Part shown: one piece after another, positions 1 to 64,000 of the stretch
Layout of the letters: every line of letters begins with the position of its first letter
Position numbering within the stretch: position 1 is the first letter of the stretch
Source of the DNA: Muriicola soli
GTDB taxonomy: Bacteria; Bacteroidota; Bacteroidia; Flavobacteriales; Flavobacteriaceae
Length of the DNA: 64,000 nucleotides
Direction of reading: 5' to 3'
Assembly: GCF_004139715.1 (NCBI RefSeq)
Contig: NZ_CP035544.1
Coordinates: forward strand, 372,001-436,000
Made by a program: the position numbers and the translations under genes
Notes under the pieces: model-generated
The model's database searches: none
What the model was told of the DNA's origin: nothing
The model's input: only the letters and a program-made list of their open reading frames with translations

Positions 1-2588
1 CCTTCCTTTTTCTTTTGACCACCAGTACCTTACTGTCACAGGATTTACCCTACGATAGCGGGAAGAAGTATGTTTTAAAGAGTCTTGAGATAACCGGCCT
101 GCAAAGCTATAACGAACAGACGGTAAAAACCTACACCGGCCTCAGGGAGGGTCAGATCATCACCGTACCCGGGGACCAAATCAGTGATGTCCTCAAAAAA
201 CTATGGGGTCTGGAGTTGTTCAGTGACATTTCTTTCTACATCATCAATATTGAAGGGGACGATATCTTTTTGGAACTCAATATTAAAGAGCGACCAACCT
301 TATCTAAGGTCACGATCTATGGAGTGAAAAAGCGGAAGGTTGATGATATCATCGATGACACGGATCTCAAGAAGGGTAAAAAAATCACGGAAAGTCTTAT
401 AGCCAACACCAAGAATTACCTTCAGAATAAGTATAAAAAACAAGGGTATCTAAATGCCAAGGCTACCATAGCCACCTCACGTGACACCTCTGAAACCAAT
501 GCGGAAAGCATGGTGATTAATGTAAACAAGGGGAACAAAGTAAAAATCTCCAATATTGCCTTTGAAGGGAATGACGAATTATCGAACAGTCAATTGCGTA
601 AGGCGTTAAAAAACACCAAGCGCAAAAAACTGGGAAGGTTTTGGAAGAAATCAAAATATATCCCGGAAGACTACAAAGAGGATTTATCTTCTTTAATCGA
701 TAAATACGCTGAGAATGGCTTTCGTGATGCCAGAGTTCTCTCTGATACCATTGAGAAGATTGATGACGAAAATATTAAGATCACTATCAACGTAGAGGAA
801 GGGAATAAATACTACTTTGGGGATATCAATTTTGTTGGTAATACGGTCTATACAGATCGCCAACTTTCACAAGTGCTCGGTATTAAAAAGGGAGCTACTT
901 ACAACGGGGTCTTGCTCAGAGAGCGTATAGCTGATGACACAAAACCAGACGCGGATGACCTCACAAATTTGTATCAGAATAACGGGTATTTATTCTCTCA
1001 GATCAACCCGGTTGAAGTTTCCGCCGAGAACGACACCATCAATTTTGAGATCCGAATCATTGAAGGGAAGGAAACCTTCTTAAATCACGTGACGGTTACC
1101 GGAAACGACAAGACCAATGATCACGTAATCTTCAGGGAGATAAGGACCAGGCCCGGGCAGAAATACAGCAAGGAAAATATTATCCGAAGTGTACGTGAGC
1201 TAGGTCAGTTAGGCTTCTTCGATGCAGAACAAATCGCCCCTGACATTCAGAATCCGGATCCTAACTCCGGAACTGTAGACCTTGCGTATAGTTTGGTAGA
1301 ATCCGGATCGAGTCAGATAGAACTACAAGGCGGCTATGGAGGAGGAGGCTTTATCGGGACACTCGGACTATCCTTTAGTAATTTCTCCATTCAAAACCTC
1401 TTTAATGGAGAAGCATATAAGCCGGTTCCCATGGGAGATGGTCAGACTTTTGCGCTGCGTTTGCAGGCCAGTAGGACGTTCAGGGTTTACAGTCTTAACT
1501 TTTCAGAACCCTGGCTGGGAGGGAAAAAACCCGTTCGTTTCAATATGTCCCTTTCGAGAACTCAGCAGTTTCTTGCCTCGTTTGGCAATAATGGGAGGGT
1601 AGAAGTAGACAAGAATCAGCAATTTTCAATTACAGGAGTATCCCTTGGGCTTGCCAAGAGAGTACAGTGGCCAGACGACTTTTTTACGTTGTCTCATTCC
1701 CTGAGTTATCAGTTATACGACTTCAGGAATTACAGAACAGGGCTATTTAATTTTGGAAATGGCCAATCGAATTCACTCGCATATACATTTGGAATTTCAA
1801 GGAGCTCTGCGGGTCCCGGTCGTATCTATCCCATCACAGGATCTATTTTTGAGGTCACGGCCAAGTTTACCCCTCCGTATTCCCTGTTCAGCAATAAGGA
1901 CTTTGCAGCATTAAAGGAAAGGAGTGAGGAGCTTACAGAACTCCAGACCCAGCGCAATCAGACCGGTAGCGACCTTACGACGGCAGAGCGGGATGAACTG
2001 GAAAGTGTTGATCAGCAGCGTTTCAGATGGCTGGAGTACTACAAAATTAAGTTCAAAGGAGACTGGTATACAAGATTAGTGGATAAATTAGTACTAAGGA
2101 CAAATGTAGAATTTGGTTTTCTGGGGAATTACAATAGCGATGTTGGGCAGGTTCCTTTTGAACGTTTCTTCCTCGGGGGGGATGGCTTGGGACGAAACTT
2201 TACCCTGGACGGTCGGGAGACCATACAGCTCAGGGGATATGAGAACAATTCCCTTACTCCGGTAGACCCCATTACTTTCAACCAGGAAGGGGGTATTGTG
2301 TACAACAAGTACTCGCTGGAGCTGAGATACCCACTAACCCTGAAGCCTTCTGCCTCCATTTATGGCTTAACTTTTTTAGAAGCGGGGAACTCCTTTAACA
2401 ATTTTAATGAGTTTAATCCGTTTCAACTTAAAAGATCGGCCGGAGTGGGCTTAAGAATATTTATGCCTGCCTTTGGTTTACTGGGGATAGATTTTGGCTA
2501 CGGATTTGACGAAGACCTGAGACCTCAATCTGCGGGTAATGGTCCGAGTGGTTGGCAGACACATTTTATTATAGGTCAGCAATTCTAG
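1..2588 (+). CDS. bamA: Outer membrane protein assembly factor BamA (5' end outside window)
   Basis: Omp85-family protein that folds and inserts beta-barrel proteins into the outer membrane. The frame is already open at base 3 and reads FLFLLTTSTLLSQ, the end of a signal peptide, so the true start lies upstream; the TTG at 15 is not a real start. The N-terminal ~400 residues are repeated POTRA units (for example GNKVKISNIAFEGNDELS and GNKYYFGDINFVGN). The second half is the 16-strand barrel with the typical late segment RFFLGGDGLGRN followed by RGYENN, and the chain ends in phenylalanine as outer-membrane barrels do. Two ompH/skp chaperone genes and murI follow, the usual flavobacterial order. 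An internal insertion rich in charged residues (about residues 635-670) lies in a barrel loop. Confidence 0.95.
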   Translation, partial: FLFLLTTSTLLSQDLPYDSGKKYVLKSLEITGLQSYNEQTVKTYTGLREGQIITVPGDQISDVLKKLWGLELFSDISFYIINIEGDDIFLELNIKERPTLSKVTIYGVKKRKVDDIIDDTDLKKGKKITESLIANTKNYLQNKYKKQGYLNAKATIATSRDTSETNAESMVINVNKGNKVKISNIAFEGNDELSNSQLRKALKNTKRKKLGRFWKKSKYIPEDYKEDLSSLIDKYAENGFRDARVLSDTIEKIDDENIKITINVEEGNKYYFGDINFVGNTVYTDRQLSQVLGIKKGATYNGVLLRERIADDTKPDADDLTNLYQNNGYLFSQINPVEVSAENDTINFEIRIIEGKETFLNHVTVTGNDKTNDHVIFREIRTRPGQKYSKENIIRSVRELGQLGFFDAEQIAPDIQNPDPNSGTVDLAYSLVESGSSQIELQGGYGGGGFIGTLGLSFSNFSIQNLFNGEAYKPVPMGDGQTFALRLQASRTFRVYSLNFSEPWLGGKKPVRFNMSLSRTQQFLASFGNNGRVEVDKNQQFSITGVSLGLAKRVQWPDDFFTLSHSLSYQLYDFRNYRTGLFNFGNGQSNSLAYTFGISRSSAGPGRIYPITGSIFEVTAKFTPPYSLFSNKDFAALKERSEELTELQTQRNQTGSDLTTAERDELESVDQQRFRWLEYYKIKFKGDWYTRLVDKLVLRTNVEFGFLGNYNSDVGQVPFERFFLGGDGLGRNFTLDGRETIQLRGYENNSLTPVDPITFNQEGGIVYNKYSLELRYPLTLKPSASIYGLTFLEAGNSFNNFNEFNPFQLKRSAGVGLRIFMPAFGLLGIDFGYGFDEDLRPQSAGNGPSGWQTHFIIGQQF

Positions 2589-2639
2589 CATTTTCACTTC
2601 CCGGAACAAAAGGTAAAACGCTCATTCTAAAAGTTTTAG

Positions 2640-2647
2640 TAATTTTG
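2640..2647 (+). promoter_or_regulatory. Bacteroidota-type -7 promoter element for ompH1
   Basis: TAATTTTG matches TAnnTTTG exactly and lies 34 bases before the ompH1 start codon, in the gap after bamA. I could not find a good TTG at the -33 position, so this is supported by one element only. Confidence 0.4.
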
Positions 2648-2681
2648 GCACGATATTTTCTATGTACTAAACCTGAGTAAC

Positions 2682-3515
2682 ATGAAGACAAACGTTCTTA
2701 TAATAATTGTACTGTTTCTGACCACCTTCTATATCTCCGCCCAACGAGGAGTGAGGATAGGATACGTGGACATGGAATATATCCTGGAAAACGTGGAAGA
2801 GTACAGGGAAGCAAATGAACAGCTGGGAAACAAGGTTCAAAGGTGGAAACTGGAGATTGAGGAAAAACAGGGGGTCATTGATCAGATGAAAAAAGATCTG
2901 ATGGCTGAAAAAGTACTGTTGACAGATGAATTGATTGCAGAACGGACGGAGGAAATTCAGATTCTCGAGAAAGAAATGCTGGAATACCAACAAGACCGAT
3001 TTGGACCCAATGGAGATTTAGTGCTTCAGAAACAAAGACTGATTCAGCCCATCCAGGACCAGGTGTTCAATGAAGTACAGGCTATTGGAGCCAATAAAAA
3101 GTACGATTTTATTTTCGATAAATCTGCGGATGTCGTAATGTTGTACTCCGAAAAAAGGCACGATATCAGCGAGTTAGTACTGCGGGGTATCGCCAGGACA
3201 AGAAGAGTCAGCAAACCTTCCAAAGCAGCTGAGAAAGCCAGATTGGCGGCATTCGAAAAAGCAGCTGCCGAAGAAGAGGAAGAAATGACAGACGCCCTTA
3301 AAGAGCGAATAGAAAAGGCCGAAGAAGCAGAAAATGTTCGAAAGCAGACGGCAGAAGAAAAGAGGGCAGAACAATTAAAGCTCAGAGAAGAACGCCGAAA
3401 AGCATATGAAGAGCGAAGAAAGAAATTATTAGAAGAACGCGAAGCCAGACGCAAAGAGAAAGAAGCGGAAAGGGCAAAGCAAACGGAAAAGAAAAAAGAT
3501 ACAATAGATCAATAA
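2682..3515 (+). CDS. OmpH/Skp-family periplasmic chaperone with long charged C-terminal helix
   Basis: Periplasmic chaperone predicted to hold unfolded outer-membrane proteins on their way to BamA. It has a signal peptide (MKTNVLIIIVLFLTTFYISAQ), then the Skp core to about residue 165, including the RIGYVDMEYILENVEEY start and a long coiled coil, ending in the YDFIFDKSADVVMLYSE hairpin typical of OmpH. Residues about 170-277 are an extension of almost only E, K, R, A and Q that looks like one long charged helix; Skp itself is about 160 residues, so the protein is over 100 residues longer. It sits between bamA and a second, standard-length ompH gene with which it probably forms an operon. Confidence 0.9.
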   Translation: MKTNVLIIIVLFLTTFYISAQRGVRIGYVDMEYILENVEEYREANEQLGNKVQRWKLEIEEKQGVIDQMKKDLMAEKVLLTDELIAERTEEIQILEKEMLEYQQDRFGPNGDLVLQKQRLIQPIQDQVFNEVQAIGANKKYDFIFDKSADVVMLYSEKRHDISELVLRGIARTRRVSKPSKAAEKARLAAFEKAAAEEEEEMTDALKERIEKAEEAENVRKQTAEEKRAEQLKLREERRKAYEERRKKLLEEREARRKEKEAERAKQTEKKKDTIDQ

Positions 3516-3556
3516 TTAGAATTCAATAATAACACTCAAATAGTAAATTTAAAGTC

Positions 3557-4066
3557 ATGAAACAAGTGAAGAAAGTAGCAGTAGCCCTTGTATTATTTGT
3601 TGCCGCTACGGGGTTTGTAAAAGCACAAAGCACAGTTGCGCACATCAATGTAACCGAGCTCTTGTCGGCTATGCCGGAGATGAAAGCTGCCCAGGCTGAA
3701 TTGCAAAAATTACAGGAAACGTATAAAGCCGATATTGAAAGCTCAATGACCGAGTTGCGAAACAAGTACACTCAGTATCAAAGCGAGGCATCGGCCAAAA
3801 CTAAAGAAGAGAACGAAAAAAGAGCCGTTGAACTGCAAGGATTCGAAAGAAATATCGGAGAAGCCCAGCAAGCCGCTCAACAGGAACTGGCTAAGAAACA
3901 GGCCGAGCTCTTCCAACCTATATCCGAAAAAGCCATGGCAGCCATCGAAAAAGTTGCTGCCGCTCAAGGGATAGCGTACGTAATGGATTCTACGCAGGGA
4001 GGCGGACTGATAGTAGCGAAAGGGAAAGACCTGCTACCGGAAGTTAAACAGGAATTAGGGTTTTAA
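3557..4066 (+). CDS. OmpH/Skp-family periplasmic chaperone
   Basis: Second OmpH/Skp chaperone, 169 residues, the usual family length. Signal peptide MKQVKKVAVALVLFVAATGFVKAQ; then STVAHINVTELLSAMPEMKAA, a long coiled coil through residue ~120 and the C-terminal strand segment IAYVMDSTQGGGLIVA that belongs to the Skp body. It is 41 bases after the longer paralogue and is followed by a strong terminator, so it closes the bamA-ompH-ompH group. Expected to act in the periplasm as a trimer that hands barrels to BamA. Confidence 0.92.
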   Translation: MKQVKKVAVALVLFVAATGFVKAQSTVAHINVTELLSAMPEMKAAQAELQKLQETYKADIESSMTELRNKYTQYQSEASAKTKEENEKRAVELQGFERNIGEAQQAAQQELAKKQAELFQPISEKAMAAIEKVAAAQGIAYVMDSTQGGGLIVAKGKDLLPEVKQELGF

Positions 4067-4084
4067 TTTCAAATAAATCCTCAG

Positions 4085-4116
4085 AAAAAACCGTCCTCTC
4101 ATGGACGGTTTTTTTA
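4085..4116 (+). terminator. Rho-independent terminator after ompH2
   Basis: Inverted repeat CCGTCC-TCTCAT-GGACGG (4091-4108), flanked by six A before and seven T after. It separates the bamA-ompH transcript from murI. Confidence 0.85.
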
Positions 4117-4150
4117 TTTTTATACAGCAATACCCTCAAAAAAGAAAGCA

Positions 4151-4939
4151 GTGGATCGCAGGCCGATTGGAATTTTTGACTCAGGAGTTGGTGGGATTTC
4201 CATCTGGAAAGAACTCCGAAGCAAAATGCCATACGAAGATATGATCTACCTGGCCGATAGTATCAATGCCCCCTACGGTGAAAAGTCTCCGGAAGCCATT
4301 CTGGAGCTGTGTATCAAGAATACAGAATTACTGTTACAACATCAGTGTAAACTCATTGTGGTAGCCTGTAATACGGCAACAACCAACGCAATAGACTACC
4401 TGAGAAAGAATTACCCGCTGCCATTTATTGGAATAGAACCCGCTATCAAACCTGCAGCCCTGCAGTCGGTTTCAGGAAAAATAGGAGTGCTGGCAACTCG
4501 CGGTACGCTGGCTAGTTCGTTATTTCACAGTACGGTTAAGAACCACGCCGCCAATATCGAAATCATTGAACAGGAAGGGGCCGGTCTCGTTGAACTTATT
4601 GAAAAAGGGCAGGCAACATCACCTGAGGTGCGAACTTTATTGCAAAAATATATTCAACCCATGAAGGAAGCAGGAATTGATCATATTGTGCTGGGTTGCA
4701 CTCATTTCCCTTACTTAATCCCTGTTCTTAAGGAAGAACTCCCGGCTCATGTCAAGATCATCGACTGTGGAGAAGCGGTAGCCAGACAGACTTTTAGGGT
4801 TCTCAAAGAACACAACCTGCTGAACGCAGAGGAAAGACCGGGAAAGCACAATTTCTTCATCAATACAGACGCTAATGTGCTGTCTCATTTTTTAAAGGGT
4901 GAGCAAGGTGAGATTAAAACTGAATTTCTGAATTTTTAA
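4151..4939 (+). CDS. murI: Glutamate racemase
   Basis: Interconverts L- and D-glutamate to supply D-Glu for peptidoglycan; cytoplasmic, cofactor-independent. 262 residues, normal for the family. Begins PIGIFDSGVGG; the two catalytic cysteines are visible as Cys73 in VACNTATT and Cys183 in LGCTHFPYL. The start is GTG, set by the beginning of the conserved domain and by the terminator just upstream. The stop overlaps the stop of convergent folA in a shared TTAA. Position after bamA/ompH is conserved in flavobacteria. Confidence 0.95.
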   Translation: MDRRPIGIFDSGVGGISIWKELRSKMPYEDMIYLADSINAPYGEKSPEAILELCIKNTELLLQHQCKLIVVACNTATTNAIDYLRKNYPLPFIGIEPAIKPAALQSVSGKIGVLATRGTLASSLFHSTVKNHAANIEIIEQEGAGLVELIEKGQATSPEVRTLLQKYIQPMKEAGIDHIVLGCTHFPYLIPVLKEELPAHVKIIDCGEAVARQTFRVLKEHNLLNAEERPGKHNFFINTDANVLSHFLKGEQGEIKTEFLNF

Positions 4940-5430
4940 TGTCGTTCGTAGGTGAGATAGCTAAAGGATACCTTGTGTTTTTCATCTGCGGGATGAAATT
5001 CTTCATTTCGTAGTTTCCATTTTTTTAGATCGATCTCAGGAAAGTAGGTATCAGCTTCATACGCCTTGTGAACACGGGTGAGTTCAATTACATCTACGAT
5101 AGGCAATGCTTGAGTGTAGATTTCACCCCCTCCAATTACATATGCTTCTTTTTCATTTTTTACCAGAGAGAGAGCATCTTCTAAGGAATGCACAACTTTA
5201 CAGGCTTCGTGTTCGGTGGTATACGATCTGTCTCGCGTAATAATGATATGAAATCTATTGGGTAGTGGCTTTGGAAAACTTTCAAAAGTCTTTCGTCCCA
5301 TAATAATGGAATGACCGGAGGTGATGGCCTTAAATCGCTTAAAATCGTCCGGCAAATGCCATAGTAATTGGTTGTCTTTTCCCAGCGCATTGTTTTCCGC
5401 AGCTGCTGCGATCATAATTAGGGTACTCAA
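4936..5430 (-). CDS. folA: Dihydrofolate reductase
   Basis: NADPH-dependent reduction of dihydrofolate to tetrahydrofolate, which regenerates the folate oxidised by thymidylate synthase (thyA is 3 kb away on the same strand). 164 residues, standard length. Visible motifs: IAAAAENNALGKDNQLLWHLPDD at the N-terminus with the Trp-His-Leu-Pro-Asp active site, MGRKTFESFPKPLPNR, and VIGGGEIYTQALP for cofactor binding. Its start overlaps the stop of the upstream 2TM gene by four bases (ATGA type), indicating translational coupling. Confidence 0.95.
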   Translation of the reverse strand: MSTLIMIAAAAENNALGKDNQLLWHLPDDFKRFKAITSGHSIIMGRKTFESFPKPLPNRFHIIITRDRSYTTEHEACKVVHSLEDALSLVKNEKEAYVIGGGEIYTQALPIVDVIELTRVHKAYEADTYFPEIDLKKWKLRNEEFHPADEKHKVSFSYLTYERH

Positions 5431-5816
5431 TCCACTTTTTTTTTAGGTGCCGGAGGCAGGGGAAATTCTTTTTCCACCTGTTTCCGGAGGTTCGCTATTT
5501 TTTCTTTCTGCCGGAGTACGAGCCTTTCTCTTTGCTTCCTCTCCCAATCGCGTCCCATAAAAGGATTTAAGATAAAGACATTGACAAGGTGTACAAGGAA
5601 AAGCATACTCCAGACTCCAATAGCCCAGTATGCCCAATCATAGGATTCACCGTACTTAAATACTTTATTGATAATGACCAGACCTGTCCCGCCTATCAGG
5701 AACCATACAAAATGACGATACAGATTCTTTTTTTGATTGATTCGCATTTGGGCGTATTCGATCTGCTCGTGCTGTTCGAGGTCTATTCCGGATTCCTTTT
5801 TGTGCCTGGAGAACAT
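5427..5816 (-). CDS. 2TM domain-containing membrane protein
   Basis: Small 129-residue protein of the 2TM family found in Bacteroidota; function unknown. A charged N-terminus with QIEYAQMRINQKKNLYRHF precedes two membrane helices (about residues 40-56 and 66-88, the second being WAIGVWSMLFLVHLVNVFIL), then FMGRDWERKQ and a basic coiled tail ending in proline and lysine. Related modules occur attached to histidine kinases in this phylum. It overlaps folA by four bases, so the two are probably one transcript. Confidence 0.8.
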   Translation of the reverse strand: MFSRHKKESGIDLEQHEQIEYAQMRINQKKNLYRHFVWFLIGGTGLVIINKVFKYGESYDWAYWAIGVWSMLFLVHLVNVFILNPFMGRDWERKQRERLVLRQKEKIANLRKQVEKEFPLPPAPKKKVD

Positions 5817-5837
5817 CTGAATCGTTATCTTTAACTA

Positions 5838-5845
5838 CAAAGATA
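5838..5845 (-). promoter_or_regulatory. Possible -7 promoter element for the 2TM-folA transcript
   Basis: On the minus strand the sequence reads TATCTTTG, an exact TAnnTTTG match, about 20 bases before the 2TM start codon. No clear -33 element was found. Confidence 0.35.
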
Positions 5846-5905
5846 GATGAAATCGGATTTTAAGAACCTTCTAATCTGAAGCAAAATCACCAAATTCAGG
5901 CATTC

Positions 5906-7021
5906 ATGAATCTCAATAGTCTCAGGAAGTCATTTCCGGTTGTAAAACACTCGCTTTTTGCCAACACAGCGGCCATCGGATTGATGTCGGAGGAGCTGTT
6001 AGAATGGAGGCAGGAACACGATCTCGACTTTCTAATCGGAGGCAGTGACATGAAAATGGAAAGCTTTCAAATGATCTCCGGGGTTAGAGACACCCTTGGG
6101 AAATTCCTCGGCTGCGATCGCAACAGAATAGCACTGAGCCCTAATTTCTCCCTGGCCTTAAATACAGTGCTCGAAGGCCTGCCCAAAGACAACAATATCC
6201 TTCTGCTGGAAACAGACTACCCTTCCGTAAACTGGCCTTTTGAGAGTCGCGAATTTAAGCTCACTTACGCCAAACTGGATGAAAATGTTGAACGTAATAT
6301 TGAGGAAAAACTGAATAATGAGAAGATAGATGTCCTTGCCTTCAGTATAGTTCAATGGCAAAATGGATTGAGGATTTCGGGCGATTTTCTTAAATACATC
6401 AAAGAGCAGTATCCGGACCTTTTGCTGATTGCCGATGGCACACAGTTTTGCGGAGCATTCGAATTTAATTTTGATGATTCCGGTATCGATATTCTGGGCG
6501 GGAGCGGATACAAATGGCTGTTATCCGGCACCGGGAATGGATATATGCTTTTCTCCGAAAGGGCTACAGATCGGCTTAGGCCAAAATCGACAGGGTTTAA
6601 TTCTGTGAATGGAAATTTGGAGGCAAAGGGGGAATTCCGACTTGCAAAACATTTAGAGCCCGGCCATCTGGATAGTCTGTGTTTCGGGAGTCTGGATTTT
6701 TCAGTTAAAAAACTCATGGATTGGGATATAAAGAACATTGAAAAGCACAATAAGGGCTTGATGGATCTTGCCAGCCAGGAGTTTTTGGCATTGGGCTTGC
6801 TAAATGAAGGCGTAGTAAACAGAAAGACTCATGGAAACATATTAAACATCAGGGGTGGGGATGAGTTGTATTTGTATTTATCCAACAATAACGTGTGTTG
6901 TTCACAGCGTGGAGGTGGAATCCGATTAAGTTTCCATCTTTACAACTCCGAAAGTGATATCAACCGCATTGTGGAAATCCTGAAATCTGCCCCTTCTTCC
7001 TTAGCTTCTATTAAAAATTAA
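5906..7021 (+). CDS. Class V aminotransferase-fold PLP enzyme
   Basis: A 371-residue fold-type I PLP enzyme of the class V (cysteine desulfurase/isopenicillin N epimerase-like) group. Visible features are the N-terminal FANTAAIGLMS substrate loop, the LLIADGTQFCGAFEF region with the cofactor aspartate, and GGSGYKWLLSGTGNGYM with the Schiff-base lysine. The C-terminal half carries the GGIRLSFHLYNSESDI domain common to this group. It lacks the cysteine-bearing loop that would mark it clearly as a desulfurase, so the substrate is unknown. It stands alone between divergent and unrelated genes. Confidence 0.8.
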   Translation: MNLNSLRKSFPVVKHSLFANTAAIGLMSEELLEWRQEHDLDFLIGGSDMKMESFQMISGVRDTLGKFLGCDRNRIALSPNFSLALNTVLEGLPKDNNILLLETDYPSVNWPFESREFKLTYAKLDENVERNIEEKLNNEKIDVLAFSIVQWQNGLRISGDFLKYIKEQYPDLLLIADGTQFCGAFEFNFDDSGIDILGGSGYKWLLSGTGNGYMLFSERATDRLRPKSTGFNSVNGNLEAKGEFRLAKHLEPGHLDSLCFGSLDFSVKKLMDWDIKNIEKHNKGLMDLASQEFLALGLLNEGVVNRKTHGNILNIRGGDELYLYLSNNNVCCSQRGGGIRLSFHLYNSESDINRIVEILKSAPSSLASIKN

Positions 7022-7091
7022 GGGGTTAATTTTACCAAAGTCAATTTTTTGTTCCTCTATTATTATGAATTTGATAATAATTCGTTAATCA

Positions 7092-7123
7092 TTGTAAATG
7101 AGGTGTTTAATGCATTAATTTTG
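7092..7123 (+). promoter_or_regulatory. Promoter of the CBM48 gene (TTG-N21-TAATTTTG)
   Basis: TTG at 7092-7094 and TAATTTTG at 7116-7123, spaced 21 bases, fit the Bacteroidota -33/-7 promoter. The -7 box ends 24 bases before the ATG at 7148, which supports that start over an earlier in-frame one. Confidence 0.55.
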
Positions 7124-7147
7124 CTTCGAATTTTAAAACTGATTAAG

Positions 7148-7444
7148 ATGGCAATTTCTAAACAATACTTGAAAACTAAACCTGTAGTAAAAGTAACCTT
7201 TACTGTACCTGCAGAAGACGCAAAAAAAGTAGCCGTAGTTGGAGACTTTAACAACTGGAATCCAAAAGGGAGCACTTTGAAAAAACTTAAGAACGGAAAC
7301 TTCAAAGGTACTTTTGACCTTCCAAAAGAGAATTCGTATGAATTTCGTTACCTCGTAGACGGTTCTTACGTAAACGAATCTGAAGCTGATCGTTATCAAT
7401 GGAACGACTTCGCCGGTGCAGAAAACGCTGTATTGGAATTATAA
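7148..7444 (+). CDS. Isoamylase early-set (CBM48-like) domain protein
   Basis: A 98-residue protein consisting almost only of a carbohydrate-binding module 48 / AMPK glycogen-binding fold: KVTFTVPAEDAKKVAVVGDFNNWNP, then the second tryptophan-containing strand and YEFRYLVDGSYV. Such free-standing modules are common in flavobacteria; binding to alpha-glucans is inferred from the family, no catalytic domain is present. The open frame extends upstream to 7049, but the promoter lies inside that extension and the conserved domain begins just after MAISKQYLK, so ATG 7148 is chosen. Own promoter and terminator make it a monocistronic unit. Confidence 0.8.
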   Translation: MAISKQYLKTKPVVKVTFTVPAEDAKKVAVVGDFNNWNPKGSTLKKLKNGNFKGTFDLPKENSYEFRYLVDGSYVNESEADRYQWNDFAGAENAVLEL

Positions 7445-7464
7445 GTCGGGTAGAAAAAAAATTG

Positions 7465-7502
7465 AAATCCGGAACTTTTCAAAAGGTTCCGGATTTTTTT
7501 TT
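7465..7502. terminator. Terminator between the CBM48 gene and the convergent TonB-domain gene
   Basis: AAATCCGGAAC (7465-7475) pairs with GTTCCGGATTT (7486-7496), followed by a run of nine T. An A-run lies on the left side, so it may also serve the minus-strand transcript. Confidence 0.85.
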
Positions 7503-7522
7503 GCTTTATGATTAGTAAAGAG

Positions 7523-8341
7523 CTATTTCGGACTCAACAATCTGAAAGACAGGGGAAAGGAAAAAGGAATTCGAACATTTTTTCCCCCTTGCCTGGCCGG
7601 GGTAATTTGAGGTAAGAGTTTGATAATACGGATGGTCTCATCGGCAAGTAATTGATGTGGGGCGATAAGATTAATATCACTGATAGAGCCATCAATATTG
7701 ATTATAAAATTGGCATACACTGTTCCCTGAATATTCTTTAGCTGTGCCATTCTGGGATATCGGAAATTATCTTGTATATGTTCTCTCATTTTCTTTTTAA
7801 AACAGTTCCTTGCCTCGGAATTGGACAGGTTTTCACAGCCCGGAAAAACCGGTACCTCCTCAAGAGTTGCTGAAACTGAATCATTGAATTGTTCTGGCTT
7901 GGGCAAGGCAATCCTCGATTCATTACTTTTAGGTGGTAAGCTGAATTGTATAGGAATATTTACACTCGTAGATGTTTTTTTGCCTTCGTGTTCTCCGGGA
8001 CTGAGTTTTGGAAGTTCAGTGATAAGTCGGATAGCTTCTGCTTCAAGACCTGGTTGCTCTCCGCGTGCCATTACATTTTCCACTTTTCCTTTTGAATTGA
8101 TCACAAAAGAAGTGTACACTCTTGAATTTATACTTTTAAGAATGACTTCAGGGGGATAAATCAGGTTTTGTTGTATGTAAGCGGAAAATTCACGGTAAAA
8201 GCAAGCGCGAAGTTCTTCTCCCTGAAGCCCCTTGCAGCCCTTAAATGCGGGAGCTGTTTCAATGGTCTCTAGGGGGTAATAGTCTTGAGAAAACGCGGTT
8301 GTAGACCAAACAAAAATTAACAGAAGTGTTGAGTATCGCAT
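7523..8341 (-). CDS. Secreted protein with two TonB C-terminal domains
   Basis: 272 residues with a cleavable signal peptide (MRYSTLLLIFVWSTTAFSQ) and two tandem copies of a TonB C-terminal-like domain. Each copy begins with a matching cysteine-containing segment (APAFKGCKGLQGEELRACF and VPVFPGCENLSNSEARNCF), followed by helix, YPP or YPR, and the beta strands VYTSFVINSKGKVENV or VYANFIINIDGSISDI. There is no N-terminal transmembrane anchor or proline-rich spacer, so it cannot be a standard TonB energy transducer; it is more likely a periplasmic protein. It is 2 bases from thyA and probably cotranscribed. Confidence 0.8.
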   Translation of the reverse strand: MRYSTLLLIFVWSTTAFSQDYYPLETIETAPAFKGCKGLQGEELRACFYREFSAYIQQNLIYPPEVILKSINSRVYTSFVINSKGKVENVMARGEQPGLEAEAIRLITELPKLSPGEHEGKKTSTSVNIPIQFSLPPKSNESRIALPKPEQFNDSVSATLEEVPVFPGCENLSNSEARNCFKKKMREHIQDNFRYPRMAQLKNIQGTVYANFIINIDGSISDINLIAPHQLLADETIRIIKLLPQITPARQGGKNVRIPFSFPLSFRLLSPK

Positions 8342-8343
8342 CC

Positions 8344-9168
8344 CTAGACAGCTACCATCCCTTTAATGTGGGGGTGGGGGTCATAATCGAGAAGGGTAAA
8401 GTCCTCAAATTTGAAATCGAAAATATCACTTACCTCAGGGTTCAGTACCATTTTTGGCAGTGGTCTTGGTTCCCTGCTCAGCTGAAGTTCTATTTGCTCC
8501 ATATGGTTGTTATAGATATGGGCATCTCCAAAGGTATGTATGAATTCTCCGGGTTCGTATCCGCAAACCTGGGCTACCATCAAAGTGAAAAGAGCATAGG
8601 AGGCAATATTGAACGGCACCCCGAGAAAAATGTCTGCGCTTCTTTGATAGAGCTGACAGGAGAGCCTGCCATCGGCCACATAAAACTGAAAAAAGGCATG
8701 GCAGGGGGGTAGGGCAGCTTTTCCATCAGCCACATTTTCTGAAAAGGATTTTGAGGAATCCGGTAAAACGCTGGGGTTCCAGGCGGCCACCATCATCCTT
8801 CGGCTATCGGGATTGTTTTTTAATTTATCGATAAGGTCTTTTATCTGGTCGATTCCGTCTCCGTTCCAATTGCGCCATTGGTAACCATATACAGGCCCCA
8901 GTTCTCCATTTTCATCTGCCCATTCATTCCATATCCGAACACCGTTTTCTTGCAAATACTTCACATTTGTATCCCCTTTCAGGAACCACAATAATTCATG
9001 TACGATCGATTTGAGATGAAGTTTTTTTGTAGTGACCATTGGGAATCCCTCGCTCAGGTCGAATCGCATCTGATACCCGAAGACAGAAATTGTCCCGGTT
9101 CCTGTGCGGTCACTTTTTTTGTTTCCTTTCTCCAGTACGTGTTTGAGCAGGTCGTGATATTGCTTCAT
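8344..9168 (-). CDS. thyA: Thymidylate synthase
   Basis: Makes dTMP from dUMP using methylene-tetrahydrofolate and releases dihydrofolate, which FolA recycles. 274 residues, near the family norm. Visible: [16 protein letters not shown], the phosphate-binding [12 protein letters not shown] segment, the catalytic cysteine in [12 protein letters not shown], and [17 protein letters not shown] short insertion ([14 protein letters not shown]) precedes the active-site cysteine. It lies in a minus-strand group with a nucleoside transporter and folA nearby, a sensible pyrimidine/folate grouping. Confidence 0.96.
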
Positions 9169-9275
9169 GAATTAAGTAGCTTTGATCTTGTTGTAAAATT
9201 AGAAAATCCTTCCCTTAGTTAAAATTGAGAATGCATGCTTCTTGTGAAAACTTATTAACGAAAGCGACTCTGGAA

Positions 9276-10751
9276 CTACCCGAGGATCATACCGGCGAAT
9301 GTGGCAGAAAGAAGGGAGGCCAGTGTTCCTCCCAATACGGCTTTCATACCGAATTCGGATAGCGTCTTGCGTTGCCCCGGGGCCAGAGATCCAATTCCTC
9401 CGATCTGAATGCCAATGGAAGCGAAATTGGCAAATCCACAGAGCATGTACGTCGCCATAATTATAGATTTGTTGAATGCAAAGTGATTCCCATTGCTGAA
9501 GTCTTTGAGCTCGGCCAACTGGATATACCCTACAAATTCGCTTGCAGCCAGTTTTACACCTAATAGCTGACCCATCAATAATATGTCCTGCGTATTCACC
9601 CCGATCAACCACATCAGGGGCGCAAAAATAACACCGAGAATAGCTTCCAGGGAAAGTTGGTCATAGACTGAATTTGCAGCTATCCATTCATTCACAGTGG
9701 TTAAGTCGCCCACCCAGCCCAAGATGCCGTTCATCATGGCAATAAAGGCAACAAAGACCAAAAGCATAGCTCCCACATTCACCGCAAGTTTGAGGCCTTC
9801 CGTTGTGCCATTGGCAATTGCATCGAGGATATTTGCGCCGATCTTTTCTGTAGAAACCTGTATATCCCTGCTTACATCTTGTGTTTGCGGATAGAGGATT
9901 TTTGAGATCACAATTGCTCCGGGGGCAGCCATTACCGATGCGGCGATAAGGTGTCGTGCAAATTCGAGCCTGAGCTGCTCGTCATTTCCACCGAGAAAAC
10001 CGATGTAGGCTGCAAGCACCCCTCCGGCCACAGTTGCCATCCCACCGATCATCACCAAAAGGATTTCAGACTTGTTCATTTTCTCCAGATATGCCTTGAT
10101 CAACAAAGGCGCTTCGGTCTGTCCTAAAAAGATATTTCCTGATACGCTGAGACTCTCAGCACCTGAAATGCCGAGAAATTTGGTGAGCAACCAGGCGAGT
10201 CCTTTGACGATCTTTTGAATAATTCCCAGATAGTATAGAACCGACGTTAGCGCAGAAAAGAAAATAATGGTCGGCAGGATCTGAAAAGCAAAAATATACC
10301 CAATGTTGGGGTTGTCGAGATTCAGCAGGCCACCAAAAATAAACTCGCTTCCCGCCATGGTATATTTCAGGATCTCGTTAAAAAACTGCCCTAGTTTATT
10401 AAAGAACCATTGAATTGCGGGCACCTTTAAAATACCGATGGCAAGGGATAATTGTATTCCCAGGCCTATTCCGGTGGTTTTCCAGTTAATGGCCTTTCTG
10501 TTTGAAGAAAAGAGGTAGGCTATCAGCAATAAGGCCAGCATGCCTAAGGCTCCTCGCCAGAGACTATCCAGTGAGAATCCCTGGTTTGCGATAATCGGAC
10601 TTACGATATCCGGAGTAACCTCCTGAGTTGATAAAACTGAAATTGGGCTTATGCTGTCTAAGGTGATACTATCATTTGAGGGAGCCTCCTGTCCAAAACC
10701 AGGGATTAACAGCATCATAAAAAGGGAGAGAATCCAAATTCCTGGCTTCAT
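9276..10751 (-). CDS. Concentrative nucleoside transporter (NupC/CNT family)
   Basis: Inner-membrane cation-coupled nucleoside uptake protein. 491 residues versus about 400 in NupC: the N-terminus has an extra hydrophobic segment (MKPGIWILSLFMMLLIPGFG) and a ~50-residue serine/proline-rich stretch before the first core helix. Core motifs are present: FAFQILPTIIFFSALTSVLYYLG, GQTEAPLLIKAYL with the nucleoside-binding Gln/Glu, and the late GFANFASIGIQIGGIG segment. The gene sits between the bifunctional nuclease gene and thyA on one strand, consistent with nucleoside salvage. Confidence 0.9.
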   Translation of the reverse strand: MKPGIWILSLFMMLLIPGFGQEAPSNDSITLDSISPISVLSTQEVTPDIVSPIIANQGFSLDSLWRGALGMLALLLIAYLFSSNRKAINWKTTGIGLGIQLSLAIGILKVPAIQWFFNKLGQFFNEILKYTMAGSEFIFGGLLNLDNPNIGYIFAFQILPTIIFFSALTSVLYYLGIIQKIVKGLAWLLTKFLGISGAESLSVSGNIFLGQTEAPLLIKAYLEKMNKSEILLVMIGGMATVAGGVLAAYIGFLGGNDEQLRLEFARHLIAASVMAAPGAIVISKILYPQTQDVSRDIQVSTEKIGANILDAIANGTTEGLKLAVNVGAMLLVFVAFIAMMNGILGWVGDLTTVNEWIAANSVYDQLSLEAILGVIFAPLMWLIGVNTQDILLMGQLLGVKLAASEFVGYIQLAELKDFSNGNHFAFNKSIIMATYMLCGFANFASIGIQIGGIGSLAPGQRKTLSEFGMKAVLGGTLASLLSATFAGMILG

Positions 10752-10769
10752 ACGGCGTGGGCTAGTAAA

Positions 10770-11398
10770 TCATTTGCGTTTGGAAATTTCGTCCCTTAGT
10801 CGGGCCGCCTTTTCATAGTCCTCATTGGCAACGGCTTTGTCGAGTTCCTTGTGAAGCTCATCCATGCTCAATTCCTTATAAGGAGCGGCTGAGCCCGGGT
10901 TGATCTCCACGGTTTCACCTTCCTGTAAAATTTCATCGACCACAATGCTGTCATCAACTTCTTCTTTTTCCTTTTCTTTAGAAGAAAATTTAAGGAAGAT
11001 TCCCGCTTTGTCAAGGATGGTTTTATAAGTAAAAATGGGAGCATTAAATCGAAGCGCCAGGGCGATAGCATCAGATGTTCTTGCATCTACGATTTCTTCT
11101 ACCTTTTCGCGTTCACAAATTATACTGGAATAAAAGACTCCATCCACCAGTTTATGAATGATAACCTGTTTGACCACGATGTCGAATCTATCTGCAAAAT
11201 TCTTAAAAAGGTCATGTGTGAGGGGGCGAGGGGTTTGATCTCCTTTTCGAGAGCAATGGCAATGGATTGAGCCTCAAAAGCTCCGATTACTATGGGCAAT
11301 TTTCGATCTCCGTCAACCTCATTCAAAATAAGGGCATATGCCCCGTTTTGTGTCTGACTGTAAGATATTCCTTTAATTTTTAATCTAACTAGACTCAT
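10770..11398 (-). pseudogene. Bifunctional nuclease (BFN/DUF151) family protein, broken by one missing base
   Basis: The N-terminal part (MSLVRLKIKGISYSQTQNGA, LPIVIGAFEAQSIAIALE) and the C-terminal part (VKQVIIHKLVDGVFYSS, VDARTSDAIALALRFNAPI) of one BFN-domain protein lie in two overlapping frames. Adding one G to the GGGG run at 11230-11233 joins them exactly as EIKPPRPLTHDLFKNF and gives a 209-residue protein, the normal size. The last ~30 residues (ELHKELDKAVANEDYEKAA) form a UVR-like helical motif common in this family. ATG 11398 is chosen over the GTG two codons earlier. Either a recent frameshift or a sequencing error; I favour the latter because three other genes here show the same kind of lesion. 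Confidence 0.85.
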
Positions 11399-11485
11399 AA
11401 TCACTCATATACCAAAAGGGCTGTATAAATATAAGGAATGTCCTAGGTATTTAAACAGCCCTTTAAAGGCACAAATTAACAAAAA

Positions 11486-12454
11486 TTAGGCGTTCTGGGC
11501 CTTAAATTCCTTTAATTTTTCGATGAGTTCTGGGACTACTTCAAAGGCATCACCTACGATTCCGTAGTCAGCAGCTTTAAAGAAAGGAGCTTCAGGATCG
11601 GTGTTGATCACCACTTTTACTTTAGACGCACTCACCCCTGCCAAATGTTGAATAGCGCCCGAAATTCCTATAGCTATATAAAGATTACTGGCCACGGGTT
11701 TACCGGTTTGTCCGACGTGTTCACCATGTGACCTCCATCCCATATCGCTCACGGGCTTTGAGCAAGCTGTTGCGGCACCTAAAACATCAGCCAGTTCCTC
11801 TATCATTCCCCAGTTTTCAGGTCCTTTAAGTCCTCGGCCGGCAGACACTACAATATCGGCATCAGCGATGGTTACTTCACCTGCTACTTTATCTACATTA
11901 ACAGATTTCGTTGCAAAGTCCTTTTCTTCCGTAGCCGGACTGAAGGCTTCTTCCTGAAGATCAGTAGCATTTTCAATCAGCCCAAAAGCATTATTGGACA
12001 CTCCTATGATCTTTGTTTCCGTATTAATTTCAGTGTGTGCAAAACCTTTATTGCTAAAGGCCATTCGCTTTACAACCATGGGTTCAACACTGTCTGGCGC
12101 TGATACGGCATTAGGAATGTATCCGGCTTTAAGCATCCCTGAAAGCAAGCCTCCCAGGTATTTAGAATCGGTACTTGAACTCAGAATTACCAATTTAGCA
12201 CCTTCTTTTTTTACGGCTTCGGCAATCACACTGGCGTACGCTTTAGCATGGAAGGTTTTCAATTGTTCATTTTCCACCTTTAATACTTTACTCACTCCGT
12301 AATTTCCAAGAGCAGAATTGTCAGAGACATTAAAACTCAGTGCTGTAACCTCAGTTCCCATTTCCTGGGCCACTTTATGGGCGTATGAAGCCACTTCCAG
12401 GGCATTCTTTTTGAATTTCCCGTTCTCGGCTTCTGTATAAACTAATATGGACAT
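11486..12454 (-). CDS. etfA: Electron transfer flavoprotein alpha subunit
   Basis: FAD-carrying subunit that passes electrons from acyl-CoA and other dehydrogenases to the quinone pool. 322 residues, full length. The C-terminal FAD domain is plain: VVSAGRGLKGPENWGMIEELA, GWRSHGEHVGQTGKPVASNLYIAIGISGAIQHLAG and VVINTDPEAPFFKAADYGIVGD. Directly downstream of etfB (25-base gap) with which it forms the heterodimer. Confidence 0.95.
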   Translation of the reverse strand: MSILVYTEAENGKFKKNALEVASYAHKVAQEMGTEVTALSFNVSDNSALGNYGVSKVLKVENEQLKTFHAKAYASVIAEAVKKEGAKLVILSSSTDSKYLGGLLSGMLKAGYIPNAVSAPDSVEPMVVKRMAFSNKGFAHTEINTETKIIGVSNNAFGLIENATDLQEEAFSPATEEKDFATKSVNVDKVAGEVTIADADIVVSAGRGLKGPENWGMIEELADVLGAATACSKPVSDMGWRSHGEHVGQTGKPVASNLYIAIGISGAIQHLAGVSASKVKVVINTDPEAPFFKAADYGIVGDAFEVVPELIEKLKEFKAQNA

Positions 12455-12479
12455 ATTTCTTACTGTTTAAATACTACTA

Positions 12480-13226
12480 TTAAATCACTTTTGCTTCGTT
12501 GTGTAACAACTCGATCAACTCTCCAACATTATCGGCGTCAACCAGTTTAACGGGGCCTTTTTGAGCAGGTTTATCAAAAGTCTTATCCGAAGTTGCATGC
12601 AGAGCTTCTGCGGGTTCCAAAACATTGATTTGTTTTTTGCGGGCCATCATGATTCCCCGCATATTGGGAATTCTTAGGTCACTTTCCTCCACTAATCCCT
12701 TTTGTCCGCCTATAATCAATGGCAGGGTAGATTCAAGCTTTTCCTTTCCGCCGTCGATCTCCCTCATGGCAGTAACTTTTTCACCCTCGATCTCCAGACC
12801 AATACAGGTATTTACAAAATTGATATTGAGGATGGCAGCAATGATACCCGGAACCATTCCCCCGTTGTAATCAATGGATTCCCTTCCGCCGATAACAAGG
12901 TCATATTCACCATTCTTAATCACCTCAGCGAGTTGCTGAGCGACAAAAAAACCGTCGGTAGGTTCGGCATTGATACGTATTCCTTCATCTGCACCTATGG
13001 CAAGGGCTTTTCTCATTGTGGGTTCTACCTGCGGGCCTCCCACGGTGGCAACGTGAACGGTTGCCCCTTGCTTTTCTTTAAACCACATGGCACGGGTAAG
13101 GCCAAATTCGTCATTGGGGTTGATCACAAACTGAACACCCGTAGTGTCGAATTTAGTATTGTCCTGGGTAAAGTTGATCTTGGAGGTCGTATCGGGAACA
13201 TTACTGATACAAACTAATATTTTCAT
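12480..13226 (-). CDS. etfB: Electron transfer flavoprotein beta subunit
   Basis: AMP-binding partner of EtfA in the soluble flavoprotein heterodimer. 248 residues from MKILVCISNVPDTTSK, which matches the family start; the open frame runs 28 codons further upstream but that part overlaps the likely promoter and is not conserved in character. Typical segments: FVINPNDEFGLTRA, VVGGPQVEPTMRKALAIGAD-like nucleotide loop, and VIGGRESIDYNGGMVPGIIA. First gene of the etfBA pair. Confidence 0.95.
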   Translation of the reverse strand: MKILVCISNVPDTTSKINFTQDNTKFDTTGVQFVINPNDEFGLTRAMWFKEKQGATVHVATVGGPQVEPTMRKALAIGADEGIRINAEPTDGFFVAQQLAEVIKNGEYDLVIGGRESIDYNGGMVPGIIAAILNINFVNTCIGLEIEGEKVTAMREIDGGKEKLESTLPLIIGGQKGLVEESDLRIPNMRGIMMARKKQINVLEPAEALHATSDKTFDKPAQKGPVKLVDADNVGELIELLHNEAKVI

Positions 13227-13256
13227 AAGAGGTTTTTTTTTGAACTTATAAGGCCT

Positions 13257-13264
13257 CAAAGATA
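13257..13264 (-). promoter_or_regulatory. Possible -7 promoter element for etfBA
   Basis: Minus strand reads TATCTTTG, an exact TAnnTTTG match, 30 bases before the etfB ATG. No convincing -33 element at the expected distance. Confidence 0.35.
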
Positions 13265-13353
13265 ACCAATAAAATTCAAAAATACTATGCATGCATAATA
13301 AAATATTCATTTGATTTTCCCTTTTTCTGGGGTTTAATTGAAGGATAATTTCC

Positions 13354-13361
13354 TATTTTTG
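13354..13361 (+). promoter_or_regulatory. Possible -7 promoter element for pdhB
   Basis: TATTTTTG matches TAnnTTTG, 41 bases before the chosen pdhB start, in the divergent gap with etfB. Supported by one element only. Confidence 0.35.
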
Positions 13362-13402
13362 TTCGCATTTTGATGTCTAATCAAGATGAGAAAAACAAGC
13401 AT

Positions 13403-14380
13403 ATGAAGACATTACAATTTCGGGAAGCTATTGCTGAGGCCATGTCCGAGGAAATGAGGAAGGACGAGTCCATCTACCTCATGGGAGAGGAAGTGGCAGA
13501 GTATAATGGTGCTTACAAGGCGTCAAAGGGAATGTTGGATGAATTTGGTCCGGATCGGGTAATAGATACCCCCATTTCAGAGTTGGGCTTTTCCGGTATA
13601 GGCGTGGGTTCTGCCATGATTGGAAATCGGCCTATCATCGAATTCATGACTTTTAATTTTGCTTTGGTTGGGATTGATCAGATTATCAACAACGCTGCTA
13701 AAATCAGACAAATGTCAGGTGGGCAATTCAATTGTCCCATTGTCTTCCGTGGACCTACCGCATCGGCCGGCCAGCTTGCTGCTACACATTCACAAGCCTT
13801 TGAGAGTTGGTACGCCAACTGTCCGGGATTAAAAGTAGTTGTACCCTCAAACCCCAAGGATGCCAAAGGCTTGCTCAAGGCAGCCATACGAGATGATGAC
13901 CCCGTAATTTTTATGGAGTCTGAGCAGATGTACGGAGATAAAGGGGAAGTTCCTGAAGATGAATACACCATTCCACTGGGAGTTGCTGAGATCAAAAGAG
14001 AAGGGAAGGATGTAACCATAGTTTCTTTCGGGAAGATCATCAAGGAGGCTTACACAGCAGCTGAGGAACTGGCAAAAGAAGGAATTGAATGTGAGATCAT
14101 CGACCTTAGGACAGTAAAGCCCATGGATAGCGAAGCCATCCTGAATTCGGTAAAAAAGACGAATCGACTTGTGATTCTGGAAGAGGCATGGCCCTTTGGC
14201 AATGTAGCTACCGAGATTACTTATCAGGTCCAATCCAAGGCCTTTGACTATCTCGATGCTCCAATTGTAAAGATCAATACTGCAGATACACCGGCCCCGT
14301 ATTCTCCCGTCTTGCTGGAGAATTGGCTACCTAATCACGAAGATGTCGTGAACGCAGTAAAGAAGGTTATGTACAAATAA
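13403..14380 (+). CDS. pdhB: Pyruvate dehydrogenase E1 component, beta subunit
   Basis: Beta subunit of the thiamine-diphosphate-dependent alpha-keto acid dehydrogenase E1, most likely pyruvate dehydrogenase. 325 residues from MKTLQFREAIAEAMSEEM, the usual family start; ATG 13373 and TTG 13370 upstream are less likely. Motifs: YLMGEEVAEYNGAYKASKG with the cofactor glutamate, FNCPIVFRGPTASAGQLAATHSQ, VVVPSNPKDAKGLLKAAIRDDDPVIFMESE, and the C-terminal DTPAPYSPVLLENWLPN. The alpha subunit and E2 are not in the window, so the E1-alpha gene must be elsewhere. Confidence 0.92.
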   Translation: MKTLQFREAIAEAMSEEMRKDESIYLMGEEVAEYNGAYKASKGMLDEFGPDRVIDTPISELGFSGIGVGSAMIGNRPIIEFMTFNFALVGIDQIINNAAKIRQMSGGQFNCPIVFRGPTASAGQLAATHSQAFESWYANCPGLKVVVPSNPKDAKGLLKAAIRDDDPVIFMESEQMYGDKGEVPEDEYTIPLGVAEIKREGKDVTIVSFGKIIKEAYTAAEELAKEGIECEIIDLRTVKPMDSEAILNSVKKTNRLVILEEAWPFGNVATEITYQVQSKAFDYLDAPIVKINTADTPAPYSPVLLENWLPNHEDVVNAVKKVMYK

Positions 14381-14402
14381 TTGTGACATTAATAAATCAG
14401 AT

Positions 14403-14440
14403 AAAACTTCGTCACTCCGGTATTGGCGAAGTTTTTTTTT
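14403..14440 (+). terminator. Rho-independent terminator after pdhB
   Basis: AAAACTTCG (14403-14411) pairs with CGAAGTTTT (14427-14435) around a 15-base loop, followed by a T-run to 14440. Confidence 0.75.
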
Positions 14441-14526
14441 CCGTAATTTTTCCGGAGGTTTAAAACCCGTAAAGCTGGGAATGAGAATTCGATAGAATTT
14501 AATTCCCCGGTTCACCGGCCCCACTT

Positions 14527-17019
14527 ATGAGGATATCCTTTTCGCTTTTGTTGATCTTTACTTTCTGCTTTGGTTTTTCTCAAACCAAAGTGAGCGGTAT
14601 CGTGGTGGATGAAAATGGTGAACCTATAGCTTTTGCCAACGTCATATTCCCAAACTCAACCGAAGGCACGATTACAAATGATAATGGCCGGTTTTATTTA
14701 GAATCCGACAATAGTTATCCAAGCATTCAGGTCTCTTTTATCGGGTACCAGTCCAGAGATATTGAACTGAATTCTACCGTTAATTACGACCTTACCATTG
14801 AATTATCAGAAGGAGAGCAGCTTGATGAAGTAGTGGTCTACTTTGGGAATCGATCCAAAAAAAACAATCCCGCAATCGACATTCTCAGAAAGATCTGGGC
14901 TAAAAAAAGGATTAACGGCCTTCGCAAATTCAAGCAGTACGAATACGACAAATACGAAAAAGTAGAATTCGATCTCAATACGATTGACAGTGCCCTGATA
15001 AAAAGCAGGGTTTTTAAAGGTCTGGAATTTGTCTTCGCAGACCTGGACACCTCCAGAATTACGGGAAAGACCTACCTGCCTATTTTCCTTAATGAAGTCT
15101 TTTCGAAGGTGTACGGAAATAACGTACTGCAGAAAGAAAGGGAAGATGTTCTTGGGAATAAAAATTCGGGATTTTCTAATAATCAGGCCATCACCGCTTT
15201 TGTACAGGACTTGTATTCCGATTATGATGTCTATGCCAACTATCTCAAATTCTTTGACAAAAGTTTTACCAGTCCGCTTTCACGGACGGGCATAGATGTG
15301 TATAACTACGTGCTGTCAGATAGTGCCTATATCGACAATAAATGGTGCTACCATATTATCTATTACCCCAGGAGGAAGAACGAGTTGACTTTTAAAGGCG
15401 ACTTCTGGGTAAACGATACTACCTACGCCCTTAAGAAGATCAATCTGCAAGTCACAAAAAGTGCCAATATCAACTGGGTTAAGGAAATCTATATCGAGCA
15501 GGACTTTGAAGTGGTCAATGATTCGGTCTTCCTGCTGAAAAGGGACTATATGCTTTCCGATTTTGCCCTGAACAAAAAGGAGTCTTCAAAAGGAATCTAC
15601 GGGAAACGTACCACGGTCTATGACAATTACGAGTTTAATCAGCCAAAAACCGATGAATTTTACAAAACGGCTTCTGACCCCTTCGATCCCAGAGTATTTC
15701 AACGCGATAGTGTCTTCTGGAGTAACAACCGGCTGGAATCCCTGAATAAGGACGAGAGTGGAATATATACCTTATTAGACACCCTTAAAACCGTTCCCAA
15801 GTTTAAGACCTATTACAATCTGGTAAGTATCCTTAGTTCGGGTTATGTGGAGATCGATAAATGGAATATCGATATCGGGAATATTTACGGCACTTTTGGG
15901 TTTAATGACGCGGAAGGGGTACGTCTCAGAGGCGGGGCTCGGACCTATTTTGGTCAGAATGACCCCTGGCGACTAGAAGGTTACATGGCATATGGCTTTA
16001 TGGATAAGAAGGTGAAACACGGTTTCTCCGCCAAATTCCTGCTCGATAAAAAAAGCAGGTTGATCATTTCCGGAGGAAACCGGCGGGATATTGAACAACT
16101 GGGACTCAGTCTTACTGCAACAAACGATGTTTTGGGAAGGAGTGTAGCCTCTTCCTCGGTGCTTACGGTTGGAAATAATGACCGCCTCACTAATATAAAC
16201 CTGAGTACACTTAATCTGGAAGCCGAACCTTTTAAAAATTTCAGGCTGAGGTTTGGAGGGTCATTCCGGACCCTGAGTTCCGCCCTGCCGGAAGCTTTTA
16301 ACCTGGATTACGTTGACCCTGAATCTCCCTCAGGAATTTCCTCGGAGGTGAAACAATTTGACCTTACTACTACCTTGATTTATACCCCGGGTAAACGAAC
16401 CATCGGCTATGGTGTGGAGCGAAGGGACGTCAACGATGAGTATGCCACCTTATTATTTAATTATACCCGAGGCCTGGAAGGCTTTCTCGAAAGTGATTTC
16501 AGCTATGCGAAATACCAATTTTCCTATACCCAACCATGGCAGATAGGTGGTTTTGGCCGATTGCTGAGTACCGTGGAAATGGGTAAGACCACAGAGGCTG
16601 TACCCCTTAGTCTCCTCAATGTGATCCCCGGTAACCAAACCTTGTTTACATTATATAATACCTTCCCCAATCTGGATTTTTATGAATTCGTTACAGATAC
16701 ATATATCTCACTTCACCTTGAACAAAATTTCAATGGCCGGATATTTTCAAGGATTCCTATTATACGAGACTGGAACCTCCGAGAAGTGGTAGGACTGCGG
16801 GGGGCCTGGGGACAACTTTCGGATGAGAATATCGCACTTAACAGCCCGACAAATATCCCTCTCACCGCACCTACAGACAAGATCTACTGGGAATATTCGT
16901 TTGGGATAAGCAATATCTTCAAGATTCTAAGAGTCGATTTTAACTTCAGAGGTAATTATCTTGAAAATCCTGAGGCCAGGCCCTTTAGCGTTACCGGCAC
17001 CTTTGGATTTAATTTCTAG
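14527..17019 (+). CDS. DUF5686 / carboxypeptidase-like regulatory domain outer-membrane protein
   Basis: 830-residue outer-membrane protein of the DUF5686 family, function unknown. Signal peptide (MRISFSLLLIFTFCFGFSQ), then a carboxypeptidase-regulatory-like beta-sandwich (TKVSGIVVDENGEPIAFANV through GYQSRDIELN, residues ~20-100) and a long domain that includes FKGDFWVNDTTYALKKINLQ and, in the second half, alternating strands typical of a beta barrel ending in phenylalanine (FGFNF). It resembles TonB-dependent receptors in its N-terminal module but lacks a plug domain. Lies alone between pdhB and hppA, an arrangement seen often in this family. Confidence 0.85.
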   Translation: MRISFSLLLIFTFCFGFSQTKVSGIVVDENGEPIAFANVIFPNSTEGTITNDNGRFYLESDNSYPSIQVSFIGYQSRDIELNSTVNYDLTIELSEGEQLDEVVVYFGNRSKKNNPAIDILRKIWAKKRINGLRKFKQYEYDKYEKVEFDLNTIDSALIKSRVFKGLEFVFADLDTSRITGKTYLPIFLNEVFSKVYGNNVLQKEREDVLGNKNSGFSNNQAITAFVQDLYSDYDVYANYLKFFDKSFTSPLSRTGIDVYNYVLSDSAYIDNKWCYHIIYYPRRKNELTFKGDFWVNDTTYALKKINLQVTKSANINWVKEIYIEQDFEVVNDSVFLLKRDYMLSDFALNKKESSKGIYGKRTTVYDNYEFNQPKTDEFYKTASDPFDPRVFQRDSVFWSNNRLESLNKDESGIYTLLDTLKTVPKFKTYYNLVSILSSGYVEIDKWNIDIGNIYGTFGFNDAEGVRLRGGARTYFGQNDPWRLEGYMAYGFMDKKVKHGFSAKFLLDKKSRLIISGGNRRDIEQLGLSLTATNDVLGRSVASSSVLTVGNNDRLTNINLSTLNLEAEPFKNFRLRFGGSFRTLSSALPEAFNLDYVDPESPSGISSEVKQFDLTTTLIYTPGKRTIGYGVERRDVNDEYATLLFNYTRGLEGFLESDFSYAKYQFSYTQPWQIGGFGRLLSTVEMGKTTEAVPLSLLNVIPGNQTLFTLYNTFPNLDFYEFVTDTYISLHLEQNFNGRIFSRIPIIRDWNLREVVGLRGAWGQLSDENIALNSPTNIPLTAPTDKIYWEYSFGISNIFKILRVDFNFRGNYLENPEARPFSVTGTFGFNF

Positions 17020-17067
17020 GAAAGTTCCATTCCCTGCCGTATTCTTTACCTAACAATGAGGCAAATA

Positions 17068-17103
17068 TTTGCTTTTATATTCAGAACGGTTTTACTACTT
17101 TTG
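17068..17103 (+). promoter_or_regulatory. Possible promoter of hppA (TTTG ... TACTTTTG)
   Basis: TACTTTTG (17096-17103) matches TAnnTTTG exactly, 32 bases before the hppA ATG. A TTTG at 17068-17071 is 24 bases upstream, slightly farther than usual. Confidence 0.45.
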
Positions 17104-17135
17104 CAGCCGTTTTAACAGATAAATAACAAATCAAT

Positions 17136-19544
17136 ATGGAACTAATTGTAACCCTATTACCAGCATTCGGTGTATTAGCCTTGCTGTTTGTCTTCGTAAA
17201 AAATATATGGGTCTCCAAGCAAGAAGTGGGAGATGCTAAGATGGCAAGGATCGCTAAAAATATCGCCGATGGGGCGATGTCTTTTTTAAAGGCCGAATAC
17301 AAAATACTATCAATTTTTGTGGTTGCCGTTGCAATACTTCTCTATTTCAAAGGGGAAAATGAAGTCGGATCTAATGGAATGGTGGCACTCTCTTTCGGTG
17401 TAGGTGCCATTTGCTCAGCCTTGGCAGGTTTTATAGGTATGCGAGTAGCAACCAAAGCCAACGTAAGAACAACGCAAGCAGCGAGAACTTCTCTGGGGAA
17501 TGCCCTTGAAGTAGCCTTCGCAGGTGGATCTGTTATGGGCCTTGGAGTAGTTGGTTTAGGAGTACTGGGTCTTAGTGGTCTTTTTATGATCTATCAAAAC
17601 ATCTGGCCTGGTGCAGATAATGTTTCATTAGTATTAAATGTATTATCCGGATTTTCATTGGGGGCATCATCCATTGCCCTTTTTGCACGTGTTGGCGGAG
17701 GTATTTACACAAAGGCTGCCGATGTAGGGGCCGATCTGGTTGGAAAAGTTGAAGCCGGAATACCTGAAGATCATCCACTGAACCCAGCTACAATTGCTGA
17801 TAACGTGGGAGATAACGTTGGGGATGTGGCCGGAATGGGAGCCGATCTTTTTGAATCCTATGTGGGCTCTATCATCGGAACCATGGTTTTGGGAGCTTAT
17901 ATATTTACTCCCGACCTAGATGGTCTTGGTGCTGTTTATTTACCCTTAGTATTGGCAGCAGTTGGAATTATAATGTCAATTATAGGAACCTTCTTTGTAA
18001 AAGTAAAAGAAGGAGGAAATCCGCAAACGGCCTTGAATATAGGTGAATTTGGTTCCGCCGGTTTAATGGTGATCGCATCTTATTTTATTATTCACGCCAT
18101 GATTCCTGATACAGTTGAAGGCTTGCCATTTGGAGCTATAGGTGTATTCTGGGCAACCATCGCTGGATTGGTAGCCGGACTAGGTGTAGGGAAGATTACT
18201 GAATATTATACCGGAACGGGTACTAAACCTGTAAGTGCCATTGTACGACAATCTGAAACAGGTGCAGCCACCAACATCATAGCAGGTCTTGGTGTGGGGA
18301 TGATGTCTACAGCAGTACCGATTATTCTGATCGCTGCGGCCATATTAGTTTCTCATCACTTTGCCGGGCTCTACGGAATTGCCATCGCAGCAGTAGGAAT
18401 GCTGGCCAATACGGGCATCCAGCTCGCTGTTGATGCCTACGGCCCTATCTCTGACAATGCCGGTGGAATTGCAGAAATGGCTGAGCTTCCCAGTGAAGTT
18501 CGTGAGCGGACAGATAAATTAGATGCAGTGGGGAACACTACCGCTGCCATCGGTAAAGGTTTTGCCATCGCTTCAGCTGCATTAACTGCACTGGCCTTGT
18601 TTGCTGCCTTTATGAAAGTTGCTAACGTAAACACTATTGATGTTTCCAGACCTGATATCATGGCTGGCTTATTAGTTGGAGCCATGTTGCCTTTTGTATT
18701 CTCAGCCTTGTCTATGAACGCAGTAGGACGTGCGGCGATGGCAATGATTGAAGAGGTTCGTCGTCAGTTTAGGGATATTCCCCAATTAAAAGCAGCTTTG
18801 GAAGTGATGCGTAAGCACGATTCAGATATGTCTAAAGCTTCTGAGGCTGACAGGGCAATTTTTGATGCTGCGGATGGATATGCAGAATACGACAAATGTG
18901 TTGATATTTCTACAAAAGCTTCTATTAAAGAAATGGTACTCCCAGGTCTTTTAGCTATTGCAGTACCGGTGGTTATAGGTTTTGTTGGTGGTGCTGAAAT
19001 GCTTGGAGGACTATTGGCAGGTGTAACTTCTGCAGGTGTTTTAATGGCAATCTTCCAGTCGAATGCCGGAGGTGCATGGGATAATGCCAAGAAAATGATC
19101 GAAGCTGACGGCCGCAAAGGTACAGATGCACATAAAGCTGCAGTAGTAGGAGATACGGTAGGAGATCCATTCAAGGATACTTCAGGACCCTCACTTAACA
19201 TTCTTTTGAAACTGATGTCTGTAGTGGCACTGGTAATCGCGCCGAGTATAGCCATGTCCTCAGATTCTGTTTCTTCTTATAACATGGAGAAAATGGATGG
19301 TGAAAAGATGGAACAAAGGATGCAGAAGGAAGTGAAAGTGAGCATGGAAGAGAATGAAGATGGTATGGTTACTGCCATGGTAGTTACAACAATTACCAAA
19401 GATGGAGAAGAAAGTGTAGATGAAAAGACATTTACAGGCACAATGGAAGAAGTGGAAGCTCAGATAGAAGCCATGAATAAGGAAAATGATGGGACAATGG
19501 TCAAGATGAAAAAGAGAGTTGAAAAAGAAGTAGAAGAGAATTAG
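17136..19544 (+). CDS. hppA: Membrane-bound ion-translocating pyrophosphatase with acidic C-terminal extension
   Basis: Hydrolyses pyrophosphate and pumps Na+ and/or H+ across the inner membrane with about 16 helices. Core residues 1-705 carry the pyrophosphate motifs [19 protein letters not shown] and [19 protein letters not shown], and the late [19 protein letters not shown]. Alanine in [18 protein letters not shown] marks the K+-dependent subfamily by family knowledge. Na+ versus H+ specificity cannot be decided by eye. Residues ~707-802 are an added, highly charged, methionine-rich tail after the last helix that most mPPases lack; it includes a repeated [15 protein letters not shown]-type strand pattern. 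Confidence 0.95.
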
Positions 19545-19562
19545 ACTTTACTTTTATCTCAT

Positions 19563-19597
19563 AAAAAAGGCCGCTGAATTTCAGCGGCCTTTTTATT
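19563..19597. terminator. Bidirectional terminator between hppA and the deoxynucleoside kinase gene
   Basis: Perfect 14-base arms AAAAAGGCCGCTGA (19564-19577) and TCAGCGGCCTTTTT (19581-19594) with a 3-base loop. A/T runs on both sides allow it to act for both convergent genes. Confidence 0.92.
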
Positions 19598-19614
19598 ATT
19601 AAATAAATTATAAT

Positions 19615-20229
19615 CTAGAATAAACCGTGGATCTCTCCATCAATTTTTGTGATGACCTCTCCCAGGTGTTCTGGTTCATCCACAAAATCCAAATGATCCA
19701 CATCGATCACCAGAAGATTTCCTTTTTCGTATCCGTGAACCCATGCTTCGTAGCGTTCGTTTAACCGACTTAAGTAGTCAATAGAAATTGTGTTTTCGTA
19801 ATCCCTGCCTCTTTTGTGTATCTGATTGACGAGGTTGGGAATGGAACTGCGAAGGTAGATCAGCAAGTCGGGTGGCTGTACCAAACTTTCCATAAGTTCA
19901 AATAAGCTGGTATAGTTAGTAAAATCCCTGTTTGTCATCAGGCCCATGGCGTGAAGATTGGGAGCGAAAATATGAGCATCTTCGTAGATGGTCCTGTCCT
20001 GAATTACATTCTTTCCGCTTTCGCGAATCTTCAGGATCTGACGGTATCGGCTGTTTAGAAAATAGATCTGGAGGTTAAAACTCCACCGTTCCATCTGGGT
20101 GTAAAAATCGTCGAGATACGGATTGTCCACCACATCCTCGAAATGCGCTTCCCATTTGTAATGTTTTGAAAGTAATTCGGTCAGGGTTGTTTTTCCTGCC
20201 CCGATATTTCCGGCAACGGCAATGTGCAT
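19615..20229 (-). CDS. Deoxynucleoside kinase
   Basis: Phosphorylates deoxynucleosides (salvage), dNK/dGK/dCK family, cytoplasmic. 204 residues. P-loop GNIGAGKTTLTELL near the N-terminus, the DRTIYEDAHIFA motif that replaces the classical DRS catalytic triad, and the LID-region arginines in IHKRGRDYEN. Substrate preference cannot be read from sequence by eye. Complements the nucleoside transporter and thyA in the same window. Confidence 0.9.
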   Translation of the reverse strand: MHIAVAGNIGAGKTTLTELLSKHYKWEAHFEDVVDNPYLDDFYTQMERWSFNLQIYFLNSRYRQILKIRESGKNVIQDRTIYEDAHIFAPNLHAMGLMTNRDFTNYTSLFELMESLVQPPDLLIYLRSSIPNLVNQIHKRGRDYENTISIDYLSRLNERYEAWVHGYEKGNLLVIDVDHLDFVDEPEHLGEVITKIDGEIHGLF

Positions 20230-20367
20230 AGGATCCTGGTATTTGGCTTTTGATGTGTTTTTGAAAGGATAGCAATATACAAAGTATCTTGGCTATCAAA
20301 AAAAATAGTGGACGAAATACAAAATAGAATTTGACATCCAAAAATTTTTATTTCAATGCCAAATATG

Positions 20368-20375
20368 TACTTTTG
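20368..20375 (+). promoter_or_regulatory. Possible -7 promoter element for metK
   Basis: TACTTTTG matches TAnnTTTG, 138 bases before the metK start codon. If used, it leaves a long 5' leader of about 130 bases in which I see only a short GCAG/CTGC hairpin and no known riboswitch. Confidence 0.4.
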
Positions 20376-20513
20376 TGCCCACTAACGAAGAGGACGGATT
20401 TGACTGATTGCAACCTCTCTAAAAATGCTAAAGCAGTTTCTGCCGAATTTCGCGCATTGTAAACTTCTCCCTGGCATTTTATCGAATCCTTTCTCAAAAG
20501 TTAAGAAAACGGT

Positions 20514-21770
20514 ATGCCATATTTATTTACTTCAGAAAGTGTAAGTGAGGGTCACCCCGATAAGATCGCAGATCAGATCAGTGATGCTTTGCTGGATAAT
20601 TTCCTGGCGTTCGACCCAGAGAGCAAGGTGGCTTGCGAAACTCTGGTCACTACCGGGCAAGTAGTTCTCGCCGGAGAAGTGAAAAGCCATACCTATGTAG
20701 ACTTGCAACAGATCACAAGGGATGTGATCAACGGAATAGGCTATACCGAGGGTGCTTATCAGTTTAGCGGGGATTCCTGTGGTATTATCTCGTTGATCCA
20801 CGAACAGTCTAAAGAGATCAACCAGGGAGTAGATCGAGGAACCAAAGAGGAACAAGGCGCTGGAGATCAGGGGATGATGTTCGGGTACGCTACCAAAGAA
20901 ACTGAGAATTATATGCCGCTGGCCCTTGATATTTCCCATAAGATTCTTCAGGAATTGGCAGCGCTACGGAAAGAAAATGACGAAATCACCTATTTGCGTC
21001 CCGATGCCAAGGCACAGGTGACCATTGAATACTCAGACGATAACACGCCGCTGAGAATTGAGACTATCGTTATTTCGACACAACATGATCCCTTTGATGA
21101 GGACGATCAGAAAATGCTAAAGACCATCAAAAGCGATCTGCTGTCTATTTTGATTCCGAGAGTGAAAAACAGGTTACCCGAAAAGACCAGAACGCTATTC
21201 ACTGACGATATCAAGTATCATATAAATCCGACCGGAAAATTCGTCATAGGTGGTCCTCACGGAGATACCGGTTTAACAGGAAGGAAGATCATTGTTGACA
21301 CCTATGGGGGCAAAGGGGCACACGGTGGAGGTGCTTTTAGCGGTAAAGATCCGAGTAAGGTAGACCGAAGTGCAGCCTATGCCGCTCGCCATGCAGCTAA
21401 AAATCTGGTAGCCGCCGGCGTTGCAGATGAAATTCTTGTTCAGATTAGTTATGCCATTGGGGTGGTACAACCCACTTCAATATTTGTGGATACCTACGGT
21501 ACCACTAAAGTGAAGATGACCGATGGGGAAATCGCTAAAATCGTTGCTAAATTGTTCGATTTCAGGCCTTTTGCTATCGAAGAACGCCTCAAATTGAGAA
21601 ATCCCATATACCTTGAAACAGCAGCCTATGGCCATATGGGGAAAGAACCTGAGATGGTTACGAAAGTATTCGAATCCCCTTATAACGGGCGTATCAAACG
21701 AGAAGTAGAGTTGTTTACCTGGGAGAAACTAGACAGGGTTAAGCAGGTACAGGAAGCTTTTAACATATAA
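20514..21770 (+). CDS. metK: S-adenosylmethionine synthetase
   Basis: Makes SAM from methionine and ATP; cytoplasmic. 418 residues. The three family domains are evident: FTSESVSEGHPDKIADQISDALLD with the ATP-binding HPD, EEQGAGDQGMMFGYA, and GGGAFSGKDPSKVDRSAAY. It produces the ligand sensed by the two SAM-I riboswitches downstream but is itself not preceded by one. Its neighbours are the methionine biosynthesis genes. Confidence 0.97.
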   Translation: MPYLFTSESVSEGHPDKIADQISDALLDNFLAFDPESKVACETLVTTGQVVLAGEVKSHTYVDLQQITRDVINGIGYTEGAYQFSGDSCGIISLIHEQSKEINQGVDRGTKEEQGAGDQGMMFGYATKETENYMPLALDISHKILQELAALRKENDEITYLRPDAKAQVTIEYSDDNTPLRIETIVISTQHDPFDEDDQKMLKTIKSDLLSILIPRVKNRLPEKTRTLFTDDIKYHINPTGKFVIGGPHGDTGLTGRKIIVDTYGGKGAHGGGAFSGKDPSKVDRSAAYAARHAAKNLVAAGVADEILVQISYAIGVVQPTSIFVDTYGTTKVKMTDGEIAKIVAKLFDFRPFAIEERLKLRNPIYLETAAYGHMGKEPEMVTKVFESPYNGRIKREVELFTWEKLDRVKQVQEAFNI

Positions 21771-21847
21771 ATTTAGTAGGATAATTAGGAATTTTTAAAA
21801 TTCCCTTCCTATATTTACCAATTCAAAGTTCAAACTCTTATTGAATA

Positions 21848-21955
21848 GTTATCAAGAAAGGTGGAGGGACTAGACCCTTTGAAGCCTTAGCAACCCTTTG
21901 TGTCAGAAACAAAGAAGGTGCTACATTCTATCACGTCATATACGCGACAGATAAC
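21848..21955 (+). promoter_or_regulatory. SAM-I (S-box) riboswitch upstream of metY
   Basis: All conserved S-box elements are present in order: P1 arm GTTATC, AAGAAAGGTGGAGGGACTAG, GAAGCCTTAGCAACC, a variable hairpin (CTTTGTGTCAGAAACAAAG), GGTGCTACATTCTATC, then GACAGATAAC closing P1. Just after it, ATTACC (21964-21969) and GGTAAT (21973-21978) can form a short hairpin followed by a T-rich stretch, a possible weak terminator. A 7-of-8 promoter match (TATATTTA, 21810) lies 31 bases upstream. It should switch off metY and the genes behind it when SAM is plentiful. Confidence 0.93.
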
Positions 21956-22081
21956 ACAGACCTATTACCATCGGTAATTTTTCTTTCTTTTTAACTTTTT
22001 TGATTTGTACCTCAGCTAACGACAGCTGTGGTGTGGTTTGGCTTTTTTATTTCATGTTTAACAAATAAAAAAACTAAAATC

Positions 22082-23373
22082 ATGAGCGATCAGAAATTTT
22101 CGACCAAAGCATTACATGCAGGTCACGACACCAAAGTGCACGGGGGCACCAGAGCCATCCCGATTTATCAGAGTACAGCCTATGTGTTTGACAATTCGGA
22201 CCACGCGGCCAATTTGTTTTCCCTTGCGGAATTCGGGAATATCTATACCCGGATCAACAATCCAACGAACGATATCCTGGAGCAACGCCTGGCTGCTCTT
22301 GAAGGGGTATCGCATCAGTAGTAACGGCTTCCGGAACAGGAGCGATCAACACTGCCCTCCTGGTATTACTCAAAGCCGGAGACCATATAGTGGCTTCCAA
22401 CAGCCTTTACGGAGGCACATACAACTTGTTGAGTGTTACCTTGCCCAGGCTGGGGATCAAAACTACCTTTGTGGATCCTTCAGATCCTTCAAATTTTGGA
22501 AAAGCAGTGAAGGAAAATACGAGGGCGATTTTTGTGGAATCGCTGGGGAACCCAAAACTGGATGTGCTCGATCTGAAAGCCATTTCCGCTGAGGCTAAAA
22601 AAGCGAGGATCCCATTTATAGTAGACAATACCGTTGCGACTCCGGCCCTATTAAATCCAATTGAACACGGAGCTAATATTGTGATCCATTCCTTGACGAA
22701 GTACATCAATGGCAATGGAACTGCCTTAGGGGGAGCCATTATTGACGCCGGTACCTTCGACTGGTCTAGCGGGAAGTTTCCGGAATTTACTGAACCTTCT
22801 CCCGGCTACCACGGTCTGGTATACCACGATGCCCTTGGGCCTGCTGCCTTTATTGCCAAAGTTCGTATTGAAGGACTGCGCGATCACGGGGCTTGTCTGA
22901 GTCCGTTTAACGCCTTCCAGATTATTCAGGGTCTTGAAACCCTTGAAGTAAGAATTAAAAAACACAGCGAAAATGCCCTGGCCCTGGCCAAGTGGTTAGA
23001 AGGCAGAAAAGAAGTGACCTGGGTAAATTATCCCGGATTGAAAAGTAGTGAGTACTACCCGCTTGCCGAGGCTTATCTGCCTAAGGGACAAAGTGGCATA
23101 GTTACATTCGGAGTAAAAGGCGGTTATGAATCAGCTAAGAAAATTGCCGATACAACCGAGGTATTTTCTCTTTTGGCGAATATCGGCGATACAAAGTCAC
23201 TCATCATCCATCCGGCAAGTACAACACATCAGCAATTAGATGATGAGGCACAGCTTACTACCGGGGTGACCAAGGACCTTATCAGACTGTCTGTTGGCCT
23301 TGAGGATCTGGCAGATTTAACAACTGACCTTGAAAGCGCATTTGCAAAAATTGGCAAGTCGGTATTGGCTTAA
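22082..23373 (+). pseudogene. metY: O-acetylhomoserine sulfhydrylase (MetY-type), broken by one missing base
   Basis: PLP enzyme that makes homocysteine from O-acetylhomoserine and sulfide. The N-terminal frame ([41 protein letters not shown]) stops at 22321 just after LAALEG. The rest (VTASGTGAINTALLVLLKAG, SLTKYINGNGTALGG with the PLP lysine) continues in another frame. One extra G in the GGGG run at 22304-22307 restores [18 protein letters not shown] and a 430-residue enzyme of normal length. Start ATG 22082 follows the riboswitch; the longer frame from 22028 is not supported. Essential-looking residues are intact, so a sequencing undercall is likely. Confidence 0.9.
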
Positions 23374-23428
23374 AGCTCAGTAAATTAATACTGCAATGGA
23401 ATGTAAAAGGAGAATTTAAGTTCGAGAA

Positions 23429-26400
23429 ATGAAGGTTACAGCAGGATTAAAGCAATTGAGTATTCCTGGGTATACCACCTTGAGTGGTGTTACTCAGGAT
23501 ATTCAGCTTTCCTATCAGTTATTTGGACAACCCTTGCATTCTGCACCCATCGTTTTGGTAAATCACGCCCTTACGGGAAATTCAAATGTCTGTGGACCTG
23601 AGGGATGGTGGACGGATTTGGTGGGCGAACAGAAATGTATCGATACGGATAAGTATACAGTGCTTTGCTTTAATATTCCCGGGAACGGTTATGATGGCTT
23701 TGTGATTGAGAATTACAGGGATTTTGTGGCCGGGGATATTGCCAGAATTTTCCTGAACGGACTCCAATTACTGGAGATCAAAAAAGTGTATGCGATCATA
23801 GGCGGATCTTTGGGAGGAGGCATAGCCTGGGAAATGGCAGCTCTAGATCCGGAAATAACATCGCATCTTATTCCTGTGGCATCAGATTGGAAGTCCACTG
23901 ATTGGCTGATAGCCAATTGTCAGATTCAGGAACAGTTCCTGGTCAATTCAAAAAATCCGGTACACGACGCCCGAATGCATGCCATGCTCTGCTACCGAAC
24001 ACCGGAATCGTTTAAAGAACGCTTTGCGAGGAGTACCAACGAAGAACTCAATGTTTTTAATGTGGAGAGCTGGTTGCTGCATCACGGAAGGAAATTACAG
24101 GAGCGTTTTCAATTATCGGCCTACAAACTTACCAATCAACTCTTAAAGACCATAGATATCACCCGCAGCGGTGATGAAGCCTTTAGGAACCTACGTCAAA
24201 GCAAGACGAATATCCATATCATCGGGGTTGATTCTGACCTGTTTTTTTCAGCCAATGAGGACAAGGATACTTACAAACAAATGGCCCAGGCCAGAAGCAA
24301 TGTAACCTACGGGGAAATAAAATCCCTCCACGGACATGATGCCTTTCTTATTGAATTTGAGCAAATGGTTCAACTCCTCGAGCCTATATTTAATCAGAAC
24401 CAGCGCTCCCGTCACTATAAGGTATTGAAATTTGGAGGAAATTCTCTGGCCAATGGCGAAGGGATAGAACGGGTTCTCGAAATTGTTGTATCTGAAGTTA
24501 ATGCGGGAGAAAAGATTGCGGTGGTGGTATCGGCCCGTGAATTGGCCACGGACCAATTGGTCAATATTCTGGAACTTGCCGCCAAAGGCGAGGATTACAA
24601 AAAGGAATTTGAAAAATTCGAAAGCTATCAAAGGCACAGTTTTAAAAACGTAGACTTATCAGATCAATTCAGGGAATTGGTGCAGCTACTGGAAGGAGTA
24701 ACCCTGCTAGGCGACTACAGTTCAAAAATCAAGGATCAGGTTTTGGCTATTGGAGAGCTCATTTCTACAAAGTTGATCGCAAAGTTGCTGATTGGAAAAG
24801 GGATAGAGGCGAAATGGATAGATTCCAGAAAGTTGATCATTACCGATGATAACTTCGGAAATGCGAATGTCTACGATGAGGTGTCGAGAGCTAGGGTTTT
24901 GGAGCTTTTCCAGTCCCTGAAGGCTGGCGTCACACCTGTAATACCAGGGTTTATCGGATCTACAAAAAAGGGAGAGACAACAACCCTGGGCAGGAACGGG
25001 AGTAATTATACCGCTGCACTTTTGGCAAATTTTCTCGATGCCGAAGAACTACATAATTATACCCATGTTGACGGGATCTATACCGCAGATCCCAAATGGG
25101 TACCCGAAGCCAGGCGGATTGATAAATTGTCCTATGCCGAGGCCAATGAACTGGCCAATTTTGGCGCAACTATTCTCCACGCAAAGACGATCATTCCCTT
25201 GCTTGAGAAAAACATTCCGCTCAGAATCCTAAACACCTTTAACCGGGAGAATAAAGGTACCTTGATAAGTGCGTATTCGGAAGGGGATGGTATTCGTTCG
25301 CTGTCTGTACTAGATCATGAGGCCTTGATCAATCTGGAGGGCAGGGGGTTGTTGGGTAAAGCAGGAGTAGATGCACGGATTTTTCGAGCCTTGGGAAGGA
25401 GTAATATCAGTGTTAGTATTATTTCCCAGGGTTCGTCCGAACGGGGGATAGGACTTTTAGTAAATGCCTCAGATGCGAATAATGCCCGCAGAGCTTTAAA
25501 AGAAGAGTTCGAGTCTGACTTTGAATCGAAAGATATTCACACGATTAGTATAATAGATGACGTTTCTGTGATTTCTATTATAGGACAGGACCTTAGTACT
25601 TTCCACAAACCGTACAATGCCTTGATTAAAAATCAAGTCATCCCGCTCTTGTTTAATAATACAGTAACTGGAAAGAACATTAGCCTTGTGGTAAAAAGAG
25701 AAGATCTACACAAGGCGCTGAACGTGATGCATGGGCAGATCTTTGGGATGAGTAAGCGAATTAATCTGGCTGTCTTTGGTCACGGTAATGTTGGAGCAAC
25801 ACTTCTTGATCAGATCCTCAACGCCAGTGCTTCTATTGAAAAAAGGAAAGGCATTCAACTAAGAGTCTTTGCCCTTGGTAACTCTAAGACCGTTTTACTC
25901 AACAAAGATGGTATCAGCAACGACTGGAAAAAGGACATAGATGAAGAAGGTAAATCGTATTCAATTTCTGAGGTTTTTGATTTTGCCAGAGAACATCATT
26001 TGGAAAACCTCATTGCTGTAGACAACACGGCAAGTGAAGATTTTGTAGCGCATTACTTTGATTTTGTCGAAAATGGTTTCGACCTGGTCTCATCCAACAA
26101 AATTGCGAATACCCTTGGATATGACTATTACCACCTCTTACGGGAAGAGTTGGGACGATTTCAGAAACAGTATTTGTACGAGACCAATGTAGGTGCGGGT
26201 CTTCCCCTTATTGATACCATTAAACTCCTACACTTATCGGGGGAAAATATTACCAGGATAAAAGGCGTCTTTTCCGGATCCTTGAGTTACATCTTTAATA
26301 CGTATTCAGAGAAAAATGTCCCATTTTCAGAAGTAGTCCTCGAAGCGATGAGCCTGGGTTACACTGAACCCGATCCGCGAGAGGACTTATCTGGTATGGA

Positions 26401-26830
26401 TGTGGGCCGAAAACTGCTGATCCTTGCACGTGAACTGCAGCTGCGTAATGAGATTAAAGACGTAAATGTGGAAAATCTGATTCCGGAAGAATTACAAAGC
26501 TTGAGCGAGGAGGAATTTGCAACCCAAATTGCAAAATTGAATCCGCTGATGGAAAAGAAAAAGAAGGATTTGGGACAAGGACAGGTTCTGCGCTATGTGG
26601 GAGATCTTTATGGAGATTTGCAGAGAGATAAAGGGATTCTTGAAGTGAAATTAATTTCGGTCTCTGAAGAGAGCAGCCTGGGGCAGGTAAAGGGTTCAGA
26701 TTCCATCATTGAAATCTATACAGAGTCCTATGGAAAACACCCATTGGTAATACAGGGCGCAGGAGCAGGAGCCGCAGTAACCGCGAGGGGGGTATTGGGA
26801 GATATTCTCAGGATCGCGGAAAAAATATAA
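23429..26830 (+). CDS. Fused homoserine O-acetyltransferase-like / aspartokinase / homoserine dehydrogenase
   Basis: 1133-residue fusion. Residues 1-328 are a MetX-type alpha/beta hydrolase: nucleophile Ser127 in GGSLGGG, Asp270 in VDSDLFF and His303 in HGHDAFL form the expected triad. Residues ~330-775 are an aspartokinase (KFGGNSLANGEG, GSTKKGETTTLGRNGSNYTAALLAN) with two ACT-type regulatory repeats. Residues ~777-1133 are homoserine dehydrogenase (AVFGHGNVGATLLDQIL; TNVGAGLPLIDTI; VQGAGAGAAVTARGVLGDIL-type end). The chain thus catalyses the first and third steps from aspartate to homoserine and the activation of homoserine for MetY/MetZ. No in-frame Met lies at the MetX/kinase junction, so the fusion does not look artificial. 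Located between metY and metZ, under the same riboswitch. Confidence 0.93.
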   Translation: MKVTAGLKQLSIPGYTTLSGVTQDIQLSYQLFGQPLHSAPIVLVNHALTGNSNVCGPEGWWTDLVGEQKCIDTDKYTVLCFNIPGNGYDGFVIENYRDFVAGDIARIFLNGLQLLEIKKVYAIIGGSLGGGIAWEMAALDPEITSHLIPVASDWKSTDWLIANCQIQEQFLVNSKNPVHDARMHAMLCYRTPESFKERFARSTNEELNVFNVESWLLHHGRKLQERFQLSAYKLTNQLLKTIDITRSGDEAFRNLRQSKTNIHIIGVDSDLFFSANEDKDTYKQMAQARSNVTYGEIKSLHGHDAFLIEFEQMVQLLEPIFNQNQRSRHYKVLKFGGNSLANGEGIERVLEIVVSEVNAGEKIAVVVSARELATDQLVNILELAAKGEDYKKEFEKFESYQRHSFKNVDLSDQFRELVQLLEGVTLLGDYSSKIKDQVLAIGELISTKLIAKLLIGKGIEAKWIDSRKLIITDDNFGNANVYDEVSRARVLELFQSLKAGVTPVIPGFIGSTKKGETTTLGRNGSNYTAALLANFLDAEELHNYTHVDGIYTADPKWVPEARRIDKLSYAEANELANFGATILHAKTIIPLLEKNIPLRILNTFNRENKGTLISAYSEGDGIRSLSVLDHEALINLEGRGLLGKAGVDARIFRALGRSNISVSIISQGSSERGIGLLVNASDANNARRALKEEFESDFESKDIHTISIIDDVSVISIIGQDLSTFHKPYNALIKNQVIPLLFNNTVTGKNISLVVKREDLHKALNVMHGQIFGMSKRINLAVFGHGNVGATLLDQILNASASIEKRKGIQLRVFALGNSKTVLLNKDGISNDWKKDIDEEGKSYSISEVFDFAREHHLENLIAVDNTASEDFVAHYFDFVENGFDLVSSNKIANTLGYDYYHLLREELGRFQKQYLYETNVGAGLPLIDTIKLLHLSGENITRIKGVFSGSLSYIFNTYSEKNVPFSEVVLEAMSLGYTEPDPREDLSGMDVGRKLLILARELQLRNEIKDVNVENLIPEELQSLSEEEFATQIAKLNPLMEKKKKDLGQGQVLRYVGDLYGDLQRDKGILEVKLISVSEESSLGQVKGSDSIIEIYTESYGKHPLVIQGAGAGAAVTARGVLGDILRIAEKI

Positions 26831-26846
26831 TCCAAGTAAGCAGCCC

Positions 26847-28028
26847 ATGAAAAAAGATGAGAACCAATTTGAGACAGATGCCATTAGGATACAGATGGAA
26901 CGATCTTCGTTTTTGGAACACTCTTCTCCAATTTACATGACTTCGAGTTTCGTATTTGAGGATGCCGAGGATATGCGGGCTTCCTTTGCCGAGGAAAAAG
27001 ACAGAACAATTTACTCGAGGTACGCTAACCCCAATAGTTCTGAGCTGATCGATAAAGTATGTGCCATGGAAGGAGCTGAGGCTGGTTTTGCCTTTGCTTC
27101 TGGAATGGCGGCCGTATTTTCAACCTTTGCTGCCCTTTTGGAAAGTGGTGCTCACATCCTTTCTGCACGCAGGATTTTTGGCTCAACACATTCCCTTTTC
27201 ACGGGAGTTTTTCCTAAATGGAAGATTTCGCATACGTATTTTGAGTTGGAAGATCTCGATACTCTTGAGGAGCTGATAACTCCGGCGACCAGAGTCATTT
27301 ACGCAGAATCTCCGACTAATCCCGGTGTGGATCTTGTGGATCTGGGTCGACTAGGAGATTTCGCGAAAAAACACAATTTGCTTTTTATTGTAGATAATTG
27401 TTTTGCTACCCCATATTTGCAACAACCCTTAAAATTTGGGGCAGACCTCGTTATTCATTCGGGCACAAAGCTCATGGACGGGCAGGGAAGGGTATTGGCA
27501 GGGATAACTGTTGGACGTGCTGACCTGATTGACAAGATTTATCGTTTTGCACGGATCTCCGGTCCTGCTTTGTCGCCTTTTAATGCCTGGCTGCTTTCAC
27601 GCAGTCTCGAAACCCTCGCCATTAGGATTGACAGACATTGTAGTAATGCACTTAAACTGGCAGAGTATCTTGAGAAGCAAAAGCAAGTGAACTGGGTAAA
27701 ATACCCCTTTCTTCCATCTCATCCTCAATTTAACCTTGCCAGGAAACAGATGAAGGCAGGAGGTTGCGTAGTAGCCTTTGAGATAAGTGGTGGTGCAGAG
27801 GCGGGAAAAAAGTTCTTTGACGCTATAGAATTGCTCTCCCTTTCAGCCAATTTAGGGGATTCGCGTAGCATTGTAACCCATCCTGCTTCTACGACGCACA
27901 GTAAACTATCCGAGGAGGAACGGCAGGCGAGTGGTATCAGTCCCGGCCTTGTGAGGATCTCAGTAGGCCTGGAACACATTGATGACATTATCAGGGATAT
28001 CTCCCGAGCTTTGGATAAATCCTGCTGA
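26847..28028 (+). CDS. metZ: O-succinyl/acetyl-homoserine sulfhydrylase (trans-sulfuration family)
   Basis: 393-residue PLP enzyme of the Cys/Met metabolism family. Motifs: YSRYANPNSSELIDKVCAMEGAE, FASGMAAVFSTFAAL, AESPTNPGVDLVDL, and the PLP lysine in VIHSGTKLMDGQGRV. The long LVRISVGLEHIDDI end is family-typical. It closely resembles MetZ-type O-succinylhomoserine sulfhydrylases, but the neighbouring MetX-like domain is of the acetyltransferase type, so the acyl donor may be acetyl. Exact substrate (sulfide or cysteine) cannot be decided. Starts 16 bases after the fusion gene, same operon. Confidence 0.85.
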   Translation: MKKDENQFETDAIRIQMERSSFLEHSSPIYMTSSFVFEDAEDMRASFAEEKDRTIYSRYANPNSSELIDKVCAMEGAEAGFAFASGMAAVFSTFAALLESGAHILSARRIFGSTHSLFTGVFPKWKISHTYFELEDLDTLEELITPATRVIYAESPTNPGVDLVDLGRLGDFAKKHNLLFIVDNCFATPYLQQPLKFGADLVIHSGTKLMDGQGRVLAGITVGRADLIDKIYRFARISGPALSPFNAWLLSRSLETLAIRIDRHCSNALKLAEYLEKQKQVNWVKYPFLPSHPQFNLARKQMKAGGCVVAFEISGGAEAGKKFFDAIELLSLSANLGDSRSIVTHPASTTHSKLSEEERQASGISPGLVRISVGLEHIDDIIRDISRALDKSC

Positions 28029-28062
28029 GGTTGGATTCGGCACTTTTCGCTATCTTAGCTTT

Positions 28063-28473
28063 ATGCTTTCCAAAAAGACCAAGTACGGCTTAAAAGCCCT
28101 GACTTTCCTGGCAAAACAAGACAAAAAGGATCCTATCCCAATTGCGGAAATTGCTGATCGGGAAAATATTTCCCAAAAATTCCTGGAGAGCATTTTACTT
28201 TCCCTGAGGCGAACCGGTTATCTCGGATCAAAAAAAGGAAAAGGAGGTGGGTACTATCTCATCAAAGACCCCTCTGAAATCCCTATGACTACCGTGATGC
28301 GGGTTTTGGAAGGTCCTATTGCCATGGTGTCCTGTGTCAGTCTTAATTTCTATGAAAAATGTGAGGATTGCCCGGATGAACAAAGCTGCTCCGTACATAA
28401 ACTGATGCTAAAAGTCAGGGATAGTGCCCTTGAAGTCTATCGGCATACCACCCTTGCCGATCTTTTGTCCTAA
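28063..28473 (+). CDS. Rrf2-family transcriptional regulator
   Basis: 136-residue DNA-binding regulator. Winged helix: MLSKKTKYGLKALTFLAKQD, ENISQKFLESILLSLRRTGYLGSKKGKGGGYYL. The C-terminal part has four cysteines, CVSLNFYEKCEDCPDEQSC, spaced for an iron-sulfur cluster or redox switch as in IscR/NsrR-type members; CymR-like members sense cysteine status instead. ATG 28063 is chosen because an upstream extension would overlap metZ. Between metZ and cysH, so control of sulfur assimilation is likely. Confidence 0.88.
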   Translation: MLSKKTKYGLKALTFLAKQDKKDPIPIAEIADRENISQKFLESILLSLRRTGYLGSKKGKGGGYYLIKDPSEIPMTTVMRVLEGPIAMVSCVSLNFYEKCEDCPDEQSCSVHKLMLKVRDSALEVYRHTTLADLLS

Positions 28474-28606
28474 AGATACCTGACAGAATTCTCCATCTTA
28501 CTGTAATATTTTTAATTATTTAGTCTGGTTTTTATTAATCTAGTAAAATTGTAGGGTAAATAGAATATTTATTAGGATTGATGGTTATTAGATAAGATAG
28601 AAAATG

Positions 28607-28614
28607 TACTTTTG
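28607..28614 (+). promoter_or_regulatory. Possible -7 promoter element for cysH
   Basis: TACTTTTG matches TAnnTTTG, 55 bases before the cysH ATG, in an AT-rich 196-base gap after the Rrf2 gene. A TTG lies 26 bases upstream, farther than usual. Confidence 0.4.
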
Positions 28615-28669
28615 GTTATCCTATTAAAACAATGGGCTAAGTATCAAATCCTACTGAACCTAAATTTTC

Positions 28670-29296
28670 ATGATTTTTACGGAAAAACATCTGGAACATC
28701 TCAATGCTCAATTCAGAGGTATTCCAACTGAAGAAATAATTGCCTGGGCCCTGGAATATGCGAGAAGACCAATACTTACTACAAACTTCGGACCTTATTC
28801 GTCTACACTCCTCCATGCCGTTACGGAGGTTAAAAGTGATGTACCGGTAATCTGGTGTGATACGGGCTACAATACAGTGGCCACATACAAGCACGCCGAA
28901 AAGGTGATGAAGCGGTTAGAACTCGATATGAGAATCTACGTGCCCAAACAAACCCGTGCCAGGCGAGACGTATTAATGGGCGAACCCTCAGTTGATGATC
29001 CCAAACACGCCGACTTTGCTGAGCAGGTGAAATTAGAACCCTTCCGACGTGCGATGAAAGAGCATCAGCCCGATGTATGGTTTGCCAATATCCGTAAAGG
29101 TCAGACGCAGTATCGCGATACCCTGGATATACTGAGCATTAGCAAGGAAGGAATTTTAAAGGTGAGTCCTTTTTATCACTATTCTGAAATGCAACTAAGG
29201 ATTTATCTGAAACAGTTTCAGCTCCCTAATGAAATGGATTATTTTGATCCTACCAAGGTTTTACAACATCGGGAGTGCGGTATTCATCTCTCGTAA
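28670..29296 (+). CDS. cysH: Phosphoadenosine phosphosulfate (PAPS/APS) reductase family protein
   Basis: Reduces activated sulfate to sulfite in assimilatory sulfate reduction. 208 residues. Adenine-nucleotide pyrophosphatase-like fold: LTTNFGPYSSTLLHAVTEV loop, VIWCDTGYNTVATYKHAEKV, and C-terminal ECGIHLS with the catalytic cysteine. The extra CC and CXXC cysteines that bind the 4Fe-4S cluster of APS reductases are not present, so PAPS is the more likely substrate. cysD/cysN and sulfite reductase genes are not in the window. Follows an Rrf2 regulator. Confidence 0.88.
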   Translation: MIFTEKHLEHLNAQFRGIPTEEIIAWALEYARRPILTTNFGPYSSTLLHAVTEVKSDVPVIWCDTGYNTVATYKHAEKVMKRLELDMRIYVPKQTRARRDVLMGEPSVDDPKHADFAEQVKLEPFRRAMKEHQPDVWFANIRKGQTQYRDTLDILSISKEGILKVSPFYHYSEMQLRIYLKQFQLPNEMDYFDPTKVLQHRECGIHLS

Positions 29297-29344
29297 TTAC
29301 CGCACTTTTCCCCACTGAATAGGTTTAAAAAGTGGACAATTTCC

Positions 29345-29375
29345 TTGTATTTCACTGCAGAGTGACCTTTCTTTG
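29345..29375 (+). promoter_or_regulatory. Possible promoter of the metH-metF transcript
   Basis: TTG at 29345 and TTTCTTTG at 29368-29375 (7 of 8 to TAnnTTTG) are spaced 20 bases, 29 bases before the second SAM-I aptamer. Confidence 0.4.
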
Positions 29376-29403
29376 TTACAGTTCATTAACTCACTGAAAA
29401 TAA

Positions 29404-29507
29404 GTTATCAAGAAAGGTGGAGGGACTAGACCCGCTGAAACCTTAGCAACCCTTTAGACTGTAAAGAAGGTGCTACATTCTATCACGCTGTATGCGGGAC
29501 AGATAAC
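29404..29507 (+). promoter_or_regulatory. SAM-I (S-box) riboswitch upstream of metH
   Basis: Same conserved elements as the copy at 21.9 kb: GTTATC, AAGAAAGGTGGAGGGACTAG, CTGAAACCTTAGCAACC, short variable hairpin, GGTGCTACATTCTATC, and GACAGATAAC. A short AGGGC-ATA-GCCCT hairpin (29516-29528) followed by four T comes right after P1 and could be the terminator arm. Controls the methionine synthase halves and metF according to SAM level. Confidence 0.93.
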
Positions 29508-29601
29508 AAACGCTTAGGGCATAGCCCTTTTCCTTCCTCTTGATAGATATTCGATTTTCGGTTGTAAGACCGTAGATCTAAGGTGTATTACGATAACATT
29601 T

Positions 29602-30603
29602 ATGGCTTTAATCGAAGACATAGTACAAGAACGTATCCTCATATTAGATGGGGCGATGGGGACCATGCTGCAACAGTATCAATTTACAGAAGCAGATTTT
29701 AGGGCCGATCGTTTTAGGGAATGGCCGCATCCCTTGCAGGGCAACAACGATCTACTTTCTCTTACCCAGCCAAAGGCTATTGCGGAAATCCATAGAAAAT
29801 ACTTTGCTGCCGGAGCTGATATTGTTGAAACAAATACATTTTCATCAACTTCAGTGGCCATGGCAGACTACCACATGCAGGACCTGGTCTATGAAATGAA
29901 TTTTGAATCGGCTCGTATTGCAAAAGAGGTTGCTATTGAATTTACTGAGAAAGAACCACAAAAGCCAAGGTTTGTGGCCGGTAGCATAGGTCCTACCAAC
30001 AAAACAGCCAGCATGTCACCTGATGTTAATGATCCCGGCTTTCGGGCGATCTCCTTTGATGCCCTGAGACAGTCCTATCATGAACAAGCTGCGGCTTTGC
30101 TAGACGGAGGTGTGGATGTGCTTCTCGTTGAAACGATTTTTGATACCCTGAATGCGAAAGCGGCTTTGTTTGCCATTGAAGAACTTAAGGAAGAACGCGG
30201 TATCAACATACCGGTGATGATCAGTGGTACCATCACTGATGCCTCAGGACGGACCTTATCCGGACAGACTGCAGAATCCTTCTTAATTTCTATTTCTCAT
30301 ATTCCCTTCCTGTCTGTTGGCTTTAACTGTGCCTTAGGCGCCAGTCAGTTGGTTCCACATCTTCAGGTCCTGGCCGCGAAGACTTCCTTCGCTGTATCAG
30401 CCCATCCCAATGCAGGTCTGCCCAATGCTTTTGGGGAATACGATCAGAGTCCAGAGGAAATGGCTGTCCAAATAAGGGAGTATCTAGATAAAAACCTGAT
30501 CAACATCGTAGGGGGCTGTTGTGGCACAACACCTGATCATATTAGGGCAATCGCTGTGGTAGCCAGGGAATACGAACCGAGAAAATGTCTGCTGGCGGTA
30601 TGA
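29602..30603 (+). CDS. metH: Methionine synthase, homocysteine-binding part (separate protein)
   Basis: N-terminal homocysteine S-methyltransferase module of B12-dependent methionine synthase, encoded on its own as is usual in flavobacteria. 333 residues: [33 protein letters not shown], the catalytic Zn ligand in [13 protein letters not shown] and the Cys pair [11 protein letters not shown]. It ends where the pterin-binding part begins, and its stop overlaps the next start by four bases (ATGA). The enzyme needs the second gene for folate and B12. Confidence 0.92.
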
Positions 30604-33341
30604 AAGATCATCAGTTACATAAGCTGCAAGGCCAGTCTTCAATCCAAACTTCAGCAGAGGTAGGGGAGGAATGCAGGCCGTTAAAACTTTCCGGACTGGA
30701 GCCATTAGTAATTACCCACGAAAGCAATTTTGTCAATGTGGGGGAACGTACAAATGTGGCAGGTTCCAGGAAATTCCTCCGTCTGATAAAAGAGGAAAAT
30801 TTTGAGGAAGCTGTTGAAATTGCAAGACATCAGGTGGAAGGCGGGGCCCAGATCATCGATGTGAATATGGATGACGGACTCATTGACGGGAAGGAAGCAA
30901 TGGTGAAGTTTCTAAATCTGATTTTGGCAGAGCCCGATATTGCCAGGGTACCCATTATGATCGACAGTTCAAAATGGGAAATCATTGAAGCCGGACTACA
31001 GGTAGTACAGGGAAAATGCGTGGTAAATTCCATCAGTCTGAAAGAAGGGGAAAAAGAATTTATACACCAGGCAAAATTGATAAGGCGTTACGGGGCTGCA
31101 GTAATCATTATGGCTTTTGATGAACAAGGCCAGGCCGACAGCTATGAAAGACGAATTGAGATCGCAAAAAGATCTTATAAGATTCTGGTTGATCAGCTGA
31201 AATTCCCTCCCGAAGACATCATTTTTGATCTTAATGTCTTTCCCGTAGCAACAGGAATGGAGGAGCATAAAAGCAATGCGGTGGACTTTATTGAGGCAAC
31301 TCGCTGGGTGCGGAATAACCTGCCTCATTGTAGTGTGAGCGGAGGTGTCAGTAATGTATCTTTTAGTTTCAGAGGGAACAATACGGTGAGGGAAGCCATG
31401 CATTCGGTCTTTCTTTATCACGCTATCAAAGCGGGAATGAATATGGGTATTGTTAATCCTACCCTACTGGAAGTATATGATGATATTCCTCAGGACCTGC
31501 TTGAACATATTGAAGATGTGATCCTCAACAGAAAACCAGATGCTACGGAAAGGCTCTTAGATTTTGCAGAGAAGGTGGTAGGGAAAAAGCGCTTGAACAA
31601 AAAGGATTTGAGCTGGAGGGAGGATTCGCTTCAGGACAGGATCACGAGGGCTTTGGTCAAAGGAATAGACGAATTTATCATTGAAGATGTTGAAGAGGCT
31701 AGGAAAAGCTCAGAAAAGCCTATCGAAGTTATCGAGGGGCTTTTAATGACCGGGATGAACGTGGTTGGGGATCTCTTTGGGAGCGGGAAAATGTTCCTGC
31801 CTCAGGTAGTAAAGTCGGCCAGAGTCATGAAAAAGGCAGTAGCCTACCTTACGCCCTTTATTGAGGCATCTCAGGAAGAATCTACCCGCGGATCTGCGGG
31901 GAAAATACTTATGGCAACGGTCAAGGGAGATGTACATGACATCGGGAAGAATATCGTTAGCGTAGTCCTCGCCTGTAACAATTACGAGATTATTGACCTG
32001 GGAGTTATGGTTCCGCCCGAAAAGATCATCCAAAAAGCCAAAGAACATCAGGTAGATATTATCGGTTTAAGCGGATTAATAACTCCTTCTTTGGATGAAA
32101 TGGTCTTTCTGGCAAAAGAAATGGAGCTACAGAATTTCAAGATCCCCTTACTCATAGGAGGGGCTACCACGAGTAAGGCCCATACGGCGGTCAAGATTGA
32201 TCCTCAATACAGGGCAGCAGTGGTACATGTCAACGATGCATCCAGAGCGGTTACGGTCGTAGGCGATCTCTTGCAGAAAGACCACTCAGAAGGATATAAA
32301 AACGAGTTGAAATTGACTTATGCCAGTTTTAGGGATAATTTTTTGGGCAGAGGCAGGAAAAAGACTTATCTCAGTTTAGAAGAAGCACGGAGGAATAAAT
32401 TGGTGCTGTCCTGGAATGGATCTGAGATTAGAAAACCTAAAGAGCCGGGGATTCACCTGCTGAAGGAGTTAGATCTCAATCTTCTTAGGCCTTATATCGA
32501 CTGGACGCCGTTTTTCAGAAGCTGGGATCTTCATGGAAAATATCCGGCCATCCTTAAAGATGAGGTAGTTGGCGAACAGGCCACCAGCCTGTTTGAAGAT
32601 GCTAAGCATATGTTGAATACCATCATTGAAAAGAAACTCTTGACAGCGAAGGCAGTTTTTGGCCTGTTTCCGGCAAATGCTATTGATAAAGACGATATTG
32701 AGGTTCAGCTAAAAGAAAGGAAAGAATCATATGTCTTTAGGACATTGAGACAGCAACTAAAGAAAAAGCAGGGGGTACCCTATCTCGCCCTGGCCGATTA
32801 TATTGCCCCTAAGTCGTCAGGAATTAAGGATTTTATAGGTTGTTTTTGTGTTACTGCAGGATTTGGTTCGGAAGAACTTGCAAGGCAGTACGAAGATTCC
32901 CTCGATGATTACAATGCCATCATGGTAAAGGCTTTGGCTGATCGATTAGCAGAGGCATTCGCAGAGTATCTGCACAGGGAAGTCAGAATTCATTACTGGG
33001 GCTACGCCGGGCGAGAATTACTCACCAACGAAGAACTGATTCGTGAGGAATATAAAGGCATCAGACCCGCCCCAGGATATCCTGCATGTCCAGATCACCT
33101 GGAGAAGAAAACCATCTGGGAAATTTTAAAGGTAGAGGAAAACATCGGAGTGAAATTAACTGAAAGCCTTGCAATGTGGCCCTCAGCAAGCGTGAGTGGA
33201 TACTATTTTGCCCATCCTGACGCCAGGTATTTTGGCGTGGGTAAAATAACACAGGATCAATTATCAGACTACGCTGAACGAAAAGGAATTTCTTTGGAGG
33301 ATGCAAGGAAGTGGTTGTCGCCAAACCTGGTGAATGAATAA
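30600..33341 (+). CDS. metH: Methionine synthase, pterin/B12/reactivation part
   Basis: 913 residues. Pterin-binding domain ([38 protein letters not shown]), helical cap, cobalamin-binding domain with [14 protein letters not shown] (lower cobalt ligand His), [13 protein letters not shown] and [14 protein letters not shown], and the SAM-dependent reactivation domain ([21 protein letters not shown]). Transfers methyl from methyl-THF to B12 and on to homocysteine bound by the other subunit. ATG 30600 gives the ATGA overlap with the first half; ATG 30585 would add five residues. Between the start and the domain is an unusual ~25-residue linker. Confidence 0.93.
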
Positions 33342-33352
33342 ATGTACAGAGA

Positions 33353-34306
33353 ATGAAAGTAACCGAACACATAAAAAGAGCTAAGGGTAATACCCTGTTT
33401 TCATTTGAGATCATTCCGCCTGTCAAGGGCAGAAGTATTCAGGAGCTCTATGACAATATTGACCCACTGATGGAGTTCAAGCCTCCCTTTATCGACGTCA
33501 CCACCTCCAGAGAAGAATACGTTTACATAGACCGGGATGGTTTATTCGATAAAAAACTAACCAGGATGCGTCCGGGAACTGTCGGTATTTGTGCCTCCAT
33601 AAAACACAAATACGACGTGGATACCATTCCTCATGTACTCTGCGGAGGATTTACTCGCGAAGAAACAGAATACCTGCTGGTAGACTGTCATTATCTTGGG
33701 ATAGATAATGTAATGGCTTTACGCGGAGATGCTTTAAAAGAAGAACAGTATTTTGAGCCCACAAAGGGAGGACATCAATACGCTTCAGACCTGGTTGTCC
33801 AGATCAAAAATCTCAATAAGGGGCAGTACCTCCACGAAGTGATTGAAACAGATAATTGTTCTGATTTTTGTATCGGGGTTGCAGGATATCCTGAAAAACA
33901 CATGGAGGCCCCCTCGATGAAAACCGACCTGAAATGGCTGAAAAAAAAGGTTGACCTCGGAGCAGAGTACATCGTAACGCAAATGTTTTTTGACAATCAA
34001 AAGTATTTCGACTTTGTAAAGGCGGCGCGTGAAGCAGGAATAAATGTGCCGATTATTCCCGGAATCAAGCCCATAGCAATAAAGCGGCATCTGCAACTGC
34101 TGCCCCAGGTTTTCCGTATCGATCTGCCACAAGAACTAATCGAAGAAGTGGAGAAATGCAGCTCTAATAAGGAGGTGAGAAAGGTGGGTATAGAATGGAC
34201 CATTTATCAGTCAAAAGAACTCAAGAAAGCCGGGGCGCCCGTATTACACTATTATTCTATGGGGAAGAGTGACAATATCAGGGAGATTGCCAAAGCAATA
34301 TTTTGA
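33353..34306 (+). CDS. metF: Methylenetetrahydrofolate reductase
   Basis: FAD enzyme that makes methyl-tetrahydrofolate for MetH. 317 residues. Features: TLFSFEIIPPVKGRSIQEL, ALRGDAL, GVAGYPEKHMEAPS, KVDLGAEYIVTQMFFDNQKYFDFV, VPIIPGIKPI. 11 bases behind metH and so under the second SAM-I riboswitch. Completes the remethylation path. Confidence 0.95.
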   Translation: MKVTEHIKRAKGNTLFSFEIIPPVKGRSIQELYDNIDPLMEFKPPFIDVTTSREEYVYIDRDGLFDKKLTRMRPGTVGICASIKHKYDVDTIPHVLCGGFTREETEYLLVDCHYLGIDNVMALRGDALKEEQYFEPTKGGHQYASDLVVQIKNLNKGQYLHEVIETDNCSDFCIGVAGYPEKHMEAPSMKTDLKWLKKKVDLGAEYIVTQMFFDNQKYFDFVKAAREAGINVPIIPGIKPIAIKRHLQLLPQVFRIDLPQELIEEVEKCSSNKEVRKVGIEWTIYQSKELKKAGAPVLHYYSMGKSDNIREIAKAIF

Positions 34307-34363
34307 TTTTGGTCTGATACATTCGAAAAATACCCAGCCTAATTATTCCTATTTTTATCCCCC

Positions 34364-35461
34364 ATGAAAACCTTGAGTTTATTATTCTGCCTACTATGCG
34401 CCTCGATATGCCTTGCACAGAAGGAAAAGGACCCCGTTCACTGGAATATGGATGTTACTCCGTTTTACGGTTCTATTCTCTTGCATAATACCGATATCTC
34501 CCATTTGATAAGGGAACATCCGTCAGGGGTGATCCTGGGTTTCAACAAGCAGACTTTTGGTTATGAAGGTTGGGAAGCTCCTTTCAATTTCCCTGACACC
34601 GGATTTTCCGTGGTATACCAGGACATGAATAATAGCACGCTGGGGCATAATTTGGGTGTTTACCTGCACTATAATTTCTACCTGTTGCGACGTAATCTGC
34701 AATTCAGGATAGGGCAGGGGATTGCTTACAATACCAATCCCTACGATAAAGAGGAGAATTTCAGGAATAATGCCTATGGTTCTCATCTGATGAGTTCTAC
34801 ATTTTTGGTCTTTAATTATCACAGGCCCAGGATTTATAAAAACCTGGGGTTTAAGGCTGGAATATCTCTGATCCATTATTCCAATGCCAACGTAAAAGCT
34901 CCCAATACGTCCACAAATACTTTCGCCTTTAATGCCGGACTGACTTACAATCTCAGTGGAAATGGGGATACCGAGTTTATCGCGATAGAGAAAGCTGCTA
35001 TTGATGAATCTGTCAGGATGAATCTGGTCTTCAGGACCGGAATCAATGAAAGTGACGTTATAAATACAGGGCAATATCCCTTTTATATCTTTTCGGCTTA
35101 TGCCGATAAACGCCTGGGCAAACTAAGTGCTATTCAATTGGGAACAGACGTATTTTACTCTAATTTCCTCAAAGAATTGATCAGGTTTCAATCGGTCTCC
35201 TTCCCCGAACTCGAGGTAGATCCCACTACAGATTTTAAAAGAGTCGGGATATTTATAGGTCATGAATTGTTTATCCACAAGCTCAGTGTGATCACGCAAC
35301 TGGGATATTATGTGTATTACCCTTTCGATTTCGAAGGTCGTGTCTACAACAGAGTAGGAGTGAAGCGATATTTTGGGGATAAGTGGTTTGCAGCCTTGAG
35401 TCTCAAATCACATGCCGCCAAGGCTGAGGCCGTTGAATTGGGAATAGGAATCAGATTATGA
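34364..35461 (+). CDS. PagL-like acyloxyacyl hydrolase family outer-membrane protein
   Basis: 365 residues with signal peptide (MKTLSLLFCLLCASICLAQ) and beta-strand-rich body. The segment GISLIHYSNANVKAPNTS resembles the His-Ser catalytic site of PagL-type lipid A 3-O-deacylases, and Bacteroidota relatives are named acyloxyacyl hydrolases. It is more than twice as long as PagL (about 150 residues), so extra barrel or domain sequence is present in the C-terminal third. Lipid A trimming is inferred, not shown. Overlaps the next gene by four bases. Confidence 0.7.
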   Translation: MKTLSLLFCLLCASICLAQKEKDPVHWNMDVTPFYGSILLHNTDISHLIREHPSGVILGFNKQTFGYEGWEAPFNFPDTGFSVVYQDMNNSTLGHNLGVYLHYNFYLLRRNLQFRIGQGIAYNTNPYDKEENFRNNAYGSHLMSSTFLVFNYHRPRIYKNLGFKAGISLIHYSNANVKAPNTSTNTFAFNAGLTYNLSGNGDTEFIAIEKAAIDESVRMNLVFRTGINESDVINTGQYPFYIFSAYADKRLGKLSAIQLGTDVFYSNFLKELIRFQSVSFPELEVDPTTDFKRVGIFIGHELFIHKLSVITQLGYYVYYPFDFEGRVYNRVGVKRYFGDKWFAALSLKSHAAKAEAVELGIGIRL

Positions 35462-36225
35462 AAAAAGTCGAGTTATTTAAATACTACCTACTAAGTATTA
35501 CCCTAATTTTTATGGGTTGCAGAGGAGAAAATGTGCCTGATTGTTTCCAGGGGGCCGGAGAACTTATCAGGGAAGAAGTTACCCTCGGTAATTTTGAAAG
35601 AATTATTGCCTTTGAAGGGGTACAACTCGTCGTGAGTTCGGGACCTCAACAACAAATTGTTATAGAAACAGGCGAGTCTTTAAGAAATGAGGTAAGCGCA
35701 ATAGTGGAAGACAACATCCTGATTTTGCGAAACGCCAATAATTGCAACCTCTTTAGAGAATACGGGCTTACTACCATTTATGTAACCTCCCCTAATATCA
35801 ATGAGATTCGAAGTAGTACGGGCTGGCCAATCCGTAGCGAAGGCGTACTGAATTTTCCGGATCTGACCCTCATTACCGAAAGCTTTAATAATCCGGAAAC
35901 GGAAACAACAGATGGTTCATTCGATCTCACTGTAAATAGTCAGAATCTGCAGTTGGTAGCGAATGGAATTGCTTATTTTAAGCTCAGTGGCAGTGTAGAG
36001 CGACTTAACGCCACAATTGCGGCAGGAGATTCCAGAATTGAAGCTGAAACCCTGCTGGCACAGGAAGTGATTGTCAATCACAGAGGGAGTAACGATATGC
36101 TTGTTAATCCGCAACAACTCCTCAGCGGTGTAATCAGGGGAACAGGTGACATTGTGAGTTTTAACCGGCCAGATTCGGTTGCAGTATCTATTTTATATCG
36201 CGGGAAATTGATTTACCGAGACTAA
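35458..36225 (+). CDS. Head-GIN domain (DUF2807) lipoprotein
   Basis: 255 residues. Lipoprotein signal with lipobox LIFMGC (Cys near residue 21). The rest is a parallel beta-helix-like DUF2807 repeat fold: LGNFERIIAFEGVQLVVSSG, VEDNILILRNANN, LTVNSQNLQLVANGIAYFKLSG. Members are secreted or anchored surface proteins of unknown function in Bacteroidota. Starts within the stop of the PagL-like gene and is followed after one base by a serine hydrolase, so the three form an operon. Confidence 0.8.
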   Translation: MKKVELFKYYLLSITLIFMGCRGENVPDCFQGAGELIREEVTLGNFERIIAFEGVQLVVSSGPQQQIVIETGESLRNEVSAIVEDNILILRNANNCNLFREYGLTTIYVTSPNINEIRSSTGWPIRSEGVLNFPDLTLITESFNNPETETTDGSFDLTVNSQNLQLVANGIAYFKLSGSVERLNATIAAGDSRIEAETLLAQEVIVNHRGSNDMLVNPQQLLSGVIRGTGDIVSFNRPDSVAVSILYRGKLIYRD

Positions 36226-36226
36226 T

Positions 36227-37300
36227 ATGAGCCTTTTATCAGATTTACTAAACTGGTTTTCCAGGCCGATGCCTGGGGCGAATAATCCAGACGTATCAAT
36301 GCCGTTTCAGTTGCCATTTCAAGAATGGATAGATGATACAAAAGTGCCCGGATTAGCAATCACCGTATTGCATAGTGGCGAAAAAGTCTTTCAGAAGGGT
36401 TACGGGTGGGCCGATATCGAGGGACGAAAACCCGTAGACCCCCAAAAGACCATTTTTAGAATTGCCAGCGCCTCGAAACCCATCGCATCTATGGCCCTGG
36501 CAAAAATGGTGATGGCAGGACAGATCGATCTCGACAAATCTTTTTACAACTACGTTCCCTATTTTACCAAAAAGCAATCCGATTTTACTATACGGCAACT
36601 CGCAACGCATACGGCTGGTATTCGGGGATATAGAGGCAAGGAATATGCCCTGAACAAGCCTTATACCATCAAAGATAGTCTCGAATTATTTCAGGAAGAT
36701 CCCTTGCTCTTTTCCCCGGGAACTGGATATCTATACAACAGTTTTGGTTGGGTGCTTATTTCTCTGGCTATGGAAGAGGTCAGCGGTGAGTCTTTTTCAG
36801 GTTATGTGCAAAAGGAAATACTCAATCCTCTGGGAATGAACAATACTCTGGTAGAGGTCCCCGGGGAGATGCCGGAAGGCAAGGCAGTACCTTATACAAG
36901 GTTTAACTCTGGATTTCGTCCGGCTGTGCCAGTAGATAATCGGTATAAGCTGGCAGGAGGTGGCTATCTTTCCACAACGGAGGACCTTGTAAAATTGGGC
37001 ACTGCGGTTCTTGAGAATAGTTTGGTTTCGCCTGAGGTCATGAAGGAATTTCTCACTCCCCAAAAGATCAACGGCTATTCCACGCATTATGGTCTTGGAT
37101 GGCAAGTGAGTGTGGACAAAAGCGGCAGGCCGTATATTGGACATGTCGGGAATGGTGTTGGCGGATACAGTAATTTCTTTGTTTATCCTGATGATGAGGT
37201 AGTCATTTCTCTGTTGATTAATTGCACTGATCCAAAGGTTCAACCCTTATTGGATGATCTCGTTCTTCCCCCGGTTTTAAATCAGCTCTCTCAGCGATAA
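36227..37300 (+). CDS. Serine hydrolase, beta-lactamase/DD-peptidase-like family
   Basis: 357-residue class C beta-lactamase-fold hydrolase. The SxxK nucleophile is in IASASKPIASMAL, the tyrosine motif lies in YLYNSFGWVLISLAME, and the third motif in HVGNGVGGYSNFF (HxG). It has no obvious signal peptide (MSLLSDLLNWFSRPMPGANN), although it is preceded by envelope genes. Esterase or peptidase activity is likely; true beta-lactamase activity is not implied. One base after the head-GIN gene. Confidence 0.85.
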   Translation: MSLLSDLLNWFSRPMPGANNPDVSMPFQLPFQEWIDDTKVPGLAITVLHSGEKVFQKGYGWADIEGRKPVDPQKTIFRIASASKPIASMALAKMVMAGQIDLDKSFYNYVPYFTKKQSDFTIRQLATHTAGIRGYRGKEYALNKPYTIKDSLELFQEDPLLFSPGTGYLYNSFGWVLISLAMEEVSGESFSGYVQKEILNPLGMNNTLVEVPGEMPEGKAVPYTRFNSGFRPAVPVDNRYKLAGGGYLSTTEDLVKLGTAVLENSLVSPEVMKEFLTPQKINGYSTHYGLGWQVSVDKSGRPYIGHVGNGVGGYSNFFVYPDDEVVISLLINCTDPKVQPLLDDLVLPPVLNQLSQR

Positions 37301-37411
37301 ACTCAATTATTTGGTAGACATTCTAGGGTTCGTTCTAATTCGTTACCTTTAATTCAGTAAAATAAATCTACTAAAACAGTTGACTGATAACCCTCTAACT
37401 CTTTTTTAGCT

Positions 37412-38749
37412 ATGAAAAGGCGCGAATTTCTCAAAAATACAGCGGTAGCTTCATCCGTTTCCCTTCTTCCCTCAGCCGTTTGGCCCGCATCTCAAGATAA
37501 GATGTTGCGAACAGCTCATATTGGGGTAGGGGGAATGGGAGCCGAAGACCTTAAGTCAGTCTCTTCCCATAAGCAAGTTAAAGTAGTCGCTTTATGCGAT
37601 GTGGATTCTAAAAACCTCGAAGCCGCTCTTCAAATGCATCCGGGTGCCAGGGGATTTTCTGATTATCGCCTGCTCTTTTCTCAGATGGCAAACGAGATTG
37701 ATGCGGTTATAGTTTCAACCCCCGATCACACTCATGCACCGGCTTCAATGCTGGCGATGCAACTCGATAAACCTGTTTATTGTCAAAAACCTCTTGCTCA
37801 TCACGTTTCGGAAGTAAGGGCGATGCGAAAGCTCGCAGAAGAAAAAGATCTCATTACCCAAATGGGAATACAGGTCCATTCCTTTTACGATTATAAACTG
37901 GCCACTCTGCTGATTCAGTCCGGAATTATCGGAAAAGTTTCTTGCGTGCGTGCGTGGTCTCCAAAAAACTGGGGCTATGACGGACCAATACCTAGCGGTT
38001 CAGATCCCATACCTGAACATTTGGATTGGAATCTGTGGTTAGGTACTTCGGCAAGCAGACCTTATAAAAATCAGGTGTATCATCCGGCAAATTGGCGAAA
38101 ATTGGTCGATTTTGGATGTGGTACCCTCGGCGACATGGGAGTGCATATTTTTGATACTCCTTATAATGCCCTTGAACTCGATGTGCCTTTTACCGTTAAG
38201 AACAAATGTCGAAGGCCCAACGGATTTGGATATCCTGAATTGAATTCGGTTACCTACGAATTTCCCGGAACACCCTATACCACTGAAACCTTAAAATGGA
38301 TTTGGTATGACGGGAAAGGCGCACCCCATAGCCACAAAGATCTCAAGCTCCCCAATAAAGATAAGTTACCCCTTCAGGGGGCTATGTTTATCGGGGAAAA
38401 GGGAAAATTACTTTTACCTCACTTTATGGAATTGCCGAGACACATTGTTGACGGACAATACAAAGAAATAGACGTAAGCCCCTTTGTGTCTTCAGGAGAG
38501 ATTGGTGAACCAGTCCGCAATTATGCCCTGGAAGGAGATAAGCACTATCATCAGTTCGTGGACGCGTGTTTAGGCACAGATCAATGTACGGCTCCTTTTT
38601 CCTATTCTGCAAGACTAACAGAGACTATTCTGCTAGGTGTTATAGCGGGTCGGTTTCCCAATAAAAAACTACACTGGGACAGCGAAAAAGCAAGATTCAG
38701 GGAAGAGAAAGCCAACGCTTACCTGTCAGGTGAATACCGCGATTTTTGA
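37412..38749 (+). CDS. Gfo/Idh/MocA-family oxidoreductase with Tat signal
   Basis: 445 residues. The N-terminus MKRREFLKNTAVASSVSLLP is a twin-arginine signal, so it folds with its NAD(P) before export to the periplasm. Rossmann motif AHIGVGGMGAEDL, then DAVIVSTPDHTHAPASMLAMQLDKPVYCQKPLAH with the catalytic lysine, and a C-terminal domain of the kind used on sugars (PHSHKDLKLP). Substrate unknown; such exported members often act on carbohydrates. Isolated, with its own upstream gap. Confidence 0.88.
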   Translation: MKRREFLKNTAVASSVSLLPSAVWPASQDKMLRTAHIGVGGMGAEDLKSVSSHKQVKVVALCDVDSKNLEAALQMHPGARGFSDYRLLFSQMANEIDAVIVSTPDHTHAPASMLAMQLDKPVYCQKPLAHHVSEVRAMRKLAEEKDLITQMGIQVHSFYDYKLATLLIQSGIIGKVSCVRAWSPKNWGYDGPIPSGSDPIPEHLDWNLWLGTSASRPYKNQVYHPANWRKLVDFGCGTLGDMGVHIFDTPYNALELDVPFTVKNKCRRPNGFGYPELNSVTYEFPGTPYTTETLKWIWYDGKGAPHSHKDLKLPNKDKLPLQGAMFIGEKGKLLLPHFMELPRHIVDGQYKEIDVSPFVSSGEIGEPVRNYALEGDKHYHQFVDACLGTDQCTAPFSYSARLTETILLGVIAGRFPNKKLHWDSEKARFREEKANAYLSGEYRDF

Positions 38750-38796
38750 TTGGTTTCAACAAGATTTTATAATCATGGAGTAAAGTATGCTTATCT

Positions 38797-39183
38797 ATGC
38801 CATTTCACACATATTGGGAAAAAGAAGGAATTAAATGGGAATTTTTCGGCCATGTCACTTCCGAGGAGATCGGGCAAGCTAATGCACTTTTTTTTAATGA
38901 TCCCAGATCGGAAACTTCTAAATACCAGATCGTTCACACCCTTCGAACAAAAAGTGTTGAGTGGAAGCCTGTAAAAATGGTTGATATTACCTTCCAGGAT
39001 GTGGCCGCTAGTCTATCAGGACTGCAGCTTAAAATAGCCTATATCGCCAATCAGGAAGAGATCAGGAAGAAGATTGAAAAATACATCGAAATGTCGCGTC
39101 ATTTAAATTCTAATTGGCAGTTTCGGGGTTTTACCGATGAAATAGATGCCAGAAAATGGGTGAATTCCAATGCTACAGATTAA
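38797..39183 (+). CDS. Small unknown protein, possibly STAS/SpoIIAA-like
   Basis: 128 residues. The end WQFRGFTDEIDARKWVNSN resembles the last helix of the SpoIIAA-like STAS family, and the middle alternates strands and helices (LKIAYIANQEEIRKKIEKYI). I would not claim more than weak similarity. It has no signal peptide. Its stop overlaps the convergent DUF5916 gene by 11 bases. Confidence 0.6.
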   Translation: MPFHTYWEKEGIKWEFFGHVTSEEIGQANALFFNDPRSETSKYQIVHTLRTKSVEWKPVKMVDITFQDVAASLSGLQLKIAYIANQEEIRKKIEKYIEMSRHLNSNWQFRGFTDEIDARKWVNSNATD

Positions 39184-41836
39184 AGCGATAAGTAGCTTTT
39201 AAGAGAAAGGTATTATTTGCTTTTTGGTTTAGCAGCTGGTCTTCAATGATAGTCCCAAAATTGTTGTTCACATCCCCGCTCGCTGTAATACCCTGTGACC
39301 AGACCAGGAATATTTCCGAACCCGGAATATACTCCCATCGCAGAACGAGGTTAGAGCGAAACTGTACAAAGACAAAATCGGGGTCTGCAAAACTGTAGTC
39401 AATTGACCCGTCTCGATCTTCGTCCACTTCATAGCTGCCATTGTTGAGTTGTATCTGATCTCCATCATAAAGACTTATCCTATTGTCCAGATTAGATGCT
39501 GTTGAATTCACTACGTAATTAAAGTCGGAGAAATCTGCCTTAAATATAAAAGGTTGGGCATAGTATTGCAGGCTTAGATCAGGGTTGAGGTTGTAGTTAA
39601 TTCTCAGGGTAGTGCTGAGGGTTTCCTGATCGATGGCGCCGAGAATATACCTGGGCTGTCCGTTAAAACTCTGTTCGCGGACGTATTGTGTCCGACTTGG
39701 ATTTTGTGAATATTCTGTGTTGAGCGAAATACTCATGGCATTAATGGGTTGATAATTAAAACTCAACCGGTAGCGATAAAAAGAAAAATTATCCTGAGTG
39801 GCTTGTGAATTTACCGTCCCTGCAACAACGCTTAATTTTTTTCTCTGGTCTGTACCGACAAATAAATACCAAAAATTTTCTTCGTTATAGCGCCATCTGG
39901 GCCCACCCCTTAGGAAAGTATTGACAAAAATCCTGGGCTTATGAGCGGCCCCGAAATCTAGAAAGTAGTTGTTGGTAAAATTGACAAAACCAAAAATTTC
40001 ATATTGAATTCTATTGTAATTTCCTTCAAAATCAAATGCTGTAGACATTTCCCCTCCAAAACTGGCCTGTCTGAACCAGGAGGTTGGTTTGTTAAATACC
40101 CTTCTCACATTGGCGTATTGCCTGAAATCATCAGCCTGTCGTAAAAACCCGATATCATTGAGTTCCAGCTCAGGGGATTTCCAGAATCCTCCTAAGTTAT
40201 AACGCCAGTTACCTCCTCCACTTTTTCCTATCTCAATCCGCCCGCCGGTTCCGCTTAAGGAAGTTCTGGTGCTATCTACCTCCACATGGCCTGCGTCAGT
40301 ACGCTGAAAAAGATGGGTAAGAGAGCGTTGAGTTTGCTCTATGGCATCCTCACTACCCAGTACCTTGCTAAAAGAAAAAACACCTTCAACATAATATGTT
40401 CTGTTTTTCCAGTTGTGTTTAAAGTCGAGTCCCCCGCTGTAGGCCGACTTATGTAAAAAGTCGAGATTTCCTTCCAGGTTTCTATTGGTTGCCGTGAAAA
40501 TCCCGCCTATGTATGAATTGCGGTCATTAAAGTCTTTTTGTAATCTGCCAACCAGGTAGTTGGTCATGGGTTCTACAATTTCCTTGCGTTTCGTACCCAA
40601 AACCGGTAGGCCGTTGATGACATCTGGTCTGGCATCCAATTTAATTTCTCCGAATTCTTTGGCTGTAACACTTTCCAATAAACCAATTGACCATCCGTTT
40701 GCAGTTTTACCGCTGAATTTGGCAGCACCGAGGATGGTTGTAAAGTTGGGAATATCCTCGTATTCCCCCAGATTGGAATCAGCCGTTGTAAAACCTTGAG
40801 GTGTTCGCCCTATCCGCCTTGAGAAAAACAAATTATCAGGGCCTCCTCCAAGTCTGAAATCGAATACATTTTTATTCTCCACAAAAAAAGGTCTTCGCTC
40901 CTGGAAAAAGATCTCAAAACCATCAAGGGCAATGGCTCCGGGATCGGCATCTACCTGACCAAAATCCGGATTGATGGTCAGATCAAGGGTTAAATCATTA
41001 GTAATGCCAATTTTGGCGTCCAGTCCGCCCGCAAATTTCGAATCACTTCCATCCCGGAAAGGATTTCCTGGTTCTTTTTCGTAGGTATCTAACTGACTTA
41101 AGGAATAAGGCTGAATTTCCAATTGTTTTTGTGGTTTTAAACCGATCAGGCCGTGCAATTCACCGAATTCGCTCACCCAGCCCGGGGGGTTGGCCACTAC
41201 TTCCTGCCACAAGGACCTTTCCTCATTGTTAAAGTAACGGCGTGTAGCCTGCAGGCCCCAAACCTGATCCTGTGCTTTACTGAATCGCAATTGGCTGAGG
41301 GGAATTCTGATCTCGGCCGTCCAGCTGTCATCATTGACCTTTGTACTGAGGTACCATATGGGATTCCAACTGCTGTCGAAGTTGTCGTTATTTGAAACAA
41401 ATTCGTCGCTTTTCACTCCGGAAGATGATGCTGTAAAAGAAAATGCCGTACGATCGTCGTTGTAACTGTCGAGGTTAATCTCAATCCAGTCGCCGGGAAA
41501 AGTATCCCGTCGTCCTAACCGCCTCTCTATGGTCGACGGATCTTCCTGAAAACACTTAAAGCCTATGTAAAGGTTTTTGTCATCGTAGAGGATCTTCATC
41601 AGGGTTTGTTCTGTTGGAGGGGTGCCGGTATCGGGTCTGAATTCGATGAAATCCCCGGACCATTCTACAAGTTCCCAGGCTTTATCATTTAGGTCGCCAT
41701 CTACTTTAGGAGCTGCAACCTCCCCGATAGATTTGGTGGTATAGATTCTCTTTTCTATGATGCTATCCCTTTCCTGGCCGTAGCAATGCACAAAGGCAAT
41801 AGCCACTAGGCTGAGACTCAGCAGTAGATTACGCAT
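39173..41836 (-). CDS. DUF5916 outer-membrane protein with CBM9-like N-terminus
   Basis: 887 residues. Signal peptide (MRNLLLSLSLVAIAFVHCYG), then a carbohydrate-binding family 9-like sandwich (VDGDLNDKAWELVEW, YDDKNLYIGFKCF, WTAEIRIPLSQLRF; residues ~40-220), then the DUF5916 domain that begins around LNINPDFGQVDADP (here DLTINPDFGQVDADPG) and FFQERRPFFVENKNVF, then many beta strands to the C-terminus (NTFLLKATYRFNL), a barrel pattern. Function unknown in the family. Divergent from the next gene. Confidence 0.88.
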   Translation of the reverse strand: MRNLLLSLSLVAIAFVHCYGQERDSIIEKRIYTTKSIGEVAAPKVDGDLNDKAWELVEWSGDFIEFRPDTGTPPTEQTLMKILYDDKNLYIGFKCFQEDPSTIERRLGRRDTFPGDWIEINLDSYNDDRTAFSFTASSSGVKSDEFVSNNDNFDSSWNPIWYLSTKVNDDSWTAEIRIPLSQLRFSKAQDQVWGLQATRRYFNNEERSLWQEVVANPPGWVSEFGELHGLIGLKPQKQLEIQPYSLSQLDTYEKEPGNPFRDGSDSKFAGGLDAKIGITNDLTLDLTINPDFGQVDADPGAIALDGFEIFFQERRPFFVENKNVFDFRLGGGPDNLFFSRRIGRTPQGFTTADSNLGEYEDIPNFTTILGAAKFSGKTANGWSIGLLESVTAKEFGEIKLDARPDVINGLPVLGTKRKEIVEPMTNYLVGRLQKDFNDRNSYIGGIFTATNRNLEGNLDFLHKSAYSGGLDFKHNWKNRTYYVEGVFSFSKVLGSEDAIEQTQRSLTHLFQRTDAGHVEVDSTRTSLSGTGGRIEIGKSGGGNWRYNLGGFWKSPELELNDIGFLRQADDFRQYANVRRVFNKPTSWFRQASFGGEMSTAFDFEGNYNRIQYEIFGFVNFTNNYFLDFGAAHKPRIFVNTFLRGGPRWRYNEENFWYLFVGTDQRKKLSVVAGTVNSQATQDNFSFYRYRLSFNYQPINAMSISLNTEYSQNPSRTQYVREQSFNGQPRYILGAIDQETLSTTLRINYNLNPDLSLQYYAQPFIFKADFSDFNYVVNSTASNLDNRISLYDGDQIQLNNGSYEVDEDRDGSIDYSFADPDFVFVQFRSNLVLRWEYIPGSEIFLVWSQGITASGDVNNNFGTIIEDQLLNQKANNTFLLKATYRFNL

Positions 41837-42027
41837 GGGTTAGTTGTTGTGCTTAAAAGACGTCCTGAAAATGGGATTGTTACAATATCTTCTGAATTAT
41901 TTAGGTGTTTGTAGAATCTTGAGATAAATATTGAACAAAAGCGAGGACTTATTCTAAGGAATCCAATTTCAGCAAATCCATACAGATCCTTAAATAATCA
42001 GTACATTTAAGTAGCAAATTACAATAT

Positions 42028-42825
42028 ATGGTTGACCAGTTACGCTTTTTCGACCTCTCTTCTGTCCTAAAGAAAAGTATCTTCTTATTGTTGCTTTTTG
42101 GCATTGTATGCCATCAAGAGAGCGTAGTTTTCGGTCAGGATAAAAAGGCAAAATCAGAAACTTATCAGATTCAACAGCAATGGTTGTCAACACTGGGGAA
42201 ACAACCCGGATCGGCCATGCCATATAACCAGAGCAGCGGCTTAATGGTTGAAGAAACCCTGAATATAGGTACTGACGCTATAAATGCCGCAATAAAAGAA
42301 CTGAATAGCCGTGACCGCTTTGTGCGATATGATTCCGTAGCTTATTTCCAGCTTTATCCGGGACAATTGTTTGCTCATGGCGTATACACTACCGAAAAAG
42401 GGCAGGTATTTCAGAGTGTTATTGGCTGGAAGCAGGATAATACCTGGAAAAAAGCTTTTGAGGCAATAGGGCCAAAGGGAAAAATATCGGAGGATAGTAA
42501 AACCGAAATCGGGCTGCTGCGCTCCTCCTGGGAATTGTATTCAAATCAGCACCGTCCTGATCTGATCGCCAAGAATGTATTTGCTGAGAACGGGCGATAT
42601 TTTTACAAAGGGAAGGAGTACATTGGGGATGAAATTGCGATGGCTTACGGATACATGAAAAACGAATCGTATAGCATAGACCTCACTCCCAAAAAGGTAA
42701 TTCAAGTGAATAACCAACTCGTTTACGAGATCGGGATTTATGATACAGGAGGCCAGGGACTTTACTTCCTGCTTTGGTCCAAAGTGGGGGAAGATTGGAA
42801 GTTGCTGCTCGACTTTAATTTCTAG
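42028..42825 (+). CDS. Secreted protein of unknown function
   Basis: 265 residues with an N-terminal hydrophobic signal after a short basic start (FDLSSVLKKSIFLLLLFGIV). The rest has two similar halves rich in strands (YQLYPGQLFAHGVYTTEKGQVFQSV and YEIGIYDTGGQGLYFLLWSKVGEDWKLLLDF); the second half looks like a SnoaL/DUF4440-type cone fold. I do not recognise the family. First gene of a probable operon with DUF3052, an alcohol dehydrogenase and a TSUP transporter. Confidence 0.6.
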   Translation: MVDQLRFFDLSSVLKKSIFLLLLFGIVCHQESVVFGQDKKAKSETYQIQQQWLSTLGKQPGSAMPYNQSSGLMVEETLNIGTDAINAAIKELNSRDRFVRYDSVAYFQLYPGQLFAHGVYTTEKGQVFQSVIGWKQDNTWKKAFEAIGPKGKISEDSKTEIGLLRSSWELYSNQHRPDLIAKNVFAENGRYFYKGKEYIGDEIAMAYGYMKNESYSIDLTPKKVIQVNNQLVYEIGIYDTGGQGLYFLLWSKVGEDWKLLLDFNF

Positions 42826-42838
42826 CATCTAAGTCCAT

Positions 42839-43261
42839 ATGGGAATCAAAAAACCATCAGGATATTCAGCTACGCCTCTCTACAGGAAACTGGGCATTAA
42901 AAATGGGTTTTTAATCAGGATTGTGCACCCTCCATCCCGGTACGAGGATTTCTTCAGGGATTTCCCGGATAATGTTCACTTCGCAAAGGAAGAAGATGTG
43001 GATATTGATTTTATTCACCTTTTCGTCCTTGATTCTGAAAGGCTTGTGACAGAACTACCGGACTTAAGAGAACAGTTGAAGCAAAACGGGATGATTTGGA
43101 TTTCATGGCCTAAAAAAGCTTCAAAGGTTGAAACTGATCTCGATGGCAACGCAGTTCGTAATATAGGCTTAAAACACGGACTTGTAGATATAAAAGTGTG
43201 TTCTGTAAATGAGGTCTGGTCCGGACTTAAATTTGTGATTCCTCTGAAGGACAGGAAATAA
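42839..43261 (+). CDS. DUF3052 family protein
   Basis: 140 residues, no signal peptide. Typical features of this family are visible: GYSATPLYRKLGIKNGF, ELREQLKQNGMIWISWPKKASKV-type central strand and NGNAVRNIGLKHGLVDIKVC-type end (here DLDGNAVRNIGLKHG). Function unknown. Between a secreted unknown and an oxidoreductase. Confidence 0.8.
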   Translation: MGIKKPSGYSATPLYRKLGIKNGFLIRIVHPPSRYEDFFRDFPDNVHFAKEEDVDIDFIHLFVLDSERLVTELPDLREQLKQNGMIWISWPKKASKVETDLDGNAVRNIGLKHGLVDIKVCSVNEVWSGLKFVIPLKDRK

Positions 43262-43277
43262 GTTGGATAGAAAAGAA

Positions 43278-44258
43278 ATGAAAGCTTTTATATACAGAAA
43301 ATACGGTCCACCTGATGTACTGCAACTTGAGGAGATCCCCAGACCAGTCCCAAGTTCCAGGGAGATACTGATAAAAGTGATAGCCACTTCAGTCAACAGG
43401 ACAGACTGCGCCAATTTAAGGGCCAAACCAGCTATTATGCGCTTGTCCATGGGCCTGTTTAAACCAAAAAACCCAATTCTTGGAACGGAATTTTCAGGAG
43501 AAGTTATTGAAACAGGTGAACAGGTCACAGCCCATAAACCGGGGGACAAGGTCTTTGGGTTTGCTGATTTCGGACTAAGATCCCATGCTGAATACCTGCT
43601 CCTTCAGCCCTCTATCGCTTTTGACAAGGTGCCAAAGAGAATTAATATGCAACAAGCTGCAGGGTGTATTGAAGGAATGCATTACGCTTATAATATAATT
43701 AATAAGATTTCTCTTAATCCCGGAGACCAGGTGCTCGTAAATGGTGCAACAGGAGGAATAGGTACAGCAGCCTTACAACTATTGCATCATATGGGGATGA
43801 AAATTACAGCTGTATGCAATACAGATAATATTGAATTGGCCCTATCATTAGGGGCAATAGAGGTTATAGACTGGCAAAAGGAGGACTTTACACAATCGGA
43901 TAAAACATATCACGCCGTATTAGACGTTGCAGGGAAAAGTACCTTTGGCCAATGCAGACATCTCATTAGACCCGGAGGTGCCTATATTTCGTCTGAGCTT
44001 GGACCCTGGAGTCAGAATGTAGGATATTCCCTTTTGACTGCAATTTTCAAAAGTGTTCCTTTTACCAAGGGCAGGAAGGTCAAATTTCCATACCCACCCA
44101 ATATTATGACAAGTATCCGGCTATTGGTAGGTTTGATAGAAGAAGGACATTTCACGCCAGTTATTGACAGGATCTACCCCTTTGAACAAATTCCGGAGGC
44201 CTTCGGCTATGTGGAAAAAGGACATAAAACAGGGAATGTGATAATCTCACTTACATGA
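43278..44258 (+). CDS. MDR-family NAD(P)H-dependent oxidoreductase
   Basis: 326 residues of the zinc-independent medium-chain dehydrogenase group (quinone oxidoreductase-like). N-terminal GPPDVLQLEEIPRPVPSSREILIKV, nucleotide-binding GDQVLVNGATGGIGTAALQLLHHMG, and the later PGGAYISSELGPWSQN. The structural-zinc cysteines are absent. ATG 43278 starts at MKAFIYRKYGPP; the TTG at 43263 is not needed. Stop overlaps the next start by four bases. Confidence 0.88.
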   Translation: MKAFIYRKYGPPDVLQLEEIPRPVPSSREILIKVIATSVNRTDCANLRAKPAIMRLSMGLFKPKNPILGTEFSGEVIETGEQVTAHKPGDKVFGFADFGLRSHAEYLLLQPSIAFDKVPKRINMQQAAGCIEGMHYAYNIINKISLNPGDQVLVNGATGGIGTAALQLLHHMGMKITAVCNTDNIELALSLGAIEVIDWQKEDFTQSDKTYHAVLDVAGKSTFGQCRHLIRPGGAYISSELGPWSQNVGYSLLTAIFKSVPFTKGRKVKFPYPPNIMTSIRLLVGLIEEGHFTPVIDRIYPFEQIPEAFGYVEKGHKTGNVIISLT

Positions 44259-44979
44259 AGATCAATACCCTTTTCTTGTTTCTCGCGCTTCTGGCTGAAA
44301 TCCTTGGAACAGTTGGCGGATTTGGTTCCTCAGTATTTTTTGTTCCCCTTGGGAATTTCTATTTCGATTTTAACAGTGTTCTTGGGCTAACTGCTATTTT
44401 TCACCTCTCCAGTAACCTGAGTAAGATCTTTTTATTTAAAAAGGGGCTTAACAGGTCGTTAATTCTTTATCTCGGAATCCCATCAGTTTTATTTGTCGTG
44501 TTTGGCGGGATACTTTCTAATTTTTTAAAGACCTCCCTTCTTGAATTGCTACTGGGTATTTTTCTGATAGGTCTTAGTTTACTTTTTCTGATCAAAAGAG
44601 AATTGATCATTGCCCCAACCAAAGAGAATTCTATTCTTGGAGGTGCTATTTCCGGTTTCTCTGCCGGTCTGCTGGGAACAGGCGGGGCCATCAGGGGTCT
44701 TACTATGGCGGCCTTCAATATGGAGAAAAGCGTTTTTATTGCTACCTCAGCCTTCATCGATTTTATGATCGATTTTACCAGAACCCTGGTCTATTACAAT
44801 AACGGTTATATCCATAACCACGACCTCAAATATGTACCCTTTTTACTCCTCATAGGAATTCTGGGAACGTACATTGGAAAAAAATACTGGTGTATATTCC
44901 ACAAAGCAAGTTCAAACGATTATCGCTGATCCTTATCCTTCTTATAGGAATGATCACCTGTGCCCGACTTCTATCATAA
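44255..44979 (+). pseudogene. TSUP-family (TauE/SafE) membrane permease, last helix frameshifted
   Basis: Membrane protein of the sulfite/sulfonate exporter superfamily. The observed frame (224 residues) ends in a short odd tail after ILGTYIGKK. One extra A in the A7 run at 44878-44884 gives instead GKKILVYIPQSKFKRLSLI followed by LILLIGMITCARLLS and a stop at 44979, exactly the last helix expected, making 241 residues. Earlier helices include GTVGGFGSSVFFVPLGNFYF and SGFSAGLLGTGGAIRGLTM. Probably a sequencing undercall. Confidence 0.85.
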
Positions 44980-45244
44980 AAATCGAATTTAACATGAAGG
45001 GTATAAATTAATTGTGCTGGAAATTGAAGAATTGAAAAGTATTCAATAAGGACAATCCCAATAAGGAAAGTGTCTTTGCTTTAAAATACGTGTTAAAATA
45101 TCACGGGAACAGGAGTTTGGTCATTGAATAACTCTATTAAATGAGTACTAGTCTTAGGCGAAGAGTGAAGTTTAAACTTATTTCCCAAAGCATATTATTC
45201 CTCTGTCCGACCTTTTTTCCTATTTTAAGGAAAATTTTCCGTGC
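44980..45244. other. Intergenic region without recognised feature
   Basis: About 265 AT-rich bases between the TSUP and PD40/DoxX genes. I see no open frame worth calling and no tRNA, riboswitch or terminator. A short TTTTCCT/AGGAAAA inverted repeat lies just before the next start. Confidence 0.6.
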
Positions 45245-46756
45245 ATGAATTCAGACTTGAATGTTTGTCCTGGAAGAGTATTATTTTCAATACTGCGGAA
45301 ATTCTACTTTCTCCTGGTTTCTTTATTTGTATTATCAGCTTGTAAAACAGAGGAAAAGAAACCCATAACTAATGATAACGAGCCTGCGGGAATTATTGCT
45401 TTTAACACCAATCGAGACGGAAACAAGGAGATTTATCTGATGAATGCAGAGGGTAAAAACCTCAGGAATATTACTGATCATCCGGCTATGGAATACGGCC
45501 CTTCATGGTTTCCTGACGGGAATAAAATCATTGCATATTCCAACAGAGTCGGCAATCCGGAACTTTATTATTTTGACCTGAAAAAGGACACCTTTATTCG
45601 TATAACCGAGCATCCTGCCGATGATGTCCTTCCAATGGTCTCGCCCGACGGCACACAAATCGTATTTATGAGTAATCGCAATGGGGAAAGTCGGTCTGTC
45701 TACAAAATGAAATCAGACGGATCTGAAATTAAAGCGTTAACCAACAATGCAGACTATGAAGAAAGTCCCTCCTGGTCTCCGGATGGGGCTCATATTCTCT
45801 TTACCCGCCAGTTACGGGATTTAAATGATACCACCCATGCAGCGAATGGGGAGATCTTTAGAATGAAAGCTGATGGAACCGAAGTGAAAAGAATAACTAA
45901 GAAACCCGGATATGATTCAGGCGCTGTATATTCACCCAATGGCAAACATATTGCCTTTTATGGTCCAGAGGGAGATAGTTTTGATATCTTTCTGATGGAT
46001 GAAAAAGGGAATAATATAAGGAATATAACCCGGGATACACTAGACTGTTATTCCCCTTCTTGGTCGCCGGACGCTAAATGGATCGCCTATACTGCAGGTA
46101 CCGGGAATAATTACGATATATATATTATCAATTTGGAAAACGGAGAAAAAAGACGATTGACCAATACTAAAATTCGAAACGAGTCGCCCGCTTGGGCTCC
46201 CGTTTCGGTAAAAAATAAAGAATATCAAAAAAAGCACACATATTCGAATATGAAAAAACTCATCTCTTTCTACTTATACATCAATACGCCAGTAACCCAA
46301 AAGTCTTTTTGGTCAGACCTGGTTCTGTTTATTCCCAGGTTTATCTGCGGGATGTTATTGGCTATTGATTTCGGAGCCTCCAAATTTGGGGTGCCCTGGT
46401 CACCTCCGGCTAACGAACTGGGATTATTTGAGGTAGCATATTGGTTTCCACAAGACGTTGCCCAATTTGGAGGAATCTTCGCTGTTTTTCCTGTATTTTT
46501 CGCATGGATAGCTGCTTTCAGTGAAACCATAGGTGGCTTAATGCTGGCCATCGGTTTTAAGACCAGAATTGCCGCGTTTCTCATTGTTTGTACTATGTTG
46601 GGTGCAATTTTCCTCCAGAAATGGGGAGAAGGTGTATGGGGGATGTTACCGGCTATGGGCTTTCTCTGGGTAGGAATCTACAGTCTCATCAACGGGTCAG
46701 GGAGAATTGGACTTGACTATCTTTTATCGAATGTTTTTAAATCAAAAATCGCATAG
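45245..46756 (+). CDS. PD40 (TolB-like) beta-propeller lipoprotein joined to a DoxX-type membrane domain
   Basis: As read, one 503-residue frame. Residues 1-~325 are a lipoprotein (lipobox LSAC) with TolB-like propeller repeats, each ending in a W-S/F-P-D-G type unit (YGPSWFPDGNKIIAYSNR, ESPSWSPDGAHILFTR, YSPSWSPDAKWIAYT). Residues ~336-503 are a four-helix DoxX protein beginning MKKLISFYLYINT at ATG 46250. Adding one A to the A6 run at 46210-46215 would end the first part as VSVKK-stop at 46216-46218. So this is probably two genes, with DoxX starting at 46250, and the fusion an artefact. Confidence 0.75.
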   Translation: MNSDLNVCPGRVLFSILRKFYFLLVSLFVLSACKTEEKKPITNDNEPAGIIAFNTNRDGNKEIYLMNAEGKNLRNITDHPAMEYGPSWFPDGNKIIAYSNRVGNPELYYFDLKKDTFIRITEHPADDVLPMVSPDGTQIVFMSNRNGESRSVYKMKSDGSEIKALTNNADYEESPSWSPDGAHILFTRQLRDLNDTTHAANGEIFRMKADGTEVKRITKKPGYDSGAVYSPNGKHIAFYGPEGDSFDIFLMDEKGNNIRNITRDTLDCYSPSWSPDAKWIAYTAGTGNNYDIYIINLENGEKRRLTNTKIRNESPAWAPVSVKNKEYQKKHTYSNMKKLISFYLYINTPVTQKSFWSDLVLFIPRFICGMLLAIDFGASKFGVPWSPPANELGLFEVAYWFPQDVAQFGGIFAVFPVFFAWIAAFSETIGGLMLAIGFKTRIAAFLIVCTMLGAIFLQKWGEGVWGMLPAMGFLWVGIYSLINGSGRIGLDYLLSNVFKSKIA

Positions 46757-46809
46757 AGAAAATAGGATGCCTGAATGGGCGAACTAATCAATATTAATTA
46801 CTGCACCTT

Positions 46810-48477
46810 ATGACTGATATACAAATTGCACAAAGCGTCAAGGAAAAACACATCAGAGAAATTGCGGAAATTTTAAATATACCGGAGAAGGATCTTGAAT
46901 ATTACGGGTCTAACAAAGCGAAATTGCCCTTAGATCTTATTGATGAGAAAGCCGTAGCCAAGGGAAATCTGATCCTGGTGACTGCCATAACACCTACTCC
47001 GGCAGGGGAGGGCAAGACCACAACTTCCATAGGCCTTGGGGATGCCCTGAACCTCAGGAACAAAAAGACAGTGATCGTATTACGCGAACCGAGTTTGGGT
47101 CCGGTTTTTGGCATTAAAGGAGGCGCCGCCGGAGGAGGATGGAGTCAGGTAATACCCATGGTAGATATCAATCTGCATTTTACAGGTGACTTTCACGCCA
47201 TCGAGAAAGCGAATAACCTCCTCGCAGCACTTATCGATAATAACATCCAGAGTAATTCCCGTAACCTTGGAATCGATCCCCGAACTGTGATATGGAAGCG
47301 CTGTATGGATATGAATGACAGGGGCCTTCGTAACATTGTAGCCGCTCTTGGTGGTAAAGCGGGGGGAATTCCAAGAGAAACGGGCTTTAATATAACAGCG
47401 GCTTCTGAGATTATGGCTATACTCTGTTTGAGCAAAAACCTTGAAGATCTGCAGGAAAAATGCGGTAATATATACATCGGGAACACCTGGGTTGGAAAAC
47501 CTGTTTACGCCAGGGACCTCAGGGCAGAAGGAGCCATGACTGTTTTGTTAAAGGATGCGATAAAGCCAAATCTCGTTCAGACCCTTGAAGGTAATCCGGC
47601 TATTATCCACGGAGGACCATTTGCCAATATTGCACAGGGGACCAATTCTATTTTGGGTACTAAAATGGGCCTTAGCCTAGGAGATTACGTAGTAACAGAG
47701 GCAGGTTTTGGCGCGGATCTTGGAGCAGAGAAATTTCTGAATATAAAATGCCGTCAGGCAGGCCTGTCCCCCAAGGCGGTTGTGCTGGTAGCGACCATCC
47801 GTGCTTTGAAATACCATGGAGGAAATCCTATCGACCAATTAACTCAGGAAGATGTAGAAGCACTTAAGGCGGGGATGCCCAACCTGGAAAGACACGTTAA
47901 AAGCCTGCAAAGCTTTGGGATTCCGGTAGTAGTCTCTGTAAATGCATTCAGTAGTGATACTGATAATGAGAAAAATGCACTTCTGGAACATTGCAAAAAA
48001 CTCGGTGTGCCTGCAGCTTTGAGTTACGGCTGGGCAGAAGGGGGCAAAGGCTGTGTGGATCTTGCGGACCTTGTAGTGGAAGCAGCAGCGAGCTGCAAAA
48101 CTACCTTCACGCCCACCTACAGTCTCGACGATTCCATCCGTACGAAAATGGAGAAAATATGCAGTACTATCTACGGAGCTAAGAATGTGATTCTGACCAA
48201 TAAAGCCATTGCGCAGATGAAGCGCTTTGAGAAGATGGGGTATGGAGATCTTCCCGTTTGCATAGCCAAAACGCAAAAAAGCCTCAGTGATGATGAAAAG
48301 AAATTGGGCAGGCCGGAGAATTTCAACATCAATATCCGAGAGTTTGAAATCGCAACCGGAGCTGGATTTATAGTTCCCATTGCCGGGAATATTCTCCGAA
48401 TGCCCGGATTGCCCGCAACCCCCTCTGCAGAATACATTTCAATTGATAAAAACGAGACCATCACTGGTCTATTCTAA
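46810..48477 (+). CDS. fhs: Formate-tetrahydrofolate ligase
   Basis: ATP-dependent formation of 10-formyl-THF from formate, feeding one-carbon metabolism together with MetF and MetH in this window. 555 residues, full length. ATP site TAITPTPAGEGKTTTSIGLGDAL, REPSLGPVFGIKGGAAGGG, FTGDFHAIEKANNLLAALID, and GIPRETGFNITAASEIMAILCL. Uses ATG 46810. Confidence 0.96.
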   Translation: MTDIQIAQSVKEKHIREIAEILNIPEKDLEYYGSNKAKLPLDLIDEKAVAKGNLILVTAITPTPAGEGKTTTSIGLGDALNLRNKKTVIVLREPSLGPVFGIKGGAAGGGWSQVIPMVDINLHFTGDFHAIEKANNLLAALIDNNIQSNSRNLGIDPRTVIWKRCMDMNDRGLRNIVAALGGKAGGIPRETGFNITAASEIMAILCLSKNLEDLQEKCGNIYIGNTWVGKPVYARDLRAEGAMTVLLKDAIKPNLVQTLEGNPAIIHGGPFANIAQGTNSILGTKMGLSLGDYVVTEAGFGADLGAEKFLNIKCRQAGLSPKAVVLVATIRALKYHGGNPIDQLTQEDVEALKAGMPNLERHVKSLQSFGIPVVVSVNAFSSDTDNEKNALLEHCKKLGVPAALSYGWAEGGKGCVDLADLVVEAAASCKTTFTPTYSLDDSIRTKMEKICSTIYGAKNVILTNKAIAQMKRFEKMGYGDLPVCIAKTQKSLSDDEKKLGRPENFNINIREFEIATGAGFIVPIAGNILRMPGLPATPSAEYISIDKNETITGLF

Positions 48478-48487
48478 TCCTTATAAT

Positions 48488-49426
48488 ATGAATATTCGAA
48501 ATCTAGTAGCCCTGATCTTTCTATGTGCAAGCACTTTTGTATGTGCACAAGTTGATGAAGAAGTGGAAATTACAACCGAAACGGGCACGCTTAAAGGTGC
48601 TTTAATGGTCCCTGAAGGCGAAGGCACATTTCCTGTGGTGATGATCATAGCTGGTTCGGGACCAACAGACCGCAATGGAAATAATGCAGCAATGACCAAC
48701 AATTCACTCCAATTACTGGCCGAAGGTCTATATGATAACGATATAGCCAGTCTGCGTTTTGATAAAAGAGGAGTGGCGGCAAGTGTTTCTGCCATGACCG
48801 GTGAAGAAGATCTTCGGTTTGAAACCTATATTGAGGACGCCGAATCCTGGGGTGAATACTTAAAAGGAGATCCCAGATTCGATGAATTAGTGGTTATGGG
48901 GCATAGCGAGGGATCGTTGATTGGAATGATTGCAGCCAAAAGAATGGAAGCGGATAAGTTTATTTCTATCGCAGGAGTTGGAAGACCTGCCGCAGATATC
49001 CTGAGGGAACAACTAAGTGTCCAGCCTCCCGGGGTTACGGCAATGACTGATCCCATCATAGAATCCCTTGAAAGGGGAGAGACCGTAGATTCGGTAAATC
49101 CCATGCTTAATGTCCTTTTCAGACCCAGCGTACAACCTTATCTGATTTCTTGGTTTAAGTACGACCCTGCCCAGGCAATCGCGGCACTAAATGTCCCCGT
49201 CCTTATCCTTCAGGGGACCACAGACATACAGGTAAAGATAAAAGATGCCGAAATGCTGGCTAGCGCAAATCCTGATGCAGAGAAGGTCATTTTTGATGGA
49301 ATGAACCACGTCCTAAAAGAGGCTCCAATAGATCGGATGGAAAATATGAAGACTTATAATGACCCTTCTCTTCCGCTTATGGTTGGGCTGGTAGAGGCTA
49401 TAATTGACTTTATTGGGGAAAACTAA
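48488..49426 (+). CDS. Alpha/beta hydrolase, secreted
   Basis: 312 residues. Signal peptide MNIRNLVALIFLCASTFVCAQ; ATG 48488 is preferred to an upstream in-frame start inside fhs. Nucleophile elbow VVMGHSEGSLIGMIAA, a GSGPTDRNGNN oxyanion loop near the N-terminus, and FDGMNHVLKEAP with the catalytic histidine. Such proteins act as peptidases or esterases; substrate unknown. 10 bases after fhs and 2 bases before another hydrolase. Confidence 0.85.
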   Translation: MNIRNLVALIFLCASTFVCAQVDEEVEITTETGTLKGALMVPEGEGTFPVVMIIAGSGPTDRNGNNAAMTNNSLQLLAEGLYDNDIASLRFDKRGVAASVSAMTGEEDLRFETYIEDAESWGEYLKGDPRFDELVVMGHSEGSLIGMIAAKRMEADKFISIAGVGRPAADILREQLSVQPPGVTAMTDPIIESLERGETVDSVNPMLNVLFRPSVQPYLISWFKYDPAQAIAALNVPVLILQGTTDIQVKIKDAEMLASANPDAEKVIFDGMNHVLKEAPIDRMENMKTYNDPSLPLMVGLVEAIIDFIGEN

Positions 49427-49428
49427 AA

Positions 49429-50538
49429 ATGATGATACGGATGAATAAAATACCGTTTTATGTGCTATTTGCTCTTGTATCCATCCAAGTTTACCCTCAG
49501 GCAGATACAGTAAAACTAATGGCCGAAAGCGGGCCATTCGCGGTAGGTACTATGACTTACGAATGGACAGACGCGAGTCGTTTTGCGAATTACACTACTC
49601 ATTCTGAAGATAAAAGGACGCTGGTGGCCCAAATATGGTATCCGGCAGCGGTTGGGGATTCAGATAGGCTAGCGCCCTACAACGCTATTTCAAAAGACTA
49701 TCAGAAAGTCGTTGGACACAGCTTCTCCAGGCCGGCGTTTCACCCATCAGTTCAAAATACCAACCTTATCCTATTAGCTCCCGGGCGGGGCACAGAGCGG
49801 TTTTTATATACCACCTTATCCGAAGACCTAGCCAGTTACGGATTTGTGGTGGTTTCTGTTGATATGCCCATGATCGGATATACCATATTTGGAGATGGTT
49901 CAATAATCAAGCCCTCGGCCGAATTTCAACCTCCACCGGGAATGATGGGAGGACCGTATGAAAAGGTGGATGAATTTTTTGAAGCACCTACAAAAATGGG
50001 AGTACTCGACCTACAATTTGTTTACGAACAACTCAAAGATTTAAATGAAGCTGATCCCAATCAGCGATTTACCGGAAAACTGGATCTTGACGCTATTGGA
50101 ATTTTTGGCCATTCTTTAGGAGGCAGGATTGCAGGGAAGTATACTTCAGATAATAACCATGTGAAAGCTTATGCGGCCATGGAAGGAATTCCGCCCAGAG
50201 TTGTCCGGTATCAAGGGTTGATCAATATTCCCACGGCCATGCTGTGCAGCCGGGATACCTTTCCCTACGCAGAAAAGAATTACAACAGTTTTATTCAAAA
50301 TGCTCCTTCTCCTGTTTATAAGGTGATCATGGATCAATTTGGTCACAACTCAGTTACCGATAACCCATTTATCTATCCTGAGAGTTTCAGCTACCCTATC
50401 GATCCGCAATTAGCCCTGGAAATCAGTCGGAAGCTTATCACCGGATATTTTGTTATGCAACTCAGAGGGGAAGGGGATCTGAAAAAAGACCTTGAAGGCA
50501 TCGAACAACTTATCATTACAAAACATTCCAATGAATAG
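49429..50538 (+). CDS. Alpha/beta hydrolase, PAF acetylhydrolase-like
   Basis: 369 residues with a signal-like N-terminus (MNKIPFYVLFALVSIQVYPQ after MMIR; ATG 49441 is an alternative start). Nucleophile in IGIFGHSLGGRIAGKY, an early VAQIWYPA, and FGHNSVTD with a histidine. The pattern is that of the platelet-activating-factor acetylhydrolase / dienelactone-like family. Substrate unknown. Its stop overlaps the penicillin acylase gene start. Confidence 0.8.
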   Translation: MMIRMNKIPFYVLFALVSIQVYPQADTVKLMAESGPFAVGTMTYEWTDASRFANYTTHSEDKRTLVAQIWYPAAVGDSDRLAPYNAISKDYQKVVGHSFSRPAFHPSVQNTNLILLAPGRGTERFLYTTLSEDLASYGFVVVSVDMPMIGYTIFGDGSIIKPSAEFQPPPGMMGGPYEKVDEFFEAPTKMGVLDLQFVYEQLKDLNEADPNQRFTGKLDLDAIGIFGHSLGGRIAGKYTSDNNHVKAYAAMEGIPPRVVRYQGLINIPTAMLCSRDTFPYAEKNYNSFIQNAPSPVYKVIMDQFGHNSVTDNPFIYPESFSYPIDPQLALEISRKLITGYFVMQLRGEGDLKKDLEGIEQLIITKHSNE

Positions 50539-52969
50539 AATTTTAGGAAGTCGGACTTTTCAGAATCCATATTTTTACAGGACTTGCATTATGGTCACAG
50601 GGTATTTTATAATCAGCCTGCTACTTTCCTGTACGTCGAATCCTGAAGAACAACTCAGTTTGGTTGGACTTGAAGAGCCTGTGGAGATCATCAGGGATAA
50701 ATGGGGCATTAATCACATTTATGCTGCCAATGAACACGACCTCTTTTTTGCACAGGGATATGCAGCTGCCAGAGACCGTTTGTTTCAGTTTGAAATATGG
50801 CGAAGGCAGGCCACGGGTACCGTAGCTGAAATCCTTGGCCAACGCGAGCTAAAAAGGGACATCGGTACGCGGCTCTTTAAATACAGAGGGGACATGACCC
50901 GTGAAATGAACCACTATCATGATCGCGGAGCAGCAATCATAACTGCTTATACCGAGGGGGTAAACGCATATATTGAAGAGGCCTTAAAGAATCCGCAATC
51001 CCTGCCTGTTGAATTCCACATGCTGGATATTCTCCCTCAAAAATGGACTCCGGATGTGGTAATTTCAAGGCATCAGGGGCTTTTGGGAAATATTGGAGCT
51101 GAGCTCGAGATCGGGATGGCAGTAAATCTATTAGGTGTTGAAAAGGTAAAGGAACTTTATTGGTTTCATCCTAAGGATCCCATTCTGGAAATGGATGCGG
51201 CTTTGGATCCTTCCCTGCTCAAAGAAGACATTTTGGAGCTTTATTACGCTTACCGGAAGTCGGTGCGATTCACTCCAAATGATGTTGTTGCGTCTTATAG
51301 AGGAAAAAATAGTGCCTCCCTTTATGAAGAACAGCTTAACGGTTTTCGGGATTCTCTTTCGATCGGAAGTAACAATTGGGTATTGAGTGGAGAAATGACG
51401 GTTGATGGCCAGGCGCTAATGGCCAATGATCCTCACAGGACAATTGCCGTTCCTTCCCTCAGATATATGGCACACCTGGTTGCACCGGGCTGGAATGTGA
51501 TAGGAGGGGGTGAGCCCGAAATTCCGGGAATTTCCATTGGGCATAATGAGTACGGTGCCTGGGGACTCACCGTTTTCAGGACCGATGGTGAAGACCTTTA
51601 CGTATATGATCTCAATCCTGAGAATCTGGAGGAATATAAGTACCAGGGCAAATGGGAGGCCATGAGTTCGATTTTAGAATCTATCCCCGTAAAAGACTCC
51701 GAGACTGTTCAGGTGAGTTTGAAGTATACCAGGCATGGCCCCGTGACTTTTATAGACAGTGTGAATCTGAAGGCTTATGCAGTGAGATGTGCCTGGTTAG
51801 AGCCCGGAGGATCCCCATATTTGGCTTCCTTGCGCATGGATCAGGCAAAGAGTTGGGACGAATTCCGCGAAGCTTGCAATTACAGCCACATTCCCGGAGA
51901 GAATATGGTCTGGGCTGACAAGGAGGGCACTATTGGATGGCAAGCGGTTGGAATAGCACCTTTGAGAAGGAATTTTAGTGGTCTGGTGCCTGTCCCCGGG
52001 GACGGGCGGTATGAATGGGACGGATATCTTCCCATTGTTGACAAACCCCATGAAGTAAATCCCGAGCGGGGATATATCGCTACGGCAAATCAAAATGTGA
52101 CCCCTGCCAACTACGATCAATGGGATGCCATTGGTTTTTCCTGGTCTGATCCCTATCGGGGAGATCGGATTGATGAGGTACTCAGTTCAGGAGGTAAATT
52201 TAATTTGGAAGCAATGAAAGCCCTTCAGGTAGATTGTGTTTCCTTACCGGCAAGGATACTGGTGCCGCTTCTGTCTGAACTCTCTTTGCAGGGTAAATAT
52301 AAAGAGGCACTTGATTTGCTCACTACCTGGGATTGCCAACTCTTGCAGGGAAGTGTAGAAGCCGGAATTTACGTGGCATTCGAAAAACAGTTAAAGAGGT
52401 TGGCCGAGGAGAAATTTATCCCGGAGAAGGCAAAAGGCATCATTGAAGATTTACAAATGAAAAGGATTCTAGATTGGATCATCAACCCAGAGTCTGTATT
52501 TGGCCCCGATGCAGAAGGGGAGAGGAATGCTCTATTGGAAGAGGCCTTTGTCAATGGAATTCAATCTTTAGAGAATGAACTGGGTTATAATATGAAGGAG
52601 TGGATTTATGGGCAACCAAAATACAAACACACGTATATGATTCACCCTCTGGCAAATGCGGTGAGCCCAAATTGGGCAGATTCACTAAACCTGGGTCCCC
52701 TACCTCGCGGCGGGAACGGTTATACTCCGGGTTCTACCGGGAACAATGATAGGCAAAGCAGCGGGGCTTCCTTCAGGATGATTGTGCCAACAGGAAACTG
52801 GGATCAGGCTGTGGGTACAAACAGTCCTGGTCAGTCAGGAGATCCGGAGAGTCCATTCTATGACAACTTGTTTACTTCCTGGGCAAAAGATGAGTATTTT
52901 CCGGTCTATTTTTCCCGAGCTAAAATCGATTCTGTCGCGGCAGATCGCCTGACACTGGTACCGGATTGA
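50531..52969 (+). CDS. Penicillin acylase family protein, lipoprotein
   Basis: 812 residues of the N-terminal-nucleophile amidohydrolase family (penicillin G acylase, acyl-homoserine lactone acylase). Lipobox LLLSC at the end of the signal. Alpha-chain segment RDKWGINHIYAANEHDLFFAQGY; predicted self-cleavage before Ser280 in SIGSNNWVLSG; oxyanion region LMANDPHR; QSGDPESPFYDNL-type end. ATG 50531 gives a basic n-region; 50591 is possible. Substrate may be antibiotics, lipopeptides or quorum signals; unproven. Convergent with gldA, 17 bases apart. Confidence 0.88.
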   Translation: MNRILGSRTFQNPYFYRTCIMVTGYFIISLLLSCTSNPEEQLSLVGLEEPVEIIRDKWGINHIYAANEHDLFFAQGYAAARDRLFQFEIWRRQATGTVAEILGQRELKRDIGTRLFKYRGDMTREMNHYHDRGAAIITAYTEGVNAYIEEALKNPQSLPVEFHMLDILPQKWTPDVVISRHQGLLGNIGAELEIGMAVNLLGVEKVKELYWFHPKDPILEMDAALDPSLLKEDILELYYAYRKSVRFTPNDVVASYRGKNSASLYEEQLNGFRDSLSIGSNNWVLSGEMTVDGQALMANDPHRTIAVPSLRYMAHLVAPGWNVIGGGEPEIPGISIGHNEYGAWGLTVFRTDGEDLYVYDLNPENLEEYKYQGKWEAMSSILESIPVKDSETVQVSLKYTRHGPVTFIDSVNLKAYAVRCAWLEPGGSPYLASLRMDQAKSWDEFREACNYSHIPGENMVWADKEGTIGWQAVGIAPLRRNFSGLVPVPGDGRYEWDGYLPIVDKPHEVNPERGYIATANQNVTPANYDQWDAIGFSWSDPYRGDRIDEVLSSGGKFNLEAMKALQVDCVSLPARILVPLLSELSLQGKYKEALDLLTTWDCQLLQGSVEAGIYVAFEKQLKRLAEEKFIPEKAKGIIEDLQMKRILDWIINPESVFGPDAEGERNALLEEAFVNGIQSLENELGYNMKEWIYGQPKYKHTYMIHPLANAVSPNWADSLNLGPLPRGGNGYTPGSTGNNDRQSSGASFRMIVPTGNWDQAVGTNSPGQSGDPESPFYDNLFTSWAKDEYFPVYFSRAKIDSVAADRLTLVPD

Positions 52970-52986
52970 TATTTCAACACTGGGGA

Positions 52987-53883
52987 TCAGGCCCTGGTGA
53001 GTTCTGTAAACAGGCTTTCCAGGTTTTTATTCTTCCGGCTCAATTGAAGTGTTTTCAGCTTGTTGTCATGGGCGAAGTCGAAAACCACCGCTCTCATATC
53101 TTTTTCATGCTTAAAGGTGATCTCATAGACAAATCCAACGGTGTTTTTTACATGGGTAACATGGGGAAGTTTTTTTAAAAAAGCTTCTTCCACCCTGTAA
53201 TCAAATTCCACTTCAATGATCTGTTCGGTACCTGCCCGTAGTGCCGAGAGTTTCTGATCGGCTACAAGAACTCCTTTATTTATGATCAGCACGCGGTCGC
53301 ACACCGCTTCCACTTCTTTCATGATATGAGTGGAAAGGAATACGGTTCTTTCTTTGCCTAGTTCCCTGATGAGTTTTCGTATTTCGAGGAGTTGGTTGGG
53401 GTCTAATCCGGTAGTGGGCTCATCCAGGATAAGTACCTCGGGTTGGTGAACCAAAGCTGCAGCAAGTCCTACGCGTTGCCTGTAGCCTTTGGATAGCTGT
53501 GAAATCTTTTTGTGGGCCTCTTTTTCCAGGCCCACCTGGGTGATTACGGAGTTTACGGAATCCTTGGAAAATGACTGTAATTCTGCTATAAAATTCAGGT
53601 ATTCCCTTACGTACATTTCCAGGTAGAGGGGGTTGTTTTCGGGTAGATAACCAATACAGCGCTGTACTTTCCTAGCTTCGGAATTAACATTATGTTCGTT
53701 GACCCATGCTTCTCCCTTATCGGCATTGAGATAAGTAGTGAGAATCTTCATCATTGTAGACTTTCCTGCACCATTAGGGCCGAGGAAACCAACAATCTCC
53801 CCTTTATTAACACTGAAGGAGATATTATCTAAGGCAAGATGCCCGCTGTATGCTTTACTGAGGTTTTCGACGCGAATCGACAT
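52987..53883 (-). CDS. gldA: Gliding motility ABC transporter ATP-binding protein
   Basis: ATPase of the GldAFG transporter required for gliding in flavobacteria. 298 residues. Walker A GPNGAGKST (residues 35-43), signature LSKGYRQRVGLAAAL, Walker B VLILDEPTTGLDPNQL and the switch histidine in FLSTHIMKEVE. The GldF and GldG membrane components are not in the window. The C-terminal RKNKNLESLFTELTRA end is typical of GldA. Identification rests on overall likeness, not on an alignment. Confidence 0.88.
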   Translation of the reverse strand: MSIRVENLSKAYSGHLALDNISFSVNKGEIVGFLGPNGAGKSTMMKILTTYLNADKGEAWVNEHNVNSEARKVQRCIGYLPENNPLYLEMYVREYLNFIAELQSFSKDSVNSVITQVGLEKEAHKKISQLSKGYRQRVGLAAALVHQPEVLILDEPTTGLDPNQLLEIRKLIRELGKERTVFLSTHIMKEVEAVCDRVLIINKGVLVADQKLSALRAGTEQIIEVEFDYRVEEAFLKKLPHVTHVKNTVGFVYEITFKHEKDMRAVVFDFAHDNKLKTLQLSRKNKNLESLFTELTRA

Positions 53884-54150
53884 AAATAGCCCTTTTAAGG
53901 CATAAAAGTAAGGAATGTCTCTAAAAATTGAGCGGCCTTAGTAGTCCTAAATTCAACAAATTATTGCCTGGGTAACTTTTTAGATGAAGCCGATTTGTGG
54001 AGAAGGATTAGAGAATTCTCAGAATATGATGAGCTTTGAAAAATAATTCGCAGTTTTAAAACGAATATTGCAGACATCAAAAAAAATAAACACTAAAGGG
54101 TCTATTTTTCATTTTAATAATTACCTTAGCCTCAGTTTTATAAGAAAATC

Positions 54151-54219
54151 ATGCATAACAACTTCTGGAACGGTTTCTATTTTTACTTCTTTTTTCAAAG
54201 AGGCAAGGGACTGTTGTAG
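54151..54219 (+). CDS. Putative pheA leader peptide
   Basis: A 22-codon frame, ATG to TAG: MHNNFWNGFYFYFFFQRGKGLL. Residues 5-15 contain nine aromatic residues (six Phe, two Tyr, one Trp). It lies just upstream of pheA and is followed by a hairpin with nine T, the expected arrangement of a ribosome-mediated attenuator. It is unlikely to have an independent cellular job; its translation speed senses charged Phe-tRNA. A 7-of-8 promoter match (TATTTTTC, 54103) is 48 bases upstream. Confidence 0.88.
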   Translation: MHNNFWNGFYFYFFFQRGKGLL

Positions 54220-54273
54220 ATTAGTGTTAAACCATATAAAAGCAAGTCCCGTTAAAACCGGGGCTTTTTTTTT
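54207..54273 (+). terminator. Attenuator: antiterminator arm and terminator before pheA
   Basis: AAGTCCCG (54244-54251) and CGGGGCTT (54259-54266) form an 8-bp hairpin followed by nine T (54265-54273). GGGACT (54207-54212), at codons 19-21 of the leader peptide, is the exact complement of AGTCCC in the left arm and could form the antiterminator. A ribosome that finishes the leader would cover GGGACT and let the terminator form; one stalled on the Phe codons would not. Confidence 0.85.
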
Positions 54274-54283
54274 GAACAAAAAG

Positions 54284-55111
54284 GTGAGAAAACGAATTGC
54301 AATTCAGGGTATCAAGGGCTCAAACCACCATCAGGTGGCCAGGGAATACTTTGGTGACGAAATTGAACTTGTTGAGTGTCTCTCTTTCCATAGCCTGGTA
54401 GACCAGCTCCTGGAAGGAAAGGCAGACAAGGGGGTGATGGCTATAGAGAATTCCATAGCAGGTTCAATTATTCCAAATTACGCTTTAGTGTATGAAAATA
54501 ATTTGCACATTATCGGGGAGCATTACCTCAATATCCATCACCATCTGATGGGACTCAGAGGACAGACCATTGCCGATATTCGGGAAGTGAGATCGCACCC
54601 CATGGCACTCTTGCAGTGCAGGGAATACCTGAAAACACAATCCCATATTAAAATGGTAGAAGATGTAGATACTGCCGAGACAGCTTTCCGCATACGGGAA
54701 GAAAAATTGTCCGGAATTGCTGCAATTGCTCCGGAAATGGCTGCTGAAATGTACGATCTGGAAATTATTTCCCCTGAAATCCAGACCATAAAAAACAATG
54801 CAACCCGATTTATCATCGTAAAAACGGTGAATAAGGAATTGCCAAAAGAAGAAATCAATAAGGCGTCATTGCGGTTTATTACAGACCACAAAAGGGGTAG
54901 CCTTGCAACGGTTCTCAACGTGATGAGCGATTGTAATTTAAACCTTACCAAGATCCAGAGTTTACCTATAATTGAAACGCCCTGGAAATACGCCTTTTTC
55001 GTTGATGTCACTTTTGACGATTACAACCACTTCGCAAAATCGAAGTCGCTTTTACAAATCATGTCCGAAGATTTCAAGGTGTTGGGCGAATATAAAAACA
55101 CACGGATATGA
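54284..55111 (+). CDS. pheA: Prephenate dehydratase
   Basis: Converts prephenate to phenylpyruvate for Phe synthesis. 275 residues from GTG 54284 (VRKRIAIQGIKGSNHHQVA), the family start; frames extending upstream run through the attenuator. Features: GVMAIENSIAGSIIPNYALV, NATRFIIVKT, and a C-terminal ACT regulatory domain (KRGSLATVLNVMSDCNLNLTKIQSLPI with the Phe-binding ESRP-like loop as QSLPI). No chorismate mutase is fused; that is in AroG here. Stop overlaps the next start by four bases. Confidence 0.93.
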   Translation: MRKRIAIQGIKGSNHHQVAREYFGDEIELVECLSFHSLVDQLLEGKADKGVMAIENSIAGSIIPNYALVYENNLHIIGEHYLNIHHHLMGLRGQTIADIREVRSHPMALLQCREYLKTQSHIKMVEDVDTAETAFRIREEKLSGIAAIAPEMAAEMYDLEIISPEIQTIKNNATRFIIVKTVNKELPKEEINKASLRFITDHKRGSLATVLNVMSDCNLNLTKIQSLPIIETPWKYAFFVDVTFDDYNHFAKSKSLLQIMSEDFKVLGEYKNTRI

Positions 55112-56259
55112 TCACTACGGCAGACAGACTCAAGTCGGTTGAAGAATATTACTTCTCAAGAAAACTTAAAGAAGTGCGTGGCCTGATGGCTGAAGGAAGA
55201 CCTATTATTAATATGGGTATAGGCAGTCCTGATCTTTCTCCTTCTCCGGAGGTTCTCAGCACCTTAAAGGAAGCGATTTCTGAAAACGGAGCGCATCAGT
55301 ATCAGAGTTATCAGGGCTTACCTGAGCTAAGACAGGCCATTTCTGATTTCTATTTGGAGAAATTTGCGGTTGAGGCCGATCCGGGCACGGAAATACTGCC
55401 ATTAATGGGGTCTAAGGAAGGAATCATGCATATAAGTATGGCATTCCTCAATCCGGGAGACGAAGTATTGATCCCGGATCCGGGATATCCTACATATAGG
55501 GCCGTAACCCAACTCATCGGAGCGACTCCCAGAACCTATTCCTTGAGTGAAGAAAAACAATGGTTTCCCGACTTGAAAAAGCTGGCAAGTGAAGATCTGA
55601 GCAGGGTTAAGCTGATGTGGGTAAGTTACCCGCACATGCCTACGGGTGCTACCGTAAACGAAAAACAATGGGGCGAATTAGTCGATTTTGCCAAAACACA
55701 TCAAATACTGATGGTCAATGACAACCCCTATAGTTTCGTGCTGGGAACAAATCCTATGAGCATACTTCAGATTCCGGGTGCCAGGGAAGTTGCTCTGGAA
55801 CTTAACTCTCTGAGTAAAACATTTAATATGGCGGGATGGCGCGTAGGGATGGTTCTGGGAAAGGCCGATCACATTAATGCCATCCTAAAGGTAAAGAGCA
55901 ATATGGATTCAGGGATGTTTTACGGCATTCAGAAAGGAGCGATAGCAGCATTAAAAAGCGGTAGAAGCTGGTTTGAAGCGCTTGACGAGGTTTACCAGGC
56001 GAGAAGAAAGCACATGTTTGAGCTGGCAACACTACTGAATTGCACCTTCGATCATAAGGCAGTCGGGATGTTTGTATGGGCCAAGTTGCCTGAAGGAGCA
56101 GCTTCTTCTGAAGAGTTTATAGACCGCATTCTCTATGAGAAAGATATTTTTATTGCTCCCGGAACTATTTTTGGGAGTAAAGGTGAAGGGTATATTCGAT
56201 TTTCCCTCTGCGTTAAATCAGAAAAAATCAAAGAGGCCATAGCTCGATTTAAAAATTAG
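55108..56259 (+). CDS. Class I aminotransferase of the aromatic operon
   Basis: 383-residue PLP enzyme, presumably transaminating phenylpyruvate and 4-hydroxyphenylpyruvate (inferred from context) or aspartate. Typical: GIGSPDLSPSPEVLSTLKEA, LLPMGSKEGIMHISMAFL-like glycine loop, VNDNPYSFVLG, and PLP lysine in ELNSLSKTFNMAGWRVGMV. Between pheA and tyrA with 4-base overlap and 2-base gap. Confidence 0.9.
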   Translation: MITTADRLKSVEEYYFSRKLKEVRGLMAEGRPIINMGIGSPDLSPSPEVLSTLKEAISENGAHQYQSYQGLPELRQAISDFYLEKFAVEADPGTEILPLMGSKEGIMHISMAFLNPGDEVLIPDPGYPTYRAVTQLIGATPRTYSLSEEKQWFPDLKKLASEDLSRVKLMWVSYPHMPTGATVNEKQWGELVDFAKTHQILMVNDNPYSFVLGTNPMSILQIPGAREVALELNSLSKTFNMAGWRVGMVLGKADHINAILKVKSNMDSGMFYGIQKGAIAALKSGRSWFEALDEVYQARRKHMFELATLLNCTFDHKAVGMFVWAKLPEGAASSEEFIDRILYEKDIFIAPGTIFGSKGEGYIRFSLCVKSEKIKEAIARFKN

Positions 56260-56261
56260 AA

Positions 56262-57122
56262 ATGAAAATAGGAATTATAGGAATTGGCTTAATAGGAGGT
56301 TCGATGTCAAAGGACCTGAAAAAGATCCTGCCCGATGCTGAGATTTTTGGTTTTGACCATAATCCGGAACATCTCAAGACGGCCCTGGAACTCAACCTTA
56401 TTGATCATGTCGGGGATGATTCTATGATAGAGGAGGCAGATATTATATTTCTGGCAATTCCTGTTGATGCGGCAGTAAATGCCCTGCCAGACCTTCTCGG
56501 GAAAGTTAAAGATGACGGGCTTATTATCGATGCGGGTTCAACAAAATCACTGATATGTTCATCAGTGAGCGGACATGCGAAGAGAAGAAATTTCCTGGCT
56601 TGTCACCCTATTGCAGGTACTGAATTCTCGGGGCCTACAGCAGCTATAGATGGTCTATACGACGGCAAGACCAACATCATCTGTGAAGTTGAAAAGACGG
56701 CTTTTAAATTACAGGAAAAAGCTTTGGATCTCTTCGCGAAAATGGGGATGAGGATCAGGTATATGAATCCTGAAGCTCACGATAAGCATATTGCCTACGT
56801 AAGTCACCTCTCGCACATCAGTTCATTTATGCTGGGTAAAACCGTAATAGAAAAAGAAAAGAACGAAAGGGACATCTTTGACATGGCAGGAAGTGGATTT
56901 GAAAGCACCGTTAGACTGGCAAAAAGTTCGCCTGATATGTGGACTCCTATTTTTGAGCAGAATAAACTTAATGTGATTGAAACCCTGGAAGAATACATAC
57001 AGAACCTCCAGGCTTTTAAGGACAAATTGCTGAACAATGATATGGAAGGAATCTATCAGGAGATGGAGGATACCAATAAAATAAAAGAGATATTAAAAGG
57101 AATACCACTGAATAAAATTTAA
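56262..57122 (+). CDS. tyrA: Prephenate dehydrogenase
   Basis: Makes 4-hydroxyphenylpyruvate for Tyr. 286 residues. NAD-binding GIIGIGLIGGSMSKDLKK, IPVDAAVNALPDLL, HPIAGTEFSGPTAAIDGLYDG, and the catalytic HDKHIAYVSHLSHISSFML. Has no C-terminal ACT domain. Third gene of the aromatic operon. Confidence 0.93.
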   Translation: MKIGIIGIGLIGGSMSKDLKKILPDAEIFGFDHNPEHLKTALELNLIDHVGDDSMIEEADIIFLAIPVDAAVNALPDLLGKVKDDGLIIDAGSTKSLICSSVSGHAKRRNFLACHPIAGTEFSGPTAAIDGLYDGKTNIICEVEKTAFKLQEKALDLFAKMGMRIRYMNPEAHDKHIAYVSHLSHISSFMLGKTVIEKEKNERDIFDMAGSGFESTVRLAKSSPDMWTPIFEQNKLNVIETLEEYIQNLQAFKDKLLNNDMEGIYQEMEDTNKIKEILKGIPLNKI

Positions 57123-57129
57123 GGATAAT

Positions 57130-58212
57130 ATGGAGAATTCAAAAAAATTGAGAGGCTGGTTAGACGAAATGGCACTCCCTCACCCTTTAGTGATAGCGGG
57201 CCCATGTAGTGCCGAAACCGAGAAGCAGGTCTTGCAAATTGCGCATGACCTCAAGGATACAGATGTCAATTTTTACCGGGCAGGGATATGGAAACCGCGG
57301 ACACGGCCCGGAAACTTTGAAGGAGTAGGTGCTATTGGTCTTAGGTGGCTACAGCAAGTTAAAAAGGAAACCGGTTTAAAAACTGCAACCGAAGTAGCCA
57401 ACAGAACACATGTGGAACTTGCCCTGGAACACGATGTAGACCTTTTGTGGATTGGAGCCAGATCAACGGTGAGTCCGTTTATCGTGCAGGAAATTGCAGA
57501 TGCGCTTAAAGGAACGGATAAGATTGTGCTGGTTAAGAATCCGGTTAATCCGGACCTTTCGCTCTGGCTTGGAGCTGTGGAGCGTCTTCATTCGGCAGAT
57601 ATCGAGAAGTTGGGCGTTATCCACAGAGGATTTTCAACCTATGAAAAAACAAAGTACAGAAATATTCCTGAGTGGCAGTTGGCTATTGAGTTACAGACCA
57701 GATTCCCTGACCTGCCACTGATCAACGACCCCTCACATATCACGGGTAAAAGAGACATGATTTTTGATGTCTCCCAAACGGCTCTGGATCTCAATTTTGA
57801 TGGACTGATGATCGAGACGCACTGCGACCCTGAAAAAGCATGGAGCGACGCGGCACAGCAAGTTACCCCTAAAAGACTCGTACAAATCATGGAAGACCTG
57901 AAGATCAGAAAAGAAACCGACGAAGAAGCGGAATACAAAAACGACCTGAACAATTTAAGGGCACAGATCGATATTATTGATAACCAGCTCATAGATATTC
58001 TTGGAAAGAGAATGCAGGTTTCGGACGGAATCGGGTTATTAAAAAAACAACGCAATGTAGCCGTTCTCCAAACCAACCGATGGAACGCCATTTTAGGTAA
58101 AATGATCCTGGAAGGTGAAGCAAAAGGATTGAGCGAGGAATTCGTCCTCAAAATGTTTAAAGCTATTCACCAGGAGTCGATTAATCATCAGGAAAAGATC
58201 ATTAATTCGTAA
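57130..58212 (+). CDS. DAHP synthase fused to chorismate mutase
   Basis: 360 residues. N-terminal 3-deoxy-7-phosphoheptulonate synthase (residues ~1-260): IAGPCSAETEKQV, WKPRTRPGNFEGVGA, NRTHVELALEHDVDLLWIGAR, LINDPSHITGKRD. C-terminal AroQ chorismate mutase (residues ~275-360): LRAQIDIIDNQLIDILGKRM, SDGIGLLKKQRNVAVLQTNRWN. So one chain does the first shikimate step and the branch-point step, which suits feedback by prephenate or chorismate. Last gene of the operon; the leader upstream could control all four. Confidence 0.93.
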   Translation: MENSKKLRGWLDEMALPHPLVIAGPCSAETEKQVLQIAHDLKDTDVNFYRAGIWKPRTRPGNFEGVGAIGLRWLQQVKKETGLKTATEVANRTHVELALEHDVDLLWIGARSTVSPFIVQEIADALKGTDKIVLVKNPVNPDLSLWLGAVERLHSADIEKLGVIHRGFSTYEKTKYRNIPEWQLAIELQTRFPDLPLINDPSHITGKRDMIFDVSQTALDLNFDGLMIETHCDPEKAWSDAAQQVTPKRLVQIMEDLKIRKETDEEAEYKNDLNNLRAQIDIIDNQLIDILGKRMQVSDGIGLLKKQRNVAVLQTNRWNAILGKMILEGEAKGLSEEFVLKMFKAIHQESINHQEKIINS

Positions 58213-58280
58213 AAAAACAGAGCAATTCTGTAACATTGGAGACAGTGATGAGTCTTTAGAAAAACACTAATATCTGAATT

Positions 58281-58955
58281 ATGAAAAAAGTTATTTTTCT
58301 TACTTCTTTACTTATCACTACTGTGAGTTTTGCTCAACGAATTATCGACAGGGAAGTCGGCGAATTCAATGAGATCAAAGTTTACGATCTTATAGAGGTA
58401 AACCTGATCAAATCCAACGAAAATCGCATCCTGATCAAGGGTGAGCACGTAGATGATATCAAATTTGTCAACAAGGATGGCGTCCTAAAGTTACGGATGC
58501 AACTCGAAAGGAAATTTCAGGGAGAGGACACCTTAATTGAAGTTTACTACACGGATATAGACATAATTGACGGCAATGAGGGAGCTAAAATTGTCTGCAA
58601 TGAGACGGTAGAGAAAGACAAGATTACCTTAAAGGCTCAGGAAGGTGCGCAGATAACAGTGGGCCTGGAGGTTAATCATGTTGATGTGCGCGCGGTAACC
58701 GGGGGCATAGTAGAAGCCTCAGGACTCGCAACAAATCAATTTATTGTTATTACAACAGGAGGGATTTTTGAAGGTCGGGAACTCAAGACCTCCAATTCTT
58801 CTGTAAAGATTCGTGCCGGTGGTGAGGCCTCCCTTAGCGCTACGGAGGATGTAGACATCAACGTTACGGCGGGAGGAGACGTCTACGTTTATGGCAATCC
58901 AAAAAATGTCAACAAAAATACTGTAGCCGGAGGACGAATCTATATCAGAGATTAA
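58281..58955 (+). CDS. Head-GIN domain (DUF2807) secreted protein
   Basis: 224 residues with signal peptide (MKKVIFLTSLLITTVSFAQ). Repeated short strands of the DUF2807 type: VGEFNEIKVYDLIEVNLIKS, EGAQITVGLEVNHVDVRAVTG, NVTAGGDVYVYGNPKNVN. Not the lipoprotein type seen at 35.5 kb. Function unknown. Followed by a terminator shared with a convergent gene. Confidence 0.85.
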   Translation: MKKVIFLTSLLITTVSFAQRIIDREVGEFNEIKVYDLIEVNLIKSNENRILIKGEHVDDIKFVNKDGVLKLRMQLERKFQGEDTLIEVYYTDIDIIDGNEGAKIVCNETVEKDKITLKAQEGAQITVGLEVNHVDVRAVTGGIVEASGLATNQFIVITTGGIFEGRELKTSNSSVKIRAGGEASLSATEDVDINVTAGGDVYVYGNPKNVNKNTVAGGRIYIRD

Positions 58956-58974
58956 AAGATTTTAAAGGCAATAA

Positions 58975-59001
58975 AAAAGCCCTGGTTCTTCCAGGGCTTT
59001 T
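58975..59001. terminator. Bidirectional terminator
   Basis: AAAAGCCCTGG (58975-58985) and CCAGGGCTTTT (58991-59001), 5-base loop, with A and T runs on both sides; serves the head-GIN gene and the convergent unknown gene. Confidence 0.88.
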
Positions 59002-59018
59002 ATTTTTTTAGCAATATT

Positions 59019-59831
59019 CTACTGAATTGAAAAGTCAAATACAGATTGATTATCCCTTCCCTGTGGTACGGCTCCCTGATAGATAAAACAATACTCACCG
59101 GGCTCCAATGCATCAGGGGTAACAATAAATTTGTTCCCTTCCACGGCCTCAATATTGAAGTTTAAAGCGTATTTGGGGTCAATTCCGCTACTACTAGAAA
59201 TCCAACTGTTCTTTCCTGTAATGATTTCACGCAAGTTTTTACGCTCCTTTACGGTTAGTTTAACGAGAACGAATTCGTTGGGACTGCTGGCGGTTCGGAA
59301 CCACCAGTTAAAGATCCCTGTATCTCCGCCCTGACTGTTCTGCAAATTATCTACTTCACCGGTACTCGGATCGAAGATAAAGGTAAATTCAGGTGAACTC
59401 GTCGTGAGGACATTATTAGAATGAATACCGGGCAACTGGGCCTTCTCCTTAGAATTGATCAGCCCGGAGACCAATCTTTGAGCAGCAGCATTAGAATTAG
59501 ATCCAGAAAATACACTGGGTTGTATGAGTTCCTGCTCACCTTTTGAATTAGCGTAATAAATTCCTGTCTTTGACTTTGTGTTTTGCCTTGACTTAGCCAT
59601 GATAAGTGAAAGCACTTCAGAGGAAACCCCCGCATCCTTCATCTTACTCAAAGCTGAGATTGAAGCGTCAAATTTTACATCAGAATTGTTGATTTTATCA
59701 ATGATCATAAAATCATCGAATCCCAATTCAACCATCTGTATTACAGATTCATTAGTAATAGTTTCCTGAGCAAAAGATTGCATACTAAAGGAGAGGCAGC
59801 AGCTCAGAAACAGTAGTTTTAGATTTTTCAT
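59019..59831 (-). CDS. Secreted protein of unknown function
   Basis: 270 residues, signal peptide MKNLKLLFLSCCLSFSMQSFAQ. N-terminal 60 residues (ESVIQMVELGFDDFMIIDKI, SALSKMKDAGVSSEVLSLIM) look helical; after a Ser/Asn-rich stretch the second half has strands with FTFIFDPSTGEVDNL and YCFIYQGAVPQGRD. I do not recognise the family. Confidence 0.7.
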   Translation of the reverse strand: MKNLKLLFLSCCLSFSMQSFAQETITNESVIQMVELGFDDFMIIDKINNSDVKFDASISALSKMKDAGVSSEVLSLIMAKSRQNTKSKTGIYYANSKGEQELIQPSVFSGSNSNAAAQRLVSGLINSKEKAQLPGIHSNNVLTTSSPEFTFIFDPSTGEVDNLQNSQGGDTGIFNWWFRTASSPNEFVLVKLTVKERKNLREIITGKNSWISSSSGIDPKYALNFNIEAVEGNKFIVTPDALEPGEYCFIYQGAVPQGRDNQSVFDFSIQ

Positions 59832-59951
59832 CCCGTGGTTTTTGGTTATTTATCATTCTTTAAAAAGAAGCGGATATAATTTACGGAATTTTTACTAATT
59901 TTTTTACAATTTAGGTTAGAAATTGGTTGACGAATAATAAGGTACAATTCT

Positions 59952-60392
59952 CTATTTCTTAAAGATGTATCGGGTGATGAATATTCCCTGTCCGTCACCT
60001 TTTCCGCTATCACTTTCCACAGCACTGCTGACAAAAGCCAATTCCCATCCATCAGATACCATGGCATTGATCATAGAAGTAATCATTGTATCGTTGGCGG
60101 CGATATTTTGAAATCGAATACCTCCCATATTGAAAAAGTTCAGAAGTTTTGTTTCTTCAAAATTCTTAACTCTGATATCTTTTCGACTCGATTTGTTTCT
60201 GGTATTGTCTTCTTCCGTTTGTTCACTGGTGTATTCCTGGTAATCTTTCTCTTCCATAGAATTTATGATTCTGGATCTCCCAAGACCACTTGGGACAATA
60301 GACTCAACGCTGGTGATAACTCGGTATTCCTGGGCTTGCAGGGCAACTCCGGCAAAGCCAAAACAAAGTAGTAACAAAATGGTATTTCTCAT
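59952..60392 (-). CDS. Secreted protein of unknown function
   Basis: 146 residues, signal peptide MRNTILLLLCFGFAGVALQAQ. A charged middle (MEEKDYQEYTSEQTEEDNTR) is followed by IRVKNFEETKLLNFFNMGG and a C-terminal segment SDGWELAFVSSAVESDSGKG with an ITRYIF end, reminiscent of small periplasmic DUF4177-like folds. Family not recognised. Divergent from rsgA. Confidence 0.65.
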   Translation of the reverse strand: MRNTILLLLCFGFAGVALQAQEYRVITSVESIVPSGLGRSRIINSMEEKDYQEYTSEQTEEDNTRNKSSRKDIRVKNFEETKLLNFFNMGGIRFQNIAANDTMITSMINAMVSDGWELAFVSSAVESDSGKGDGQGIFITRYIFKK

Positions 60393-60488
60393 GATTTTAG
60401 AACAATTATGGTTAATAAATAGACCTCCTTAAAGATACTTCAATGTCTCATTGGTTTATCGTTTCTTTGCATTGAGATATGAACAAGA

Positions 60489-61436
60489 ATGAAGGGAACT
60501 GTTTATAAATCTACAGGGAGTTGGTACACTGTGAAAACCGCTGAGGGGGAGGTGTACGACTGCCGTATAAAAGGCCGTTTCAGGATCAAGGGTATAAAAA
60601 GTACCAATCCTGTTGCAGTTGGTGATGTGGTTAATTTCGACTTGGAACAAACCGGGGATACTACTTTCGGGGTTATCCACGATATTGAGGAAAGGATAAA
60701 TTACATCATAAGGAAATCCGTTAAGCTATCCAAGCAAACTCATATCATCGCAGCGAACATCGACCAGGTTTTTCTAATGATCACACTTAATAATCCGAAG
60801 ACCTATACCATTTTTATAGACCGATTTCTCGCAACATCTGAGGCCTATGACATAAAAACGGTTTTGCTCTTTAACAAGATTGATTCTTATAAAGAAGAAG
60901 AGCTGGATGAGGTGAGGTACCTGGCTGCTCTATACCGAAAAATAGGATATACCTGTCTCGGCATTTCAGCTAAGGAAGGTAAGAATGTTGAGCAAGTTAA
61001 AGAGATGATGGTGGGGAAGACCAGTATGTTCTCCGGGCATTCAGGAGTGGGTAAATCTACCCTGATCAATGCCATAGAACCTTCCTTGGAACTGAAAACC
61101 GCTGAGATTTCTGAACAGCATTTACAGGGGCAGCACACCACTACTTTCGCAGAGATGTACGATCTGAGTTTTAATGCTCGTATAATTGATACCCCGGGGA
61201 TAAAAGGCTTTGGCCTTGTAGATATGGAGAAAGAAGAAATTGGAGATTATTTTCCTGAATTTTTTGCTTTAAAACAAGACTGCAAATTCAACAATTGTCT
61301 TCATGTAGATGAGCCCCAATGCGCTGTAAAAGAAGCCCTTGAATATGATGAGGTTTCCTGGAGCAGGTATAAAAGTTATCTGCAAATGGTTAGCGGGGAA
61401 GAGGATACTTATCGCTTTGATGATTTTGATGAATAA
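60489..61436 (+). CDS. rsgA: Ribosome small-subunit GTPase RsgA
   Basis: Circularly permuted GTPase that acts in late 30S assembly. 315 residues: OB-fold (KGTVYKSTGSWYTVKTAEG), G4 LFNKIDSYKEEE, then G1 MFSGHSGVGKSTLINAI, G3 IIDTPGIKGFG, and the C-terminal zinc knuckle CKFNNCLHVDEPQC. Order G4-G1-G3 is diagnostic. First of rsgA-dtd-mazG-aroA. Confidence 0.95.
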   Translation: MKGTVYKSTGSWYTVKTAEGEVYDCRIKGRFRIKGIKSTNPVAVGDVVNFDLEQTGDTTFGVIHDIEERINYIIRKSVKLSKQTHIIAANIDQVFLMITLNNPKTYTIFIDRFLATSEAYDIKTVLLFNKIDSYKEEELDEVRYLAALYRKIGYTCLGISAKEGKNVEQVKEMMVGKTSMFSGHSGVGKSTLINAIEPSLELKTAEISEQHLQGQHTTTFAEMYDLSFNARIIDTPGIKGFGLVDMEKEEIGDYFPEFFALKQDCKFNNCLHVDEPQCAVKEALEYDEVSWSRYKSYLQMVSGEEDTYRFDDFDE

Positions 61437-61467
61437 GCGTTTACTAATTTTAATTCCGGCTTAAAGA

Positions 61468-61923
61468 ATGAGAGCAGTTGTTCAAAGGGTGGCCTGGGCA
61501 AACGTTACGGTTGAAGAGAAGAGAATAGCTGAAATCGAACAAGGACTGCTTATCCTTTTGGGGATTGAGGATGCCGATTCACAGGACGACATCCTATGGC
61601 TTTCAAATAAAATTACCAATTTGCGTATCTTCAACGATAAGGAAGGGGTGATGAATCTCTCCCTTAAAGAGGTGGATGGCGATGCCGTAGTGGTTAGTCA
61701 GTTTACCTTACATGCAAATACCAAAAAAGGGAACAGACCATCATATATCCGGGCTTCAAAACCAAAGGTGGCTATACCCTTGTACGAAGAATTTGTAGAA
61801 CAACTGGAGTTAGACCTCGGTAAAAAAGTGGGAACAGGAATATTCGGGGCTGACATGAAAGTTGCCTTTTTAAATGATGGTCCGGTGACTATCGTCATCG
61901 ACACAAAAATAAAAGACCTATGA
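61468..61923 (+). CDS. dtd: D-aminoacyl-tRNA deacylase
   Basis: Removes D-amino acids from tRNA. 151 residues. Cross-subunit motifs SQFTLHAN and NDGPVTIVI are both present. Stop overlaps mazG by four bases. Confidence 0.95.
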   Translation: MRAVVQRVAWANVTVEEKRIAEIEQGLLILLGIEDADSQDDILWLSNKITNLRIFNDKEGVMNLSLKEVDGDAVVVSQFTLHANTKKGNRPSYIRASKPKVAIPLYEEFVEQLELDLGKKVGTGIFGADMKVAFLNDGPVTIVIDTKIKDL

Positions 61924-62246
61924 ACATCAGCCATGCACAATTAGCAGTAGATCAGTGGATAAAAGATCACGGAGTACGATACTTTAACGAACTCACCAAC
62001 ATGGCTCAGTTAACTGAGGAAGTAGGAGAAGTTGCTAGGATCATAGCACGCAGGTACGGGGAGCAAAGTGAAAAGCCCTCCGATAAGGATAAGGATCTGG
62101 GGGAGGAGTTGGCTGATGTACTCTTTGTTGTACTCTGTCTCGCAAATCAAACCGGAATTAATCTCCAGGAAGCCTTTGACCGAAAACTAGATCTAAAGGC
62201 GAAGCGTGATCACCAGCGTCACCAGGACAATAAAAAACTCAAATAA
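61920..62246 (+). CDS. MazG-type nucleotide pyrophosphohydrolase
   Basis: 108-residue single-domain all-alpha NTP pyrophosphohydrolase. Metal-binding motif QLTEEVGEVARII (EExxE type) and the later KDLGEELADVLFVVLCLA. Likely cleaves aberrant or excess NTPs to NMP and PPi; PPi could be used by HppA (inference). In the rsgA-dtd-aroA group. Confidence 0.88.
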   Translation: MNISHAQLAVDQWIKDHGVRYFNELTNMAQLTEEVGEVARIIARRYGEQSEKPSDKDKDLGEELADVLFVVLCLANQTGINLQEAFDRKLDLKAKRDHQRHQDNKKLK

Positions 62247-62273
62247 GCGTATCTTTGAACCTTCCATCATCGT

Positions 62274-63566
62274 ATGGCGGGTAAATCAAGGAAAATTCAA
62301 AACTTCACCCCATTGACACTTTATCTTTCAGGCCCGCCCACTCCAATTAAGAAAGCCAGAATTAATATCACCGGCTCAAAAAGCGAGTCGAACAGATTAT
62401 TACTTCTTCAGGCATTATATCCCAATCTCAAAATAGAAAATTTATCTAATGCCGATGACGTAAAGGTCATGATGGAAGGCCTGAAGGTTACCTCAGGAAC
62501 CGTGGATATTCACCATGCGGGTACTGCCATGAGATTTCTTACTGCATACTTCGCCACCAAAGAAAGTGCGGATGTCACTTTAACAGGTTCATCGAGGATG
62601 CAGGAGCGACCGATAAAGGTACTGGTTGATGCGCTACGACAATTAGGCGCAGATATTGAATACCTGAAAACTGAAGGGTATCCCCCTCTGCGAATCAGGG
62701 GAAAAAAATTAGAGAGATCCAAAGTTAGTTTACCGGCCAACATCAGCAGTCAGTATATTTCAGCCTTGCTACTGGTTGCTCCAGGTACACAAAAAGGTTT
62801 GGAACTTGAATTACTAGGAGAAATTACTTCGGTACCCTACATTAAAATGACGCTCTCCCTTTTAAATGAAATGGGAATCAAGAGTTCATTCTCAGGCAAC
62901 AAAATCAAAGTTGGTCCAACAGACACCATCTCAGCAAGAAGCATAAGGGTTGAGTCGGATTGGAGTTCAGCCTCTTACTTTTATAGTATAGCGGCCTTTA
63001 GCGAGATAGGAACCCATCTTGAGCTCACTTCGTATAAGGATAAAAGTTTACAGGGCGATCGGGTGCTGGCCGATATTTACCGCCATTTTGGTGTGGAGAC
63101 AAGGATAGAGGGGAGTACCTTGCATCTGATTAAAAACGCCCATCCTGGAAAGCCGGGTGAGGATAAAGATGTAGTGTTTAATTTCCATCTGGCCGATGCC
63201 CCTGATATCGCACAGACCATTGCTGTAAATTGTTTTGGATTGCAAATAGGTTGTCGTATCACAGGACTTCACACCCTGAAGATTAAAGAAACAGACCGAT
63301 TGGAAGCCCTGAAAATAGAACTTACAAAATTGGGAGCCCGCATTGAGGTTTCTGATCACCACCTCGAAATGACCCCTGTTGATCACATTGAAAAAGACGT
63401 ATCTATCGCTACTTACAAAGACCACCGAATGGCTATGGCATTTGCTCCTCTGGCACTAAAGACAAATTTGTATATCGAGGAGGCAGAGGTGGTGTCTAAG
63501 TCGTATCCCGACTTCTGGCGTGACCTGGAGCAACTTAATTTTCAGATTAGTCAAACAGACCATTGA
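62274..63566 (+). CDS. aroA: 3-phosphoshikimate 1-carboxyvinyltransferase (EPSP synthase)
   Basis: Adds PEP to shikimate-3-phosphate in the chorismate pathway. 430 residues. Motifs: ITGSKSESNRLLLLQAL, HAGTAMRFLTAYFATKE, SSQYISALLLVAP, YKDHRMAMAFAPLAL, SYPDFWRDLEQL. The usual NAGTAMR has His in place of Asn (HAGTAMR), and the start from MAGKSRK follows mazG by 27 bases. Confidence 0.94.
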   Translation: MAGKSRKIQNFTPLTLYLSGPPTPIKKARINITGSKSESNRLLLLQALYPNLKIENLSNADDVKVMMEGLKVTSGTVDIHHAGTAMRFLTAYFATKESADVTLTGSSRMQERPIKVLVDALRQLGADIEYLKTEGYPPLRIRGKKLERSKVSLPANISSQYISALLLVAPGTQKGLELELLGEITSVPYIKMTLSLLNEMGIKSSFSGNKIKVGPTDTISARSIRVESDWSSASYFYSIAAFSEIGTHLELTSYKDKSLQGDRVLADIYRHFGVETRIEGSTLHLIKNAHPGKPGEDKDVVFNFHLADAPDIAQTIAVNCFGLQIGCRITGLHTLKIKETDRLEALKIELTKLGARIEVSDHHLEMTPVDHIEKDVSIATYKDHRMAMAFAPLALKTNLYIEEAEVVSKSYPDFWRDLEQLNFQISQTDH

Positions 63567-63583
63567 TTTAATCACCCATTTAC

Positions 63584-63615
63584 TTGACAAGGCCTGTTGG
63601 CAGGTCGTATATTTG
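63584..63615 (+). promoter_or_regulatory. Promoter of queA (TTG-N21-TATATTTG)
   Basis: TTG at 63584-63586 and TATATTTG (63608-63615), spaced 21 bases, fit the Bacteroidota promoter and have the same spacing as the CBM48 promoter. About 98 bases before the queA ATG. Confidence 0.55.
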
Positions 63616-63713
63616 CAGCTTTTAATTATTTCCTGAAATAAGGTTCTTCCGGTTAGTTTACAGCAAAGATTCCGGCAGAATCCAGGATAACACATGAGAC
63701 AAAATATTCTTCT

Positions 63714-64000
63714 ATGAAATTATCACATTTTAATTTTGAGCTTCCAAAAGAGTTATTAGCAGAGTATCCTGCAGAGCACAGGGATGAATCCAAACTGATG
63801 GTCGTCCACCGGGAAACAGGAAAGATCGAACACAAAATGTTTAAAGATCTTATCGACTACTTTAAGGAAGACGATGTGATGGTGCTAAACAATACCAAAG
63901 TATTTCCGGCCCGCTTATTTGGGAATAAGGAGAAAACCGGAGCTAGGATTGAGGTGTTTTTATTGCGTGAACTCAACGAAGAACAACGACTTTGGGACGT
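63714..64000 (+). CDS. queA: tRNA ribosyltransferase-isomerase QueA (3' end outside window)
   Basis: Uses SAM to make epoxyqueuosine in tRNA. Only the first 95 codons are here: [50 protein letters not shown] and the [12 protein letters not shown] segment, all typical of QueA. Open at the window end. Depends on SAM from MetK. Confidence 0.93.

Follow-up and report, generated by a model that had tools for sequence, protein, structure and literature searches.

A probable ribosome-mediated attenuator with a Phe- and Tyr-rich leader peptide before the pheA operon of Muriicola soli and many of its relatives

Results and Discussion

Genes and Signals at the Locus

The window analyzed here, a stretch of 64,000 nucleotides from Muriicola soli, carries a run of four genes encoding prephenate dehydratase, an aminotransferase, prephenate dehydrogenase, and a DAHP synthase with a C-terminal chorismate mutase, preceded by the elements listed in Table 1. 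An earlier note on this DNA had described the run as a four-gene operon that also makes DAHP and Tyr, and the gene families are borne out by Pfam, with which NCBIfam agrees for the four genes, mostly below its curated cut-offs. All four genes lie within the fetched stretch at 110 of 140 loci, some of the fetched stretches being incomplete.

Table 1. Features of the attenuator region and the downstream operon, in window coordinates.
Feature	Position	Strand	Remarks
Promoter-like −7 element	54122..54129	+	TACCTTAG
Leader peptide ORF	54151..54219	+	22 codons, MHNNFWNGFYFYFFFQRGKGLL and stop; 9 aromatics among residues 5–15; kept in 79/79 usable close loci
Region 1	54169..54177	+	AACGGTTTC, codons N7 G8 F9; pairs with region 2 in the free-RNA fold
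Inner hairpin P1	54186..54203	+	54186–54192 with 54197–54203, inside the 1:2 stem
Region 2	54207..54215	+	GGGACTGTT, codons 19–22; partner is region 1 or region 3
Predicted intrinsic terminator, region 3 arm	54244..54251	+	AAGTCCCG; doubles as antiterminator arm
Region 4 and T run	54259..54273	+	CGGGGCTT at 54259–54266, T run 54265–54273; 3:4 helix 100% paired (62 sequences)
pheA, prephenate dehydratase	54284..55111	+	Pfam PDT; start GTG 54284 is our reading, in-frame TTG at 54272
Class I/II aminotransferase, second gene	55108..56259	+	Pfam Aminotran_1_2
tyrA, prephenate dehydrogenase	56262..57122	+	NCBIfam NF006307 over cut-off; Pfam PDH_N, PDH_C
DAHP synthase with C-terminal chorismate mutase (here called aroF)	57130..58212	+	Pfam DAHP_synth_1, CM_2

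What the note had read directly before pheA is exact in the window sequence: a 22-codon leader with nine aromatics in residues 5–15, an 8-bp hairpin plus nine T at 54244–54273, and a core, GGGACT (54207–54212), that is the perfect complement of AGTCCC (54245–54250). The leader stop codon lies at 54217. The −7 consensus of Bacteroidetes promoters is TAnnTTTG; TAnnTTAG occurs within 45 nt 5′ of the leader start at 72 of 80 close loci, compared with 36 of 4000 random 45-nt windows. Two traits of the attenuator class are present at the locus: a short leader ORF with a run of end-product codons, as judged by sequence, conservation, and chance controls, and a predicted intrinsic terminator between the leader and the first gene, as judged by sequence and covariation.

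Conservation and Distribution of the Leader

The close set consisted of the best 80 of 419 confirmed loci from a PheA search of genome contigs; one of them (L081) starts at the PheA match and has no upstream DNA, which leaves 79 usable loci. The earlier note had named a missing leader in close relatives as evidence against its reading: A leader of 20–23 residues followed by a terminator was found at all 79, its commonest form being xxxxYFWNGFYFYFFFKRGTGLL. To gauge chance, the densest 11-residue segment of the short upstream ORFs had to contain at least seven aromatics. All 80 close loci, counting the window, reached this threshold; among controls made from these loci it was reached by 1 of 80 sequences when reverse-complemented, by 1 of 400 when dinucleotide-shuffled, and by 3 of 363 stretches taken at random. 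At the 60 further loci 45 reached it, as did none of the 60 reverse complements, 4 of 300 shuffled sequences, and 1 of 257 random stretches.

These 60 loci, mostly top-scoring, came from a draw of 247 genomes of the phylum, 215 of them with a PheA match. They cover 21 of the 26 matching genomes from the same family, 25 of the 27 from the same class, and 14 of the 158 at the level of the phylum. Three same-order genomes and one same-class genome were added later; same-class G080 and same-family G021, G025, G142, G174, and G206 were left out of the fetched set. The leader was present at 21 of 21 same-family loci beyond the close set (two of them probably the same records as L032 and L044) and at 25 of 26 same-class loci, 22 times before pheA and three times before the DAHP synthase gene, L153 being the exception. 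Two of the same-class leaders before pheA (L121 and L123) score only six aromatics. No leader was found at the three same-order loci with divergent PheA (0/3); the more divergent PheA genes, L132–L141 and L150–L153, lack it throughout. Four same-class genomes have no prephenate dehydratase match at all. The suggestion that such an attenuator appears uncommon finds no support in the family and class counts, though the same-order loci lack the leader, and the element is partly in print (PMC9723704).

Among the 14 same-phylum loci, a small sample biased towards good PheA matches, four have the leader (L126, L129, L130, and L131): They lie outside the class and combine the aromatic leader with a class-like PheA and a DAHP synthase in the same stretch. 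DAHP synthase is found in the stretch at one of the ten loci that lack the leader. A horizontal transfer of operon and attenuator together is possible for these four.

The position of the leader shifts where the gene order does. At L103–L105 no leader stands directly before pheA because a long gene, putatively aroA, abuts it; the order is DAHP synthase gene, two long ORFs, pheA, and in all three cases the leader MLITAAIYFTFFYFYFRSQNRIGAVYCPVKN or a close variant, together with a terminator, directly precedes the DAHP synthase gene, with 2:3 duplexes of −20.4 to −21.1 kcal/mol. Judged by sequence, the leader goes with the start of the gene run, whichever gene stands first. Trp-rich small frames before pheA at L103–L105 were considered as Trp leaders and rejected, as they lie inside the long preceding gene. 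At L142 another DAHP synthase gene lies farther upstream.

Alternative Helices

Mutually exclusive folds, as the note had proposed them, are supported by covariation of both helices, 2:3 and 3:4; a fourth region, the 1:2 pairing, and the inner hairpin, all of them predicted, had escaped it. Covariation was tested on five measures against 500 shuffles in a hand-thinned alignment (A1) that retains 62 of the 80 close sequences. For helix 2:3, 96.3% of cells are paired and four pairs are changed on both sides, with 0 of 500 shuffles reaching the observed value on four measures and 6 of 500 on the fifth; for helix 3:4, pairing is complete (100%) and again four pairs are changed on both sides (0/500 on four measures, 12/500 on the fifth). 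Over 127 leaders the best 2:3 duplex amounts to −9.2 kcal/mol or better, the leader of L115 having been set by hand. Regions 2 and 3 pair more stably with their own than with swapped partners, both at 43 distant loci (−14.69 vs −8.97 kcal/mol) and at 84 close loci (−14.00 vs −13.42 kcal/mol; 0 of 2000 permutations in either set), though at no more than 13 of the 43 distant loci and 4 of the 84 close ones does the own partner rank first among all partners. At L091, L093, L095, and L099 a stop codon lies before or at the start of region 2, and the region 2 RNA is still kept.

The pairing of 54169–54177 with 54207–54215 is predicted to act as a classical anti-antiterminator, for which the evidence is weaker. 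The free window RNA folds with the 1:2 pairing at −34.3 kcal/mol (z −2.77), and swapped partners weaken the pairing: The outcome was 0 of 1000 for either set when the test was confined to the ORF, and 0 of 1000 (distant) and 14 of 1000 (close) once the 5′ UTR was added. Covariation of 1:2 in the close set was not significant (best measure 74/500). Hairpin P1 within this stem is more stable than synonymous recodings, with a mean z of −1.68 in 74 close and −1.69 in 42 distant leaders. Codon choice for Phe hardly varies in its 5′ arm (TTC in 79/79, TTT in 77/80, TTT in 70/73), whereas Phe positions outside this arm mix TTT and TTC. Its covariation is weak (16, 190, 27, 205, and 13 of 500 on the five measures), and P1 is kept as a candidate because of the synonymous-codon test.

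Ribosome Position and Leader Geometry

Ribosome positions were modeled on the transcript before region 4 is made, with a footprint assumed to extend 18 nt upstream and 11 nt downstream of the first A-site base; the model was applied to 42 of 84 close and to 43 distant loci. In the window, the modeled probability of helix 2:3, P(2:3), is 0.92 while F15, the last Phe codon, occupies the A site, and drops to 0.00 once Q16 does, as it also is at the stop codon; P(1:2) in free RNA is 0.99. The third trait of the attenuator class, an antiterminator that is exclusive with the terminator, free under a stalled ribosome, and covered by a finishing one, is supported by the model, given the assumed footprint, together with the swapped-partner test and the covariation of 2:3. 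Without a ribosome the median P(1:2) is 0.32 at the 42 close and 0.06 at the 43 distant loci: The free RNA of many relatives is not predicted to favor 1:2, which makes this the least secure arm of the switch. For the full transcript at equilibrium with the ribosome at F15, the terminator is still predicted to fold, and antitermination would therefore rest on 2:3 forming first.

Codon placement in both sets follows the model in that the fraction of aromatic codons drops near zero where P(2:3) drops. A second, smaller group of aromatic codons follows region 2, with a fraction of 0.27 (close) and 0.24 (distant) at +9, and many close leaders have a final Phe codon after region 2, which counts against the attenuator reading. 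In some distant leaders a ribosome at the stop codon would lie past region 2; P(2:3) climbs back to 0.50–0.99 at A sites 24–30 nt beyond region 2 in the distant set (10, 4, and 2 cases). The last aromatic codon precedes region 2 by a median of 13 nt in both sets, with a standard deviation of 1.6 (close) and 3.2 (distant). In the distant set, the distance from region 2 to the stop codon varies with a standard deviation of 10, and some leaders end ahead of region 2. A spacing of 9–14 nt between the last aromatic codon and region 2 was observed in 77% of cases, as against 59% with swapped and 40% with shuffled arms; this clustering is partly due to the search itself.

Proposed Mechanism

We read the element as a ribosome-mediated transcription attenuator that senses the supply of charged aromatic tRNAs before the pheA/aminotransferase/tyrA/DAHP synthase–chorismate mutase operon, with a probability of about 0.9; the note's interpretation as a pheA attenuator is supported by the conservation of the leader (79/79) and by the covariation of 2:3 and 3:4. 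From these parts we infer ribosome stalling, termination, the starvation response, and which of Phe, Tyr, and Trp count. When Phe, and probably also Tyr, is plentiful, the ribosome would reach the stop codon and cover region 2, so that the 3:4 terminator could form and the operon would be off. When charged tRNA is short, the ribosome would stall on an aromatic codon, masking region 1 and the inner hairpin and leaving region 2 free: Helix 2:3 would then form before region 4 is made, and the operon would be transcribed. If translation does not occur, the prediction for this genome is that 1:2 forms and that the terminator wins. Very probably, the cell in this way would switch on its own Phe and Tyr production when these run short.

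Amino Acid Specificity

Phe and Tyr are present in 127 of 127 leaders, Trp in 73, and at least two Tyr in 126, which suggests dual sensing of Phe and Tyr. A bolder reading, to which we give somewhat less than even odds, is a single multivalent attenuator, old within the class, that would sum charged Phe, Tyr, and often Trp tRNA, set the DAHP synthase entry step as well as the Phe and Tyr branches, and follow the operon whichever gene leads it, including some genomes from other classes of the phylum. A Phe-only attenuator would use the same switch, with the Tyr and Trp codons being incidental and only Phe starvation counting. We regard it as a less probable yet serious possibility: In the window, FFF makes up the final three aromatic codons ahead of region 2, and Corynebacterium glutamicum AroR, with Phe-Tyr-Phe, is reported to answer to Phe limitation and not to Tyr (PMC11802643). 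It has to contend, however, with the near-universal pair of Tyr codons, with a Tyr share of leader residues of 12.7% (close) and 15.1% (distant) as opposed to 3.6% in long window frames, with the 14 of 43 distant leaders in which Tyr equals or exceeds Phe, and with modeled stalls at Y10 or Y12, which yield a P(2:3) of 0.96.

Very unlikely is an arrest by the nascent leader peptide itself, rather than by slow decoding, in answer to a metabolite. Some non-aromatic residues are indeed kept, for example N in 78 of 84 close leaders, seven positions before the end region of the FFF run (position −16 from the C terminus), but the codons of the kept residues belong to region 1, region 2, or P1, and RNA pairing therefore explains them; moreover, distant leaders have little in common beyond the aromatic run, and WN is replaced by WQ in L094 and L095, where region 2 differs yet still pairs. 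That the leader is a chance frame before an ordinary terminator, such as the end of an upstream transcript, is scarcely credible and already largely refuted. In its favor, AT-rich upstream DNA does give rise to such frames at a low rate (1 of 400 shuffles); conservation, shuffle controls, the swapped-partner test, covariation of 2:3 and 3:4, the placement at the head of the gene run, and a neighboring upstream ORF (52987–53883) on the strand opposite to the leader all stand against it.

Rfam Models and Other Loci of the Genome

At pheA, nothing in Rfam scored over threshold: Phe_leader, presumably RF01859, gave no match up to E 5 in window positions 53000–56000, Trp_leader (RF00513) reached 25.1 bits at 54177–54272, below its gathering score of 41 bits, and the pheA leader was not recovered with Bacteroid-trp (RF01692) at E up to 0.5 (L001) or 5 (window). 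Before trpE of the same genome (L146, minus strand, 2160–2044) lies a Trp leader, MKKITVNTWWWSNLRLMS, with a terminator, and this leader matches RF01692 with 70.7 bits, over the gathering score. Just upstream of hisG (L145, minus strand), a short frame, MKTNNTHHHFLSCPQAG, was read by eye, followed by a strong terminator-like hairpin; it is likely a His leader, was missed by the scan (at least four His in 12) because it has three His only, and had no Rfam match at E up to 0.5. The ilvD locus of this genome showed no Leu/Ile/Val-rich short frame at the threshold used. The window also holds a homoserine dehydrogenase domain (approximately 26204–26809) in an open frame of 1136 residues; the homoserine dehydrogenase loci L147 and L148 do not give a fair test for a Thr/Ile leader, as the long frame may begin beyond the DNA that was fetched and scanned.

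Comparison with Known Systems

Leader-peptide attenuation has been studied mostly outside the Bacteroidetes. An attenuation survey by Lopatovskaya (Mol Biol, 2010) may already contain Bacteroidetes cases. In the accessible literature, which included few subscription papers and no supplements, we found no account of the sequence of this leader, its four regions, or its spread.

The closest precedents share the principle and differ in design. The Escherichia coli pheA attenuator (pheL), controlled by Phe-charged tRNA, likewise places a Phe-rich leader and a terminator before a prephenate dehydratase gene; there, however, according to the part of PMC11802643 available, pheA is a fused chorismate mutase–dehydratase gene, whereas here a four-gene operon with DAHP synthase follows and the leader also contains Tyr codons. 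In C. glutamicum aroR-aroF (Neshat 2014, via the same part of PMC11802643), ribosome stalling raises transcription and an aromatic leader (Phe-Tyr-Phe) again precedes an operon containing DAHP synthase, but the organism belongs to another phylum, three aromatics are named as opposed to nine here, and the system is reported not to respond to Tyr. Bacteroid-trp (RF01692), listed in the available portion of PMC2864571, is a peptide-leader RNA of Bacteroidetes like the present one, yet has Trp codons, and its model does not match the pheA leader. The uORFC-13-1 motif, with 24 representatives in the accessible text of PMC8632094, has a proposed Phe-codon uORF and a terminator before a DAHP synthase gene, but, unlike here, only at least one Phe codon is given. 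More generally, the parts available of PMC7366714 and PMC4833913 treat, respectively, leader-like short ORFs in long 5′ UTRs of Bacteroides and leader genes statistically.

Nearest of all is a 2021 transcriptome study of Flavobacterium psychrophilum (PMC9723704), whose relevant section places a structured 5′ element, conserved in Flavobacteriaceae, at both pheA and hisG; a sentence of its own mentions clues that point to leader-peptide attenuation at amino acid operons. As here, the element stands before pheA, is conserved among Flavobacteriaceae genera, and has no Rfam match; for pheA, that section spells out neither a leader sequence nor regions or codons. Very probably the two are the same element.

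The kind of attenuation is already known from E. coli pheL, C. glutamicum aroR, and Bacteroid-trp. As far as our searches of the literature reach, the four-region anatomy, the spread, the Phe- and Tyr-rich specificity, and the placement of the leader at whichever gene heads the operon are new. The element becomes annotatable where Rfam, as searched, has no family. Most sampled genomes that have the operon share this single element, in which a clear ruler relates codons to helices, and together they form a natural series in which to ask which codons matter, how spacing sets the switch, and whether several amino acids are read at once.
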